Shown piece after piece: positions 1 to 45,630 of a stretch of DNA of 45,630 bases. Source of the stretch: an uncultured Lachnospiraceae bacterium. Lineage in GTDB: Bacteria; Bacillota; Clostridia; Lachnospirales; Lachnospiraceae. The stretch's first letter is position 1. Each line of letters opens with the position of its first letter. Location: assembly GCA_946536155.1 (NCBI GenBank), contig CAMNEB010000004.1:1-45630 (forward strand), read 5' to 3'. The notes under the pieces are model-generated. The model searched no databases and was not told where the DNA came from. It saw only the letters and a program-made list of their open reading frames with translations. The position numbers were made by a program, and so were the translations under genes.

Positions 1-1
1 T

Positions 2-360
2 AAGCCTGCTTCAAAGGCTCCTGCAAAGACAGCTGTGAAGTCAGCTGCTAAGAATACAAAGGCAGTGGCAAAGAATACGTCAAAGCCCGCAGCAAAGTCA
101 GCAGTTAAGCCTGCTTCAAAGGCTCCTGCAAAGACAGCTGTGAAGTCAGCTGCTAAGAATGCAAAGGCGGTGGCAAAGAATACGTCAAAGCCCGCAGCAA
201 AGTCAGCAGTTAAGCCTGCTTCAAAGGCTCCTGCAAAGACAGCTGTGAAGTCAGCTGCTAAGAATACAAAGGCAGTGGCAAAGAATACGTCAAAGCCCGC
301 AGCAAAGACGGCAGTTAAGCCTGCTTCAAAGGCTCCTGCAAAGACAGTAAAGGCAACAGC
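2..360 (+). repeat. 105-bp in-frame tandem repeat in the rpoD 5' region
   Basis: A unit of 105 bases (35 codons) recurs at 35, 140 and 245, with a partial copy at the left edge. The copies are nearly identical in DNA, which suggests recent expansion. Each unit encodes lysine spaced every two to four residues among Ala, Pro, Ser and Thr, resembling histone H1 tails. The array continues left of the window, so its copy number cannot be stated. Confidence 0.95.
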
Positions 361-2242
361 AAAGCCCGCAGCAAAGACAACATCTAAGCCTGCAACAAAG
401 GCTGCACCCAAGAGCACATCAAAGGCTCTCGCAAAGGCAGCTGCGAAAAATACAAAAGCTAAGACTCCGGTAACTTCAAAGCCCCAGGCTAAGAATGCAT
501 CAAAGCCTGCGGCAAAAGCACCGGTCAAAATTGATAAAAAGAACGACAACAAAAATAAGAATAAAGCGGATAACACTGTTAAGGCGTCTGCAAATAGCAA
601 GACAGTCAAAACAGAAAAGTCCGGAAAGACGGTTATGGATTTGAAAAAAGAAAAAGACACAAAGTTAAAGACAGAAAAGACCAAGACAGAAAAGGCCAAG
701 ACCGAAAAGGCCAAGACTGAAAAGGCCAAGGCAGAAAAGACCAAGACCGAAAAGGCTAAGACTGAAAATACCAAGCCTGAAAAGACCAAGTCAGATAAGA
801 AAGCAACCGATAATACCAAGTCTGAAAAGACCAAGTCAGATAAGAAAGCAACCGATAATACCAAGCCTGAAAAGACCAAGTCAGATAAGAAAGCAACCGA
901 TAATACCAAGCCCGAGAAGCCTAAGGCAGAGAAGAAAGCAGCCGATAATACCAAGCCCGAGAAGCCTAAGGCAGAGAAGAAAGCAGCCGATAATACCAAG
1001 CCTGAAAAACCCAAGTCAGAAAAGGGCAAGGGTGATAATAAGAAGGGATCCGACAAAGAGATCGAAGATATCGTTATGGATCTCGGAGACGGTGATTCCG
1101 ATTCCAAGCCCATCGATGAGAAGATACAGGAAGTTATCAATACTCTTATCAAGAAGGGCAAGAAGAAGATAGCACTGGATTACAGCGAGATCACGGAAGC
1201 TGTGATGAAGGTCACAGACGATGATGAAATGGTGGACAGGGTCGTAGATATCCTGTCACATGAAGGTGTCGACGTACTTCAGATGGAACCTGTCGGTGCT
1301 GATGACGGAGTCGATATAGATTTTGATGAGCCCAGTGCGGATGACCTTGCGGATGCCGAAGAGGAAGCTATCGAGAGGATAGATATCGATGCACTCGTTG
1401 AGGGTGTCAGCATCGAGGATCCCGTTCGTATGTACCTCAAAGAGATCGGTAAGGTTCCCCTTCTTACCGCAGAAGAGGAGATCGAACTTGCAAAGAGAAT
1501 GGAGAACGGAGATGAGGAAGCCAAGAACGCACTTGCAGAGGCTAACCTCAGACTGGTCGTATCCATTGCAAAGAGATATGTGGGAAGAGGCATGCTGTTC
1601 CTCGATCTTATTCAGGAAGGAAACCTCGGACTCATAAAGGCTGTTGAAAAATTCGATTATAACAAGGGATATAAGTTCTCTACCTATGCAACGTGGTGGA
1701 TCAGACAGGCTATAACCAGAGCCATAGCCGATCAGGCACGTACCATAAGGATCCCCGTTCATATGGTTGAGACCATCAACAAGCTCATCCGTGTGAGCCG
1801 TCAGCTCCTCCAGACTCTCGGAAGAGAGCCCAGTCCCGAGGAGATAGCTCAGGAGATGAACATTCCCGAAGAGAAGGTCCGTGAGATCCTCAAGATCTCC
1901 CAGGAACCCGTTTCTCTCGAGACACCCATCGGTGAAGAGGAAGATTCGCATCTCGGTGATTTCATCGAGGACGACAATGTTCCCGCACCTGCAGAGGCAG
2001 CAACACAGATGCTTTTAAGAGAGCAGCTCGACAAGGTTCTCGATTCCCTTACCGACAGAGAAAAGAAGGTCCTCAGACTCCGTTTCGGTCTTGATGACGG
2101 AAGACAGCGTACCCTTGAGGAAGTCGGTAAGGAATTCAACGTTACCCGTGAAAGAATCAGACAGATCGAAGCAAAGGCACTCCGCAAGCTTCGTCATCCC
2201 AGCCGCTCCAAACAGCTCAAGGATTATCTGGAGGATACATGA
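2..2242 (+). CDS. rpoD: RNA polymerase primary sigma factor (sigma-70/SigA), 5' end outside the window
   Basis: This is the housekeeping sigma factor that directs RNA polymerase to -10/-35 promoters. The frame is open to the left edge and the repeats already run there, so the true start lies upstream; a GTG at 35 is only an internal codon. Counting from that codon, residues 1 to about 339 are low complexity: first Ala/Lys/Pro-rich repeats, then Lys/Glu/Thr-rich repeats. A region 1.1-like acidic helical part follows (about 340-425), then region 1.2 ([12 protein letters not shown], near 460), region 2 with the melting helix ([17 protein letters not shown]), region 3, and region 4 with the recognition helix ([20 protein letters not shown]) at the end. 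A normal SigA is roughly 350-400 residues, so the extension nearly doubles it. The stop overlaps the next start as ATGA. Identity is certain; the role of the extension is unknown. Confidence 0.96.
777..1020 (+). repeat. 45-bp in-frame tandem repeat in rpoD
   Basis: About five copies of a 45-base (15-codon) unit, phase-locked near 781, 826, 871, 910 and 955. Each encodes a variant of [15 protein letters not shown]. Later copies have diverged ([14 protein letters not shown]). This block is Lys/Glu/Asp/Thr-rich and differs from the Ala/Pro/Lys block upstream, so the extension has two zones of different charge pattern. Confidence 0.93.
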
Positions 2243-2964
2243 GGCTTTCCGACAGGCTTGAAAGCATCATAGAACTGGTCCCCGAAGGAAGAGTATGCGC
2301 AGATATAGGATGCGATCACGGCTTCATCTCCATCGAGCTTGTGAGCAGGGGTATATCTCCGTATGTATATGCCGCAGATCTCAGACCGGGACCGCTTGAA
2401 ACGGCAAGGGAAAATATCAGAAATGCAGGTCTTGAAGACAGAATCAAAACGGTCCTGTCCGACGGATTCGATCTCCTGAAACCCGGAGATATACAGACGG
2501 CTGTCATTGCCGGAATGGGCGGCGTTCTTATGACTGAGATCTTAGGAAGGGCATCTGAGCATACCGCTTTTATGGACGGAGGATTTGTCGTACAGCCCCA
2601 GTCAAATATTCCGGAGTTCAGACAGTTCCTGAAGTCAAACGGTTATGAGATCATGGAGAACCGTATTATCCGTGATGCGGGCAAATACTATTTTCCGATG
2701 AAGATCAGGGCATGCAGCGCCGCGGTTGAGTCTGCAGACACTGAGGCGGGTGGCATGAGCATCGAGCTTTCGGACAGATACGGTGAGGATCTTCTCAGGG
2801 AAGACCGGGGACTGTCGGAATATCTTGAGTATGAGATGGATTCTCTTAAGAAGATAAAAGAAAAGCTTCTTTCAGAAGAAGGGTCCCATGAAGACAGGAT
2901 CTCCGAGATCGATCATCTTATGGAACTGAACCGGACGGCGTTTTTGGGATTAAACAGAAATTGA
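2239..2964 (+). CDS. trmK: tRNA (adenine22-N1)-methyltransferase
   Basis: TrmK transfers a methyl group from S-adenosylmethionine to N1 of A22 in bacterial tRNAs. The product is 241 residues, the normal size. The N-terminal Rossmann half shows the SAM-binding motif [12 protein letters not shown] (about residues 19-30) and, further on, AVIAGMGG with NP/QP-type surroundings (VVQPQSN). The C-terminal part is helical and coiled-coil-like, as in the family. The ATG overlaps the rpoD stop (ATGA), so it is translationally coupled to the sigma factor; the rpoD-trmK order is common in Firmicutes. The stop overlaps the region just before the next gene. Confidence 0.9.
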
Positions 2965-2975
2965 GAGGGCTACAT

Positions 2976-4631
2976 ATGTACACGCTTATTATTGACGGGG
3001 AAAAGAAGGAATATCCTTCCGATATCACCTGGGAGGATGTTGCCAAAGAGTACCAGCACAAATTCAGTTCTCCTATCGCTGCGGTCAGTTTTGACGGCAA
3101 GATAAGAGAGCTTTTCAAAAAAGTATCAAGAAGCGGAGAGGTTAAGTTCTTTACTCTCTCCGACAATATCGGACATCTTACTTATACGAGAAGTGCAACG
3201 ATGCTGATGATGAAATCGATCTGCGATCTTTTCGGTCAGGATGTCGTCAATAAATGCAGGACGGATTTCACTGTGGGCTGCGGTCTTTTCGTCAACACCA
3301 ACGATACGATCGAAGCTACGGCCGAGAATGCTTCCAGGATCAAACAGAGGATGATGGAGATCGTAGAAGCGGGAACACCTTTTATGAAGCATTCCTATCC
3401 TCTTGACGATGCGCTTGATATATTCAACAAGAGAGGAATGGAGGATAAGGTCAAGCTCTTCAAATACAGAAGAACCTCCAACGTAAACATATACGAGATG
3501 GACGGATACCGTGATTATTATTACGGATACATGCTCCCCAACGCTTCGTATGTAAAATATTTTGACCTGATCAATTATGACACCGGATTCATGCTCCTTT
3601 TACCGGACAAGAAGAATCCCACCGTGGTCCCTCCTTTTGAAGAGAGCAGAATGCTCTACGATACTTTCCAGCAGTCACATAAATGGTGCAAATATGTGAA
3701 GATAGAAAATGTCGGCGATCTTAATGAGAGGATCTGCAGCGGCAGCATGGAGGATCTGATCCTTGTCCAGGAAGCTGAGCAGGAGAGAAGGATCGCAGAG
3801 ATAGCTGCAAAGATCGCATCCCGCAAGGGCGTTAAGTTTGTCATGATAGCGGGACCTTCCTCATCGGGAAAGACCAGCTTCTCACACAGACTTTCCATTC
3901 AGCTCAGAACATTCGGATTAAAGCCTCATGCGATCGGACTTGACGATTATTTCGTAAACCGCGAGGATACTCCGAGGGATGAGAACGGAGATTACAATTT
4001 TGAATGCATAGAAGCGATCGACACTAAGCGCTTTAATGACGATATGCTGAAGCTCCTTGCCGGTGAGAGGGTAGAACTTCCCGCATTCAATTTCAAGATA
4101 GGCAAGAGAGAGTATCACGGTAATTACATGCAGCTGGAAGAAGATGACATCCTTGTTATAGAGGGAATCCACGGACTCAATCCCAAGATGAGTTACGCGC
4201 TTCCCGACGAGAGCAAGTTTAAGATATACATCTCTGCGCTTACTTCCATCAATATCGATGAGCACAACAGGATCCCCACCACCGATGCAAGACTCCTCAG
4301 ACGTCTCGTGAGAGATGCGAGGACCAGAGGATCGGATGCGCGCAGGACCCTCAATATGTGGGCTTCCGTAAGAAGAGGAGAGCATGAGAATATATTCCCC
4401 TTCCAGGAAGAAGCAGATGTCATGTTCAATTCCGCACAGATATATGAGCTTGCTCTTTTGAAACAGTTTGCCGAGCCGCTCCTTTTCAGCATTGATAAGG
4501 ACGACCCTTCATATTTTGAAGCAAAGAGACTGCTCAAATTCCTGGACTACTTCCTTTCCGTACCCAGCGAATTCCTTCCCAACAACTCGATCTGCAGGGA
4601 GTTTGTCGGAGGATCGTGCTTCAACGTATAA
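2976..4631 (+). CDS. TGS-domain uridine kinase-like nucleoside kinase
   Basis: A fusion of a ThrRS-like N-terminus to a phosphoribulokinase/uridine kinase domain. An in-frame TTG at 2961 is possible, but ATG 2976 has a GAGAGG site about 7 bases upstream and is preferred (551 aa). Residues 1-60 look like a TGS domain; about 65-250 resemble the ThrRS second additional domain. The kinase domain follows, with a P-loop GPSSSGKTSF from residue 293 and a downstream LDDYF and VIEGIHGLNP, as in Udk. It is usually annotated as a nucleoside kinase of the Udk family; the exact substrate is not known to me. It sits 11 bases after trmK and ends the rpoD-trmK operon. Confidence 0.85.
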   Translation: MYTLIIDGEKKEYPSDITWEDVAKEYQHKFSSPIAAVSFDGKIRELFKKVSRSGEVKFFTLSDNIGHLTYTRSATMLMMKSICDLFGQDVVNKCRTDFTVGCGLFVNTNDTIEATAENASRIKQRMMEIVEAGTPFMKHSYPLDDALDIFNKRGMEDKVKLFKYRRTSNVNIYEMDGYRDYYYGYMLPNASYVKYFDLINYDTGFMLLLPDKKNPTVVPPFEESRMLYDTFQQSHKWCKYVKIENVGDLNERICSGSMEDLILVQEAEQERRIAEIAAKIASRKGVKFVMIAGPSSSGKTSFSHRLSIQLRTFGLKPHAIGLDDYFVNREDTPRDENGDYNFECIEAIDTKRFNDDMLKLLAGERVELPAFNFKIGKREYHGNYMQLEEDDILVIEGIHGLNPKMSYALPDESKFKIYISALTSINIDEHNRIPTTDARLLRRLVRDARTRGSDARRTLNMWASVRRGEHENIFPFQEEADVMFNSAQIYELALLKQFAEPLLFSIDKDDPSYFEAKRLLKFLDYFLSVPSEFLPNNSICREFVGGSCFNV

Positions 4632-4680
4632 ATGTGCCGGATAAAAAAACGTGCAAAGACCACCTATTTGACACGTGTTG

Positions 4681-4686
4681 TATAAT
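4681..4686 (+). promoter_or_regulatory. -10 box of rnpB
   Basis: TATAAT lies 7 bases before the predicted 5' end of RNase P RNA at 4694, the right distance for transcription to start at the mature end. No good -35 is seen at the normal spacing. A perfect TTGACA at 4668-4673 is only 7 bases from the -10 and probably does not serve as the partner. Confidence 0.6.
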
Positions 4687-4693
4687 GAATGCT

Positions 4694-5080
4694 GAGCGGA
4701 ACAGACGATCGCGGGAACCATAAGGTTCGTGAGGAAAGTCCGGGCTCCACAGGGCAGGATGCCGGATAACGTCCGGCGGAGGTGACTCCCGGGACAGTGC
4801 AACAGAAAATAACCGCCTGCGGGTGCATCCGGAAAAAGTCTTCGGACGATTTCGGGATGTGCCCGCAGGTAAGGGTGAAAAGGCGGTGTAAGAGACCACC
4901 GTCCGTGTGGTAACATGCGGAGCCGTGTAAACCCCATCCGGAGCAAGACCAAACAGAAAGGTTAAGGGCTGCCCGCCCGTCTTTCAGGTAGGTCGCTTGA
5001 TGCGTGCGGTAACGTACGTACTAGATAGATGATCGTTCAGGTGCTCTGCACCGTACAGAACCCGGCTTACAGTTTCGCTC
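4694..5080 (+). ncRNA. rnpB: RNase P RNA, bacterial type A
   Basis: The catalytic RNA that removes 5' leaders from tRNA precursors. Conserved blocks are visible: GAGGAAAGTCCGGGCTCCAC near 4731, a P4-linked ACAGAAAATAACCGCC block near 4802, GGTAAGGGTGAAAAGGCGG near 4867, AGAGACCACCG, and the 3' block ACAGAACCCGGCTTAC near 5055. The 5' GAGCGGA at 4694 pairs with TTTCGCTC ending at 5080 to form helix P1, which sets the ends. At about 387 nt it is a normal size. Confidence 0.95.
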
Positions 5081-5094
5081 ATAAGGTGATAATC

Positions 5095-5117
5095 AACCGG
5101 CTAGTCCGGGTTTTTTT
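5095..5117 (+). terminator. Rho-independent terminator after rnpB
   Basis: A short GC hairpin (AACCGG / CCGGGTT, one bulged G) ends in seven T residues at 5111-5117. It lies 15 bases past the mature 3' end of RNase P RNA and only 24 bases before the next start codon. Confidence 0.7.
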
Positions 5118-5140
5118 AATATGATCGGAGGTGTTTTTTT

Positions 5141-6331
5141 ATGACCAGAATAGACGTAGTCAGCGGCTTCCTCGGAGCCGGCAAGACCACACTTATCAAA
5201 AAGCTTCTGAAGGATGCCGTAAATGCGGAGAAGACCGTTCTAATCGAGAATGAATTCGGAGAGATCGGTATCGACGGCGGATTCCTTCAGGAATCGGGTA
5301 TCGAGATAAAGGAGATGAACTCCGGATGTATCTGCTGTTCGCTTGTAGGTGATTTCGGTACATCACTAAAGGAAGTCATCACAACATATTCTCCCGAGAG
5401 GATCCTCATCGAGCCCTCAGGAGTCGGCAAGCTTTCCGATGTCCTCAAGGCTATCGAGAGAGTAGCTTCGGACCTTGATGTAAAGATCAATTCCGCTGTT
5501 GCGGTTGTTGATGCATCCAAGGCAAAGATGTATTCGAAGAATTTCGGAGAATTCTTTGTAAACCAGATCGAGTATGCCGGAACCGTTATCTTAAGTCGTA
5601 CAGATGTCGCATCCGATGAGAAGATCGCAGAAGCGGTCGCTATCGTTAAGGAGCACAATCCTAAGGCTACTATCATAACCACACCTCTCGCACAGCTTGA
5701 TGCAAAGGCTGTACTTGATGCCATAGAGGGAAACGATTCTATCGATACACTTCTTGCAGAGATGATGGAGAAAGCAAAGGCACAGCCCGAGCACCATCAT
5801 CACCACCATCATGACGATGACGATGATCACGAGTGCTGCCATCACCACCACGATGATGACGACGATGACGACGATGATCACGAGTGCTGCCATCACCATC
5901 ACCACGACGATGACGACGATGACGATGATCATGAGTGCCACCACCATCATCACGATGATGACGATGACGATGATCATGAGTGCCACCACCATCATCACGA
6001 TGATGACGATGACGATGATCACGAGTGCTGCCACCATCATCATCACCACGGACATGATGCAGATGAGATATTCACCAGCTGGGGAACCGAGACATTTGTC
6101 AAGTACACCAGAGATAGGATCGAATCCATACTTAAGGCTCTTGACAGCGGCGATTACGGTTTTGTTCTCCGCGCAAAGGGAATGGTCCCTTCAGAGGACG
6201 GAACATGGATCTATTACGATTATGTTCCCGAAGAGACCGATGTGCGTGAAGGAAAGCCTCAGGTAACCGGCAAGATCTGTGTCATCGGCTCAGAACTTAA
6301 GGAAGATAAGTTAAAAGCATTGTTTGCTTGA
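5141..6331 (+). CDS. G3E GTPase (CobW/ZNG1/YciC-like metal chaperone) with a giant His/Asp/Cys tract
   Basis: G3E GTPases couple GTP hydrolysis to handing Zn, Co or Ni to target proteins. Walker A GFLGAGKTT is at residues 8-16, the Mg-site ENEFGEIGID at about 37-46, the metal-transfer motif CICC near 64, Walker B ILIEPSG near 90, and SRTD replaces the usual NKxD guanine-specificity motif. Residues about 218-305 form a tract of roughly 38 His, 36 Asp and 8 Cys in HECC/HEC-centred repeats. A CobW C-terminal domain follows (residues about 310-396). SD CGGAGGTG sits before the ATG. No promoter is visible between it and the rnpB terminator. The substrate metal cannot be told from sequence; Zn, Ni or Co are all possible. 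Confidence 0.92.
   Translation: MTRIDVVSGFLGAGKTTLIKKLLKDAVNAEKTVLIENEFGEIGIDGGFLQESGIEIKEMNSGCICCSLVGDFGTSLKEVITTYSPERILIEPSGVGKLSDVLKAIERVASDLDVKINSAVAVVDASKAKMYSKNFGEFFVNQIEYAGTVILSRTDVASDEKIAEAVAIVKEHNPKATIITTPLAQLDAKAVLDAIEGNDSIDTLLAEMMEKAKAQPEHHHHHHHDDDDDHECCHHHHDDDDDDDDDHECCHHHHHDDDDDDDDHECHHHHHDDDDDDDHECHHHHHDDDDDDDHECCHHHHHHGHDADEIFTSWGTETFVKYTRDRIESILKALDSGDYGFVLRAKGMVPSEDGTWIYYDYVPEETDVREGKPQVTGKICVIGSELKEDKLKALFA
5792..6052 (+). repeat. His/Asp-rich in-frame tandem repeat in the G3E GTPase gene
   Basis: CAC/CAT and GAC/GAT runs alternate around HECC or HEC cores, five cores in all. The last units repeat with a 45-base period (7 Asp, HEC, 5 His). Units differ in run length, as expected from slippage. 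On the opposite strand the tract reads as a false hydrophobic Val/Ile/Met protein. Confidence 0.93.
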
Positions 6332-6341
6332 GGAGTTTGAA

Positions 6342-7295
6342 ATGTTTGGTGCAAAACCCAAGAACGTATATATCATCAACGGTTTTCTCGAAGCCGGCAA
6401 GACAGAGTTCATCAAGTTCACTCTGTCACAGGATTATTTCAGGATAAAGGGAAACACCCTCCTGATCCTGTGCGAGGAGGGCGAAGAGGAGTATCCTGCT
6501 GAGCTCATGAAGAGATCCAATACGGATATGATCCTCATCGAGGAAGAAGAGCAGATGAATCCGATGCAGCTCGCTGCCATCGATAAGACCTATAATCCCG
6601 AGCGTATCATCATCGAATGGAACGGCATGTGGAATTTTAAGGATTTCAAGATGCCCGCAGGATGGAAGCTCGCACAGCAGATAACCGTTATCGATGCATC
6701 AACCTTCCCTGTCTACTATACGAATATGAAATCCCTTCTCGCTGAGCAGATCAGGAATTCCGAGATGATCATCTTCAACAGATGCGATAATGTCAGGAAC
6801 GACCTGCCCGCTTACAGGAGAAACGTCAAGGCCGTCAACCAGACTGCGGATGTTGTCTTCGAGGATGCAAACGGAGAGATCAACGAGATATTCGAAGAGG
6901 ATCTTCCTTACGATCTTTCAAAGGACGAGATCGTACTCGATACCAATGGATACGGAATATTCTATCTCGATGCGATGGATCATCTCGAGAGATATATCGG
7001 AAAGAAGATAGTTTTCCAGGCAATGGTAATGACTCCTCCCGATTTCCCCAAGGGTTTCTTTATCCCCGGAAGAATGGCGATGACGTGCTGCGCACAGGAT
7101 ATGGCATTCCTCGGATATGCATGCAGATACGGTGAAGGACAGGCTCCGGTAAAGGATAAGGACTGGGTCGTCGTCACCGCAACGGTCACCAAAGAATTTT
7201 TCCCGGATTACGGCGGAGAGGGACCTGTCCTGAATGCCGTATCGATTGAAAAATCCAGGGAACCCAAGGATGCGATCGTTTCATTTTCAGCTTAA
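6342..7295 (+). CDS. Second G3E/CobW-like GTPase fused to a DUF1980 (TIGR03943)-like C-terminal domain
   Basis: The N-terminal half is CobW-like: P-loop GFLEAGKTEF near residue 13, a Walker B-like IIIEWNG near 91, and FNRCD near the guanine-specificity site. The CxCC metal motif of its neighbour is missing, and acidic residues fill the Mg-site region. The C-terminal part (about 205-318) has YIGKKIVFQA, a PDFPKGFF element and RMAMTCCAQD, which I recognise as resembling the C-terminal domain of YcgQ-type proteins. In-frame TTG 6324 is possible, but ATG 6342 has GAGGAG six bases upstream; that SD overlaps the stop of the first GTPase. The two are one transcription unit and probably act on the same metal. 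The C-terminal assignment is from memory of motifs and less certain than the GTPase call. Confidence 0.75.
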   Translation: MFGAKPKNVYIINGFLEAGKTEFIKFTLSQDYFRIKGNTLLILCEEGEEEYPAELMKRSNTDMILIEEEEQMNPMQLAAIDKTYNPERIIIEWNGMWNFKDFKMPAGWKLAQQITVIDASTFPVYYTNMKSLLAEQIRNSEMIIFNRCDNVRNDLPAYRRNVKAVNQTADVVFEDANGEINEIFEEDLPYDLSKDEIVLDTNGYGIFYLDAMDHLERYIGKKIVFQAMVMTPPDFPKGFFIPGRMAMTCCAQDMAFLGYACRYGEGQAPVKDKDWVVVTATVTKEFFPDYGGEGPVLNAVSIEKSREPKDAIVSFSA

Positions 7296-7306
7296 TACTT
7301 TCAATG

Positions 7307-7350
7307 TGGGACAAGGGGCTTTCTCTTGTCCCATTTGGTCTTTTCCGGAG
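7307..7350 (+). terminator. Hairpin with U-rich tail after the G3E pair
   Basis: TGGGACAAG (7307-7315) pairs perfectly with CTTGTCCCA (7325-7333), with a 9-base loop, followed by a T-rich TTTGGTCTTTT. This is a plausible terminator for the G3E operon, although the tail is interrupted. Confidence 0.6.
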
Positions 7351-7420
7351 TTTGTCATTTCAGAGTCTGCCTTTTAAGGGTTTGTCTGTTCGGAGTTTGT
7401 CTTTCCGGAGGTTTGCTATG
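7346..7420 (+). repeat. 15-bp degenerate tandem repeat containing SD-like cores
   Basis: Five units in 15-base phase begin at 7346, 7361, 7376, 7391 and 7406, consensus about CGGAGTTTGTCTTTT. CGGAG occurs in the first, fourth and fifth units, and the last unit supplies the ribosome site of the gene starting at 7418. Read in that gene's frame the units give FRSLS, FQSLP, FKGLS and VRSLS. Confidence 0.75.
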
Positions 7421-8392
7421 TACGGATATACTTTTAAAGAATGGGTCTTTACTTTTTGCATATATTCAATGATCGGATTCATATGGGAGACCCTGTTCTG
7501 CTCGTTTAAGGAACGGAAGCTCGTAAACAGAGGGTTCATGAAGGGACCCTTCCTTCCCATATACGGATTCGGCGTATGCGTGATGCTGGTGGCCGCTGCT
7601 CCTTTTTCCGACAATATTCTTCTTGCGTGTTTCTCGGGAATGATCTGCGCAACGGTGCTCGAATATGTCACGGGAGATCTGATGGATCATCTGTTCAAGG
7701 TCAGGTACTGGGATTATTCTGAGGACAAGTTCAATCTCAGGGGATATATCTGTCTCGGCGCATCGCTGGGATGGTTTGTTGCCACATTTGTTGTCAGGGA
7801 AGTTCTGCAGAGACCGGTGGAGAAGCTCATGCATTCTCTTTCCGATACGCAGATGATCGTGGCGGACAGCGTGGTGATGGGCATCGCGGTCGTGGATTTT
7901 GTCATATCCTTCAAGGCGGCTATGGATCTGAGATCCATCCTTGTCAAGATGGATGCTGCACGCAATGAGATGAAGCTGATGCAGAAGAGGCTTGACGTGA
8001 TGATCGCCCTGACATCTGAAGACGTCAAAGGAAAGTATGACGAGATCACTGATGCCTTCGGAGAAAAATACAAAGAATTCACGGAAGGGATGGAAGAGCG
8101 CTTCGATCACTTTGAAAACGGCGTAAGCCGCAGGCTGGAATACCTTAAGGACAATGCAAGGAGCATCCAGGATAAGATCCTTCCCGATTCCGGCAGGAAG
8201 GTCATCGATGAGCTTAAGGTCATGAAGGACAGATACAGCGCCATCATAAAAGAGCACGCATCCTTCGATGCTTTAAAGAGCAAGATCAGAAAGCTCTACA
8301 TCGGAAGCATCTTCAGATCCAATCCTTCGCTTACTTCCGATGAGTACAAGGAGACCCTCGAAGATCTCAAGTCCCTGTTCAGGAAAAAATAA
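7418..8392 (+). CDS. Membrane protein of the putative ABC permease CmpB family with a coiled-coil tail
   Basis: The first ~165 residues hold several hydrophobic segments with the family-like start YTFKEWVFTFCIYSMIGFIW (residues 3-22), then FMKGPFLPIYGFG and a YWDYS motif, typical of the putative ABC transporter (CmpB, PF06541) group. The second half is soluble, charged and helical and probably forms a coiled coil. ATG 7418 has CCGGAGG six bases upstream; the frame stays open to an ATG at 7304, but that start lies in the terminator hairpin and has no SD. Function is unknown; the family has no proven transport role that I know of. Confidence 0.75.
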   Translation: MYGYTFKEWVFTFCIYSMIGFIWETLFCSFKERKLVNRGFMKGPFLPIYGFGVCVMLVAAAPFSDNILLACFSGMICATVLEYVTGDLMDHLFKVRYWDYSEDKFNLRGYICLGASLGWFVATFVVREVLQRPVEKLMHSLSDTQMIVADSVVMGIAVVDFVISFKAAMDLRSILVKMDAARNEMKLMQKRLDVMIALTSEDVKGKYDEITDAFGEKYKEFTEGMEERFDHFENGVSRRLEYLKDNARSIQDKILPDSGRKVIDELKVMKDRYSAIIKEHASFDALKSKIRKLYIGSIFRSNPSLTSDEYKETLEDLKSLFRKK

Positions 8393-8412
8393 GTTCAGAA
8401 AAATATTGATCA

Positions 8413-8458
8413 TGAAAAAACAGCGTTCCCGTCTGAACGGAAACGCTGTATTTTTTTT
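8413..8458. terminator. Bidirectional terminator between convergent genes
   Basis: A hairpin ACAGCGTTCCCG / CGGAAACGCTGT (one mismatch or wobble) is flanked by an A-run on the left and eight Ts on the right. It can end the + strand membrane-protein gene and the - strand pyrBI transcript. Confidence 0.85.
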
Positions 8459-8463
8459 GAAGA

Positions 8464-8901
8464 TCAGAACTTATCCTTCTGTGAATACTTCTCTTCGCAG
8501 TATTTGCATCTGTATATCTCTTTTTTCTCGTCGGAGAGTACGAATATGTGGGGAAGCTCCTGCTCGATGGAGGTGATGCATCTGGGATTGTGGCATTTGA
8601 TGACATTCCTTACTTCCCTGGGGAGCCTTAAGCTTCTCTTTTCGATTATCTCCCCCGCCTTGATGACGTTTATGGTGATGTTGTGATCTATGAAAGCCAG
8701 CACATCGAGGTCGAGGGTATCGATATCGCATTCGACCTTCAGGATATCTTTTTTGCCCATGATCTTGGAACGGGCATTTTTGATGATGGCAACGGTGCAG
8801 TCCATCTTGTCGAGGCCGAGGTGCTCGTAAATACTCATCGCCTTGCCGGCCTGGATATGATCAAGGACGAAGCCTTCTTCTATCTTTCCTACATTAAGCA
8901 T
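8464..8901 (-). CDS. pyrI: Aspartate carbamoyltransferase regulatory subunit
   Basis: PyrI binds nucleotide effectors and imposes allosteric control on the PyrB catalytic trimers. The 145 residues show the N-terminal effector domain (IEEGFVLDHIQAGKA, residues 7-21) and the C-terminal zinc domain, with the four cysteines in C-x4-C (CHNPRC) and C-x2-C (CKYC) spacing. It begins four bases after the pyrB stop, so the pair is co-transcribed. All key zinc ligands are present, so it should assemble a class B holoenzyme. Confidence 0.95.
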   Translation of the reverse strand: MLNVGKIEEGFVLDHIQAGKAMSIYEHLGLDKMDCTVAIIKNARSKIMGKKDILKVECDIDTLDLDVLAFIDHNITINVIKAGEIIEKRSLRLPREVRNVIKCHNPRCITSIEQELPHIFVLSDEKKEIYRCKYCEEKYSQKDKF

Positions 8902-8905
8902 CTGT

Positions 8906-9826
8906 TCAGTCCTCCGCTTTAAGTTCCAAAAGTGTCATGATCAGCGCCATCCTGACATACATTCCGTATTTGACCTGCCTGAAATAGCATGCTCTGGGAT
9001 CTGAGTCAACCTCTACCGAGATCTCGTTGACTCTGGGAAGGGGATGGAGCACGAGCATGTTCTCCTTTGCCATCGACATCTTTTCCTTGGTGAGGATGTA
9101 GAAGTCCTTGAGTCTTACGTAATCCTCTTCGTTGAAGAATCTTTCCTTCTGAACTCTGGTCATGTAGAGGATGTCGAGATCGGAGATGACCTCTTCGAGC
9201 TTGATCACTTCGGTGTAGGGGATGTTCTTCTCCTTGAGCATCTCGGTGATGTAGTCGGGTACTTTAAGCTCTGTGGGGGAGATGAAGACGAACTTTATCC
9301 CCTTGTATCTGACGAGGGCATTGATGAGAGAGTGGACAGTGCGTCCGAATTTCAGATCGCCGCAGAGACCTATGGTGAAATCGTCCATTCCGCCGTGAAG
9401 GGTCCTGATGGTCATCAGGTCTGCCAGAGTCTGGGTGGGGTGTTGGTGTCCGCCGTCCCCCGCGTTGATGACGGGTATCTCGGATTTGGATGCCGCAACG
9501 AAGGCCGCACCTTCCTTGGGGTGTCTCATTGCACAGATATCTGCGTACTGTGAAATGACTTTGATGGTATCGGATACGCTTTCTCCCTTTGCTGCGGAAG
9601 ATGAACCCGCATCGGAAAATCCTATTACCTTTCCGCCGAGTCTGAGCATAGCTGCTTCGAAAGAGAGCCTCGTTCTCGTGCTGGGTTCGTAAAATGCGGT
9701 GGCAAGTATTTTGCCGTCACACACATGGGCATATTTGCCCGGGTCGATCTCAATATCCGCCGCAAGATCGAACAGTTCATCAAGTTCTTCGACGGAAAAG
9801 TCCAATGGACTCATCAGATGTCTCAT
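8906..9826 (-). CDS. pyrB: Aspartate carbamoyltransferase catalytic subunit
   Basis: PyrB makes N-carbamoyl-aspartate from carbamoyl phosphate and aspartate, the first committed pyrimidine step. The 306 residues include the carbamoyl phosphate loop [11 protein letters not shown] (near 48), HPTQTLADL (near 129), the MTRVQKER loop and [18 protein letters not shown] lies 5 bases before the ATG. That SD begins one base after the T-tract of a terminator-like hairpin (see 9839-9867), so expression must depend on reading through it. No other pyr genes are in the window. Confidence 0.96.
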
Positions 9827-9838
9827 ATATTCCTCCCT

Positions 9839-9867
9839 AAAAAAGGGACTGAAAAAATTCAGTCCCT
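9839..9867 (-). terminator. Terminator-like hairpin between nitroreductase and pyrB; possible attenuator
   Basis: Reading the - strand, AGGGACTGAA (9867-9858) pairs perfectly with TTCAGTCCCT (9853-9844), loop TTTT, followed by T residues to 9839. The stop of the upstream gene is 7 bases before the stem and the pyrB SD is 1 base after the T-tract. The position is typical of an intrinsic terminator or attenuator. Confidence 0.8.
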
Positions 9868-9873
9868 GAAAAA

Positions 9874-10413
9874 TCAGCTCTTATAGGTGATAAGATCAGC
9901 GGTCTCTTTGCGGTTCGGTGCGGCGGGTTCTTCGGCAGCATATCCGACGGCGATGAGTGCCGTGAGGATCTGTCCCTCGGGAATGCCGATGACTTCGGCG
10001 GTGTTGTCGTCATACAGTCCCATGATGAGAGTGGAAAGACCTGCATCAAATGCTGCAAGACAAAAACTCTGAGCGGCGATGCCGCAGTCAAACATCTGCC
10101 ATCCGTCACCTAAAGGAGTAGAGGGGGATCCGTCTCTTTCGTAGCCGCTTCTCTTGTCGACTACGCTGAGTGCAACGACTATGGGAGCGTTTCTCATGAT
10201 ATCTCCGTTCTTGGCCCAGATATTGGTGCATGCAGCAACCTTATCCTTGGCTTCTCCGGTAAGAACGGTATAGCGGGTCACCTGGGTGTTCTTCCAGCTG
10301 GGAGAGAAACGTGCGGTATCGATGACCGATTCTATGAGCTCGCGGGATACTTCCTTCGAGGTGTCGAACTTACGGATGCTGCGACGTTCTCTGATACATT
10401 TTACGACTTCCAT
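9874..10413 (-). CDS. Nitroreductase family protein (FMN-dependent)
   Basis: A 179-residue protein of the nitroreductase/FMN oxidoreductase fold. The N-terminus [12 protein letters not shown] (residues 6-17) is the usual FMN-phosphate-binding start; [13 protein letters not shown] follows near 37, and the C-terminal [19 protein letters not shown] is the typical last strand region. An SD, AAGGAGGGG, precedes the ATG, and a good promoter lies at 10448-10476. The substrate cannot be deduced. It is the first gene of a - strand unit with pyrB and pyrI. Confidence 0.85.
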
Positions 10414-10447
10414 ATAAGCCCCTCCTTTATAATCTTATCGGTTTAAA

Positions 10448-10476
10448 ATTTTATCATCAGAGGGCTGTTATTTCAA
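10448..10476 (-). promoter_or_regulatory. Promoter for nitroreductase-pyrBI
   Basis: On the - strand TTGAAA (10476-10471) and TAAAAT (10453-10448) are separated by exactly 17 bases. This is the only convincing promoter upstream of pyrB. Confidence 0.7.
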
Positions 10477-10509
10477 TCACAAAATAATCCGTATGACCCT
10501 GCTGAGACT

Positions 10510-10537
10510 TTGAATATGAGACAATCTGTGGTATATT
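10510..10537 (+). promoter_or_regulatory. Promoter for the transglutaminase-like gene
   Basis: TTGAAT (10510-10515), a 16-base spacer and TATATT (10532-10537), about 48 bases before the ATG. It is divergent from the nitroreductase promoter. Confidence 0.55.
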
Positions 10538-10584
10538 AATTTTGTATACTTTTGTCCCGGAGAGCAGAGAGAAAGGAGCGGAAT

Positions 10585-12222
10585 ATGGGCTTTTTGAAAA
10601 AGCTGGGCTATGTCTTCCTGGCTGTCCTGACAGCCCTTGTTTTGTTTGTGCTTCTCTGCGCATTTAATCCCGGACTTACAAACAGCGTCAGCAATGCCCT
10701 TTACGGAGAAGACGGCAGGGGAGGTCTGCTGGGCGGGAGGATCTCCGGTGATGATCAGACAGGACCGGTCATCACAGCATCACCCGAAACCGTGGTCAAT
10801 CCCGAACTCGGATCGTTCCATGTAAACCTTACTCCGTATATGCCCTATGACGGGACCATCACCACGATCCCCGAGAATGTACTTGGCAGGAGCGGATACA
10901 CACCGGTTTCCGGCACGGGGATGCAGCTCACCGAGAAAGAGGCGACGGATGCCGAAAAGGCGGTGGGGCAGGGTTCGGACGGTTCGGATCTTGTATTCGA
11001 TCCGGAGATCTATCCCTACTATGCGATGCTGGATGAGACATGTCAGAAGCTTTACCGCCAGATATACGCAAACATCCGCGATGTGGTGCCTGCCTTTTCA
11101 CCCTGCGTCGACGTGAACGTGGATCAGGTGCAGTACACCTTTGAGGCTGTGTTCGGAGACCATCCCGAGTTTTTCTACGCCCAGACCGCTTATACGGAGA
11201 AGTACACTCCGGGCAGAATGGTGATCGAGATAGATCCCGCCTACTATACCCTCACCAACGATCTGGAAACCGCAAGGAATATGTTTGAATCCTCGGCTTC
11301 CGTCATAGAAGAGGGGGCAAGGGCATACGGGGATGACTATTCGAGAGAGAAGTTCGTTCACGATGCGCTGGTTGACAGAGTGGTTTATGATGCCTCGGCT
11401 CCCATGGACCAGAGTGCCTACAGTGCACTGGTCGAAGGAAGAACGGTCTGTGCGGGATATGCCAGGGCATTTCAGTACATAATGCAGCGCCTCGGGATCC
11501 CCGCCTATTACTGTGCCGGGACATCGGGCGAGGACCATGCCTGGAATATTGTTAAACTGGCCGACGGATACTATAATGTTGACGTTACGTGGGACGATAC
11601 GGATCCCGCATCATACGACTATTTCAACAGGACCGATGCGGATTATGCCGGAACCCATGTCAGAAAGAGTCTTTCGGTATATCTTCCTCCGTGCGGGGGA
11701 ACCGCATTCAAAGGACCGGAGAGCGGAACGCCGGGTGAAGAAGAGTCTGCGGATATACCGGAGTATGAAGGATACGATCCCTATTTTGATCCCTTTATCA
11801 ACAAGGATCCCGTAAAGCCGCTTGACTATGAAGAAGAGCATGCCGCACTTCATCCGGAGGAGAACGGCGGAACGCAGGGAAGCGGCACGGGAAGTCAGTC
11901 CGGTACGGAGAATACCCCCGCGCAGTATCTTGCGGTGTACGGTCTCAAAGAGAGTGATGTCCTGACCACCGTAAATGATTACTACAAAGACTGTAAGGTA
12001 CAGATGGTTTCCTGCGGAAAGGGATATCATACTTTTGTAAATGTCGTTCCCGAATCGCTCTTTAGGCAGCTTGAGAGCGAATACGGAAAAGGCAGCCATA
12101 TGAGCGGATATATGGAAAGCGCACTTAAGACCATAGGTGCTTCGGATTGCAATATCCTCATCCAGGCCGAAAGGCTCGGAGGAGGTTACTACAGGGTCAG
12201 CCATCTCATATATGTATGGTGA
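10585..12222 (+). CDS. Membrane-anchored transglutaminase-like protein
   Basis: Residues about 8-27 are a hydrophobic segment after a KK pair, giving an uncleaved anchor or signal. A Ser/Gly/Thr-rich outer region follows. The transglutaminase-like core has all three catalytic positions: Cys289 in TVCAGYARA, His318 in EDHAWNIV and Asp333 in NVDVTWDD. After it comes an acidic Pro-rich linker (about 385-445) and a distinct C-terminal domain of about 90 residues. ATG 10585 has AAGGAG six bases upstream; earlier in-frame codons are not better. In bacteria such domains often act as cell-surface proteases or peptide-processing enzymes. The stop is near the start of a GGDEF gene, so the two are probably co-transcribed. 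Confidence 0.82.
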   Translation: MGFLKKLGYVFLAVLTALVLFVLLCAFNPGLTNSVSNALYGEDGRGGLLGGRISGDDQTGPVITASPETVVNPELGSFHVNLTPYMPYDGTITTIPENVLGRSGYTPVSGTGMQLTEKEATDAEKAVGQGSDGSDLVFDPEIYPYYAMLDETCQKLYRQIYANIRDVVPAFSPCVDVNVDQVQYTFEAVFGDHPEFFYAQTAYTEKYTPGRMVIEIDPAYYTLTNDLETARNMFESSASVIEEGARAYGDDYSREKFVHDALVDRVVYDASAPMDQSAYSALVEGRTVCAGYARAFQYIMQRLGIPAYYCAGTSGEDHAWNIVKLADGYYNVDVTWDDTDPASYDYFNRTDADYAGTHVRKSLSVYLPPCGGTAFKGPESGTPGEEESADIPEYEGYDPYFDPFINKDPVKPLDYEEEHAALHPEENGGTQGSGTGSQSGTENTPAQYLAVYGLKESDVLTTVNDYYKDCKVQMVSCGKGYHTFVNVVPESLFRQLESEYGKGSHMSGYMESALKTIGASDCNILIQAERLGGGYYRVSHLIYVW

Positions 12223-12242
12223 TCCGTATAGCGGAGAATTAT

Positions 12243-13430
12243 ATGAATCCATTTTTTATGTTTAATCTGGGAGTGGACGGATTTGCCATCATCGTGATGC
12301 TTATCCTCATCTACACCTGCTTCATAAGCCTGGATAACACGCAGGATGTCAGATATCTGAGGATGACGTTTTATTCACTGTTCACCATCCTGTTTTCCGA
12401 TTTTTTCACCTGGATACTTGACGGTATGCCGGGAAGGATAGTTCATGTCCTGTCGTACGTCGACCATTCCATCTACTATGTCTCGCAGATAATGGCGGTG
12501 ATCACCTGGAGCAATTATGTCCAGTACAGGATCACGCGCAAGGTCAAGGACAGGAGGAATATGTGGATCACAGTGATCCTGCCTCTTGCGATGGTCCTGG
12601 TGCTCATCCTCACGAATCCTCTCAATAAGTTCACCTTTTCGATCACCTTCGATAACCATTATCAGAGAGGTGCATTCAGCATTCCCATCGCCCTTCTTGT
12701 CATGGGATATCTGCTGGGCACCAGCGGATGGGTGCTCTACAGAAGATCACGGGAGAAACTGGCCAGTACCAGACGCGAATACATGATCCTTGCGGGATTT
12801 GTCTTTGCTCCCTTTATCGGTGTTGTGATCCAGCTCTCGGTTTACGGCATCAGCCTTATCTGGCCTCTTGCAAGTATCAGCATGCTGCTGCTGTACATAA
12901 ACAGATCGCGTGACGAGATATCGATCGATGCACTCACGGGACTCAACAACAGAGGCAGCCTCGATAAGTATATGTTCGAAAGAGTCTACCCGGGTTCTGA
13001 GGAGAGACTCACTCTCATCCTTATGGATGTCGATAAGTTCAAACTCATAAACGATGACCTCGGACATGATATGGGAGACGTTGCCCTCAGGGAGGTTTCC
13101 GAGATAATCAGAAAATCATTCTCGACGGGACACAATTTCATCTCCAGATACGGCGGCGACGAATTCGTGGTACTGATCCCGCAGGTCGATGATCCAAGAA
13201 TGATCGACGGCTATACGAAAGCCCTCAGATCCAATCTTCAGGAATTTAACAACAGCGGACAGTTCCCTATGCCGCTGAGCATCAGCTGCGGACTTGCTTT
13301 CTTCCCGAAGGAAGGTATAAATAATCCCGAAGACCTCATCAAAGCTGCGGACAACCAGATGTATGAGGAGAAGGAAAGACATCACGCAAGCATGGCATCA
13401 AAAAATAAATCCGCCCACCAGTTCAGATAG
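12243..13430 (+). CDS. Membrane diguanylate cyclase (GGDEF protein)
   Basis: Makes cyclic di-GMP from two GTP. Residues 1 to about 225 contain around six transmembrane segments forming a sensor. The GGDEF domain starts at DALTGLNNRGSLDKY; the active-site RYGGDEFVVLIP is intact, so it should be active. The residues where an RxxD inhibitory site would lie (TGHN before FISRYGGDEF) do not match, so product feedback at that site is not expected. ATG 12243 has a GGAG seven bases upstream; an ATG at 12216 overlapping the previous stop lacks an SD. Confidence 0.9.
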   Translation: MNPFFMFNLGVDGFAIIVMLILIYTCFISLDNTQDVRYLRMTFYSLFTILFSDFFTWILDGMPGRIVHVLSYVDHSIYYVSQIMAVITWSNYVQYRITRKVKDRRNMWITVILPLAMVLVLILTNPLNKFTFSITFDNHYQRGAFSIPIALLVMGYLLGTSGWVLYRRSREKLASTRREYMILAGFVFAPFIGVVIQLSVYGISLIWPLASISMLLLYINRSRDEISIDALTGLNNRGSLDKYMFERVYPGSEERLTLILMDVDKFKLINDDLGHDMGDVALREVSEIIRKSFSTGHNFISRYGGDEFVVLIPQVDDPRMIDGYTKALRSNLQEFNNSGQFPMPLSISCGLAFFPKEGINNPEDLIKAADNQMYEEKERHHASMASKNKSAHQFR

Positions 13431-13471
13431 GATCCGGGCAGGAATAATAAAACAGATCGGAGATTTATAAA

Positions 13472-14515
13472 ATGAGCGAAATCAATAACGAAAATGCGGC
13501 AGCCACAGAAGGCGGAGAGAAGATCGTCAAAAAGGTCATGCTCTCCGGAATACAGCCCAGCGGAGATCTTCATCTCGGCAATTACCTGGGCGCCATCAAG
13601 AACTGGGGCGCAAGGAGCGAAGAATTTGACTGCTTCTATTTCATGGCAGACCTTCACACCATAACCGTAAGACAGGAGCCGGCAAAACTCAGACAGCGCA
13701 CCCTCGAGCAGCTCGCACTCTATATCGCATGCGGACTCGATCCCGAGAAGAACACACTGTTCATCCAGTCACAGGTTCCCGCACATGCACAGCTCGGATG
13801 GGTCCTTCAGTGCTATACACAGTTCGGCGAACTTACCAGGATGACCCAGTTCAAGGATAAATCCGAGAAGCACAAGGATAATATAAATGCCGGTCTTTTC
13901 GCATATCCTTCGCTCATGGCCGCAGACATCCTGCTGTACCGTCCCGACTTTGTTCCCGTAGGTGAGGACCAGAAGCAGCATGTCGAGCTCACCAGGAATA
14001 TCGCCACACGTTTCAACTCCATCTACGGAGACGTGTTCAAGATCCCCGAGCCTTACATCGCAAAGACCGGTGCAAGGATCTACGGACTTACCACTCCCGA
14101 TTCCAAGATGAGCAAATCCATTCCCGAAGGATGCGTTTTCCTCATGGACGATCCCGATGCCATCGCCCGCAAGTTCAAGCGTGCGGTCACGGATTCAGAT
14201 ACCGAGAAGTGTGTAAGATTCGACAAGGAGAATAAGCCCGGCGTATCCAACCTCATGAATATCTATTCGACCGTTACCGGCAAGACCTTCGAGGAGATTG
14301 AAAAAGAATTCGAAGGCAAGGGATACGGCGTGTTCAAGCCTGCTGTCGGAGAGACCGTTATCGACGCACTCCGTCCCATCAGGGAAGAGGCTTCCAGGAT
14401 AATGAAGGATAAGGCATATCTCGAATCCGTCTACAAGGACGGCGCAGAGAGAGCATCCAGGGTTGCCGAAAAGACGCTCCGCAAGGTCTACAAAAAAGTA
14501 GGATTTGTAATCTAG
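13472..14515 (+). CDS. trpS: Tryptophan-tRNA ligase
   Basis: Charges tRNA-Trp. The class I signature HIGH appears as PSGDLHLGNY (near residue 30) and the KMSKS loop as DSKMSKSIPEG (near 210); GEDQKQHVELTR is the usual tryptophanyl element. The length of 347 includes about 20 extra polar residues at the N-terminus compared with typical TrpS of about 330. A CGGAG site is upstream of the ATG. No T-box leader is visible in the 41 bases before it. Confidence 0.96.
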   Translation: MSEINNENAAATEGGEKIVKKVMLSGIQPSGDLHLGNYLGAIKNWGARSEEFDCFYFMADLHTITVRQEPAKLRQRTLEQLALYIACGLDPEKNTLFIQSQVPAHAQLGWVLQCYTQFGELTRMTQFKDKSEKHKDNINAGLFAYPSLMAADILLYRPDFVPVGEDQKQHVELTRNIATRFNSIYGDVFKIPEPYIAKTGARIYGLTTPDSKMSKSIPEGCVFLMDDPDAIARKFKRAVTDSDTEKCVRFDKENKPGVSNLMNIYSTVTGKTFEEIEKEFEGKGYGVFKPAVGETVIDALRPIREEASRIMKDKAYLESVYKDGAERASRVAEKTLRKVYKKVGFVI

Positions 14516-14524
14516 GAAGAAAGA

Positions 14525-16348
14525 ATGATCCGATTATTTATAACCAAAGTCAGACAGAAAGGCCTTAAGACGGTCCTTAAGATCTGTTTTGTCAGACTCA
14601 AGTTTTTCATTTCCCAGCTGCGTTCCGGAAAGAGCATAAGGGAATCCTGGTCAAGGACTCTTTTCTACGGAGTAAAGCCGGTTGACTATAACGATCTGGT
14701 AAGAGAGAGGGAAGCGCTCATTCCCCATCCCGACAACCTTGAGTACAGGCCTCTTATCTCCATCGTTATCCCCGTTTACAACATCGAGGACAGATTCTTG
14801 AGACCCTGTCTCGATTCCTGTATGGCTCAGACCTATAAGAATTTCGAGGTCTGTGTATCGGACGATAATTCAAGCCTTGAATCCGTCAGGAAGACTCTGT
14901 CCGAGTATGAGCAGAAATATGATAATTTCCATGTTCACTACAGAACGGAAAACGGAAGGATATCAGAGAATACCAATTCCGCCATTTCCATCGCAAAGGG
15001 CGAATTCATAGCCCTGGTGGATGATGACGATCTTCTCGAGCCTTATTCGCTCCTTGAGATGGTCAGGTATCTGAACGAGCATCCCGATGCGGATATGGTC
15101 TATTCCGATGAGGATATGCTGAGCGAGGACGGAACCTACCGCCATGATGCAAAGTTCAAACCCGACTGGTCACCCGATTCCTTCATGTCCATAATGTATA
15201 CCTGTCATCTCTGTGTTCTGAGAAAGTCCATGGTGGACAGAGTCGGAGGATTTGATAAGAGATTTGACGGAGCACAGGATTACGATCTTGTGATGCGTAT
15301 CTCCGAACTTACGGACAGGATAGGACATGTGCCCCAGATCCTCTATCACTGGAGAGAGATACAGGGTTCCACGGCGCTTGATATGGGAGCCAAGGAGTAT
15401 CTCAAGGCAGCCAGCGAGAATCTGAAAAAAGAAGCCCTTGAAAGAAGAGGACAGAAAGGTCACATCGTATGGTGTCCCTTAAAGGAGGTCGTACAGTGCT
15501 TCCCGGTATACGAGACATCGGATGAGGATCTCGTCAGCATAGTCATTCCTTCCAAGGATAATTTCAAGGTGCTGAAGCGCTGCATCGACAGCATTCATGA
15601 GGTCCCTGCGGGCGTTAAGTATGAGGTCATAGTCGTCGACAACGGCTCGAATGACAAAAACAGGGAAAGCTACCGTGAACTTCTCGAAGGATACGGCGAT
15701 ACGTATATTTACGAGCCCCTGAAGTTTAATTTTTCCAGGATGTGCAATATAGGAGCTTCCCATGCAAAGGGAAATCTCATCCTGTTTTTAAACGATGATA
15801 TCAAGGTCGCGGGAGACGGATGGCTTTCGACAATGGCCGGACATGCTCTCCTTCCGGGCATAGGTGCCGTCGGATGCAAGCTTTATTATCCCAAGGGAAC
15901 CTCGATACAGCACTGCGGCGTCGTAAATACCGCGGCAGGTCCCGGACATGCCTTCTACGGCGTTCCGGATGACGGCATAGTCCTTTGCGGGGGCAGGAAC
16001 CTCCTTCCGTATAACTTCAGCGTTGTAACGGGAGCCGCTCTCATGGTTTCCGCGGACCGTTTCAGGGAAGTGGGAGGATTCGAGGAAAGCCTTACCATCG
16101 CATACAATGATGTTGCATTATGTTTCTCACTCCTTGAGCACGGATACAGAAATGTGCTGAGACCCGACGTGGCCCTCACCCATTACGAGTCCGTAAGCCG
16201 CGGCCTGGATGCGGAAGACAGCGAGAAGACCAGGAGAAGGATTGCGGAGATGGAGAGGCTATATGAGCTCCATCCTTCGATGAAGGGATACGATCCCTGC
16301 TTTAACCCGAATTTCAAAAATGATTCTGCCGATTTCAGATACGAGTGA
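14525..16348 (+). CDS. Glycosyltransferase with two GT2 (GT-A) domains
   Basis: The first GT-A domain (residues about 78-300) starts PLISIVIPVYN and has the acidic DXD-type site VDDDDLLEP; AQDYDLVMR is the acceptor-side ED-like motif. The second domain (about 335-590) starts SIVIPSKDNFKVL and has FLNDDIKV. This two-domain plan is common in rhamnose-polysaccharide and capsule or teichoic-like polymer synthesis. There is no signal or membrane segment; a basic N-terminus may bind membranes. It follows trpS by 10 bases with GGAAGAAAG as the SD. No other polysaccharide genes are near, so the acceptor cannot be named. Confidence 0.85.
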   Translation: MIRLFITKVRQKGLKTVLKICFVRLKFFISQLRSGKSIRESWSRTLFYGVKPVDYNDLVREREALIPHPDNLEYRPLISIVIPVYNIEDRFLRPCLDSCMAQTYKNFEVCVSDDNSSLESVRKTLSEYEQKYDNFHVHYRTENGRISENTNSAISIAKGEFIALVDDDDLLEPYSLLEMVRYLNEHPDADMVYSDEDMLSEDGTYRHDAKFKPDWSPDSFMSIMYTCHLCVLRKSMVDRVGGFDKRFDGAQDYDLVMRISELTDRIGHVPQILYHWREIQGSTALDMGAKEYLKAASENLKKEALERRGQKGHIVWCPLKEVVQCFPVYETSDEDLVSIVIPSKDNFKVLKRCIDSIHEVPAGVKYEVIVVDNGSNDKNRESYRELLEGYGDTYIYEPLKFNFSRMCNIGASHAKGNLILFLNDDIKVAGDGWLSTMAGHALLPGIGAVGCKLYYPKGTSIQHCGVVNTAAGPGHAFYGVPDDGIVLCGGRNLLPYNFSVVTGAALMVSADRFREVGGFEESLTIAYNDVALCFSLLEHGYRNVLRPDVALTHYESVSRGLDAEDSEKTRRRIAEMERLYELHPSMKGYDPCFNPNFKNDSADFRYE

Positions 16349-16387
16349 TGTCTGGTCGTAGAGTTAAAAATACTGCGGAGGTGCAAA

Positions 16388-16855
16388 ATGGCTCTTAACG
16401 AAGGATGTGCAAGACTTGAAGAAGCGGTAAATTCCTATATCTTTAACAAAAACGAAGATAACGATCTCAAACTGAGACGGGAACTCGTGGAGTTCATAAG
16501 CAGAAACGACACCGTCTATACTTCAGTGAAGATCCTTAAAAAGGGAGCCACATTCGACGATGTTGCGGGCGAGAAGAACGTGGACGGATCAAGGCCCATC
16601 TCCATCAGCCTTGTGGGGGCATCGGACGGCGTATGGATCCCTGCATTTACCTCCGCCGAGCAGAAGAATCTCGGATATGAGCATGAGCTTTTAGAGACCG
16701 GCATCATCTGGCTCCTTGATTATGCACTTGCCACAAATGACGTAAGGGGCGTGAGCATCAATCCCTTCGGAGAACAGATAAACCTGGACAGGAATTCCAT
16801 CAGGTCGCTCCTGAGGGCGGCAAACGTCGAAGAGGATTTTTCCCAGGCAGAGTGA
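16388..16855 (+). CDS. SseB-like domain protein
   Basis: A 155-residue soluble protein. The middle and C-terminal parts, WIPAFTSAEQ, then INPFGEQINLDRNSI, match my recollection of the SseB N-terminal domain found in many Firmicutes cytoplasmic proteins of unknown role. A GGAGG site (16377-16381) is seven bases before the ATG. It follows the glycosyltransferase by 39 bases and precedes a small orphan gene by 22, so all three may be co-transcribed. Confidence 0.65.
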   Translation: MALNEGCARLEEAVNSYIFNKNEDNDLKLRRELVEFISRNDTVYTSVKILKKGATFDDVAGEKNVDGSRPISISLVGASDGVWIPAFTSAEQKNLGYEHELLETGIIWLLDYALATNDVRGVSINPFGEQINLDRNSIRSLLRAANVEEDFSQAE

Positions 16856-16877
16856 TGTTTTTTATCCGGAGAAAAAT

Positions 16878-17138
16878 ATGAAAGATGATAAATACAGAGG
16901 AATAGAATATCCCAAGAGGGAAGCCACGGACGAGTTTATCAATGAGGTGATCGCCCATCTGGACAGGGAACTGGAGATAGGTGCGGTCAAGATGACCGTG
17001 GAGATGGATGATACCCAGGAGGAGCATTCCAGGGTGTCTCACAAATGCTCCAAGGCTTACGGCATGGAAGCGACCACTATGGTCGCCCATCTGGATATGA
17101 TAAACGATCTTTATCTGTCCGATATGAAGGATGAATGA
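16878..17138 (+). CDS. Small hypothetical protein (86 aa)
   Basis: I do not recognise this protein. It is polar, acidic and likely helical, with one cysteine (KCSKAYGM) and no membrane segment. CCGGAG is upstream of the ATG at good spacing, and codon usage matches its neighbours, so I think it is real. It lies between the SseB-like gene and the CIRCE/htpG control region. Confidence 0.55.
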   Translation: MKDDKYRGIEYPKREATDEFINEVIAHLDRELEIGAVKMTVEMDDTQEEHSRVSHKCSKAYGMEATTMVAHLDMINDLYLSDMKDE

Positions 17139-17191
17139 CCCGGCGTAAAAGCCTTATCAAAGCAAAAAATAATACGGAAAAAACATGATTA

Positions 17192-17218
17192 TTAGCACTC
17201 AGTTTAACTGAGTGCTAA
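17192..17218 (+). promoter_or_regulatory. CIRCE operator (HrcA-binding site)
   Basis: A perfect match to the consensus TTAGCACTC-N9-GAGTGCTAA: left arm 17192-17200, right arm 17210-17218. HrcA represses heat-shock genes through this site in Firmicutes. It lies 7 bases upstream of the predicted -35 of htpG. Confidence 0.95.
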
Positions 17219-17225
17219 TTTTTTC

Positions 17226-17254
17226 TTGACTTTAGTCTTCCGCGGACCTAAGAT
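17226..17254 (+). promoter_or_regulatory. htpG promoter
   Basis: TTGACT (17226-17231), 17 bases, TAAGAT (17249-17254). Transcription would start near 17261, giving a leader of about 34 bases. The CIRCE lies just upstream of the -35. Confidence 0.65.
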
Positions 17255-17294
17255 AGTTTTGTTTGAAAGTTCAAGCTCTAAGGAGGCGATCATA

Positions 17295-19382
17295 ATGAAC
17301 GAAAGAAAGGGAAATCTGTCCATAGACAGCGAAAACATATTCCCGATAATCAAAAAGTGGATGTATTCGGATCATGATATCTTTTATCGTGAGCTGGTCT
17401 CCAACGGATGCGATGCGGTTACCAAGCTCAAAAAGCTTGATATGATGGGAGAGTATGAACTCCCCGAAGGCTATAAGGGAAGGATCGACGTCGTACTCGA
17501 TCCCGCAGAGAAGACTGTTAAGATAAGCGATAACGGACTCGGAATGACCGCCGATGAGGTTGAGGAATACATCACCAAGATAGCATTTTCCGGTGCTACC
17601 GATTTCATCGAGAAATACAAGGATAAGAGTAATTCGGACCAGATAATAGGACACTTCGGACTCGGTTTTTACTCGGCATTCATGGTATCCGATGAAGTCC
17701 ATATCGACACTCTTTCATACAAAGAGGGTGCAAAGCCCGTTCACTGGGAGTGCGACGGAAGCACCACCTACAGTATCGCGGACGGTGACAGGACACAGGT
17801 CGGAACCACCATCACTCTTTTCATTAACGAGGACTGCCTTGAGTTCTGCAATGAGTACAAGGCAAGAGAGGTGCTCAGGAAATACTGCGGATTTATGCCC
17901 ACGGAGATCTATCTTTCCAAGAAGGATGACGACTCTACGGAGACCATCGACCTTGAGGATAAGAGAGATGACGATGTGGTGGTCGAGGAGATCCATCCCA
18001 CTGTCAAGAAGAATGAGGACGGTACTGAGGAAGTCACCGGCAAGGAGAGACTCAAGATCAAAAAGCGTCCCGAGCTCCTCAATGAGACTGCTCCCCTTTG
18101 GACCAGGAATCCTTCGGAATGCACAAGAGAAGAGTATCTTGAGTTCTACCGCAAGGTCTTCATGGACTACAAGGAGCCTCTTTTCTGGATACATCTGAAC
18201 ATGGATTATCCCTTCAACATGAAGGGCATCCTGTATTTCCCCAAGATCAATATGGAGTATGACTCACTTGAGGGAACCATCAAGCTTTACAACAATCAGG
18301 TGTTCATCGCAGACAATATCAAGGAGGTCATCCCCGAGTTCCTGATGCTCTTAAAGGGTGTCATCGACTGCCCGGATCTTCCTCTCAATGTTTCAAGAAG
18401 CGCTCTTCAGAACGACGGCTTTGTTACCAAGATCTCCGAGTACATCTCCAAGAAGGTTGCGGAGAAGCTTTCCGGAATGTGCAAGACCGCCAAGGAAGAT
18501 TATGAGAAGTACTGGAACGACATCGCTCCCTTCATCAAGTTCGGATGCCTCAAGGATGATAAGTTCTGCACCAAGATGAACGATTATATCCTCTTTGAGA
18601 ATATAGACGGCAAATACCTCACCCTTCCCGAGTGCCTTGAGACCAAGCCCATCGATGATGAGGAAGAGGAAGGAAAGGATGCCGGTGAGCAGGCGGAGGC
18701 CGGTGACGGCGGATCCGAAAAGGATAATGCAGGAGACGAAGCTCCTTCCGAGGATGAGAAGAAGGAAAAGACCATCTACTACGTCACCGACAAACAGCAG
18801 CAGAGCCAGTATATCTCCATGTTCAAGTCTGCCGGAATGGATGCCGTGATCCTCACCCACAATATCGATATGCCCTTCATACAGCAGCTTGAGAGCAAGA
18901 ATGAGGGCATCAGATTCAAGCGTATCGATGCAGACGTGATCGATGCGATGAAGAGCAAGACCAGCAAGAAGACCGAAGAGGAACTCGAGGCTCTCAAGAC
19001 CAAGATCGAAGGCATCATGAAGAAGGTCCTCAAGAAGGACAAGATCACCATCAAGGTCGAGAAGCTCAAGAACAAGAAGGTTGCCTCCATGCTCACTCTC
19101 TCCGAGGAGACCAGGAGAATGCAGGATATGATGAAGATGTATGCTGCAAGAGGCATGGATATGGGCGATTTCGGAAGCGAAGGCGAAACACTCATCCTCA
19201 ATGCGGGACATCCTCTTGTAAAGTATGTTACGGAGCATGAGGACGGCAAGAATACAGAGACCATCTGCGAACAGCTCTACGATCTTGCCAAGATCCAGCA
19301 GGCGCCTCTTTCGGCCGATGATATGGCCAAGTTCATCGCAAGGAGCAACGATATCCTGATGATGCTCACCGAAGAAAAATAA
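17295..19382 (+). CDS. htpG: Hsp90-family molecular chaperone HtpG
   Basis: An ATP-driven chaperone for late folding steps. The start is ATG 17295, 9 bases after AGGAGG; an in-frame TTG at 17226 lies inside the promoter. The N-terminal GHKL ATPase has the E-N-like box (YRELVSNGCDA), DNGLGM (near 79) and GHFGLGFYSAF (near 119). The middle domain carries LYYNN-like LYNNQVFIADN and the catalytic-loop region NVSRSALQND. A strongly acidic stretch of about 40 residues (near 454-493) is inserted before IYYVTDKQQQ, where E. coli HtpG has only a short linker. The length of 695 is larger than the usual 610-640, mostly due to this insert. Control by HrcA is strongly indicated by the CIRCE. Confidence 0.95.
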   Translation: MNERKGNLSIDSENIFPIIKKWMYSDHDIFYRELVSNGCDAVTKLKKLDMMGEYELPEGYKGRIDVVLDPAEKTVKISDNGLGMTADEVEEYITKIAFSGATDFIEKYKDKSNSDQIIGHFGLGFYSAFMVSDEVHIDTLSYKEGAKPVHWECDGSTTYSIADGDRTQVGTTITLFINEDCLEFCNEYKAREVLRKYCGFMPTEIYLSKKDDDSTETIDLEDKRDDDVVVEEIHPTVKKNEDGTEEVTGKERLKIKKRPELLNETAPLWTRNPSECTREEYLEFYRKVFMDYKEPLFWIHLNMDYPFNMKGILYFPKINMEYDSLEGTIKLYNNQVFIADNIKEVIPEFLMLLKGVIDCPDLPLNVSRSALQNDGFVTKISEYISKKVAEKLSGMCKTAKEDYEKYWNDIAPFIKFGCLKDDKFCTKMNDYILFENIDGKYLTLPECLETKPIDDEEEEGKDAGEQAEAGDGGSEKDNAGDEAPSEDEKKEKTIYYVTDKQQQSQYISMFKSAGMDAVILTHNIDMPFIQQLESKNEGIRFKRIDADVIDAMKSKTSKKTEEELEALKTKIEGIMKKVLKKDKITIKVEKLKNKKVASMLTLSEETRRMQDMMKMYAARGMDMGDFGSEGETLILNAGHPLVKYVTEHEDGKNTETICEQLYDLAKIQQAPLSADDMAKFIARSNDILMMLTEEK

Positions 19383-19396
19383 TAAGATGTTTACGG

Positions 19397-19428
19397 GCCC
19401 CGGAGAAGCGTTTTCTTCGGGGCTTTTT
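19397..19428 (+). terminator. Terminator after htpG
   Basis: GCCCCGGAGAA (19397-19407) pairs with TTCTTCGGGGC (19413-19423), one G-U wobble, followed by TTTTT. Confidence 0.9.
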
Positions 19429-19429
19429 G

Positions 19430-19458
19430 TTTACTAAATCCCCGTTTTTTGATATAAT
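19430..19458 (+). promoter_or_regulatory. Promoter of the four-gene uncharacterised operon
   Basis: TTTACT (19430-19435), 17 bases, TATAAT (19453-19458). It begins right after the htpG terminator and leaves a leader of about 134 bases. Confidence 0.7.
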
Positions 19459-19517
19459 TTTGCGCATAGAAAAGAATACTTTTTTGTAAAAAAGCAGCGT
19501 CGGTATTTGCCTGTGAT

Positions 19518-19552
19518 CCGGTGAAAATGTCTGTTCGTACATTTTCACCTGG
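19518..19552 (+). promoter_or_regulatory. Strong leader hairpin upstream of the solenoid gene
   Basis: GGTGAAAATGT (19520-19530) and ACATTTTCACC (19539-19549) form a perfect 11-bp stem with an 8-base loop. No T-tract follows, so it is not a terminator. A second, weaker stem with wobble pairs (GTGTGC / GTGCAC, 19556-19580) follows. I do not recognise a known riboswitch class. Confidence 0.5.
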
Positions 19553-19598
19553 TAAGTGTGCGGGTACCCATACTGTGCACTTTCGGGGAGAGGGGTAA

Positions 19599-22500
19599 AT
19601 GCGCCGGGTTCTTTCGAGGATAATTCAGGGCAATTACACATCAGAAGATCTGTCTCTTGATTTCTCCGTATCGAGGATCGAAATGGATATTCCCGCAGGG
19701 GAGGGATACGAGGGGCTGTTTCACATCTATTCACCGTCAGGTATCGTTCCGGAGGGGAAGGTTCTCTCCTCAGACCTGAGAATGGTTCTTATATCCGATA
19801 CTATCACGGGATCGGATTCCGAGATCACCTACAGACTCAAAGAAGAATACTGCAGCGAGGGAGACACCGTCAAAGGGGTCTTTTCCGTGATCTCAAATAT
19901 GGGTGAATACTATATCCCCTTTACCATTAACATCGTAAGACCCGTTCCCGGATCGTCCATTGGACAGATCAGGAATCTTTTTCATTTTACGAATCTTGCA
20001 AGGTCAGACTGGAACGAAGCTGTCTCCCTTTTCTACTCGAAGAATTTTTCCTATGTCATAGCAGATACGGACACCCAGACCAAGCTCGCCTATAAGGCAC
20101 TTTCAAGCCTTCCCGGGAATGAACTCAACGTAGAGGAATTCCTCATCTTCTCGGGCAAGAAGTCCAGGGTGAAGTATTCCTTTAAGGGCAGTGAGAGGGG
20201 CATAGCCATCACTTCCGGAAAGAAGGAGAGCGGACTTAAGGAAGTAAATGTAGAGATCTTCAAGGACGGCTGGGGATATACACATCTCGGAGTCAGATGC
20301 GAAGGATCGTTCATGTTCACCGAGACCAAGGTCTTAGAGGCTGAGGACTTTCCCGGAAATGTCTGTTCCCTCAAGCTTTTCATCGATACATCGGGATGTG
20401 CACCCGGGATCCATCCGGGCAAGATCATCCTTTCGAATGTCTATACCCAGCTCGAGATCCCCGTGATGCTGAACGTTGAAGGCAGGGATAAGAGCGCGGG
20501 CATCGAGAGAGTCAGGAAGACGATGTTCGTAAAGGTGACGGAAGGTTATCTTAAGAACATGCTCTGTGAGACGGATACCGAGGGATTCATTACCGAGATG
20601 AACCGGTTCATCGACCAGATGCTGACCCTCGATGAATATGATATAACGGCTAAACTCATGCAGGCTCATCTTCTCATGCTCCAGGGCAGGGATGAGGAAT
20701 TTGAACTGACCTGCAGATATGCGGCGGAGTGCCTCCAGAAGAACGAAGCGGGAAGAGCCTCCAACTCCGCATCCTATATCCTTGATGTGGCTTATCTGGA
20801 TTATCTGAGGATCAAGTCATCCGACAGATCCGTATCCAGGAAAGCACGCGCACATCTTGAGGAGATGTCAAAGAGATTCCGCACGGACTGGAGAGTCAGA
20901 TGGCTCTATGCCAAGGTCCGTTATGAGGACAACGGCGATGCCGCAGCGATGTGGGATGCCATGTCAGATCTCTGTGAGGAAGGCTGCAACAGCCCTGCGA
21001 TCTACGGCGAGGGAGTGCTGCTCCTCAAGGAGAATCCTTCGATATCAACAGAGCCCGACAGATATACTCTACAGACGATGCTGTTCGGTTTGAAGAGAGG
21101 CAGTCTCGGAGATGAGATAAAAGAGAACCTTCTCTACATCTCCGGAAGGAGCAGGTCTGCGATACCGCTCCTGCTCAAGAACCTCGAGCTCATCTATAAG
21201 GTCAATCCCGACAACCGCGTTCTTGAGGAGATATGTTCACAGCTCATCAGGAGCTTCAGAAGGGATGCCGAATCCGCCGTATGGTACAAGAGGGCGGTGA
21301 TCGAAGATGTGAAGCTCACCAATCTTTATGAGTACTATGTATCGAGCCTGGACGAGGATGACTTTGAGGACATCCCCATAAATGTCATCAAGTATTTCTC
21401 CATGTCCGATACGCTGGATGCGGTCCATACCGCAAGCCTTTATCATTATGTCCTTAAGCATAAGAGAGAGCTGGGCAATCTTCCCGAGGTCTACAGACCC
21501 AGGATGGAGGCCTTCTCCCTTGAGCAGATAGGCAAGGGAATGATCTCAAGGCATCTGGCATCCGTTTACTATGAGGTCCTTTCGCCTGCGTCCTTAGACA
21601 GGAACAATGCGAGGATCTTTGCCGATATGCTCTTCTCAGTATGGCTTCAGTCTTCTGATGCGAAGTATATCAAGGCATATGTATATCAGAGAGGCTTCAA
21701 GCGTCCCCGTGAGTACAGGCTCACAAACGGCAACGGCTGGGTATCCGTATACGGCAGCGATTATATCATCGCCCTTGAGGATGCCGCGGGAAACAGATAT
21801 GTAAAGAGTGCGGATTATACTCTTGAAAAGCTCATGCTTCCCGGAAAATATCTGAAGGCTGTCTCGGACTGCGTATATGACAATGACAGGTTCAACATGA
21901 ATATCCTCACCACCGGAAAGGGCGATGAGGGAGTGGATGAGAGCAATGTTCTCAGATATCAGAATCTGTCTGCATCCGAAGAACTCGAAAGACCCGTTGC
22001 GGACAGATATCTGCTCAAGCTCCTGGATTATCATGCCAATAAGGGAGACAGGGTCTCGCTCATGACGGGCCTTAAGAGGGCGGATCCCCTGAGCATGTCC
22101 CCCGACGACAGATGCGAAGTCATGAGGCTGATGCTCATGTCATCCGATTATCAGCCCATCTACGATATGATACAGACCTGCGGTCCCTATTTTGCGGATC
22201 CCAGATATATGCAGACCTTCCTCGACAGGATGATCTCCAAGACAGAAGGCGAGGATCCGATCCTCACCGCATGTTCCATCTACTGCCTGAGCCTCGGCAA
22301 AAAGGACGGACTGATCCTGACTTATCTTGCATCCTATTATCAGGGCCAGTGCAAGGACCTCCGGAATATCTGGAAGATGGCGGGAGGCTACGGAGTCGAC
22401 AGAAGAGAGATCGAAGAGAGGATGCTGATCCAGATGCTCTACAGCGGAGCTTTTGTGGGCGAGAGGAACGATATCTTCGACGATTATCTCACCATGGATC

Positions 22501-23216
22501 CGGATCCCGATGTGGTCAGAGCATTCCTGCTCCAGTCCTGCTATGACTATTTCGTACATGAGAAGTTAGTATCCCCCGGAGTATTCGCAGAACTCGACAA
22601 GCTGGGCGAAGAGCTTCCCAAGGAAGCGGGACTTGCATATCTTAAGTATTATTCCGAGAATCCCAGAGAGATGGATGATGATATCAGAAAGCGGATCATA
22701 GACATACTCTCTGAACTTATGAAGGACAGGATACACCTTGGTTTCTTCCAGAATTTCCTCTCCGAGGATTCCTTCCCCGAAGGTGAACTGAGGATGAAGC
22801 TGCTTGAAGTCATGGATGTCATGTGTGACAGGACTGTCATCGATTACAGGGCATCCGAGGGAAATACGGCAGTCATCCACTATACCTATGCGGAGGACGA
22901 TTCGGATCAGTGCAAATACAAGGAAGAGAGGATGAGGGAAGTATGCGGCGGCGTATGCTTCAAGGAGTTTGTTCTTTTCTATGGTGAGAGCATACAGTAT
23001 TACATCACCGAGGAGACACATTCCGGCTCCGAGCTCAAGACGAGCGGCGTACTCAGGAAGAACGACATTCCCGGTGCGGCACTGGGTTCAAGGTTCGGAC
23101 TCATCTCTGATATGATCATGAGCAATGCCATGAGCGATTATGAGACATTTGATAAACTGTACGACGAATATTATAAAAAGGAGTATCTGAACAAGAAACT
23201 GTTCAGGCTGGAGTGA
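19599..23216 (+). CDS. Giant cytoplasmic beta-sandwich/helical-repeat protein (DUF5717-like)
   Basis: This 1205-residue protein has no signal peptide or membrane segment. Residues about 25-115 and 215-300 look like Ig/BACON-type beta-sandwiches. About 310-700 is a helical solenoid of TPR-like helix pairs. A short beta module lies near 705-790, more helices fill about 800-1080, and a C-terminal beta module occupies about 1090-1190. From memory it matches DUF5717, a family of unknown function from Lachnospiraceae; I cannot confirm this by search. It starts with ATG after GGGGAGAGGGG and is followed one base later by the Hsp70-like gene. A scaffold or client-binding role is inference only. Confidence 0.75.
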   Translation: MRRVLSRIIQGNYTSEDLSLDFSVSRIEMDIPAGEGYEGLFHIYSPSGIVPEGKVLSSDLRMVLISDTITGSDSEITYRLKEEYCSEGDTVKGVFSVISNMGEYYIPFTINIVRPVPGSSIGQIRNLFHFTNLARSDWNEAVSLFYSKNFSYVIADTDTQTKLAYKALSSLPGNELNVEEFLIFSGKKSRVKYSFKGSERGIAITSGKKESGLKEVNVEIFKDGWGYTHLGVRCEGSFMFTETKVLEAEDFPGNVCSLKLFIDTSGCAPGIHPGKIILSNVYTQLEIPVMLNVEGRDKSAGIERVRKTMFVKVTEGYLKNMLCETDTEGFITEMNRFIDQMLTLDEYDITAKLMQAHLLMLQGRDEEFELTCRYAAECLQKNEAGRASNSASYILDVAYLDYLRIKSSDRSVSRKARAHLEEMSKRFRTDWRVRWLYAKVRYEDNGDAAAMWDAMSDLCEEGCNSPAIYGEGVLLLKENPSISTEPDRYTLQTMLFGLKRGSLGDEIKENLLYISGRSRSAIPLLLKNLELIYKVNPDNRVLEEICSQLIRSFRRDAESAVWYKRAVIEDVKLTNLYEYYVSSLDEDDFEDIPINVIKYFSMSDTLDAVHTASLYHYVLKHKRELGNLPEVYRPRMEAFSLEQIGKGMISRHLASVYYEVLSPASLDRNNARIFADMLFSVWLQSSDAKYIKAYVYQRGFKRPREYRLTNGNGWVSVYGSDYIIALEDAAGNRYVKSADYTLEKLMLPGKYLKAVSDCVYDNDRFNMNILTTGKGDEGVDESNVLRYQNLSASEELERPVADRYLLKLLDYHANKGDRVSLMTGLKRADPLSMSPDDRCEVMRLMLMSSDYQPIYDMIQTCGPYFADPRYMQTFLDRMISKTEGEDPILTACSIYCLSLGKKDGLILTYLASYYQGQCKDLRNIWKMAGGYGVDRREIEERMLIQMLYSGAFVGERNDIFDDYLTMDPDPDVVRAFLLQSCYDYFVHEKLVSPGVFAELDKLGEELPKEAGLAYLKYYSENPREMDDDIRKRIIDILSELMKDRIHLGFFQNFLSEDSFPEGELRMKLLEVMDVMCDRTVIDYRASEGNTAVIHYTYAEDDSDQCKYKEERMREVCGGVCFKEFVLFYGESIQYYITEETHSGSELKTSGVLRKNDIPGAALGSRFGLISDMIMSNAMSDYETFDKLYDEYYKKEYLNKKLFRLE

Positions 23217-23217
23217 T

Positions 23218-24519
23218 ATGTTGAAACTTCCCGGGGGCTTCGGTAGTTCCGGAAAAAGGTATATTGTGGGCTTTGATATAAGTGATGCCTCATGTGGTAT
23301 CAGTTATCTTTCCGACCACGGAGATATCAGGACCGTTTCCCTCGTATCCGGGTCTGAGGAGTACGTCATTCCCATGGCGCTTGCAAAAAAGCACGGTGCG
23401 GGCCAGTGGTTTTTCGGAAGGGAAGCCTATGCGTCGTCGGAAGCGGGAGAGAGCACTCTGGTGGCCGATCTGTTCGCAAGAGCCCTTGCGGGTGAGGATG
23501 CCCAGATAGACGGTCTTGTCTACAGCGCAGAGAGTCTCCTTACTCTTTTTCTGAAGAGAGCATTCGGACTGCTGCAGAATGTCGGTTCTTTTGACAGGAT
23601 GGAAGCGGTCATGTTCACAATGCCCGAAGTGAGCGGGGCTGCCATGGATCTTATAAGGGATTCGCTGAAGAGCCTCCATATCAAAACGGACAGGATATAT
23701 TTTGTAAATCATTCGGAGAGCTTTTACCACTATGTGGCAGACAGGGGTGAGGAATGCATCTATTCCGATCCGGTCCTGTTCACAATAGACGGCCATATAC
23801 TTTCAATGACCAGGCTCCCCGTCAACAAGCTCACCATTCCCCAGGTGGTCCATGCCGAGAGCCAGTATTACGAACTTCCCTCAGGCAGGGGAACACTTCC
23901 GGACGATCTTGACAGCATGCTGCTCAAAGCTGTCCAGGGCGCGGCATCCTTCGGTCATGATTATTCATATTACCTGGTAGGTGAGGCCTTTACGGAGAAT
24001 TCGCTGCCCAACGCACTTAAGTTCATGTGCTCTAAGGGCAAGGTGTTCGGAGGGACCAATCTCTTTTCCAAGGGTGCGGTATATGCACTCCTTGCAAAGG
24101 GCGGTTTTTCCGAGAACGCGGATAAGAAAAAGAAAGCGGATGAAAAAGGCCCCGGCTTCATATTCCTCGGCGAAGATAAGCTCTCGAGCAATATCGGCAT
24201 GAGGCTCTTAAGCCAGGGCAGGGAAGTGTATTACGCGCTTCTTGATGCGGGAACCTGCTGGTATGAAGCGGAGAATTCCTTTGAGTTCTACATATCCGGA
24301 GGGAATGAAGTCACGCTTTCTGTCTCTTCGATAACCGGAGGAGGCAATTCGGATGTGATCATAAGTCTCGAGGGATACAGCGGAGATCTTACCAGGATGA
24401 AGCTGTGCACATGGATGTCCGAAGCAGGTATCCTGAACGTGACCATAGAAGATATGGGACTCGGAGCCTTTACGACTACCGGGGCAAATAAATGGGAAGA
24501 GGAGATAAAACTTCCGTAA
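23218..24519 (+). CDS. Hsp70/actin-fold protein (DUF5716-like)
   Basis: The N-terminus IVGFDISDASCGISYL (residues 16-31) resembles the phosphate-1 loop of DnaK-type ATPases, and WFFGREAY matches the Hsp70 segment that follows. The region MEAVMFTMPE fits the strand before subdomain exchange. The phosphate-2 loop is degenerate (FTIDGHILSM in place of DLGGGT). The last ~90 residues (EVTLSVSSITGGG to VTIEDMGLGAF) look like a beta domain rather than a full DnaK substrate-binding domain. From memory it fits DUF5716. It starts right after the solenoid stop with GGAG as SD. Whether it hydrolyses ATP is uncertain because key glycines are missing. Confidence 0.72.
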   Translation: MLKLPGGFGSSGKRYIVGFDISDASCGISYLSDHGDIRTVSLVSGSEEYVIPMALAKKHGAGQWFFGREAYASSEAGESTLVADLFARALAGEDAQIDGLVYSAESLLTLFLKRAFGLLQNVGSFDRMEAVMFTMPEVSGAAMDLIRDSLKSLHIKTDRIYFVNHSESFYHYVADRGEECIYSDPVLFTIDGHILSMTRLPVNKLTIPQVVHAESQYYELPSGRGTLPDDLDSMLLKAVQGAASFGHDYSYYLVGEAFTENSLPNALKFMCSKGKVFGGTNLFSKGAVYALLAKGGFSENADKKKKADEKGPGFIFLGEDKLSSNIGMRLLSQGREVYYALLDAGTCWYEAENSFEFYISGGNEVTLSVSSITGGGNSDVIISLEGYSGDLTRMKLCTWMSEAGILNVTIEDMGLGAFTTTGANKWEEEIKLP

Positions 24520-25379
24520 TGTCATCAAGAATATCACTCAGCATCGGAATATACTCTCAGGTACCCTATGTGATACCGGGCATTGAGATCCCGGTATACT
24601 GCATAGAGGAGCTTTGCGTTGCCTTCAGGGAGAATGCGGTTCTGATCGATGAGCAGATAATGAATAAATCTCTCATAGAGTGGATCTACAGGGATCTGTC
24701 CCTCAGGGAACTTGCCGATTCTCTTCTGAACATCATGAACAGGAGAAAGGGTCTCGGGGAATTCTGCAGATATATCCTTGAATACACCGGTCTTTTCGAC
24801 AAGGCCGCCATCATAGAGATATGCAGAAAGCTCACCATGGGTGCCGGGATGTCCACCATGGAGAGGCAGAAAAAACAGGCCGATTCCCTGGCAGAGTCCG
24901 GCAATTACGAACAGGCCGTCCATGCATACCGCAACATAATAGATAAGTGGAACGAAAAGGGTGAGGAAAGATCGGAGGCCGTTCTTTCCGTCATGGGTAA
25001 TATCTACAATAATCTCGGCTTTTCCTATGCAGGGATGATGAAGTACACACTCGCCGCAGAGGCCTTCAGAAAGGCATATGAATGTGACGATACACCGGAG
25101 CACAGAACCTGCTATATCGCTGCTCTCAGACTTTCCATGAGGGGCCCCGAATTTGTCAGATACATAGGGATGCATCACGAACTCGGTCCCGACTCCATCA
25201 AGATCGACCAGATGATGGATTCCCTCGGAAAAGAATATGAGGTCGGCGGTGAGGGCATGCTCCACCAGATCATGAAGAATACCAGAGCGGAACTCGGAGG
25301 ATCCAATGTATCTGCCGATAACGAGCATATACTCGAGATGCTGAAGAATAAATACAGAAGCGGACTGCCGGTGAACTAA
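24519..25379 (+). CDS. TPR-repeat protein of the uncharacterised operon
   Basis: A soluble 286-residue protein. The N-terminal ~90 residues are unique (SRISLSIGIYSQVPY near the start). From about 110 the sequence shows TPR-like helices: ADSLAESGNYEQAVHAYRNI, then GNIYNNLGFSYAGMMKYTLA with AEAFRKAYE. The ATG overlaps the preceding stop as TAATG, the usual sign of coupling; an in-frame ATG at 24492 is possible. TPRs mediate protein contacts, so it is likely an adaptor between the Hsp70-like and solenoid proteins, which is inference. Confidence 0.75.
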   Translation: MSSRISLSIGIYSQVPYVIPGIEIPVYCIEELCVAFRENAVLIDEQIMNKSLIEWIYRDLSLRELADSLLNIMNRRKGLGEFCRYILEYTGLFDKAAIIEICRKLTMGAGMSTMERQKKQADSLAESGNYEQAVHAYRNIIDKWNEKGEERSEAVLSVMGNIYNNLGFSYAGMMKYTLAAEAFRKAYECDDTPEHRTCYIAALRLSMRGPEFVRYIGMHHELGPDSIKIDQMMDSLGKEYEVGGEGMLHQIMKNTRAELGGSNVSADNEHILEMLKNKYRSGLPVN

Positions 25380-26564
25380 ATGGGCTTTTTATCGGATCTT
25401 TTCAGATTTTCACACAGAAAAAAAACATCCTTTCCGGAAGAAGATAATGAAGACATCATCTACGACCGGGAAGGTATTGATTTTCATGACCAGATACAGC
25501 GCACCAGGTATATCGCCGAGTGCCTCGAACAGGTTTCGGAAGGCAGCAGGGAGATAGACCTCTTAAGGAGCGAATATGATACCGTCACAAGCTATCTCAA
25601 GGATATGGAGGAGATAGAGGCGCTCCCTTCGGGGCGCAGGGCGGAGATAGACCGTATTGCCGCAAAGCTCCAGGCGTATGAACAGGAGCTTGAGAGCTTC
25701 AGGACCAGGAAGTCGCCGCTCACGGATGAGCAGTTTGCCTCGCTCCGCAGAAGGGAGAACGAGATCCCGGGAGGAATATCCAAGATCAAGGACAACGAGC
25801 GCATGGCGGTCCTGATCAAGAAGGATCTGCGCAGGTTAGACGGGGAGAGAAAGGCACTTGCCTTCAGAAGGGATGAGCTGGGCGAGATCATGGACAATAT
25901 GCGCGGTATGGCCGTCATCTTTTCCGTATCGGCTCTGCTCCTTGTTTTGATCCTCGCGGTGATGCAGTTTGCTTTTAAGATGAACGTCTATATAGGATAT
26001 TTCCTCGCCATAGCATGTGCCGCAATAGCACTGACGGTGGTGTGCGTCAAATACATCGATGCATCCCATGAGCTGGACAAATCCGCAGGCAGCATGGGAA
26101 AGCTCATTCAGCTCCAGAACACCGTCAAGATCAGATATGTCAACAACAGGAATCTCCTTTCGTATCTCTATATAAAATACGAATGCAATAACGGCAAAGA
26201 GCTTGAGCAGCTCTGGAACATGTATCAGCAGGAAGCGGAGGACCGGAGGAAGTTCAACGAAAGATCTGCAGAGGCCGAGGATGCCAGGACCGATCTTGTA
26301 AGGCTCCTTTCAAAGAGCAGGGTTTCGTTCCCCACCAGGTGGGTCGACCAGATCCCCGCACTTCTTGACAAGAGGGAGATGGTGGAGCTCAGACATGGAT
26401 ATATCCTCAGAAGGCAGTCCTTAAGGGAGCAGATCGATTATAATGAGAATCTCGCAAGGTCCGCCAAGGATGAGATAACGGCCGTTGCCAAGGCTTATCC
26501 CATGTATGCATCGGAGATCCTTGAGATGACCGAAAAATTCGAACCCGATGATTGCAAGTGGTAA
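25380..26564 (+). CDS. Membrane-anchored coiled-coil protein of the uncharacterised operon
   Basis: 394 residues. About 35-175 is a long charged coiled coil. Two hydrophobic segments follow (MAVIFSVSALLLVLILAVMQ near 179 and a second around 205-223), then another long charged helical part to the end. With two membrane spans, both coiled coils should face the same side, probably the cytoplasm. Its ATG directly abuts the previous TAA. I do not recognise the family. It would give the operon a membrane anchor. Confidence 0.75.
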   Translation: MGFLSDLFRFSHRKKTSFPEEDNEDIIYDREGIDFHDQIQRTRYIAECLEQVSEGSREIDLLRSEYDTVTSYLKDMEEIEALPSGRRAEIDRIAAKLQAYEQELESFRTRKSPLTDEQFASLRRRENEIPGGISKIKDNERMAVLIKKDLRRLDGERKALAFRRDELGEIMDNMRGMAVIFSVSALLLVLILAVMQFAFKMNVYIGYFLAIACAAIALTVVCVKYIDASHELDKSAGSMGKLIQLQNTVKIRYVNNRNLLSYLYIKYECNNGKELEQLWNMYQQEAEDRRKFNERSAEAEDARTDLVRLLSKSRVSFPTRWVDQIPALLDKREMVELRHGYILRRQSLREQIDYNENLARSAKDEITAVAKAYPMYASEILEMTEKFEPDDCKW

Positions 26565-26580
26565 AGGAAAATAGTATAGT
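26552..26580 (+). promoter_or_regulatory. purC promoter
   Basis: TTGCAA (26552-26557), 17 bases, TATAGT (26575-26580), overlapping the 3' end of the coiled-coil gene and 47 bases before the purC ATG. Confidence 0.6.
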
Positions 26581-26626
26581 AGTGCACGTATTGCTCTTAA
26601 ACTAATTTTATTTCAGAGGTGAAAAA

Positions 26627-27499
26627 ATGGAAGAATTTAAGCCGGTAAAAGAGGGGAAGGTAAGGGAGATCTACGATAACGGAGATTCTCTCATCATGGT
26701 AGCTACAGACAGGATCAGCTGTTTCGACGTGATCCTCGGCAACATCGTTACCGGGAAGGGAAAGGTCCTCACCCAGATGTCAAAGTTCTGGTTTGACTAT
26801 ACTTCGGATCTTGTACCCAACCATATGATAACCACCGATAACGACAAGATGCCTGAGTTTTTCAGACAGCCCGGATTTGTCGGCAATTCCATGATGTGCA
26901 AGAAGCTTGAGATGCTCCCTCTCGAGTGCATAGTCAGAGGCTATATAACAGGAAGCGGCTGGGCTTCTTATAAGAAGGACGGCACCGTATGCGGAATAAA
27001 GCTTCCCGAAGGACTCGTTGAGAGCCAGAAGCTCCCTGAGCCCATCTATACTCCCTCAACAAAGGCTGAGATCGGAGATCACGATGAGAACATCTCTTAT
27101 GAGAAGTCCATCGAACACCTCGAGAAATATTATCCCGGAAAGGGAGAAGAGTATGCTTCCAGACTTAAGGAGCTCACTCTTGCCCTCTATAAGAAGTGTG
27201 CGGATTATGCTCTTACCAGAGGCATCATAATCGCAGATACCAAGTTTGAGTTCGGACTTGACGAGAACGGCAATGTCGTCCTTGCGGATGAGATGCTCAC
27301 TCCCGACAGCTCCAGATTCTGGCCCCTTGAAGGATACGAAGCAGGCAAGAGCCAGCCTTCATTCGACAAGCAGTTCGCACGTGACTGGCTCAAGGCTCAT
27401 GACGGAGAGCACAACTGGACTCTTCCCCAGGATATCGTGGACAAGACCATCGAGAAATATCTTGAGGGATATCGTCTTCTCACCGGCAAGGAACTTTGA
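26627..27499 (+). CDS. purC: Phosphoribosylaminoimidazole-succinocarboxamide synthase
   Basis: SAICAR synthase: ATP-dependent joining of aspartate to CAIR in purine synthesis. Motifs seen are KEGKVREIYD near residue 8, ATDRISCFDV near 26, PLECIVRGYITGSGW near 98, and the late IIADTKFEFG and DEMLTPDSSRFW. The 290 residues place it in the longer form of the family. AGAGGTG precedes the ATG. It is followed by purB after 30 bases. Confidence 0.96.
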   Translation: MEEFKPVKEGKVREIYDNGDSLIMVATDRISCFDVILGNIVTGKGKVLTQMSKFWFDYTSDLVPNHMITTDNDKMPEFFRQPGFVGNSMMCKKLEMLPLECIVRGYITGSGWASYKKDGTVCGIKLPEGLVESQKLPEPIYTPSTKAEIGDHDENISYEKSIEHLEKYYPGKGEEYASRLKELTLALYKKCADYALTRGIIIADTKFEFGLDENGNVVLADEMLTPDSSRFWPLEGYEAGKSQPSFDKQFARDWLKAHDGEHNWTLPQDIVDKTIEKYLEGYRLLTGKEL

Positions 27500-27529
27500 T
27501 CATCTGTTTTTTACGGAAAGGTGTTTTAT

Positions 27530-28987
27530 ATGTCTACAGATCGTTATACAAGCCCTCTTTCAGAGAGATATGCAAGTAAGGAAATGCAGTATATTTTCTC
27601 ACAGGACAAGAAGTTTCGTACCTGGAGAAAGCTTTGGATAGCTCTTGCTGAGACCGAAATGGAACTCGGTCTTTCGGAGAACGGCAAGCCGGTCATCACT
27701 CAGGAGATGATCGACGAACTTAAGAGCCACGCAGAGGATATCAATTATGATGTCGCTGTGGAGAGAGAGAAGATCGTACGCCACGATGTAATGAGCCATG
27801 TTTATGCATACGGACAGCAGTGCCCCAAGGCAGCAGGCATCATCCATCTCGGCGCTACCAGCTGCTATGTCGGAGACAATACCGACATCATTATCATGAA
27901 GGAAGCTCTGGTACTTATCCGTAAGAAGCTTCTCAACGTGATCGCCAATCTTGCGGCATTTGCTGATGAATACAAGGATCTTCCCACTCTGGCATTCACT
28001 CATTTCCAGCCCGCACAGCCCACTACCGTAGGCAAGAGAGCGACTCTCTGGCTCAATGAGTTCATGATGGATCTTGAAGATCTTGATTATGTATCCGGAT
28101 CTCTCAAACTCCTCGGTTCCAAGGGGACCACCGGAACACAGGCATCCTTCAAGGAGCTGTTTAACGGAGATGATGAGACCATCGACAAGATCGATCCCAT
28201 GATCGCGGCAAAGATGGGATTTGATTCGGTATATCCCGTATCCGGACAGACCTATTCCCGCAAGGTCGACACCAGAGTCATCAATGTCCTTGCAGGCATC
28301 GCGGCATCCGCACACAAGATGAGCAACGATATCAGACTTCTCCAGCATCTCAAGCAGGTCGAGGAGCCTTTCGAGAAGAGCCAGATCGGATCTTCCGCAA
28401 TGGCTTACAAGAGAAATCCCATGAGATCCGAGAGAATAGCATCTCTTTCCAGATACGTCATGGTGGATGCACTCAATCCCGCCATCACTTCGAGCGTACA
28501 GTGGTTTGAGAGGACGCTTGACGATTCTGCCAATAAGAGACTTTCCGTTCCCGAGGGATTCCTTGCGACGGACGGAATACTCGATCTTTGCATGAACATC
28601 ACCGCAAGAGGCGGAATGAAGGTTTATCCCAAGGTCATCGAGAAGCAGTTCATGGCTGAGATCCCCTTCATGGCTACCGAGAATATCATGATGGATGCCG
28701 TCAAGAACGGCGGAAACAGACAGGAACTTCATGAGAAGATCAGGACTCTTTCCATGGAGGCCGGAAGACATGTCAAGGAAGAGGGCAGGGATAACGATCT
28801 TCTTGAGATGATCGCTGCGGATCCCGACTTCAACATGAGCCTCGAGGACCTTAAAAAGTCCCTTAAGCCCGCAAATTATGTGGGAAGAGCTCCCAGACAG
28901 ACCGAGGTTTATCTCAGGGATGTTGTCAAGCCTGTTCTCGATGCGAATAAGGATGTTCTCGGACTTAATGCAGAGATCAATGTCTGA
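27530..28987 (+). CDS. purB: Adenylosuccinate lyase, long (ADSL-like) form
   Basis: Removes fumarate from SAICAR and from adenylosuccinate. The signature loop GSSAMAYKRNPMRSERI (near 287) and the histidine-bearing HLGATSCYVGDNTD (near 106) are intact. At 485 residues and with the MRSER extension of the signature it resembles the animal-type ADSL more than the ~430-residue Bacillus form. ATG 27530 has GGAAAGG upstream; a GTG at 27521 is less likely. It forms a unit with purC. Confidence 0.95.
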   Translation: MSTDRYTSPLSERYASKEMQYIFSQDKKFRTWRKLWIALAETEMELGLSENGKPVITQEMIDELKSHAEDINYDVAVEREKIVRHDVMSHVYAYGQQCPKAAGIIHLGATSCYVGDNTDIIIMKEALVLIRKKLLNVIANLAAFADEYKDLPTLAFTHFQPAQPTTVGKRATLWLNEFMMDLEDLDYVSGSLKLLGSKGTTGTQASFKELFNGDDETIDKIDPMIAAKMGFDSVYPVSGQTYSRKVDTRVINVLAGIAASAHKMSNDIRLLQHLKQVEEPFEKSQIGSSAMAYKRNPMRSERIASLSRYVMVDALNPAITSSVQWFERTLDDSANKRLSVPEGFLATDGILDLCMNITARGGMKVYPKVIEKQFMAEIPFMATENIMMDAVKNGGNRQELHEKIRTLSMEAGRHVKEEGRDNDLLEMIAADPDFNMSLEDLKKSLKPANYVGRAPRQTEVYLRDVVKPVLDANKDVLGLNAEINV

Positions 28988-29001
28988 TCCGTATTTTTCA
29001 C

Positions 29002-29030
29002 TTTACTAAAATAAAGTGTTCATTTATAAT
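29002..29030 (+). promoter_or_regulatory. purA promoter
   Basis: TTTACT (29002-29007), 17 bases, TATAAT (29025-29030), start expected near 29037. A second TATAAT at 29066-29071 has no clear -35. Confidence 0.6.
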
Positions 29031-29043
29031 GTTACAGGCTAAA

Positions 29044-29062
29044 ATGCGAAACGGTTTCGCAT
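29044..29062 (+). promoter_or_regulatory. Perfect palindrome at the purA start, probable operator
   Basis: ATGCGAAAC-G-GTTTCGCAT, nine-base arms around one G. It lies just downstream of the expected start site and upstream of a second -10. It resembles LacI/GalR-family operators, whose half-sites often contain GAAAC, though most of those have an even centre. Confidence 0.6.
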
Positions 29063-29090
29063 GTCTATAATATGAAAGGCGGATAATCTA

Positions 29091-30383
29091 ATGGTTTCAG
29101 CTATCGTTGGTGCCAACTGGGGTGACGAAGGAAAGGGCAAGATGACGGATATGCTTGCCGCTGATTCCGATATAGTCATCAGATTTCAGGGCGGAGCAAA
29201 TGCAGGACATACAATAGTCAACAACTATGGCAAATTTGCTCTTCATACACTTCCCTCCGGAGTGTTCTATTCCCATACGACATCCATCATCGGAAACGGT
29301 GTGGCACTTAACATACCTCTTTTGATAGAAGAGATTGAAGGACTCGTGGCAAAGGGAGTTCCCAAGCCCCATATCCTCGTTTCGGACCGTGCACAGGTGG
29401 TAATGCCTTATCACATTCTTTTCGATGTATGCGAAGAGAAGAGACTGGCAGGAAAATCCTTCGGATCCACCAAGTCCGGCATCGCTCCTTTTTATTCCGA
29501 CAAGTATGCAAAGATCGGATTCCAGGTAAGCGAGCTGTTTGACGATGAGCTTCTTGAGGAGAAGGTTCCCAGAGTCCTCGTTCAGAAGAATGTTCTCTTA
29601 AGAGAGCTTTATCATGAGCCTGAGATCTCCGTTGAGGAGACCCTCGCAACTCTCAGAAAATACAGGGATATGATCGCACCTTATGTATGTGATGTTTCTC
29701 TTTTCCTTGATGAAGCGCTCAAGGCAGGCAAGAAGATCCTTCTCGAGGGTCAGCTGGGAACGATGAAGGATCCCGATCACGGAATCTATCCCATGGTAAC
29801 ATCCTCCTCGACCCTCGCTTCCTACGGCGCTATCGGCGCAGGTATCCCTCCTTACGAGATCAAGAGGATCGTCACCGTATGCAAGGCTTATTCATCGGCA
29901 GTAGGAGCCGGAGCATTCGTTTCCGAGATATTCGGAGATGAGGCAGAAGAGCTCAGAAAGCACGGCGGAGACGGCGGAGAGTACGGAGCTACCACCGGAC
30001 GTCCCAGAAGAGTCGGCTGGTTTGACTGTGTCGCTTCCAGATACGGATGCAGACTTCAGGGCACCACAGAGGTTGCCTTTACAGTCCTCGATATACTCAA
30101 GTACCTCGATGAGATCCCCGTATGCGTGGCTTACGAGATAGACGGAAAGGAGACCAAAGACTTCCCTGTCACCTGCAAGCTCGAAAAGGCTAAGCCCGTT
30201 CTCAAGACATTCAAGGGCTGGAAGACCGATATCAGAGGCATCAAGAACTATGATGATCTTCCCGCAGAGTGCAAAGAGTACGTTGAGTTCATTGAAAAAG
30301 AGATCGGATATCCCATCACCATGATATCCAACGGACCTTCGAGAGATGATATCATCTACCGTAAGTCAGCACTTCAGAAATAA
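29091..30383 (+). CDS. purA: Adenylosuccinate synthase
   Basis: GTP-dependent joining of aspartate to IMP, the first step to AMP. The N-terminus has GANWGDEGKGKMTD (residues 7-20) with the catalytic Asp, then GGANAGHT (near 35), STKSGIAPFYSDK (near 127) and TTGRPRRVGWFD (near 303). The length of 430 is normal. AAAGGCGG is upstream of the ATG. A strong terminator follows, so it is a single-gene unit separate from purCB, with its own palindromic control site. Confidence 0.97.
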   Translation: MVSAIVGANWGDEGKGKMTDMLAADSDIVIRFQGGANAGHTIVNNYGKFALHTLPSGVFYSHTTSIIGNGVALNIPLLIEEIEGLVAKGVPKPHILVSDRAQVVMPYHILFDVCEEKRLAGKSFGSTKSGIAPFYSDKYAKIGFQVSELFDDELLEEKVPRVLVQKNVLLRELYHEPEISVEETLATLRKYRDMIAPYVCDVSLFLDEALKAGKKILLEGQLGTMKDPDHGIYPMVTSSSTLASYGAIGAGIPPYEIKRIVTVCKAYSSAVGAGAFVSEIFGDEAEELRKHGGDGGEYGATTGRPRRVGWFDCVASRYGCRLQGTTEVAFTVLDILKYLDEIPVCVAYEIDGKETKDFPVTCKLEKAKPVLKTFKGWKTDIRGIKNYDDLPAECKEYVEFIEKEIGYPITMISNGPSRDDIIYRKSALQK

Positions 30384-30395
30384 GCAATAAAGGAT

Positions 30396-30424
30396 ACCGG
30401 AATCTCTTCGGAGGTTCCGGTTTT
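30396..30424 (+). terminator. Terminator after purA with a UUCG loop
   Basis: ACCGGAATCTC and GAGGTTCCGGT form an 11-bp stem (one T-G pair) closed by a C(TTCG)G tetraloop, followed by TTTT. Confidence 0.9.
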
Positions 30425-30432
30425 AAGATATT

Positions 30433-31038
30433 ATGATAAAAAATATTGTTTTCGATATAGGAAATGTACTGACCGATTTCAGGTGGCAGGGGTTTTTGAA
30501 GGATAAGGGATTTGACGATGAGATGGTCGCCCGTATCGGAAAAGCGACAGTGGAAGGCCCCTACTGGAAAGAGTTCGACAGGGGAGGCATGAGCCATGAC
30601 GAGATCTTGGGACTCATGGCAAAGGAAGCGCCTGAGATAGCTGATAACATAATAAAAGCCTTTTCCGATACCCACGGTATGGTTACCGGAAGAGACTATG
30701 CGATCCCCTGGATAAAGAGCCTTAAGGAAGAAGGCTACAGGGTATATTATCTTTCGAATTTTTCCGAAAAAGCGGCAAGAGAGTGCAGTAAGGCTCTGGG
30801 GTTCATCAGTTTCTGCGATGGCGGGATCTTAAGCTGCACCGTTAAGATCATAAAGCCCGATCACAGGATATATGAGCTTTTATGTGAGAGATTTGACTTA
30901 GAGCCCGCAGAGTGCGTTTTCTTAGATGATACCGAAGCAAATGTCACCGCAGCAAAAGAGTGCGGATTTGAAGCAATCGTCTTTACCGATAAAGAAAGCG
31001 CCTGCGCAGGATTAAGGAGTCTCGGAGTCAGAGCCTGA
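30433..31038 (+). CDS. HAD-superfamily hydrolase, YihX-like
   Basis: A 201-residue phosphatase-like protein. Motif I is FDIGNVLTDF (residues 6-15), with the nucleophile Asp and Gly-Asn where many HADs have a second Asp; this is normal for the YihX group. Motif II is LSNF (near 100), motif III KPDH (near 138) and motif IV FLDDTEANV (near 159). YihX relatives act on sugar phosphates, but the substrate here is unknown. The ATG lies 9 bases after the purA terminator and has no clear SD. Its 3' end overlaps a convergent gene by 27 bases. Confidence 0.85.
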   Translation: MIKNIVFDIGNVLTDFRWQGFLKDKGFDDEMVARIGKATVEGPYWKEFDRGGMSHDEILGLMAKEAPEIADNIIKAFSDTHGMVTGRDYAIPWIKSLKEEGYRVYYLSNFSEKAARECSKALGFISFCDGGILSCTVKIIKPDHRIYELLCERFDLEPAECVFLDDTEANVTAAKECGFEAIVFTDKESACAGLRSLGVRA

Positions 31039-31332
31039 ACTTTCCGCATCTCCTTCGGCATTCATTTCGGACAGTGCTTTTCTTGCTTCCTCTTCGCCTT
31101 CAACTTCGGGAGAGCTTGCAATGGTGCGTTTTCCCGTCAATGTGCCGTAGAGCCACAGATATATATATGCTACAATGGGAACGATGACGGTCACAAGCAG
31201 GCACATTGCGAAGAGCTTCGCACTGTTGCCGGGCCAGATGACCGCAACGAAAAGCGTGACCAGATACATCATCACCAGGAGGATGACCACAAGGAGCGCA
31301 CATATTCTTTTCGGAGTCCACTTATTATCCAT
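31012..31332 (-). CDS. Small two-span membrane protein
   Basis: A 106-residue protein with a short basic N-terminus (MDNKWTPKR), two hydrophobic segments (about 12-33 and 40-62), and an acidic Ser/Glu-rich tail. I do not recognise the family. An SD, CGAGGT, lies upstream of the ATG, and a good promoter (31362-31390, - strand) supports it as real. It is convergent with and overlaps the HAD gene. Confidence 0.65.
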   Translation of the reverse strand: MDNKWTPKRICALLVVILLVMMYLVTLFVAVIWPGNSAKLFAMCLLVTVIVPIVAYIYLWLYGTLTGKRTIASSPEVEGEEEARKALSEMNAEGDAESSGSDSETP

Positions 31333-31334
31333 AT

Positions 31335-31363
31335 TTGTACCTCGGATTGCAGTTTATTAAGAT
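31335..31363 (+). promoter_or_regulatory. Promoter for the DUF2974 gene and probably the atp operon
   Basis: TTGTAC (31335-31340), 17 bases, TAAGAT (31358-31363), 47 bases before the GTG start at 31410. It overlaps the divergent promoter. Confidence 0.55.
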
Positions 31364-31390
31364 AGTAACGGATACAGGTGTTTTTTTCAA
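31362..31390 (-). promoter_or_regulatory. Promoter for the small membrane protein
   Basis: On the - strand TTGAAA (31390-31385), 17 bases, TACTAT (31367-31362). Its -10 overlaps the -10 of the opposite promoter by two bases. Confidence 0.6.
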
Positions 31391-31409
31391 TATCGATCGG
31401 AGGAATGAA

Positions 31410-32609
31410 GTGCCTGATACCATACTTGAATACCTTGAAAAACACGGAGACGACGACTTTGCGTGCCTTCCCTTCGGAGAAGTCGATGCACTGATCCTGT
31501 CCCAGTTCTCATATCTTAAATTCGATCATTTTTTCCGGGAGAAGGACCCTGACGATCTGCACATGACCGCTCTTGACAGGATCATATCTTCCCCGGATTT
31601 CGATTCTCTTTTTTCAGATCTCAGATACGAAAAAAACAACAGAAAGCTCTTTGAACTGATGTCCCTCGGCAGGAGGTTTTCGGACCTTTCTCTCGGCGGC
31701 TATATGAACATCGTCGACAGAAAGAGGGATATACAGTTTTCCGCTGTCACGTTCTCTTTTCCCTCGGGCCCTTCGTTTGTGGCATACAGGGGAACGGATG
31801 AGAACATGGTCGGATGGAAAGAGGATTTTAACCTTTCGATCTTAGACCGGATACCCGGCGAGGAAGAGGCGGTAAGGTATCTTGAAAAGGTATCGGGAAG
31901 CCTGAGCGGAAGCTTTTATGTGGGCGGCCATTCAAAGGGCGGCCTGCTTGCCGTATATGCATCTTCTTTAGTGCCAGATCTGATAAAAGAGCGTATAATA
32001 AACATATATTGTTTTGACAGTCCCGCCATCAGAGAGGATATACGCGTAAGGACGGGTTATCCGCTCATAAGGGACAGAATCCTTAAGTATGTTCCACAGA
32101 GCTCTCTCATAGGCATGATCTTCGAGACGGATGACATCTATCATGTGATCAGGAGCTCTGCTCTCGGAGTCCTCCAGCACGATCCCTATACCTGGGTGGT
32201 CAGGGATACCGCATTTGAACCAAGGCCCGCTCTCGATAAGAGCGCCCAGATAGTGAACGGATCGGTCTCAAAGTGGATAGGGGAGCTGGATACCGAAGAG
32301 AGGAGCCACTTCATCGACATAATCTTCAAAGTGGCGGATGCCTGCGATGAGGACGATCTTGTGTCCATCAGCTTAAATCCCATCAGGAATCTGAGGCAGA
32401 TGCTTGACGGATATGAGGAGATGGCGGAAGGGGAGAAACAGTTCCTCAAACAGGTCATAAACGGTCTTGCAAAGGAGACAGAAGGCAATGCCGTAAATGA
32501 GATGCATTCGGGTTTTTCCGAATTCATCGAGAGCGTGGACAGGTGGATCGAAAAAGAAAAAAGCCGCCGGGGTATAACCTATGGAACGCATAGCAGAAGA
32601 GATACTTGA
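31410..32609 (+). CDS. DUF2974 (Mbeg1-like) alpha/beta hydrolase
   Basis: A lipase-fold protein of 399 residues. The start is GTG 31410, six bases after GGAGG, giving a usual DUF2974 beginning (TILEYLEKHGD and then PFGEVDALILSQFSYL). FVAYRGTDE (near 149) is the oxyanion-side strand and GGHSKGG (near 197) holds the nucleophilic Ser. SPAI and later Asp/His are plausible triad partners. The substrate is unknown. The last 29 bases overlap atpB, so the two are translationally coupled and it leads the ATP synthase transcript. Confidence 0.85.
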   Translation: MPDTILEYLEKHGDDDFACLPFGEVDALILSQFSYLKFDHFFREKDPDDLHMTALDRIISSPDFDSLFSDLRYEKNNRKLFELMSLGRRFSDLSLGGYMNIVDRKRDIQFSAVTFSFPSGPSFVAYRGTDENMVGWKEDFNLSILDRIPGEEEAVRYLEKVSGSLSGSFYVGGHSKGGLLAVYASSLVPDLIKERIINIYCFDSPAIREDIRVRTGYPLIRDRILKYVPQSSLIGMIFETDDIYHVIRSSALGVLQHDPYTWVVRDTAFEPRPALDKSAQIVNGSVSKWIGELDTEERSHFIDIIFKVADACDEDDLVSISLNPIRNLRQMLDGYEEMAEGEKQFLKQVINGLAKETEGNAVNEMHSGFSEFIESVDRWIEKEKSRRGITYGTHSRRDT

Positions 32610-33270
32610 ACAATTGCAGACGGAAGATGCCTTCTCGGTTGAGATAATGGGCAGGACGATCGGGATATCCGAATCCGTTGTCGTCAGCTGGGTGGTCATC
32701 GGAGTCGTCTTTATAGTGTGCAACATCCTGACAGCGGGAATGAAAGTCAGGAATATCTCCAGAAGACAGGCCCTGGCTGAGTTTCTTGTGGAGAAGGGCG
32801 AGAACCTTGTACTCGGAATGGTGGGTGAAGAGGGTGAAAGATATGTGCCATACCTTTTTTCCGTTCTGATATACATCGGTTTTTCCAACTGTATCGGACT
32901 GTTCGGATTCAAGCCCCCCACCAAGGATATGAACGTCACGGCGGCTCTTGCGATAATGAGCATCATACTGGTGCAGGCCGCGGCCATCAGGAAGAAGAAC
33001 ATCGGTGGATGGCTGAAGAGCTTCACAAAACCCGTGGCTCTGGTAACGCCCATCAATATCCTCGAGCTCGGCATCAAGCCGCTTTCGCTGTGCATGCGAC
33101 TCTTCGGAAACGTTCTGGGCGCATTTGTCATCATGGAGCTTTTGAAGGCAATAGTACCTGCCGTCGTGCCTGCGGTATTTTCACTGTATTTTGATATCTT
33201 CGACGGATTCCTTCAGGCTTATGTATTTGTATTTCTTACAGGAATGTATATAAAAGAAGCACTTGAATAA
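32581..33270 (+). CDS. atpB: F0 ATP synthase subunit a
   Basis: The stator channel subunit that works with the c ring. 229 residues with about five hydrophobic segments. The essential arginine sits in PLSLCMRLFGNVLGAF (near 170), and the last helix has FDGFLQAYVFVFLTGMYI. The N-terminus overlaps the DUF2974 gene. No atpI gene precedes it. Confidence 0.96.
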   Translation: MERIAEEILEQLQTEDAFSVEIMGRTIGISESVVVSWVVIGVVFIVCNILTAGMKVRNISRRQALAEFLVEKGENLVLGMVGEEGERYVPYLFSVLIYIGFSNCIGLFGFKPPTKDMNVTAALAIMSIILVQAAAIRKKNIGGWLKSFTKPVALVTPINILELGIKPLSLCMRLFGNVLGAFVIMELLKAIVPAVVPAVFSLYFDIFDGFLQAYVFVFLTGMYIKEALE

Positions 33271-33299
33271 AACGATCACAGTACACAGGAGGTATGGAA

Positions 33300-33515
33300 A
33301 TGGTAGCATTGGGAGCAAGTATCGCGGCACTTGGGTGCGTGGGAGCGGGAGTCAGCCTCGGAATAGCGACCGCTAAGGCATGTGATGCCTGTGCACGTCA
33401 GCCCGAAGCGGACAGCAAGATCATGAAACTCCTCATTCTCGGAGGAGCTCTTGCAGAGGCAACGGCGATCTATTCGTTCGTTATAGGAGTGCTTATAATC
33501 CTGTTTTTGGGATGA
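33300..33515 (+). CDS. atpE: F0 ATP synthase subunit c
   Basis: The rotor ring proteolipid, two helices joined by the ARQPEA loop. AGGAGG at 33287-33292 is one base from ATG 33294 but seven from ATG 33300, so the latter start is chosen (71 aa). The ion-binding Glu is in ALAEATAIYSF. Compared with the Na+-type c subunit of Ilyobacter, the helix-1 Gln position is Leu (GVSLGIA) and the Ser after the Glu is Ala, so proton coupling is more likely. Confidence 0.95.
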   Translation: MVALGASIAALGCVGAGVSLGIATAKACDACARQPEADSKIMKLLILGGALAEATAIYSFVIGVLIILFLG

Positions 33516-33523
33516 GGTGAGTG

Positions 33524-34000
33524 ATGCTCAGATTTGATATAAATCTTTTGTTTACCATCATAAATGTACTTCTTCTCTTTGCGGTGGTTAAGCTGTTTCT
33601 GATAAAGCCCGTCCATAAGATCCTCGACAAGCGCAGACAGGATGTGGAGGAGAAATACGATGAGGCCGACAAAATGACGGCAGAGGCCATGGAGAGCAGG
33701 AAAAAATACGAAGATTCGATAAATGATATCGAATCCGAGAAGGAGCGCCGTTTCACCGAGGCCAAGAACCAGGCTGCGGGTGAATATGAGAGGCTGATGG
33801 AGCAGGCCAGGAAAGAATCCGGCAAGATCATCGATCAGGCGCGCAAAGAGGCAGAAGAAGAGAGACAGATCAGGCTCCGCAGGGCAAATCAGGAGATCAC
33901 GGATATGGTCGCCAAGGCAGCGGAGAGGATCGTTACTGCCGATCAGAGCGAAGAGATGGACAAAGAGCTCTATGACAGATTCCTTGAGCAGGCTAAATAA
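33524..34000 (+). CDS. atpF: F0 ATP synthase subunit b
   Basis: The peripheral stalk subunit of 158 residues. One membrane span (about 8-25) is followed by a long, highly charged coiled coil (about 40-150), as usual. ATG 33524 is used, after GAGGTGA; a GTG is three bases earlier. There is no delta-like extension at its end, in contrast to the b-delta fusions of mycobacteria. Confidence 0.93.
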   Translation: MLRFDINLLFTIINVLLLFAVVKLFLIKPVHKILDKRRQDVEEKYDEADKMTAEAMESRKKYEDSINDIESEKERRFTEAKNQAAGEYERLMEQARKESGKIIDQARKEAEEERQIRLRRANQEITDMVAKAAERIVTADQSEEMDKELYDRFLEQAK

Positions 34001-34014
34001 GGGGGAGCAGGGTA

Positions 34015-35787
34015 ATGGCTAAAAAACCCGGATTCCAGGTTGTCCTGTACTATGTGACTCCGCCCTCCGCAGAGCAGCTTCAGGGTATCTGGAATTTTGT
34101 ACTCAGCAAATATGTAAACGACGAAAGAAGCGCCGACGATATTAATTTTTCGGTTGAGGCCGATGAATCTCTCGGCGGCGGTTTTATATTAAAGTGCGGG
34201 AATGAGGTCTATAACTGGAGCACCAGAGGACGTCTGGGACAGTTCAACGAAAAGCTCCAGGCCATAAGACGAAAGGTGGGAGCCGATGAGGATGTAATAT
34301 CGATCCTCAAGACTACAGCAGACGAATTCAGGCTTACCGCAAGATTCAGAAGATCCGGATATGTGGTCTCCGCAGGTGACGGTATCGCCAGGGTAAAGGG
34401 ACTCGAAAGAGCAGAATACGGCGAGATACTTATTTTTTCCAGCGGTATAAAGGGGATGGTCATGGATATCCGCAGGGAGGACTGCGGTGTCATCCTCTTC
34501 GGCAAGGATACCGAGATAAGGGTCTGGGACGAGGTGGCAAGGACCGGAATGAGAGCCGGCGTGCCCGTGGGGGATGCACTTCTCGGAAGAGTCCTGAATT
34601 CACTGGGTGAGCCCATAGACGGAGGCAGGGATTTTGAAGCGGAAGGCTTCAGGCCCGTTGAGAATCCCGCACCCTCCATCATATCCAGACAGCCCGTCGA
34701 TACTCCGCTTGAGACGGGAATACTTTCAATCGATTCAATGTTCCCCATCGGCAGAGGCCAGAGGGAACTCATAATAGGCGACCGTCAGACGGGAAAGACC
34801 TCCATTGCCCTTGATACCATCATCAATCAGAAGGGCAAGGGAGTTAAGTGTGTATATGTGGGTATCGGACAGAAGGCATCCACCATCGCACAGCTTGTGT
34901 CGACGCTCAGAAAAGCGGGGGCCATGGATTATACCGTTGTGATCTCATCGACCGCATCGGATCCCGCACCCCTTCAGTATATCGCACCTTATTCGGGAAC
35001 CTCGGTTGCCGAGTTTTTCATGCATAAGGGAGAGGATGTCCTCATAGTATATGATGATCTCTCAAAGCATGCCGTGGCATACAGATCACTGTCGCTGCTG
35101 CTTGAGCGAAGCCCCGGACGTGAAGCTTATCCCGGCGATGTCTTTTACCTCCATTCAAGACTGCTTGAGAGGAGTGCAAGACTCTCCGATGAGGAAGGAG
35201 GCGGTTCCATCACCGCGCTTCCCATCATCGAGACACAGGCCGGAGACGTTTCGGCATACATCCCCACAAATGTCATTTCCATCACCGACGGACAGATCTA
35301 TCTTGAGAGCGACCTGTTCTTCCTGGGTGTAAGACCCGCGGTAAATGTCGGTCTTTCCGTATCCAGAGTCGGCGGTGCGGCACAGACCAAAGCCATGAAG
35401 AAGGCATCGGGATCTGTCAGGATTGACCTTGCCCAGTATCGTGAGATGGAGGTCTTTACACAGTTTTCATCGGATCTTGACGATGCCACCAGAAACCAGC
35501 TCCGTCACGGAAGGCTTCTGATGGAACTCCTGAAGCAGAAGAACGGTCATCCCAGGTCCATGGTGGACCAGGTCATAATGCTGACCGTTGTCAATTCGGG
35601 CGTCATAGATTCGATCCCGGTGGAGCAGCTGAGGGATTTTCTGGATATTTATCTTGAGAAGATAAAGGAAGAAGAGAAGAGCATAGTAAACGATATCGAG
35701 ATGATGGGTACGCTCAGTGATGACGAGAAGTATTTCCTCGTCAAACGTGCGGAGGATCATCTGGCTGAATTTATGAGCATCAGGTAA
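34015..35787 (+). CDS. atpA: ATP synthase alpha subunit with an N-terminal delta (OSCP) C-terminal-domain-like fusion
   Basis: The alpha subunit forms the F1 hexamer with beta. The core from about residue 93 is normal: YVVSAGDGIARVKGL, then the P-loop GDRQTGKTSIA (near 257) and the C-terminal helical domain. In front are about 85 extra residues: VTPPSAEQLQGIW, VEADESLGGGFILKCGNEVY and STRGRLGQFNEKL. These follow the pattern of the delta C-terminal domain (PLSEEQ, VDPxLIGGxxVRIGDxxYDGSVxxRLxxL). No separate atpH gene lies between atpF and atpA, where it normally sits, and the delta N-terminal bundle is absent. The total of 590 compares with about 500-510 in the family. GGGGGAGCAGGG is the SD. 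Confidence 0.94.
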   Translation: MAKKPGFQVVLYYVTPPSAEQLQGIWNFVLSKYVNDERSADDINFSVEADESLGGGFILKCGNEVYNWSTRGRLGQFNEKLQAIRRKVGADEDVISILKTTADEFRLTARFRRSGYVVSAGDGIARVKGLERAEYGEILIFSSGIKGMVMDIRREDCGVILFGKDTEIRVWDEVARTGMRAGVPVGDALLGRVLNSLGEPIDGGRDFEAEGFRPVENPAPSIISRQPVDTPLETGILSIDSMFPIGRGQRELIIGDRQTGKTSIALDTIINQKGKGVKCVYVGIGQKASTIAQLVSTLRKAGAMDYTVVISSTASDPAPLQYIAPYSGTSVAEFFMHKGEDVLIVYDDLSKHAVAYRSLSLLLERSPGREAYPGDVFYLHSRLLERSARLSDEEGGGSITALPIIETQAGDVSAYIPTNVISITDGQIYLESDLFFLGVRPAVNVGLSVSRVGGAAQTKAMKKASGSVRIDLAQYREMEVFTQFSSDLDDATRNQLRHGRLLMELLKQKNGHPRSMVDQVIMLTVVNSGVIDSIPVEQLRDFLDIYLEKIKEEEKSIVNDIEMMGTLSDDEKYFLVKRAEDHLAEFMSIR

Positions 35788-35792
35788 AGCGG

Positions 35793-38106
<2,314 letters not shown>

Positions 38107-38110
38107 CTTT

Positions 38111-38551
38111 ATGAGCAAGACCTATCATCTGAAAATCCTGGCAACGGATAAGACGTTTTATGACGGAGATGTCATTTCTCTGAGTATCCCCGCATTTGAC
38201 GGTTCTTACCAGATACTTGCCGATCATGAACCTGTAGTAATGGCCCTTAAGGAGGGAGTCCTCCGTTTCAGGTATTACGACGAGAATCATAACGAGGTGA
38301 TGAAGCTCGGAGTGAGCGGCCTCGGGCTTGTCAATATCACGAGAGATGGGGTCATCGTCCTTGTGGATTCGGTGGAAGCACCGGAGGATATAGATACCAC
38401 GAGAGCGCAGGAAGCCTTAAGGAGAGCGATGGAGCAGCTCCGCCAGGACCAGAGCATCCAGGAGTATGAGATGAGCAGGGCTTCGCTGGCCAGGGCGATG
38501 CTCAGATTGTCCCAGGCAGGAAATCCCTTTGACGGATACGGGGATAAGTAG
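38111..38551 (+). CDS. atpC: ATP synthase epsilon subunit
   Basis: Caps the rotor and regulates hydrolysis. 146 residues: an N-terminal beta-sandwich (LKILATDKTFYDGDV, SLSIPAFDGSYQILADHEPV) and a C-terminal helical hairpin with a charged EAPEDIDTTRAQEALRRAM. It starts 4 bases after atpD and ends the operon. No clear terminator follows. Confidence 0.94.
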   Translation: MSKTYHLKILATDKTFYDGDVISLSIPAFDGSYQILADHEPVVMALKEGVLRFRYYDENHNEVMKLGVSGLGLVNITRDGVIVLVDSVEAPEDIDTTRAQEALRRAMEQLRQDQSIQEYEMSRASLARAMLRLSQAGNPFDGYGDK

Positions 38552-38602
38552 TTATTATGTAAGTTGTTTGTTTAATGCATATATTTTTGACGGAGGAATG
38601 AT

Positions 38603-38980
38603 ATGGCACTCAGATTGAACGAATCTGCCGAGGATTATCTTGAATGTATACTGATGCTCAGGGAAAAGAAACCCGTGGTCCGCAGCGTCGATATTGCAAA
38701 TGAGATGGGCTTCAAAAAATCTTCGGTCAGCGTTGCGATGAAATCTCTTCGTGAAAAAGGACATATCTCGGTTTCCGAGGAAGGATTTCTTTCTCTTACG
38801 GAGTCCGGACTTGCAATAGCAAAAAGAGTGTATGAAAGACATACACTTCTTACCGAGTGGCTGATCAGGATGGGAGTCGATGAATCGATCGCCGCAAAGG
38901 ATGCGTGCAGGATCGAGCATGATCTTTCACCGGAGAGCTTCAGGGCGATGAAGGATTATTTCGGAAGATCGAAAAAATAA
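38603..38980 (+). CDS. DtxR/MntR-family metal-dependent repressor
   Basis: A 125-residue protein with an N-terminal winged helix (NEMGFKKSSVSVAMKSLREK near 33-52) and the metal-binding dimer domain, without the SH3 domain of DtxR. Ligand positions: Asp11 and Glu14 in SAEDYLEC as in MntR, His in YERHTLL, and the DtxR-like Cys-x-x-Glu-His in DACRIEHDLS. It therefore mixes MntR and DtxR features, and the metal (Mn or Fe) is unclear. CGGAGG precedes the ATG. The transporter 37 bases downstream may be its target. Confidence 0.9.
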   Translation: MALRLNESAEDYLECILMLREKKPVVRSVDIANEMGFKKSSVSVAMKSLREKGHISVSEEGFLSLTESGLAIAKRVYERHTLLTEWLIRMGVDESIAAKDACRIEHDLSPESFRAMKDYFGRSKK

Positions 38981-39017
38981 AACAGACCGGCGGCTGCCGG
39001 AAGGAGATTATGAAAAA

Positions 39018-40310
39018 TTGAAGATCACAGCAATCGTACTTTTTATAGTCATGTATGTTCTTATGATCGCATTTCCAAAGAGAAGAGCGATCACCGCACT
39101 TTCGACCGCGGTTTTGTTCCTGGTCATTACGCTCCTGCCCATAGGTGACATGCCGATCCTTGAGCTGTCCGATATCCCGAGGGTCGTAAACTGGAATGTC
39201 ATAATGATGATCACCGGTACTATGATCATCGTGGATTTCTTCATCGAATCCAAAATGCCCAATGTCATCGCCGAATCTCTGCTGAGAGTCGCACCCAATA
39301 TTTTATGGGTCACGGTGCTCATGTCGGTATTCTCCGGTATCATCTCGGCATTCATTGATAATGTTGCTACGGTCCTCATGGTCGCGCCCGTCGCAATGGT
39401 CATATGCAAGAAACTTAATGTCAAGCCTGTCGGCATGATCATTTGTATCGCGGTATCCTCCAATCTTCAGGGAGCCGCAACTCTTGTGGGTGATACCACA
39501 TCGATAATGCTTGCCGGTGCGGCAAATATGAATTTTGCGGACTTCTTCGTCATGCACGGAAAAGCCGGAATGTTCTTCGCAACGGAGCTGGGTGCATTCT
39601 TTACCATCCCCATCATGATCATGATGTTCCGTAAGGAAAAAGCTCCCGTTACATCTGGCGAGAGAACAAAGATAAATGATTTCTTCCCCACCGTAATGAT
39701 GATCTCCTATGTGCTGGCACTGATCATCGCATCATTCATCCCCGGCACTCCCGACAACATCAACGGATACATCTGCCTTACCGGTGCGGCCGTCACCATC
39801 ATCGGTGAGCTTATCTTCAGGAAGAATACCGCAGGCATCAAACATTCCATCAAGAGCCTGGATATCGATATGGTGCTCCTTCTCATCGGACTGTTCTGTG
39901 TCATCGGCGGAATAACCAATGTCGGTGTCATAGGTGATCTTGCTTCGCTGATCGCAAAAGCCGGCGGAAGCAACAAATTCCTGCTTTATACCATCGTTGT
40001 CTGGGGATCTGTTCTGATCTCCGCTTTTATAGACAACATTCCCTATGTTGCCACAATGCTTCCCATTCTCGGAACGGTTGCGACCACACTCGGCGTGGAA
40101 CCTTACTTTTTGTACTTCGGACTGCTGGTAGGTGCGACCCTCGGAGGAAATCTTACCCCCATCGGTGCATCCGCAAATATCGCCGGAGTCGGTATGCTGA
40201 GAAAGGAAGGCTACGAGGTATCCTTCGGCGACTTTATGAAGATAGGCATCCCCTTTACTCTCACCGCCGTAATGACGGGTTATCTTTTCATCTGGTTCGT
40301 ATGGGCATAA
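39018..40310 (+). CDS. ArsB/NhaD-type ion transporter (ion transporter superfamily)
   Basis: A protein of 430 residues and about eleven hydrophobic segments. Two inverted half-repeats are marked by SAFIDNVATVLMVAP (near 110) and SAFIDNIPYVATMLP (near 335); GATLGGNLTPIGASANIAGV near the end is typical of ArsB/P-protein relatives. The substrate may be an anion, arsenite or Na+/H+, and cannot be assigned. The frame starts with TTG 39018; the better-placed ATG 39010 after AAGGAG gives only ATG AAA AAT TGA. One more A in the A5 run at 39013-39017 would join ATG to the frame as MKKLKITAIV. Confidence 0.82.
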   Translation: MKITAIVLFIVMYVLMIAFPKRRAITALSTAVLFLVITLLPIGDMPILELSDIPRVVNWNVIMMITGTMIIVDFFIESKMPNVIAESLLRVAPNILWVTVLMSVFSGIISAFIDNVATVLMVAPVAMVICKKLNVKPVGMIICIAVSSNLQGAATLVGDTTSIMLAGAANMNFADFFVMHGKAGMFFATELGAFFTIPIMIMMFRKEKAPVTSGERTKINDFFPTVMMISYVLALIIASFIPGTPDNINGYICLTGAAVTIIGELIFRKNTAGIKHSIKSLDIDMVLLLIGLFCVIGGITNVGVIGDLASLIAKAGGSNKFLLYTIVVWGSVLISAFIDNIPYVATMLPILGTVATTLGVEPYFLYFGLLVGATLGGNLTPIGASANIAGVGMLRKEGYEVSFGDFMKIGIPFTLTAVMTGYLFIWFVWA

Positions 40311-40363
40311 ATATGTATTTTGTCCTTTGATATATATTTTTTTAGTACAGGAGATCTTTGAAA

Positions 40364-41980
40364 ATGAGTTCCGGAAATATCACTACCGAAATCGGCCGCC
40401 GCAGGACTTTTGCGATAATTTCCCACCCGGATGCCGGAAAAACAACACTTACCGAAAAATTTCTGCTCTACGGAGGTGCCATAAATCTGGCGGGTTCCGT
40501 AAAGGGAAAAGCAACAGCGAGACATGCAGTATCCGACTGGATGGAAATAGAGAAACAGCGTGGTATCTCCGTTACATCTTCCGTTCTTCAGTTCGAATAT
40601 GACGGATTCTGCATCAATATCCTCGATACTCCCGGTCACCAGGATTTCTCGGAGGATACCTACAGGACCCTTATGGCTGCCGATTCCGCAGTCATGGTCA
40701 TAGACGGTTCAAAAGGCGTTGAGGCACAGACCAGAAAGCTCTTTAAGGTCTGCGTCATGCGCCACATCCCAATCTTCACATTCATAAACAAACTCGACAG
40801 AGACGCAATGGATACCTTCGACCTTCTCGATGATATCGAGAAGGAACTCGGCATCGCAACCTGTCCCGTCAACTGGCCCATAGGCTCCGGAAAAAGCTTT
40901 CAGGGAGTTTATGACAGAAACAGCAGGACGGTCATCACCTATTCAGATACCGAGAAGGGTACCAAAGAAGGCCATTCCGAAGCGGTCTCCGTATCCGATG
41001 AATCCGCAATGAGAGCGCTCATCGGCGACGAGGCATCTGACAAGCTCCTGGGCGAGATGGAGCTTCTTGACGGAGCAGGTGCGGACTTTGATCTTGATGC
41101 GGTAAGAAGAGGAGAGCTTACACCTGTATGCTTCGGCTCCGCTCTTACCAACTTCGGTGTTGAGATATTCCTCAGACATTTCCTCGACATGACAACCCCT
41201 CCTCTTGCAAGGGAGGCAGAAAACGGTGCGGGAGAGAGGATCGTCATAGAACCCGCAGAGAATGATTTCTCCGCTTTCGTTTTCAAAATCCAGGCAAATA
41301 TGAATAAGGCACACCGCGACAGAGTTGCCTTCATGCGTATCGTTTCCGGTAAATTCGATGCAGATAAGGAAGTAAAGCTCATGTCCACCGGCAAGACCAT
41401 GAGACTTTCACAGCCCCAGCAGATCATGGCTGATGAGAGGAAGATCCTGTTGGAAGCATACGGCGGAGACATAATCGGTGTATTCGATCCCGGTATCTTC
41501 TCCATAGGAGATACGGTCTGTGCTCCTTCAATGAACATTAAATTCGACGGCATCCCCACCTTTGCACCCGAGCATTTCTGCAGGGTCCATCTTATGGATA
41601 CCATGAAGAGAAAGCAGTTCGTAAAGGGCGCAACCCAGATCGCGCAGGAAGGTGCGATCCAGATATTTACCGAGCTTTCCGGAACCATGGAAGATGTCAT
41701 CGTGGGCGTTGTGGGCGTTCTCCAGTTCGATGTTTTCAAATACCGCATGGAGAATGAGTACAATGTTGAGGTCAGGATGGATTCCCTTCCTTACGAGCAC
41801 ATCCGCTGGATCGGAAATCCCGGTGATTTCGATCTTGACCGTCTGACCGGAACCTCGGATATGAAGAAGGTCAGGGACATGAAGGGCAATCCGCTCCTTC
41901 TCTTTGTCAATGAGTGGAGCGCACAGATGACCGTGGACCGTAACAAAGGACTTATCCTGACGGATTTTTCAAAGAACTGA
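40364..41980 (+). CDS. prfC: Peptide chain release factor 3
   Basis: A GTPase that recycles RF1/RF2 after termination. 538 residues. G1 HPDAGKTTLTEK (near 22), switch II DTPGHQDF (near 87), and G4 INKLDRD (near 141). The C-terminal half has the RF3-specific MKRKQFVKGATQIAQEGAIQ. ATG 40364 has AGGAGA nine bases upstream; a TTG at 40358 is also in frame. An AT-rich 53-base gap separates it from the transporter gene. Confidence 0.96.
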   Translation: MSSGNITTEIGRRRTFAIISHPDAGKTTLTEKFLLYGGAINLAGSVKGKATARHAVSDWMEIEKQRGISVTSSVLQFEYDGFCINILDTPGHQDFSEDTYRTLMAADSAVMVIDGSKGVEAQTRKLFKVCVMRHIPIFTFINKLDRDAMDTFDLLDDIEKELGIATCPVNWPIGSGKSFQGVYDRNSRTVITYSDTEKGTKEGHSEAVSVSDESAMRALIGDEASDKLLGEMELLDGAGADFDLDAVRRGELTPVCFGSALTNFGVEIFLRHFLDMTTPPLAREAENGAGERIVIEPAENDFSAFVFKIQANMNKAHRDRVAFMRIVSGKFDADKEVKLMSTGKTMRLSQPQQIMADERKILLEAYGGDIIGVFDPGIFSIGDTVCAPSMNIKFDGIPTFAPEHFCRVHLMDTMKRKQFVKGATQIAQEGAIQIFTELSGTMEDVIVGVVGVLQFDVFKYRMENEYNVEVRMDSLPYEHIRWIGNPGDFDLDRLTGTSDMKKVRDMKGNPLLLFVNEWSAQMTVDRNKGLILTDFSKN

Positions 41981-42002
41981 GCAAAGCCCGGGGGCGCGCC
42001 GA

Positions 42003-42032
42003 TTGGTAAATCCTCCGGATGTATGATATAAT
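42003..42032 (+). promoter_or_regulatory. Promoter of the asp23-nusB-xse-ispA-dxs operon
   Basis: TTGGTA (42003-42008), 18 bases, and an extended -10, TGATATAAT (42024-42032). It would give a leader of about 70 bases. Confidence 0.65.
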
Positions 42033-42106
42033 GTTTCTGTATGGAAATAAGATTGCGGAAGGTTCGGCAGACCGCCGGACTTAAGGTTTTTGAAAGGAGA
42101 CCTGTA

Positions 42107-42481
42107 ATGGCTGTTACAAAGGAGAAAAAGGTCAAGGCACCTAAGAATACAACAGAGAAGTCCGGGATCTCACTCGGAACATCCGAGGGAAATGGACATG
42201 TTTTTATAGCCGATGCGGTGGTTGCGGAGATCGCGGCACTTGCGGCGAGCGAGATCGAAGGAGTTGAGGGACTTTCCGAGAAGAGCAAGGCAAAATCCCT
42301 TATCAAGGCCGATATCGTCGGAACTAACGTCAAGATATCCATGATCATCTCGACCAGGTTCGGGTATCCCATTCCTGCAACATGCCAGGCTGTACAGTCC
42401 AAGGTCAAGTCATCGGTCGAGACCATGACCGGACTTACCTGCACGGATGTAAATATCAGAGTTAGCGGAGTAGAGATCTGA
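42107..42481 (+). CDS. Asp23/Gls24 family envelope-stress-like protein
   Basis: 124 residues from ATG 42107, which has AAAGGAG eight bases upstream; longer in-frame starts from 42041 overlap the promoter region. Core motifs are VFIADAVVAEIAALAASEIEG, then GVEGLSEK and a C-terminal TGLTCTDVNIRVSGVEI, as in Asp23/YqhY. In Clostridia and Bacillus this gene lies just before nusB, and here too. Its role is thought to relate to membrane or envelope homeostasis. Confidence 0.88.
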   Translation: MAVTKEKKVKAPKNTTEKSGISLGTSEGNGHVFIADAVVAEIAALAASEIEGVEGLSEKSKAKSLIKADIVGTNVKISMIISTRFGYPIPATCQAVQSKVKSSVETMTGLTCTDVNIRVSGVEI

Positions 42482-42482
42482 A

Positions 42483-42917
42483 GTGAGCAATACCGATAAA
42501 AAGAACATGACAAGACATGAACTGCGGAACAAAGTCTTCGGACTTGTGTTCCGCATTGAGTTTTATCCCGGCGATGAGTTGGACGAACAGATAGCATCCT
42601 TCGAAGAATTCGCGGCAGAAGAGGAATATCCCGCAGAGGATCTGGAATATATAATCGCCAAATTTAAGGGCGTTCTGTCCAGACTTTCCGAGATAGACGC
42701 AGCCATAGACAAAAATGCTGTGGGCTGGACCAGAAGCCGTATGGGCAAATGCGAGCTCGCTGCCTTAAGGCTTGGGATATATGAGATGCTCTACGATGAC
42801 GATATCCCCGAGGGCGTTGCGATGAACGAGGCCGTTGAGATCGCCAAGACCTACGGAGACAATACCGGCGGAGCATTTGTAAACGCGATCCTTACCAAGG
42901 TCAAGGAAAATACCTGA
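42483..42917 (+). CDS. nusB: Transcription antitermination factor NusB
   Basis: Acts with NusE (S10) in rRNA antitermination. 144 residues, all helical; TRHELRNKVFGLVFRIEFYP at the N-terminus and the C-terminal MNEAVEIAKTYGDNTGGAFVNAILTKV are family marks. A GTG start at 42483 follows the upstream stop by one base; an ATG at 42507 is an alternative, starting right at the domain. Confidence 0.92.
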   Translation: MSNTDKKNMTRHELRNKVFGLVFRIEFYPGDELDEQIASFEEFAAEEEYPAEDLEYIIAKFKGVLSRLSEIDAAIDKNAVGWTRSRMGKCELAALRLGIYEMLYDDDIPEGVAMNEAVEIAKTYGDNTGGAFVNAILTKVKENT

Positions 42918-42918
42918 T

Positions 42919-44244
42919 ATGGCATATAAGGTATCCGAGCTTGTGCGTAATCTGAATAATGTCCTCAGGCTGAGCAATACCCTGTGCAATATAGAGATCG
43001 AAGGCGAGATAGTCGGTTACCTGGGGCCCAACAGAAGCGGCCACATCTATTTTGACTTAAAGGATGAATCCGCCGTCATAAAGTGCATGATGTTCGCGAG
43101 CAGATGCACTTATGAATACAGGCAGATCATAAGCGAAGGGGCTCATGTGATACTCGGAGGCAGTCTGAATTACCATCGGCAGTTCGGACTTTCTTTTGTA
43201 TTTGAGAGAGTATCGGAAGCAGGTGAGGGGGCAAGGCTCAGGGCACTCCTTGAACTCCGGAGAGAATTCGAAGAGCTGGGGATGTTCGATGAGATGTATA
43301 AAAAGCCTATCCCGCTCTTTCCCAGGACCATAGGACTCATCACTTCGGGAACGGGTGCCGCCATAGGGGATGTGGTGACCAATGCAAAGAGAAACGACCC
43401 CTATGTCAATATAATCGTTGCACCTGCAAAGCTCGAGGGTGACGGTGCCGCGGAGGACGTGGTGAGGGCCATAAAGCTCATGGATGCCATAGGCCCCGAT
43501 GTGATACTTCTGACAAGAGGCGGAGGGTCCAAGGATTCGCTATGGACCTTTAACGAAAGGATCGTGGCTCAGGCGGTATTTGACTGTGCCACCCCGATAG
43601 TATCCGCCATAGGTCATGACAGGGATGCATCACTTACGGACGATATCGCGGATCACCACGAATCCACTCCCACGGGTGCGGCGCTGTTTCTGACTGAGAA
43701 TACCGGGAAGATCCTTGAATATCTTGACGGAGCACCGGGTGACCTGACGGCTGCTATGAACAGGCAGTTAAAGGACAGGCGCTCAGAGCTTAAGCAGCTT
43801 TCTTCGGATGTAAGATACAATTCTCCGAAAAGCAGGCTTGAGAGGAAGAAGAAGGATCTTGAGAAACACCGGGAGATGTTAAAGAGTGCGATGCTCTTTT
43901 CTCTTTCCGGGACAAGAAAAAGCCTGGCGGATCATGAAGTCATCGTCCGAAGGTCCATGGAGCCTATGATCGCAGGCAGGAGATCTTTGCTTGAAAAGTA
44001 TTCCCTGAGAATCCCTGCATATATGGATGCGGCTCTTAAAAAGGCCGTCTCCGAAAAGGATATATATGTGGGACTTCTTGAAGGACTGTCCCCTGTCGGA
44101 AGGCTTAAGAGCGGCTTTTCATACGTTTCCGATAAGGACGGCAGAAATGTCAGGAGCGTATCGGGTATAAAGGCCGGTGATGAACTGAACATAAGAGTAA
44201 CGGACGGAGAGATAGAAGCTTTCGTCCGGGATATAAGGACGTAA
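42919..44244 (+). CDS. xseA: Exodeoxyribonuclease VII large subunit
   Basis: The catalytic subunit of the single-strand exonuclease. 441 residues: an OB-fold at 1-100 (IEGEIVGYLGPNRSGHIYFD), the catalytic core with GLITSGTGAAIGDV (near 138) and ILLTRGGGSKDSLW (near 195), and GHDRDASLTDDIADHHESTP near 234, then a long coiled coil (about 280-390). It begins one base after the nusB stop. Confidence 0.96.
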   Translation: MAYKVSELVRNLNNVLRLSNTLCNIEIEGEIVGYLGPNRSGHIYFDLKDESAVIKCMMFASRCTYEYRQIISEGAHVILGGSLNYHRQFGLSFVFERVSEAGEGARLRALLELRREFEELGMFDEMYKKPIPLFPRTIGLITSGTGAAIGDVVTNAKRNDPYVNIIVAPAKLEGDGAAEDVVRAIKLMDAIGPDVILLTRGGGSKDSLWTFNERIVAQAVFDCATPIVSAIGHDRDASLTDDIADHHESTPTGAALFLTENTGKILEYLDGAPGDLTAAMNRQLKDRRSELKQLSSDVRYNSPKSRLERKKKDLEKHREMLKSAMLFSLSGTRKSLADHEVIVRRSMEPMIAGRRSLLEKYSLRIPAYMDAALKKAVSEKDIYVGLLEGLSPVGRLKSGFSYVSDKDGRNVRSVSGIKAGDELNIRVTDGEIEAFVRDIRT

Positions 44245-44268
44245 GGAAACGTCCCCCACGGAGGAAAA

Positions 44269-44499
44269 ATGGCAGCAAAGACAGCCGATAAGGAAAAGGA
44301 ACTGACACTTGAGGAAAATTTCGAGCTCCTTAAAGAGGTGACGGATAAACTCCAGTCGGAGGATCTCCCCCTTGAGGAAGCTTTCGAGAATTATAAAAAA
44401 GGAATGGATCTGATCAAAAAATGCAACGATCAGATCGACAGGGTAGAAAAGGAAGTGCAGATGCTCAGCGCCGATATGAGCGCGGAAGATCTGCAGTAA
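44269..44499 (+). CDS. xseB: Exodeoxyribonuclease VII small subunit
   Basis: 76 residues, a helical hairpin: TLEENFELLKEVTDKLQSED then LPLEEAFENYKKGMDLIKKC, the usual pattern. CGGAGG precedes the ATG. It partners the large subunit just upstream. Confidence 0.93.
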   Translation: MAAKTADKEKELTLEENFELLKEVTDKLQSEDLPLEEAFENYKKGMDLIKKCNDQIDRVEKEVQMLSADMSAEDLQ

Positions 44500-44509
44500 G
44501 GTGTCTGAA

Positions 44510-45457
44510 GTGGAAAATGATTTTTTGAGCGAACTTAAGAGACAGACGGAGCTGGTTGAGACGATAGTACTCAAGTATCTTCCCGACCCCGAGGACAGGC
44601 ATCAGCATACCGTCATCGAGGCTATGAATTATTCAGTGACGGCAGGCGGTAAAAGACTCCGCCCTCTCATCATGCAGGAGACATACCGCATGTTCAGGGG
44701 ACAGGATGAAGTCGTCGAGCCCTTTATGGCTGCGATCGAGATGATCCATACATATTCACTGGTGCATGACGATCTGCCTTCGCTCGACAATGACACCCTG
44801 AGAAGAGGCCGGGAGACCACCTGGAAAAAGTACGGTGATGCAATGGGGCTTCTGGCGGGGGACGGTCTTCTCAATTATGCCTATGAGACGGCGCTTAAGA
44901 GTTTCGATCTGATCGAAAAGGAAGAAAGTCTTTTTGATACGAGCCCCGAGACCGCATATTCAAGATATCAGTCCTGTGCCAAGGCACTCCGCATACTTGC
45001 GGATAAAGCCGGAATAAACGGAATGGTCGGCGGACAGTGCCTTGATGTTGAGGCATCACTTAACAACATGACCCTGACGGAAGAGGAGCTTTTATTCATC
45101 CACGAGCATAAGACTGCGGCACTCATCCAGGCTGCGTTCATGATAGGCGGAGCTCTTGCGGGTGCGGGAAAGAGACAGATAGAGAGACTCGAGAGGATCG
45201 GATACAACATAGGTGTTGCTTTCCAGATAAGGGATGACTGCCTCGATGTGATAGGCGATCCCGCGGAACTCGGCAAGAATACCGGTTCCGATGAGAAGGA
45301 TGAAAAGAGGACCTATGTGACCCTTCACGGACTGGAGCAGTCCGAGGCAGATGAGAGAAGACTTACCGAAGAGGCGCTGGAGCTTCTTGAGGGACTTCCC
45401 GGAAAACATGATTTTATGGTGGAGCTTTTGATGTCGCTCCTCGGAAGACGAAATTAA
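44510..45457 (+). CDS. ispA: Polyprenyl (geranyl/farnesyl) diphosphate synthase
   Basis: Builds C15-C20 isoprenoid diphosphates from IPP and DMAPP. 315 residues. The first Asp-rich motif is [10 protein letters not shown] (near 84) and the second [21 protein letters not shown] binds IPP. Of two GTG starts, 44510 is preferred, since AAGGTG at 44498-44503 lies six bases before it; 44501 is in that SD. The product chain length cannot be fixed by eye. Confidence 0.93.
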
Positions 45458-45458
45458 A

Positions 45459-45630
45459 ATGATCCTTGACTCTATAAACAATACCGGCGATATAAAAAAT
45501 GTGCCGGATGAAGAATTAAATGAACTCGCATCCGAGATCCGCGAATTTCTGATAAATAATGTCAGCAAGACGGGCGGACATCTGGGTGCCAATCTCGGCG
45601 TTGTGGAACTTACCATGGCGCTTCATCTTG
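45459..45630 (+). CDS. dxs: 1-deoxy-D-xylulose-5-phosphate synthase, N-terminal part (cut by the window)
   Basis: The frame starts at ATG 45459, one base after the ispA stop, and runs off the right edge after 57 codons. It reads [20 protein letters not shown] and later [20 protein letters not shown], the thiamine-diphosphate-site start of DXS. It is the first enzyme of the MEP pathway and is in the usual order after ispA. Confidence 0.93.

Follow-up and report, generated by a model that had tools for sequence, protein, structure and literature searches.

A delta C-terminal domain fused to the ATP synthase alpha subunit in Lachnospiraceae, probably a natural enzyme with three docking sites for b

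The alpha subunit encoded in the window, i.e. the whole stretch of 45,630 nucleotides from an uncultured Lachnospiraceae bacterium analysed here, carries the C-terminal domain of the delta subunit at its N-terminus. Profile matches and the predicted fold confirmed this fusion, which an earlier note on the same DNA had proposed. We consider the product to be part of a natural deltaDeltaN-alpha F1Fo-ATP synthase of predicted H+ type that would offer three docking sites for b, and give this reading a probability of about 0.58. The architecture is of a kind already described in 2025, and the window and its relatives are a new, large set of members.

The atp operon of the window is complete, with all genes on the + strand in the order a-c-b-[deltaC-alpha]-gamma-beta-epsilon (Table 1). 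Direct reading bore out the order and the spacing between b and alpha given in the earlier note. The products for alpha, beta, gamma, epsilon, a, c and b all score over curated cut-offs, which identifies an F-type ATP synthase; with other b models atpF stays below cut-off (TIGR01144, 52.9 vs 65.5). Because b ends 14 bases short of alpha, there is no space at this place for atpH or for a delta N-terminal domain. No separate full-length delta was found in the operon, and the sole PF00213 match on the contig is the fused one.

Table 1. Features of the atp operon in the window.
Feature	Position	Strand	Evidence
atpB, a subunit	32581..33270	+	PF00119 148 bits; NF004486 301.1 bits, cut-off 272
atpE, c subunit, 73 aa	33294..33515	+	PF00137 53.8 bits; TIGR01260 46.9, cut-off 43.95
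atpF, b subunit, 159 aa, own gene	33521..34000	+	PF00430 55.9 bits, cut-off 28
b-alpha gap, 14 bases, purine-rich GGGGGAG	34001..34014	+	direct reading
atpA-type fusion gene (delta C-terminal domain + ATP synthase alpha)	34015..35787	+	one ORF, 590 aa
delta/OSCP C-terminal domain, residues 1-86	34015..34272	+	PF00213, hhalign, fold match, omega
junction: linker + alpha N-terminal helix, DEDVISILKTTADEF	34273..34359	+	direct reading
atpG, gamma subunit	35793..36719	+	TIGR01146 269.7 bits, cut-off 194.45
atpD, beta subunit	36703..38106	+	TIGR01039 803.7 bits, cut-off 462.85
atpC, epsilon subunit	38111..38551	+	TIGR01216 72.7 bits, cut-off 67.25

The start of atpB lies within the 3' end of an upstream ORF (31335-32609, shared 32581-32609) and that of beta within the 3' end of gamma (36703-36719); both overlaps suggest translational coupling. 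Na+-binding c rings have a Gln in helix 1 and an E-(S/T)-T..Y set in helix 2. The c subunit of the window reads GVSLGIATAK and AEATAIY at these places and is predicted to be of the H+ type; as the helix-1 Gln is missing, a Na+-coupled F-ATPase was rejected for this operon. Membership in the N-ATPases (alternate F1Fo) was likewise rejected, with alpha (TIGR03324, 597.1 vs 750.5) and beta (TIGR03305, 619.6 vs 752) both falling short. The N-ATPase operon has no atpH gene either (PMC5709465), yet its gene order is unlike that of the window.

Within the fusion protein, TIGR00962 (atpA) matched residues 92-575 with 718.9 bits (cut-off 484.45), and positions 121-172 of the PF00213 profile aligned to residues 30-81 with 26.3 bits (curated cut-off 22.3, E 8.9e-6). 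The PF00213 match is restricted to this part of the profile and the protein begins at residue 1 of the domain, so the delta N-terminal domain is missing, as had been claimed for the operon. A profile was built from 28 fused N-termini, each of which matched PF00213 individually. Its top match in the PDB was an engineered fusion (9jc1_I, 3.4e-9), with the alignment continuing across the junction of that chain, followed by free delta/OSCP chains at 2.3e-7 and weaker. Aligned to free deltas by hhalign, the profile covered delta columns 105-172 with a probability of 96.6%. The window AtpA itself aligns with 9jc1_I over residues 12-545, the sole match starting before residue 91 among the best 60 of 69 PDB matches. 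The structural likeness of residues ~1-90 to delta, offered in the earlier note as a check, was found as well: the fold predicted for residues 1-88 matches that of delta/OSCP C-terminal domains. A helix follows at residues 94-110, where model confidence is low. The identity of the domain by sequence and predicted fold argues for the deltaDeltaN-alpha reading. The fusion supports a covalent connection of alpha with the stalk and, provided that the product is unprocessed, three delta-like domains per F1.

Among 28 diverse sequences P17 and F57 never vary, and at least 90% keep Q21, F28, G56, Y66, D67, W68, S69 and Q76; the window has N at position 67. Omega of the fused domain was 0.04-0.08 in the 10 of 11 pairs of the window's group for which dS was computable, several pairs being saturated, compared to 0.03-0.07 for the alpha core. 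The cleanest pair (L143/L144) gave 0.071 at a dS of 0.46. By these ratios, purifying selection acts on the fused domain about as strongly as on alpha.

Comparison with operons of related Lachnospiraceae, a further check suggested for the fusion, was done by querying 299 genomes from the family with the first 101 residues of the fusion protein. Matches at E <= 1e-3 were obtained in 112 genomes, many of them to free deltas. Sixty-seven resembled fusions, and operon retrieval left 62 true fusions; in the other five candidates this operon has delta as a gene of its own. All family counts are lower bounds. The fusions comprise at least 41 with only the delta C-terminal domain (CTD-only, window included), at least 20 nearly full delta-alpha forms, in which the PF00213 match begins at profile positions 5-27, and one b-deltaC-alpha form. 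The seven genes were recognised in the window's order in 39 of the 41 CTD-only operons, a being missed in L103 and c in L109. No retrieved stretch holds more than one a and one b gene, i.e. there is no added dosage. Named relatives with fusions include Lachnospiraceae bacterium P6A3, JC7, MA2020, Oribacterium parvum and O. sinus. Among the fusion genomes, 53 of 62 have rnfC matches, 51 of these over cut-off.

A survey of the class gave at least 45 of 391 genomes with a match in a long stop-free frame; 42 of these, from 19 family codes, lie in retrieved operons and share the frame with alpha. In the phylum survey of 348 genomes there were five fusions outside the class (G961, G856, G755, G712, G771). 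G712 and G322, each a genome in one contig, have no PF00213 match at E <= 0.01 apart from the fused one. Several other arrangements were observed along the way. The CTD-only fusions of a family outside the window's (code f45; L195, L198, L203-L207) have a far longer stretch between delta domain and alpha and branch apart from the window-family forms in the alpha-core tree. The fusion frame of L182 (2088-4004, G400) begins with three tandem copies of a stretch of ~21 residues. In L183 (4060-6450, G423) and L185 (4086-6491, G549) gamma and beta share one open frame of 797 and 802 codons, respectively, with no stop between them; unless translation of beta begins anew from an internal Met, rotor and stator would be fused there.

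Trees were built on alpha cores with the delta domain left out. A quick tree of 109 alpha cores required 16 changes among the four states, and its starred branches force at least 4 for the CTD-only form; a quick 69-row tree gave identical figures. A careful tree of 23 rows, selected afterwards, needed 7 changes with 4 forced. Monophyly of the CTD-only forms in this tree costs 114 log-likelihood units (p-AU 2.5e-6). By these trees the CTD-only forms are not one clade and arose more than once. Purifying selection on the domain together with this polyphyly argues for the deltaDeltaN-alpha reading. Loss of the N-terminal domain after fusion is the likely direction, on which the tree itself is silent. 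Delta and alpha share the frame in 5 of 6 separate-delta operons, and in 4 of these 5 the alpha frame opens just after the delta stop; thus fusion is easily reached by loss of the stop.

What the fused domain may do is suggested by an engineered enzyme. Ueno et al. (2025, Nat Commun 16:5410; PMC12229609) deleted the N-terminal domain of Bacillus PS3 delta and fused the remainder to alpha (PDB 9JC1). They argue that the delta N-terminal domain, located on the threefold axis of F1, restricts the number of stalks to one. In SDS-PAGE their enzyme gave 2.2-fold a and 1.8-fold b; its H+/ATP was 5.8 vs 3.0, it had up to three stalks and a-subunits, with about two stalks by biochemistry, and it works at unusually low driving force. 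Cryo-EM particles with 0, 1, 2 and 3 stalks accounted for 15, 51, 26 and 8%. In the engineered and the window enzyme alike, alpha begins with the delta C-terminal domain and the delta N-terminal domain is missing. On the other hand, only the engineered enzyme had the epsilon C-terminal domain removed and was made in E. coli DK8, which lacks an ATP synthase of its own, and its stalks and H+/ATP were measured, whereas the natural enzyme is known here from its genes. As natural cases awaiting test the authors name Acidaminococcus fermentans and UniProt G4Q3K6 and A0A1I2C5T3. By the authors' description, the A. fermentans fusion is without the delta N-terminal domain, like that of the window.

The stator design thus differs from the mycobacterial b-delta fusion, as the earlier note had stressed, but is not new. 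In mycobacteria and Gordonia (PMC5709465; b-delta chain of PDB 7jg5) delta is likewise covalently tied to a stator subunit, yet there it is joined to b, while in the window the C-terminal half of delta is joined to alpha; a b-delta fusion type was rejected because the window's b is a separate gene. PMC12229609 is the only open-licence source in which we found a natural delta-alpha case, with none in the consulted sections of PMC5709465 and PMC4478896. Neither Lachnospiraceae nor the nearly full delta-alpha and b-deltaC-alpha forms are named in the sections of PMC12229609 drawn upon here. The spread of the window's architecture in Lachnospiraceae, both of these forms and a repeated origin were not found in the open-licence literature searched, nor was an experimental test of a natural enzyme of this design. 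Some operons have been recorded in print as delta-less and were interpreted there as partial, chimeric transcription units, the consulted text not mentioning a fused domain; they are probably of the same kind as the window's.

By analogy with the engineered PS3 enzyme, to which the window protein aligns, the natural enzyme should have three sites where b can dock, and more than one stalk is probable. With the delta N-terminal domain lost, the limiter of stalk number would be gone, and each F1 would present three equivalent docking sites for b. Binding of b to the fused delta C-terminal domain is inferred with high confidence. Several b2-a stalks could then be recruited per F1, a consequence that goes beyond the earlier note, and more ions be moved per ATP, allowing ATP to be made or ions to be pumped at low proton motive force; here the balance tips only slightly in favour.

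The strongest alternative is a single-stalk enzyme, in which the fused domain is a tether, one copy holding b2 and two remaining empty, for a stronger or cheaper stator with the gear unchanged. We regard this as possible, though unlikely. The nearly full delta-alpha fusions, at least 20 of 62, speak for it: with the N-terminal domain kept, three of them can hardly fit on the axis together, so that fusion alone need not mean several stalks and these enzymes probably have one. The lack of added a or b dosage points the same way, as does the engineered enzyme itself, where about half of the particles were one-stalked and three-stalk particles were a small minority (PMC12229609). Yet a mere tether leaves the repeated origin of CTD-only forms on the tree unexplained, and by biochemistry the engineered enzyme had about two stalks with doubled H+/ATP.

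The b-deltaC-alpha form of G068 (L130 1752-4085) also bears on stalk number. A single frame of 787 codons encodes b, the delta C-terminal domain and alpha; this is the only b of the genome that exceeds the PF00430 cut-off, and no triple fusion was found in 40 other genomes searched, none of them of its genus. Such a chain gives three b per F1 vs the six required for three b2 stalks, hence one b2 plus one b at most, which favours the single-stalk alternative. A bolder reading, which we consider less likely than not, is that genomes like the window's keep this enzyme beside an ordinary Na+ enzyme and that the single chain of G068 fixes b at three, which would imply single-b stalks.

Trimming of alpha is conceivable and would weigh against several stalks. 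If an internal start or proteolysis released free alpha, mixed alphas would give an ordinary one-stalk enzyme with delta supplied in cis. An in-frame ATG, GTG or TTG is present in the junction of 46 of the 62 genes, and in 16 of these 46 a Shine-Dalgarno-like string of 4 bases or more precedes it. However, the other 16 genes, including L071 of the same genus, have no such codon in the junction, which extends from the last delta helix to the alpha barrel; this supports the deltaDeltaN-alpha reading. The start-codon positions are not conserved over the junction, the part examined, and the window junction has one GTG, without ATG or TTG, for which no Shine-Dalgarno-like string was found. Thus mixed alphas are improbable.

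The earlier note had held that there is no atpH. This is true for the operon, but not for the window's genome (G000), a draft of 2.2 Mb in 197 contigs that is 83% complete. Contig C85 (L138 1-8825) holds a second, complete F-type operon, a-c-b-delta-alpha-gamma-beta-epsilon, with a full-length atpH (PF00213 1-172, E 1.1e-42). Its c subunit (GVGQGIAAGH, AETTGLY) has the Gln and the ETT..Y set of Na+ rings. A full-length atpH elsewhere had been named as refuting the proposal; as it lies within another complete operon of the Na+ type, the objection applies only in letter. Two further PF00006 frames of 468 and 713 aa are located on contigs C6 and C34 (L003, L008). G141 has three F-type alphas, one CTD-fused, one with a separate delta of the same lineage and one unfused (L104, L135, contig C34).

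The delta of the C85 operon could in principle dock on the window enzyme, which weighs against several stalks. Where a genome encodes two synthases, both might even be served by the free delta of the second, with the fused domain a remnant. A second, unfused alpha is indeed present in 23 of the 41 CTD-only genomes, the window's and 22 others; in G116, of the window's genus, the full delta adjoins the unfused alpha. Yet 18 CTD-only genomes have a single alpha (E <= 1e-100) and 17 of these are without another delta over cut-off. Fifteen of the 18 are of good quality (at least 90% complete, at most 5% contamination), and 14 of these have no other PF00213 match over cut-off, with E values of 0.011 or higher for the weak matches. 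In the remaining one, G168, a free delta lies at the edge of a contig. The CTD-only form in at least 41 of 299 genomes, without another delta in these 14, argues for the deltaDeltaN-alpha reading. Together with selection on the domain about as strong as on alpha this makes a shared delta very improbable. A hidden delta N-terminal domain was rejected in view of the missing b-alpha space in the window and the sub-cut-off matches in the 14 genomes. In G293 even the fused PF00213 match falls below cut-off, and stop-interrupted matches overlap the end of b, in frame with it in G062 (set aside) and in a different frame in G137.

That a chimeric contig, a frameshift or a missed stop had created the fusion, conceivable for a draft genome, was rejected in view of fusions in independent genomes: the gene is present in the 10-contig, 99% complete G116, its fused domain 88% identical to the window's, in P6A3 and other named records, and related fusions occur in single-contig genomes.

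F-type ATP synthases are regarded as having a single peripheral stalk and a single a-subunit, so that H+/ATP is set by the c ring alone. Separate delta, nearly full delta-alpha, CTD-only and b-deltaC-alpha forms are a natural series that bears on the claim that the delta N-terminal domain limits stalk number. By analogy with the engineered enzyme, we favor the view that the window-type set most likely consists of multi-stalk "low-gear" H+ enzymes. If natural CTD-only enzymes were multi-stalked, the one-stalk rule would be broken in about one in seven of the sampled genomes of this large family of anaerobes, and fermenters with weak ion pumps could make or spend ATP at low force.
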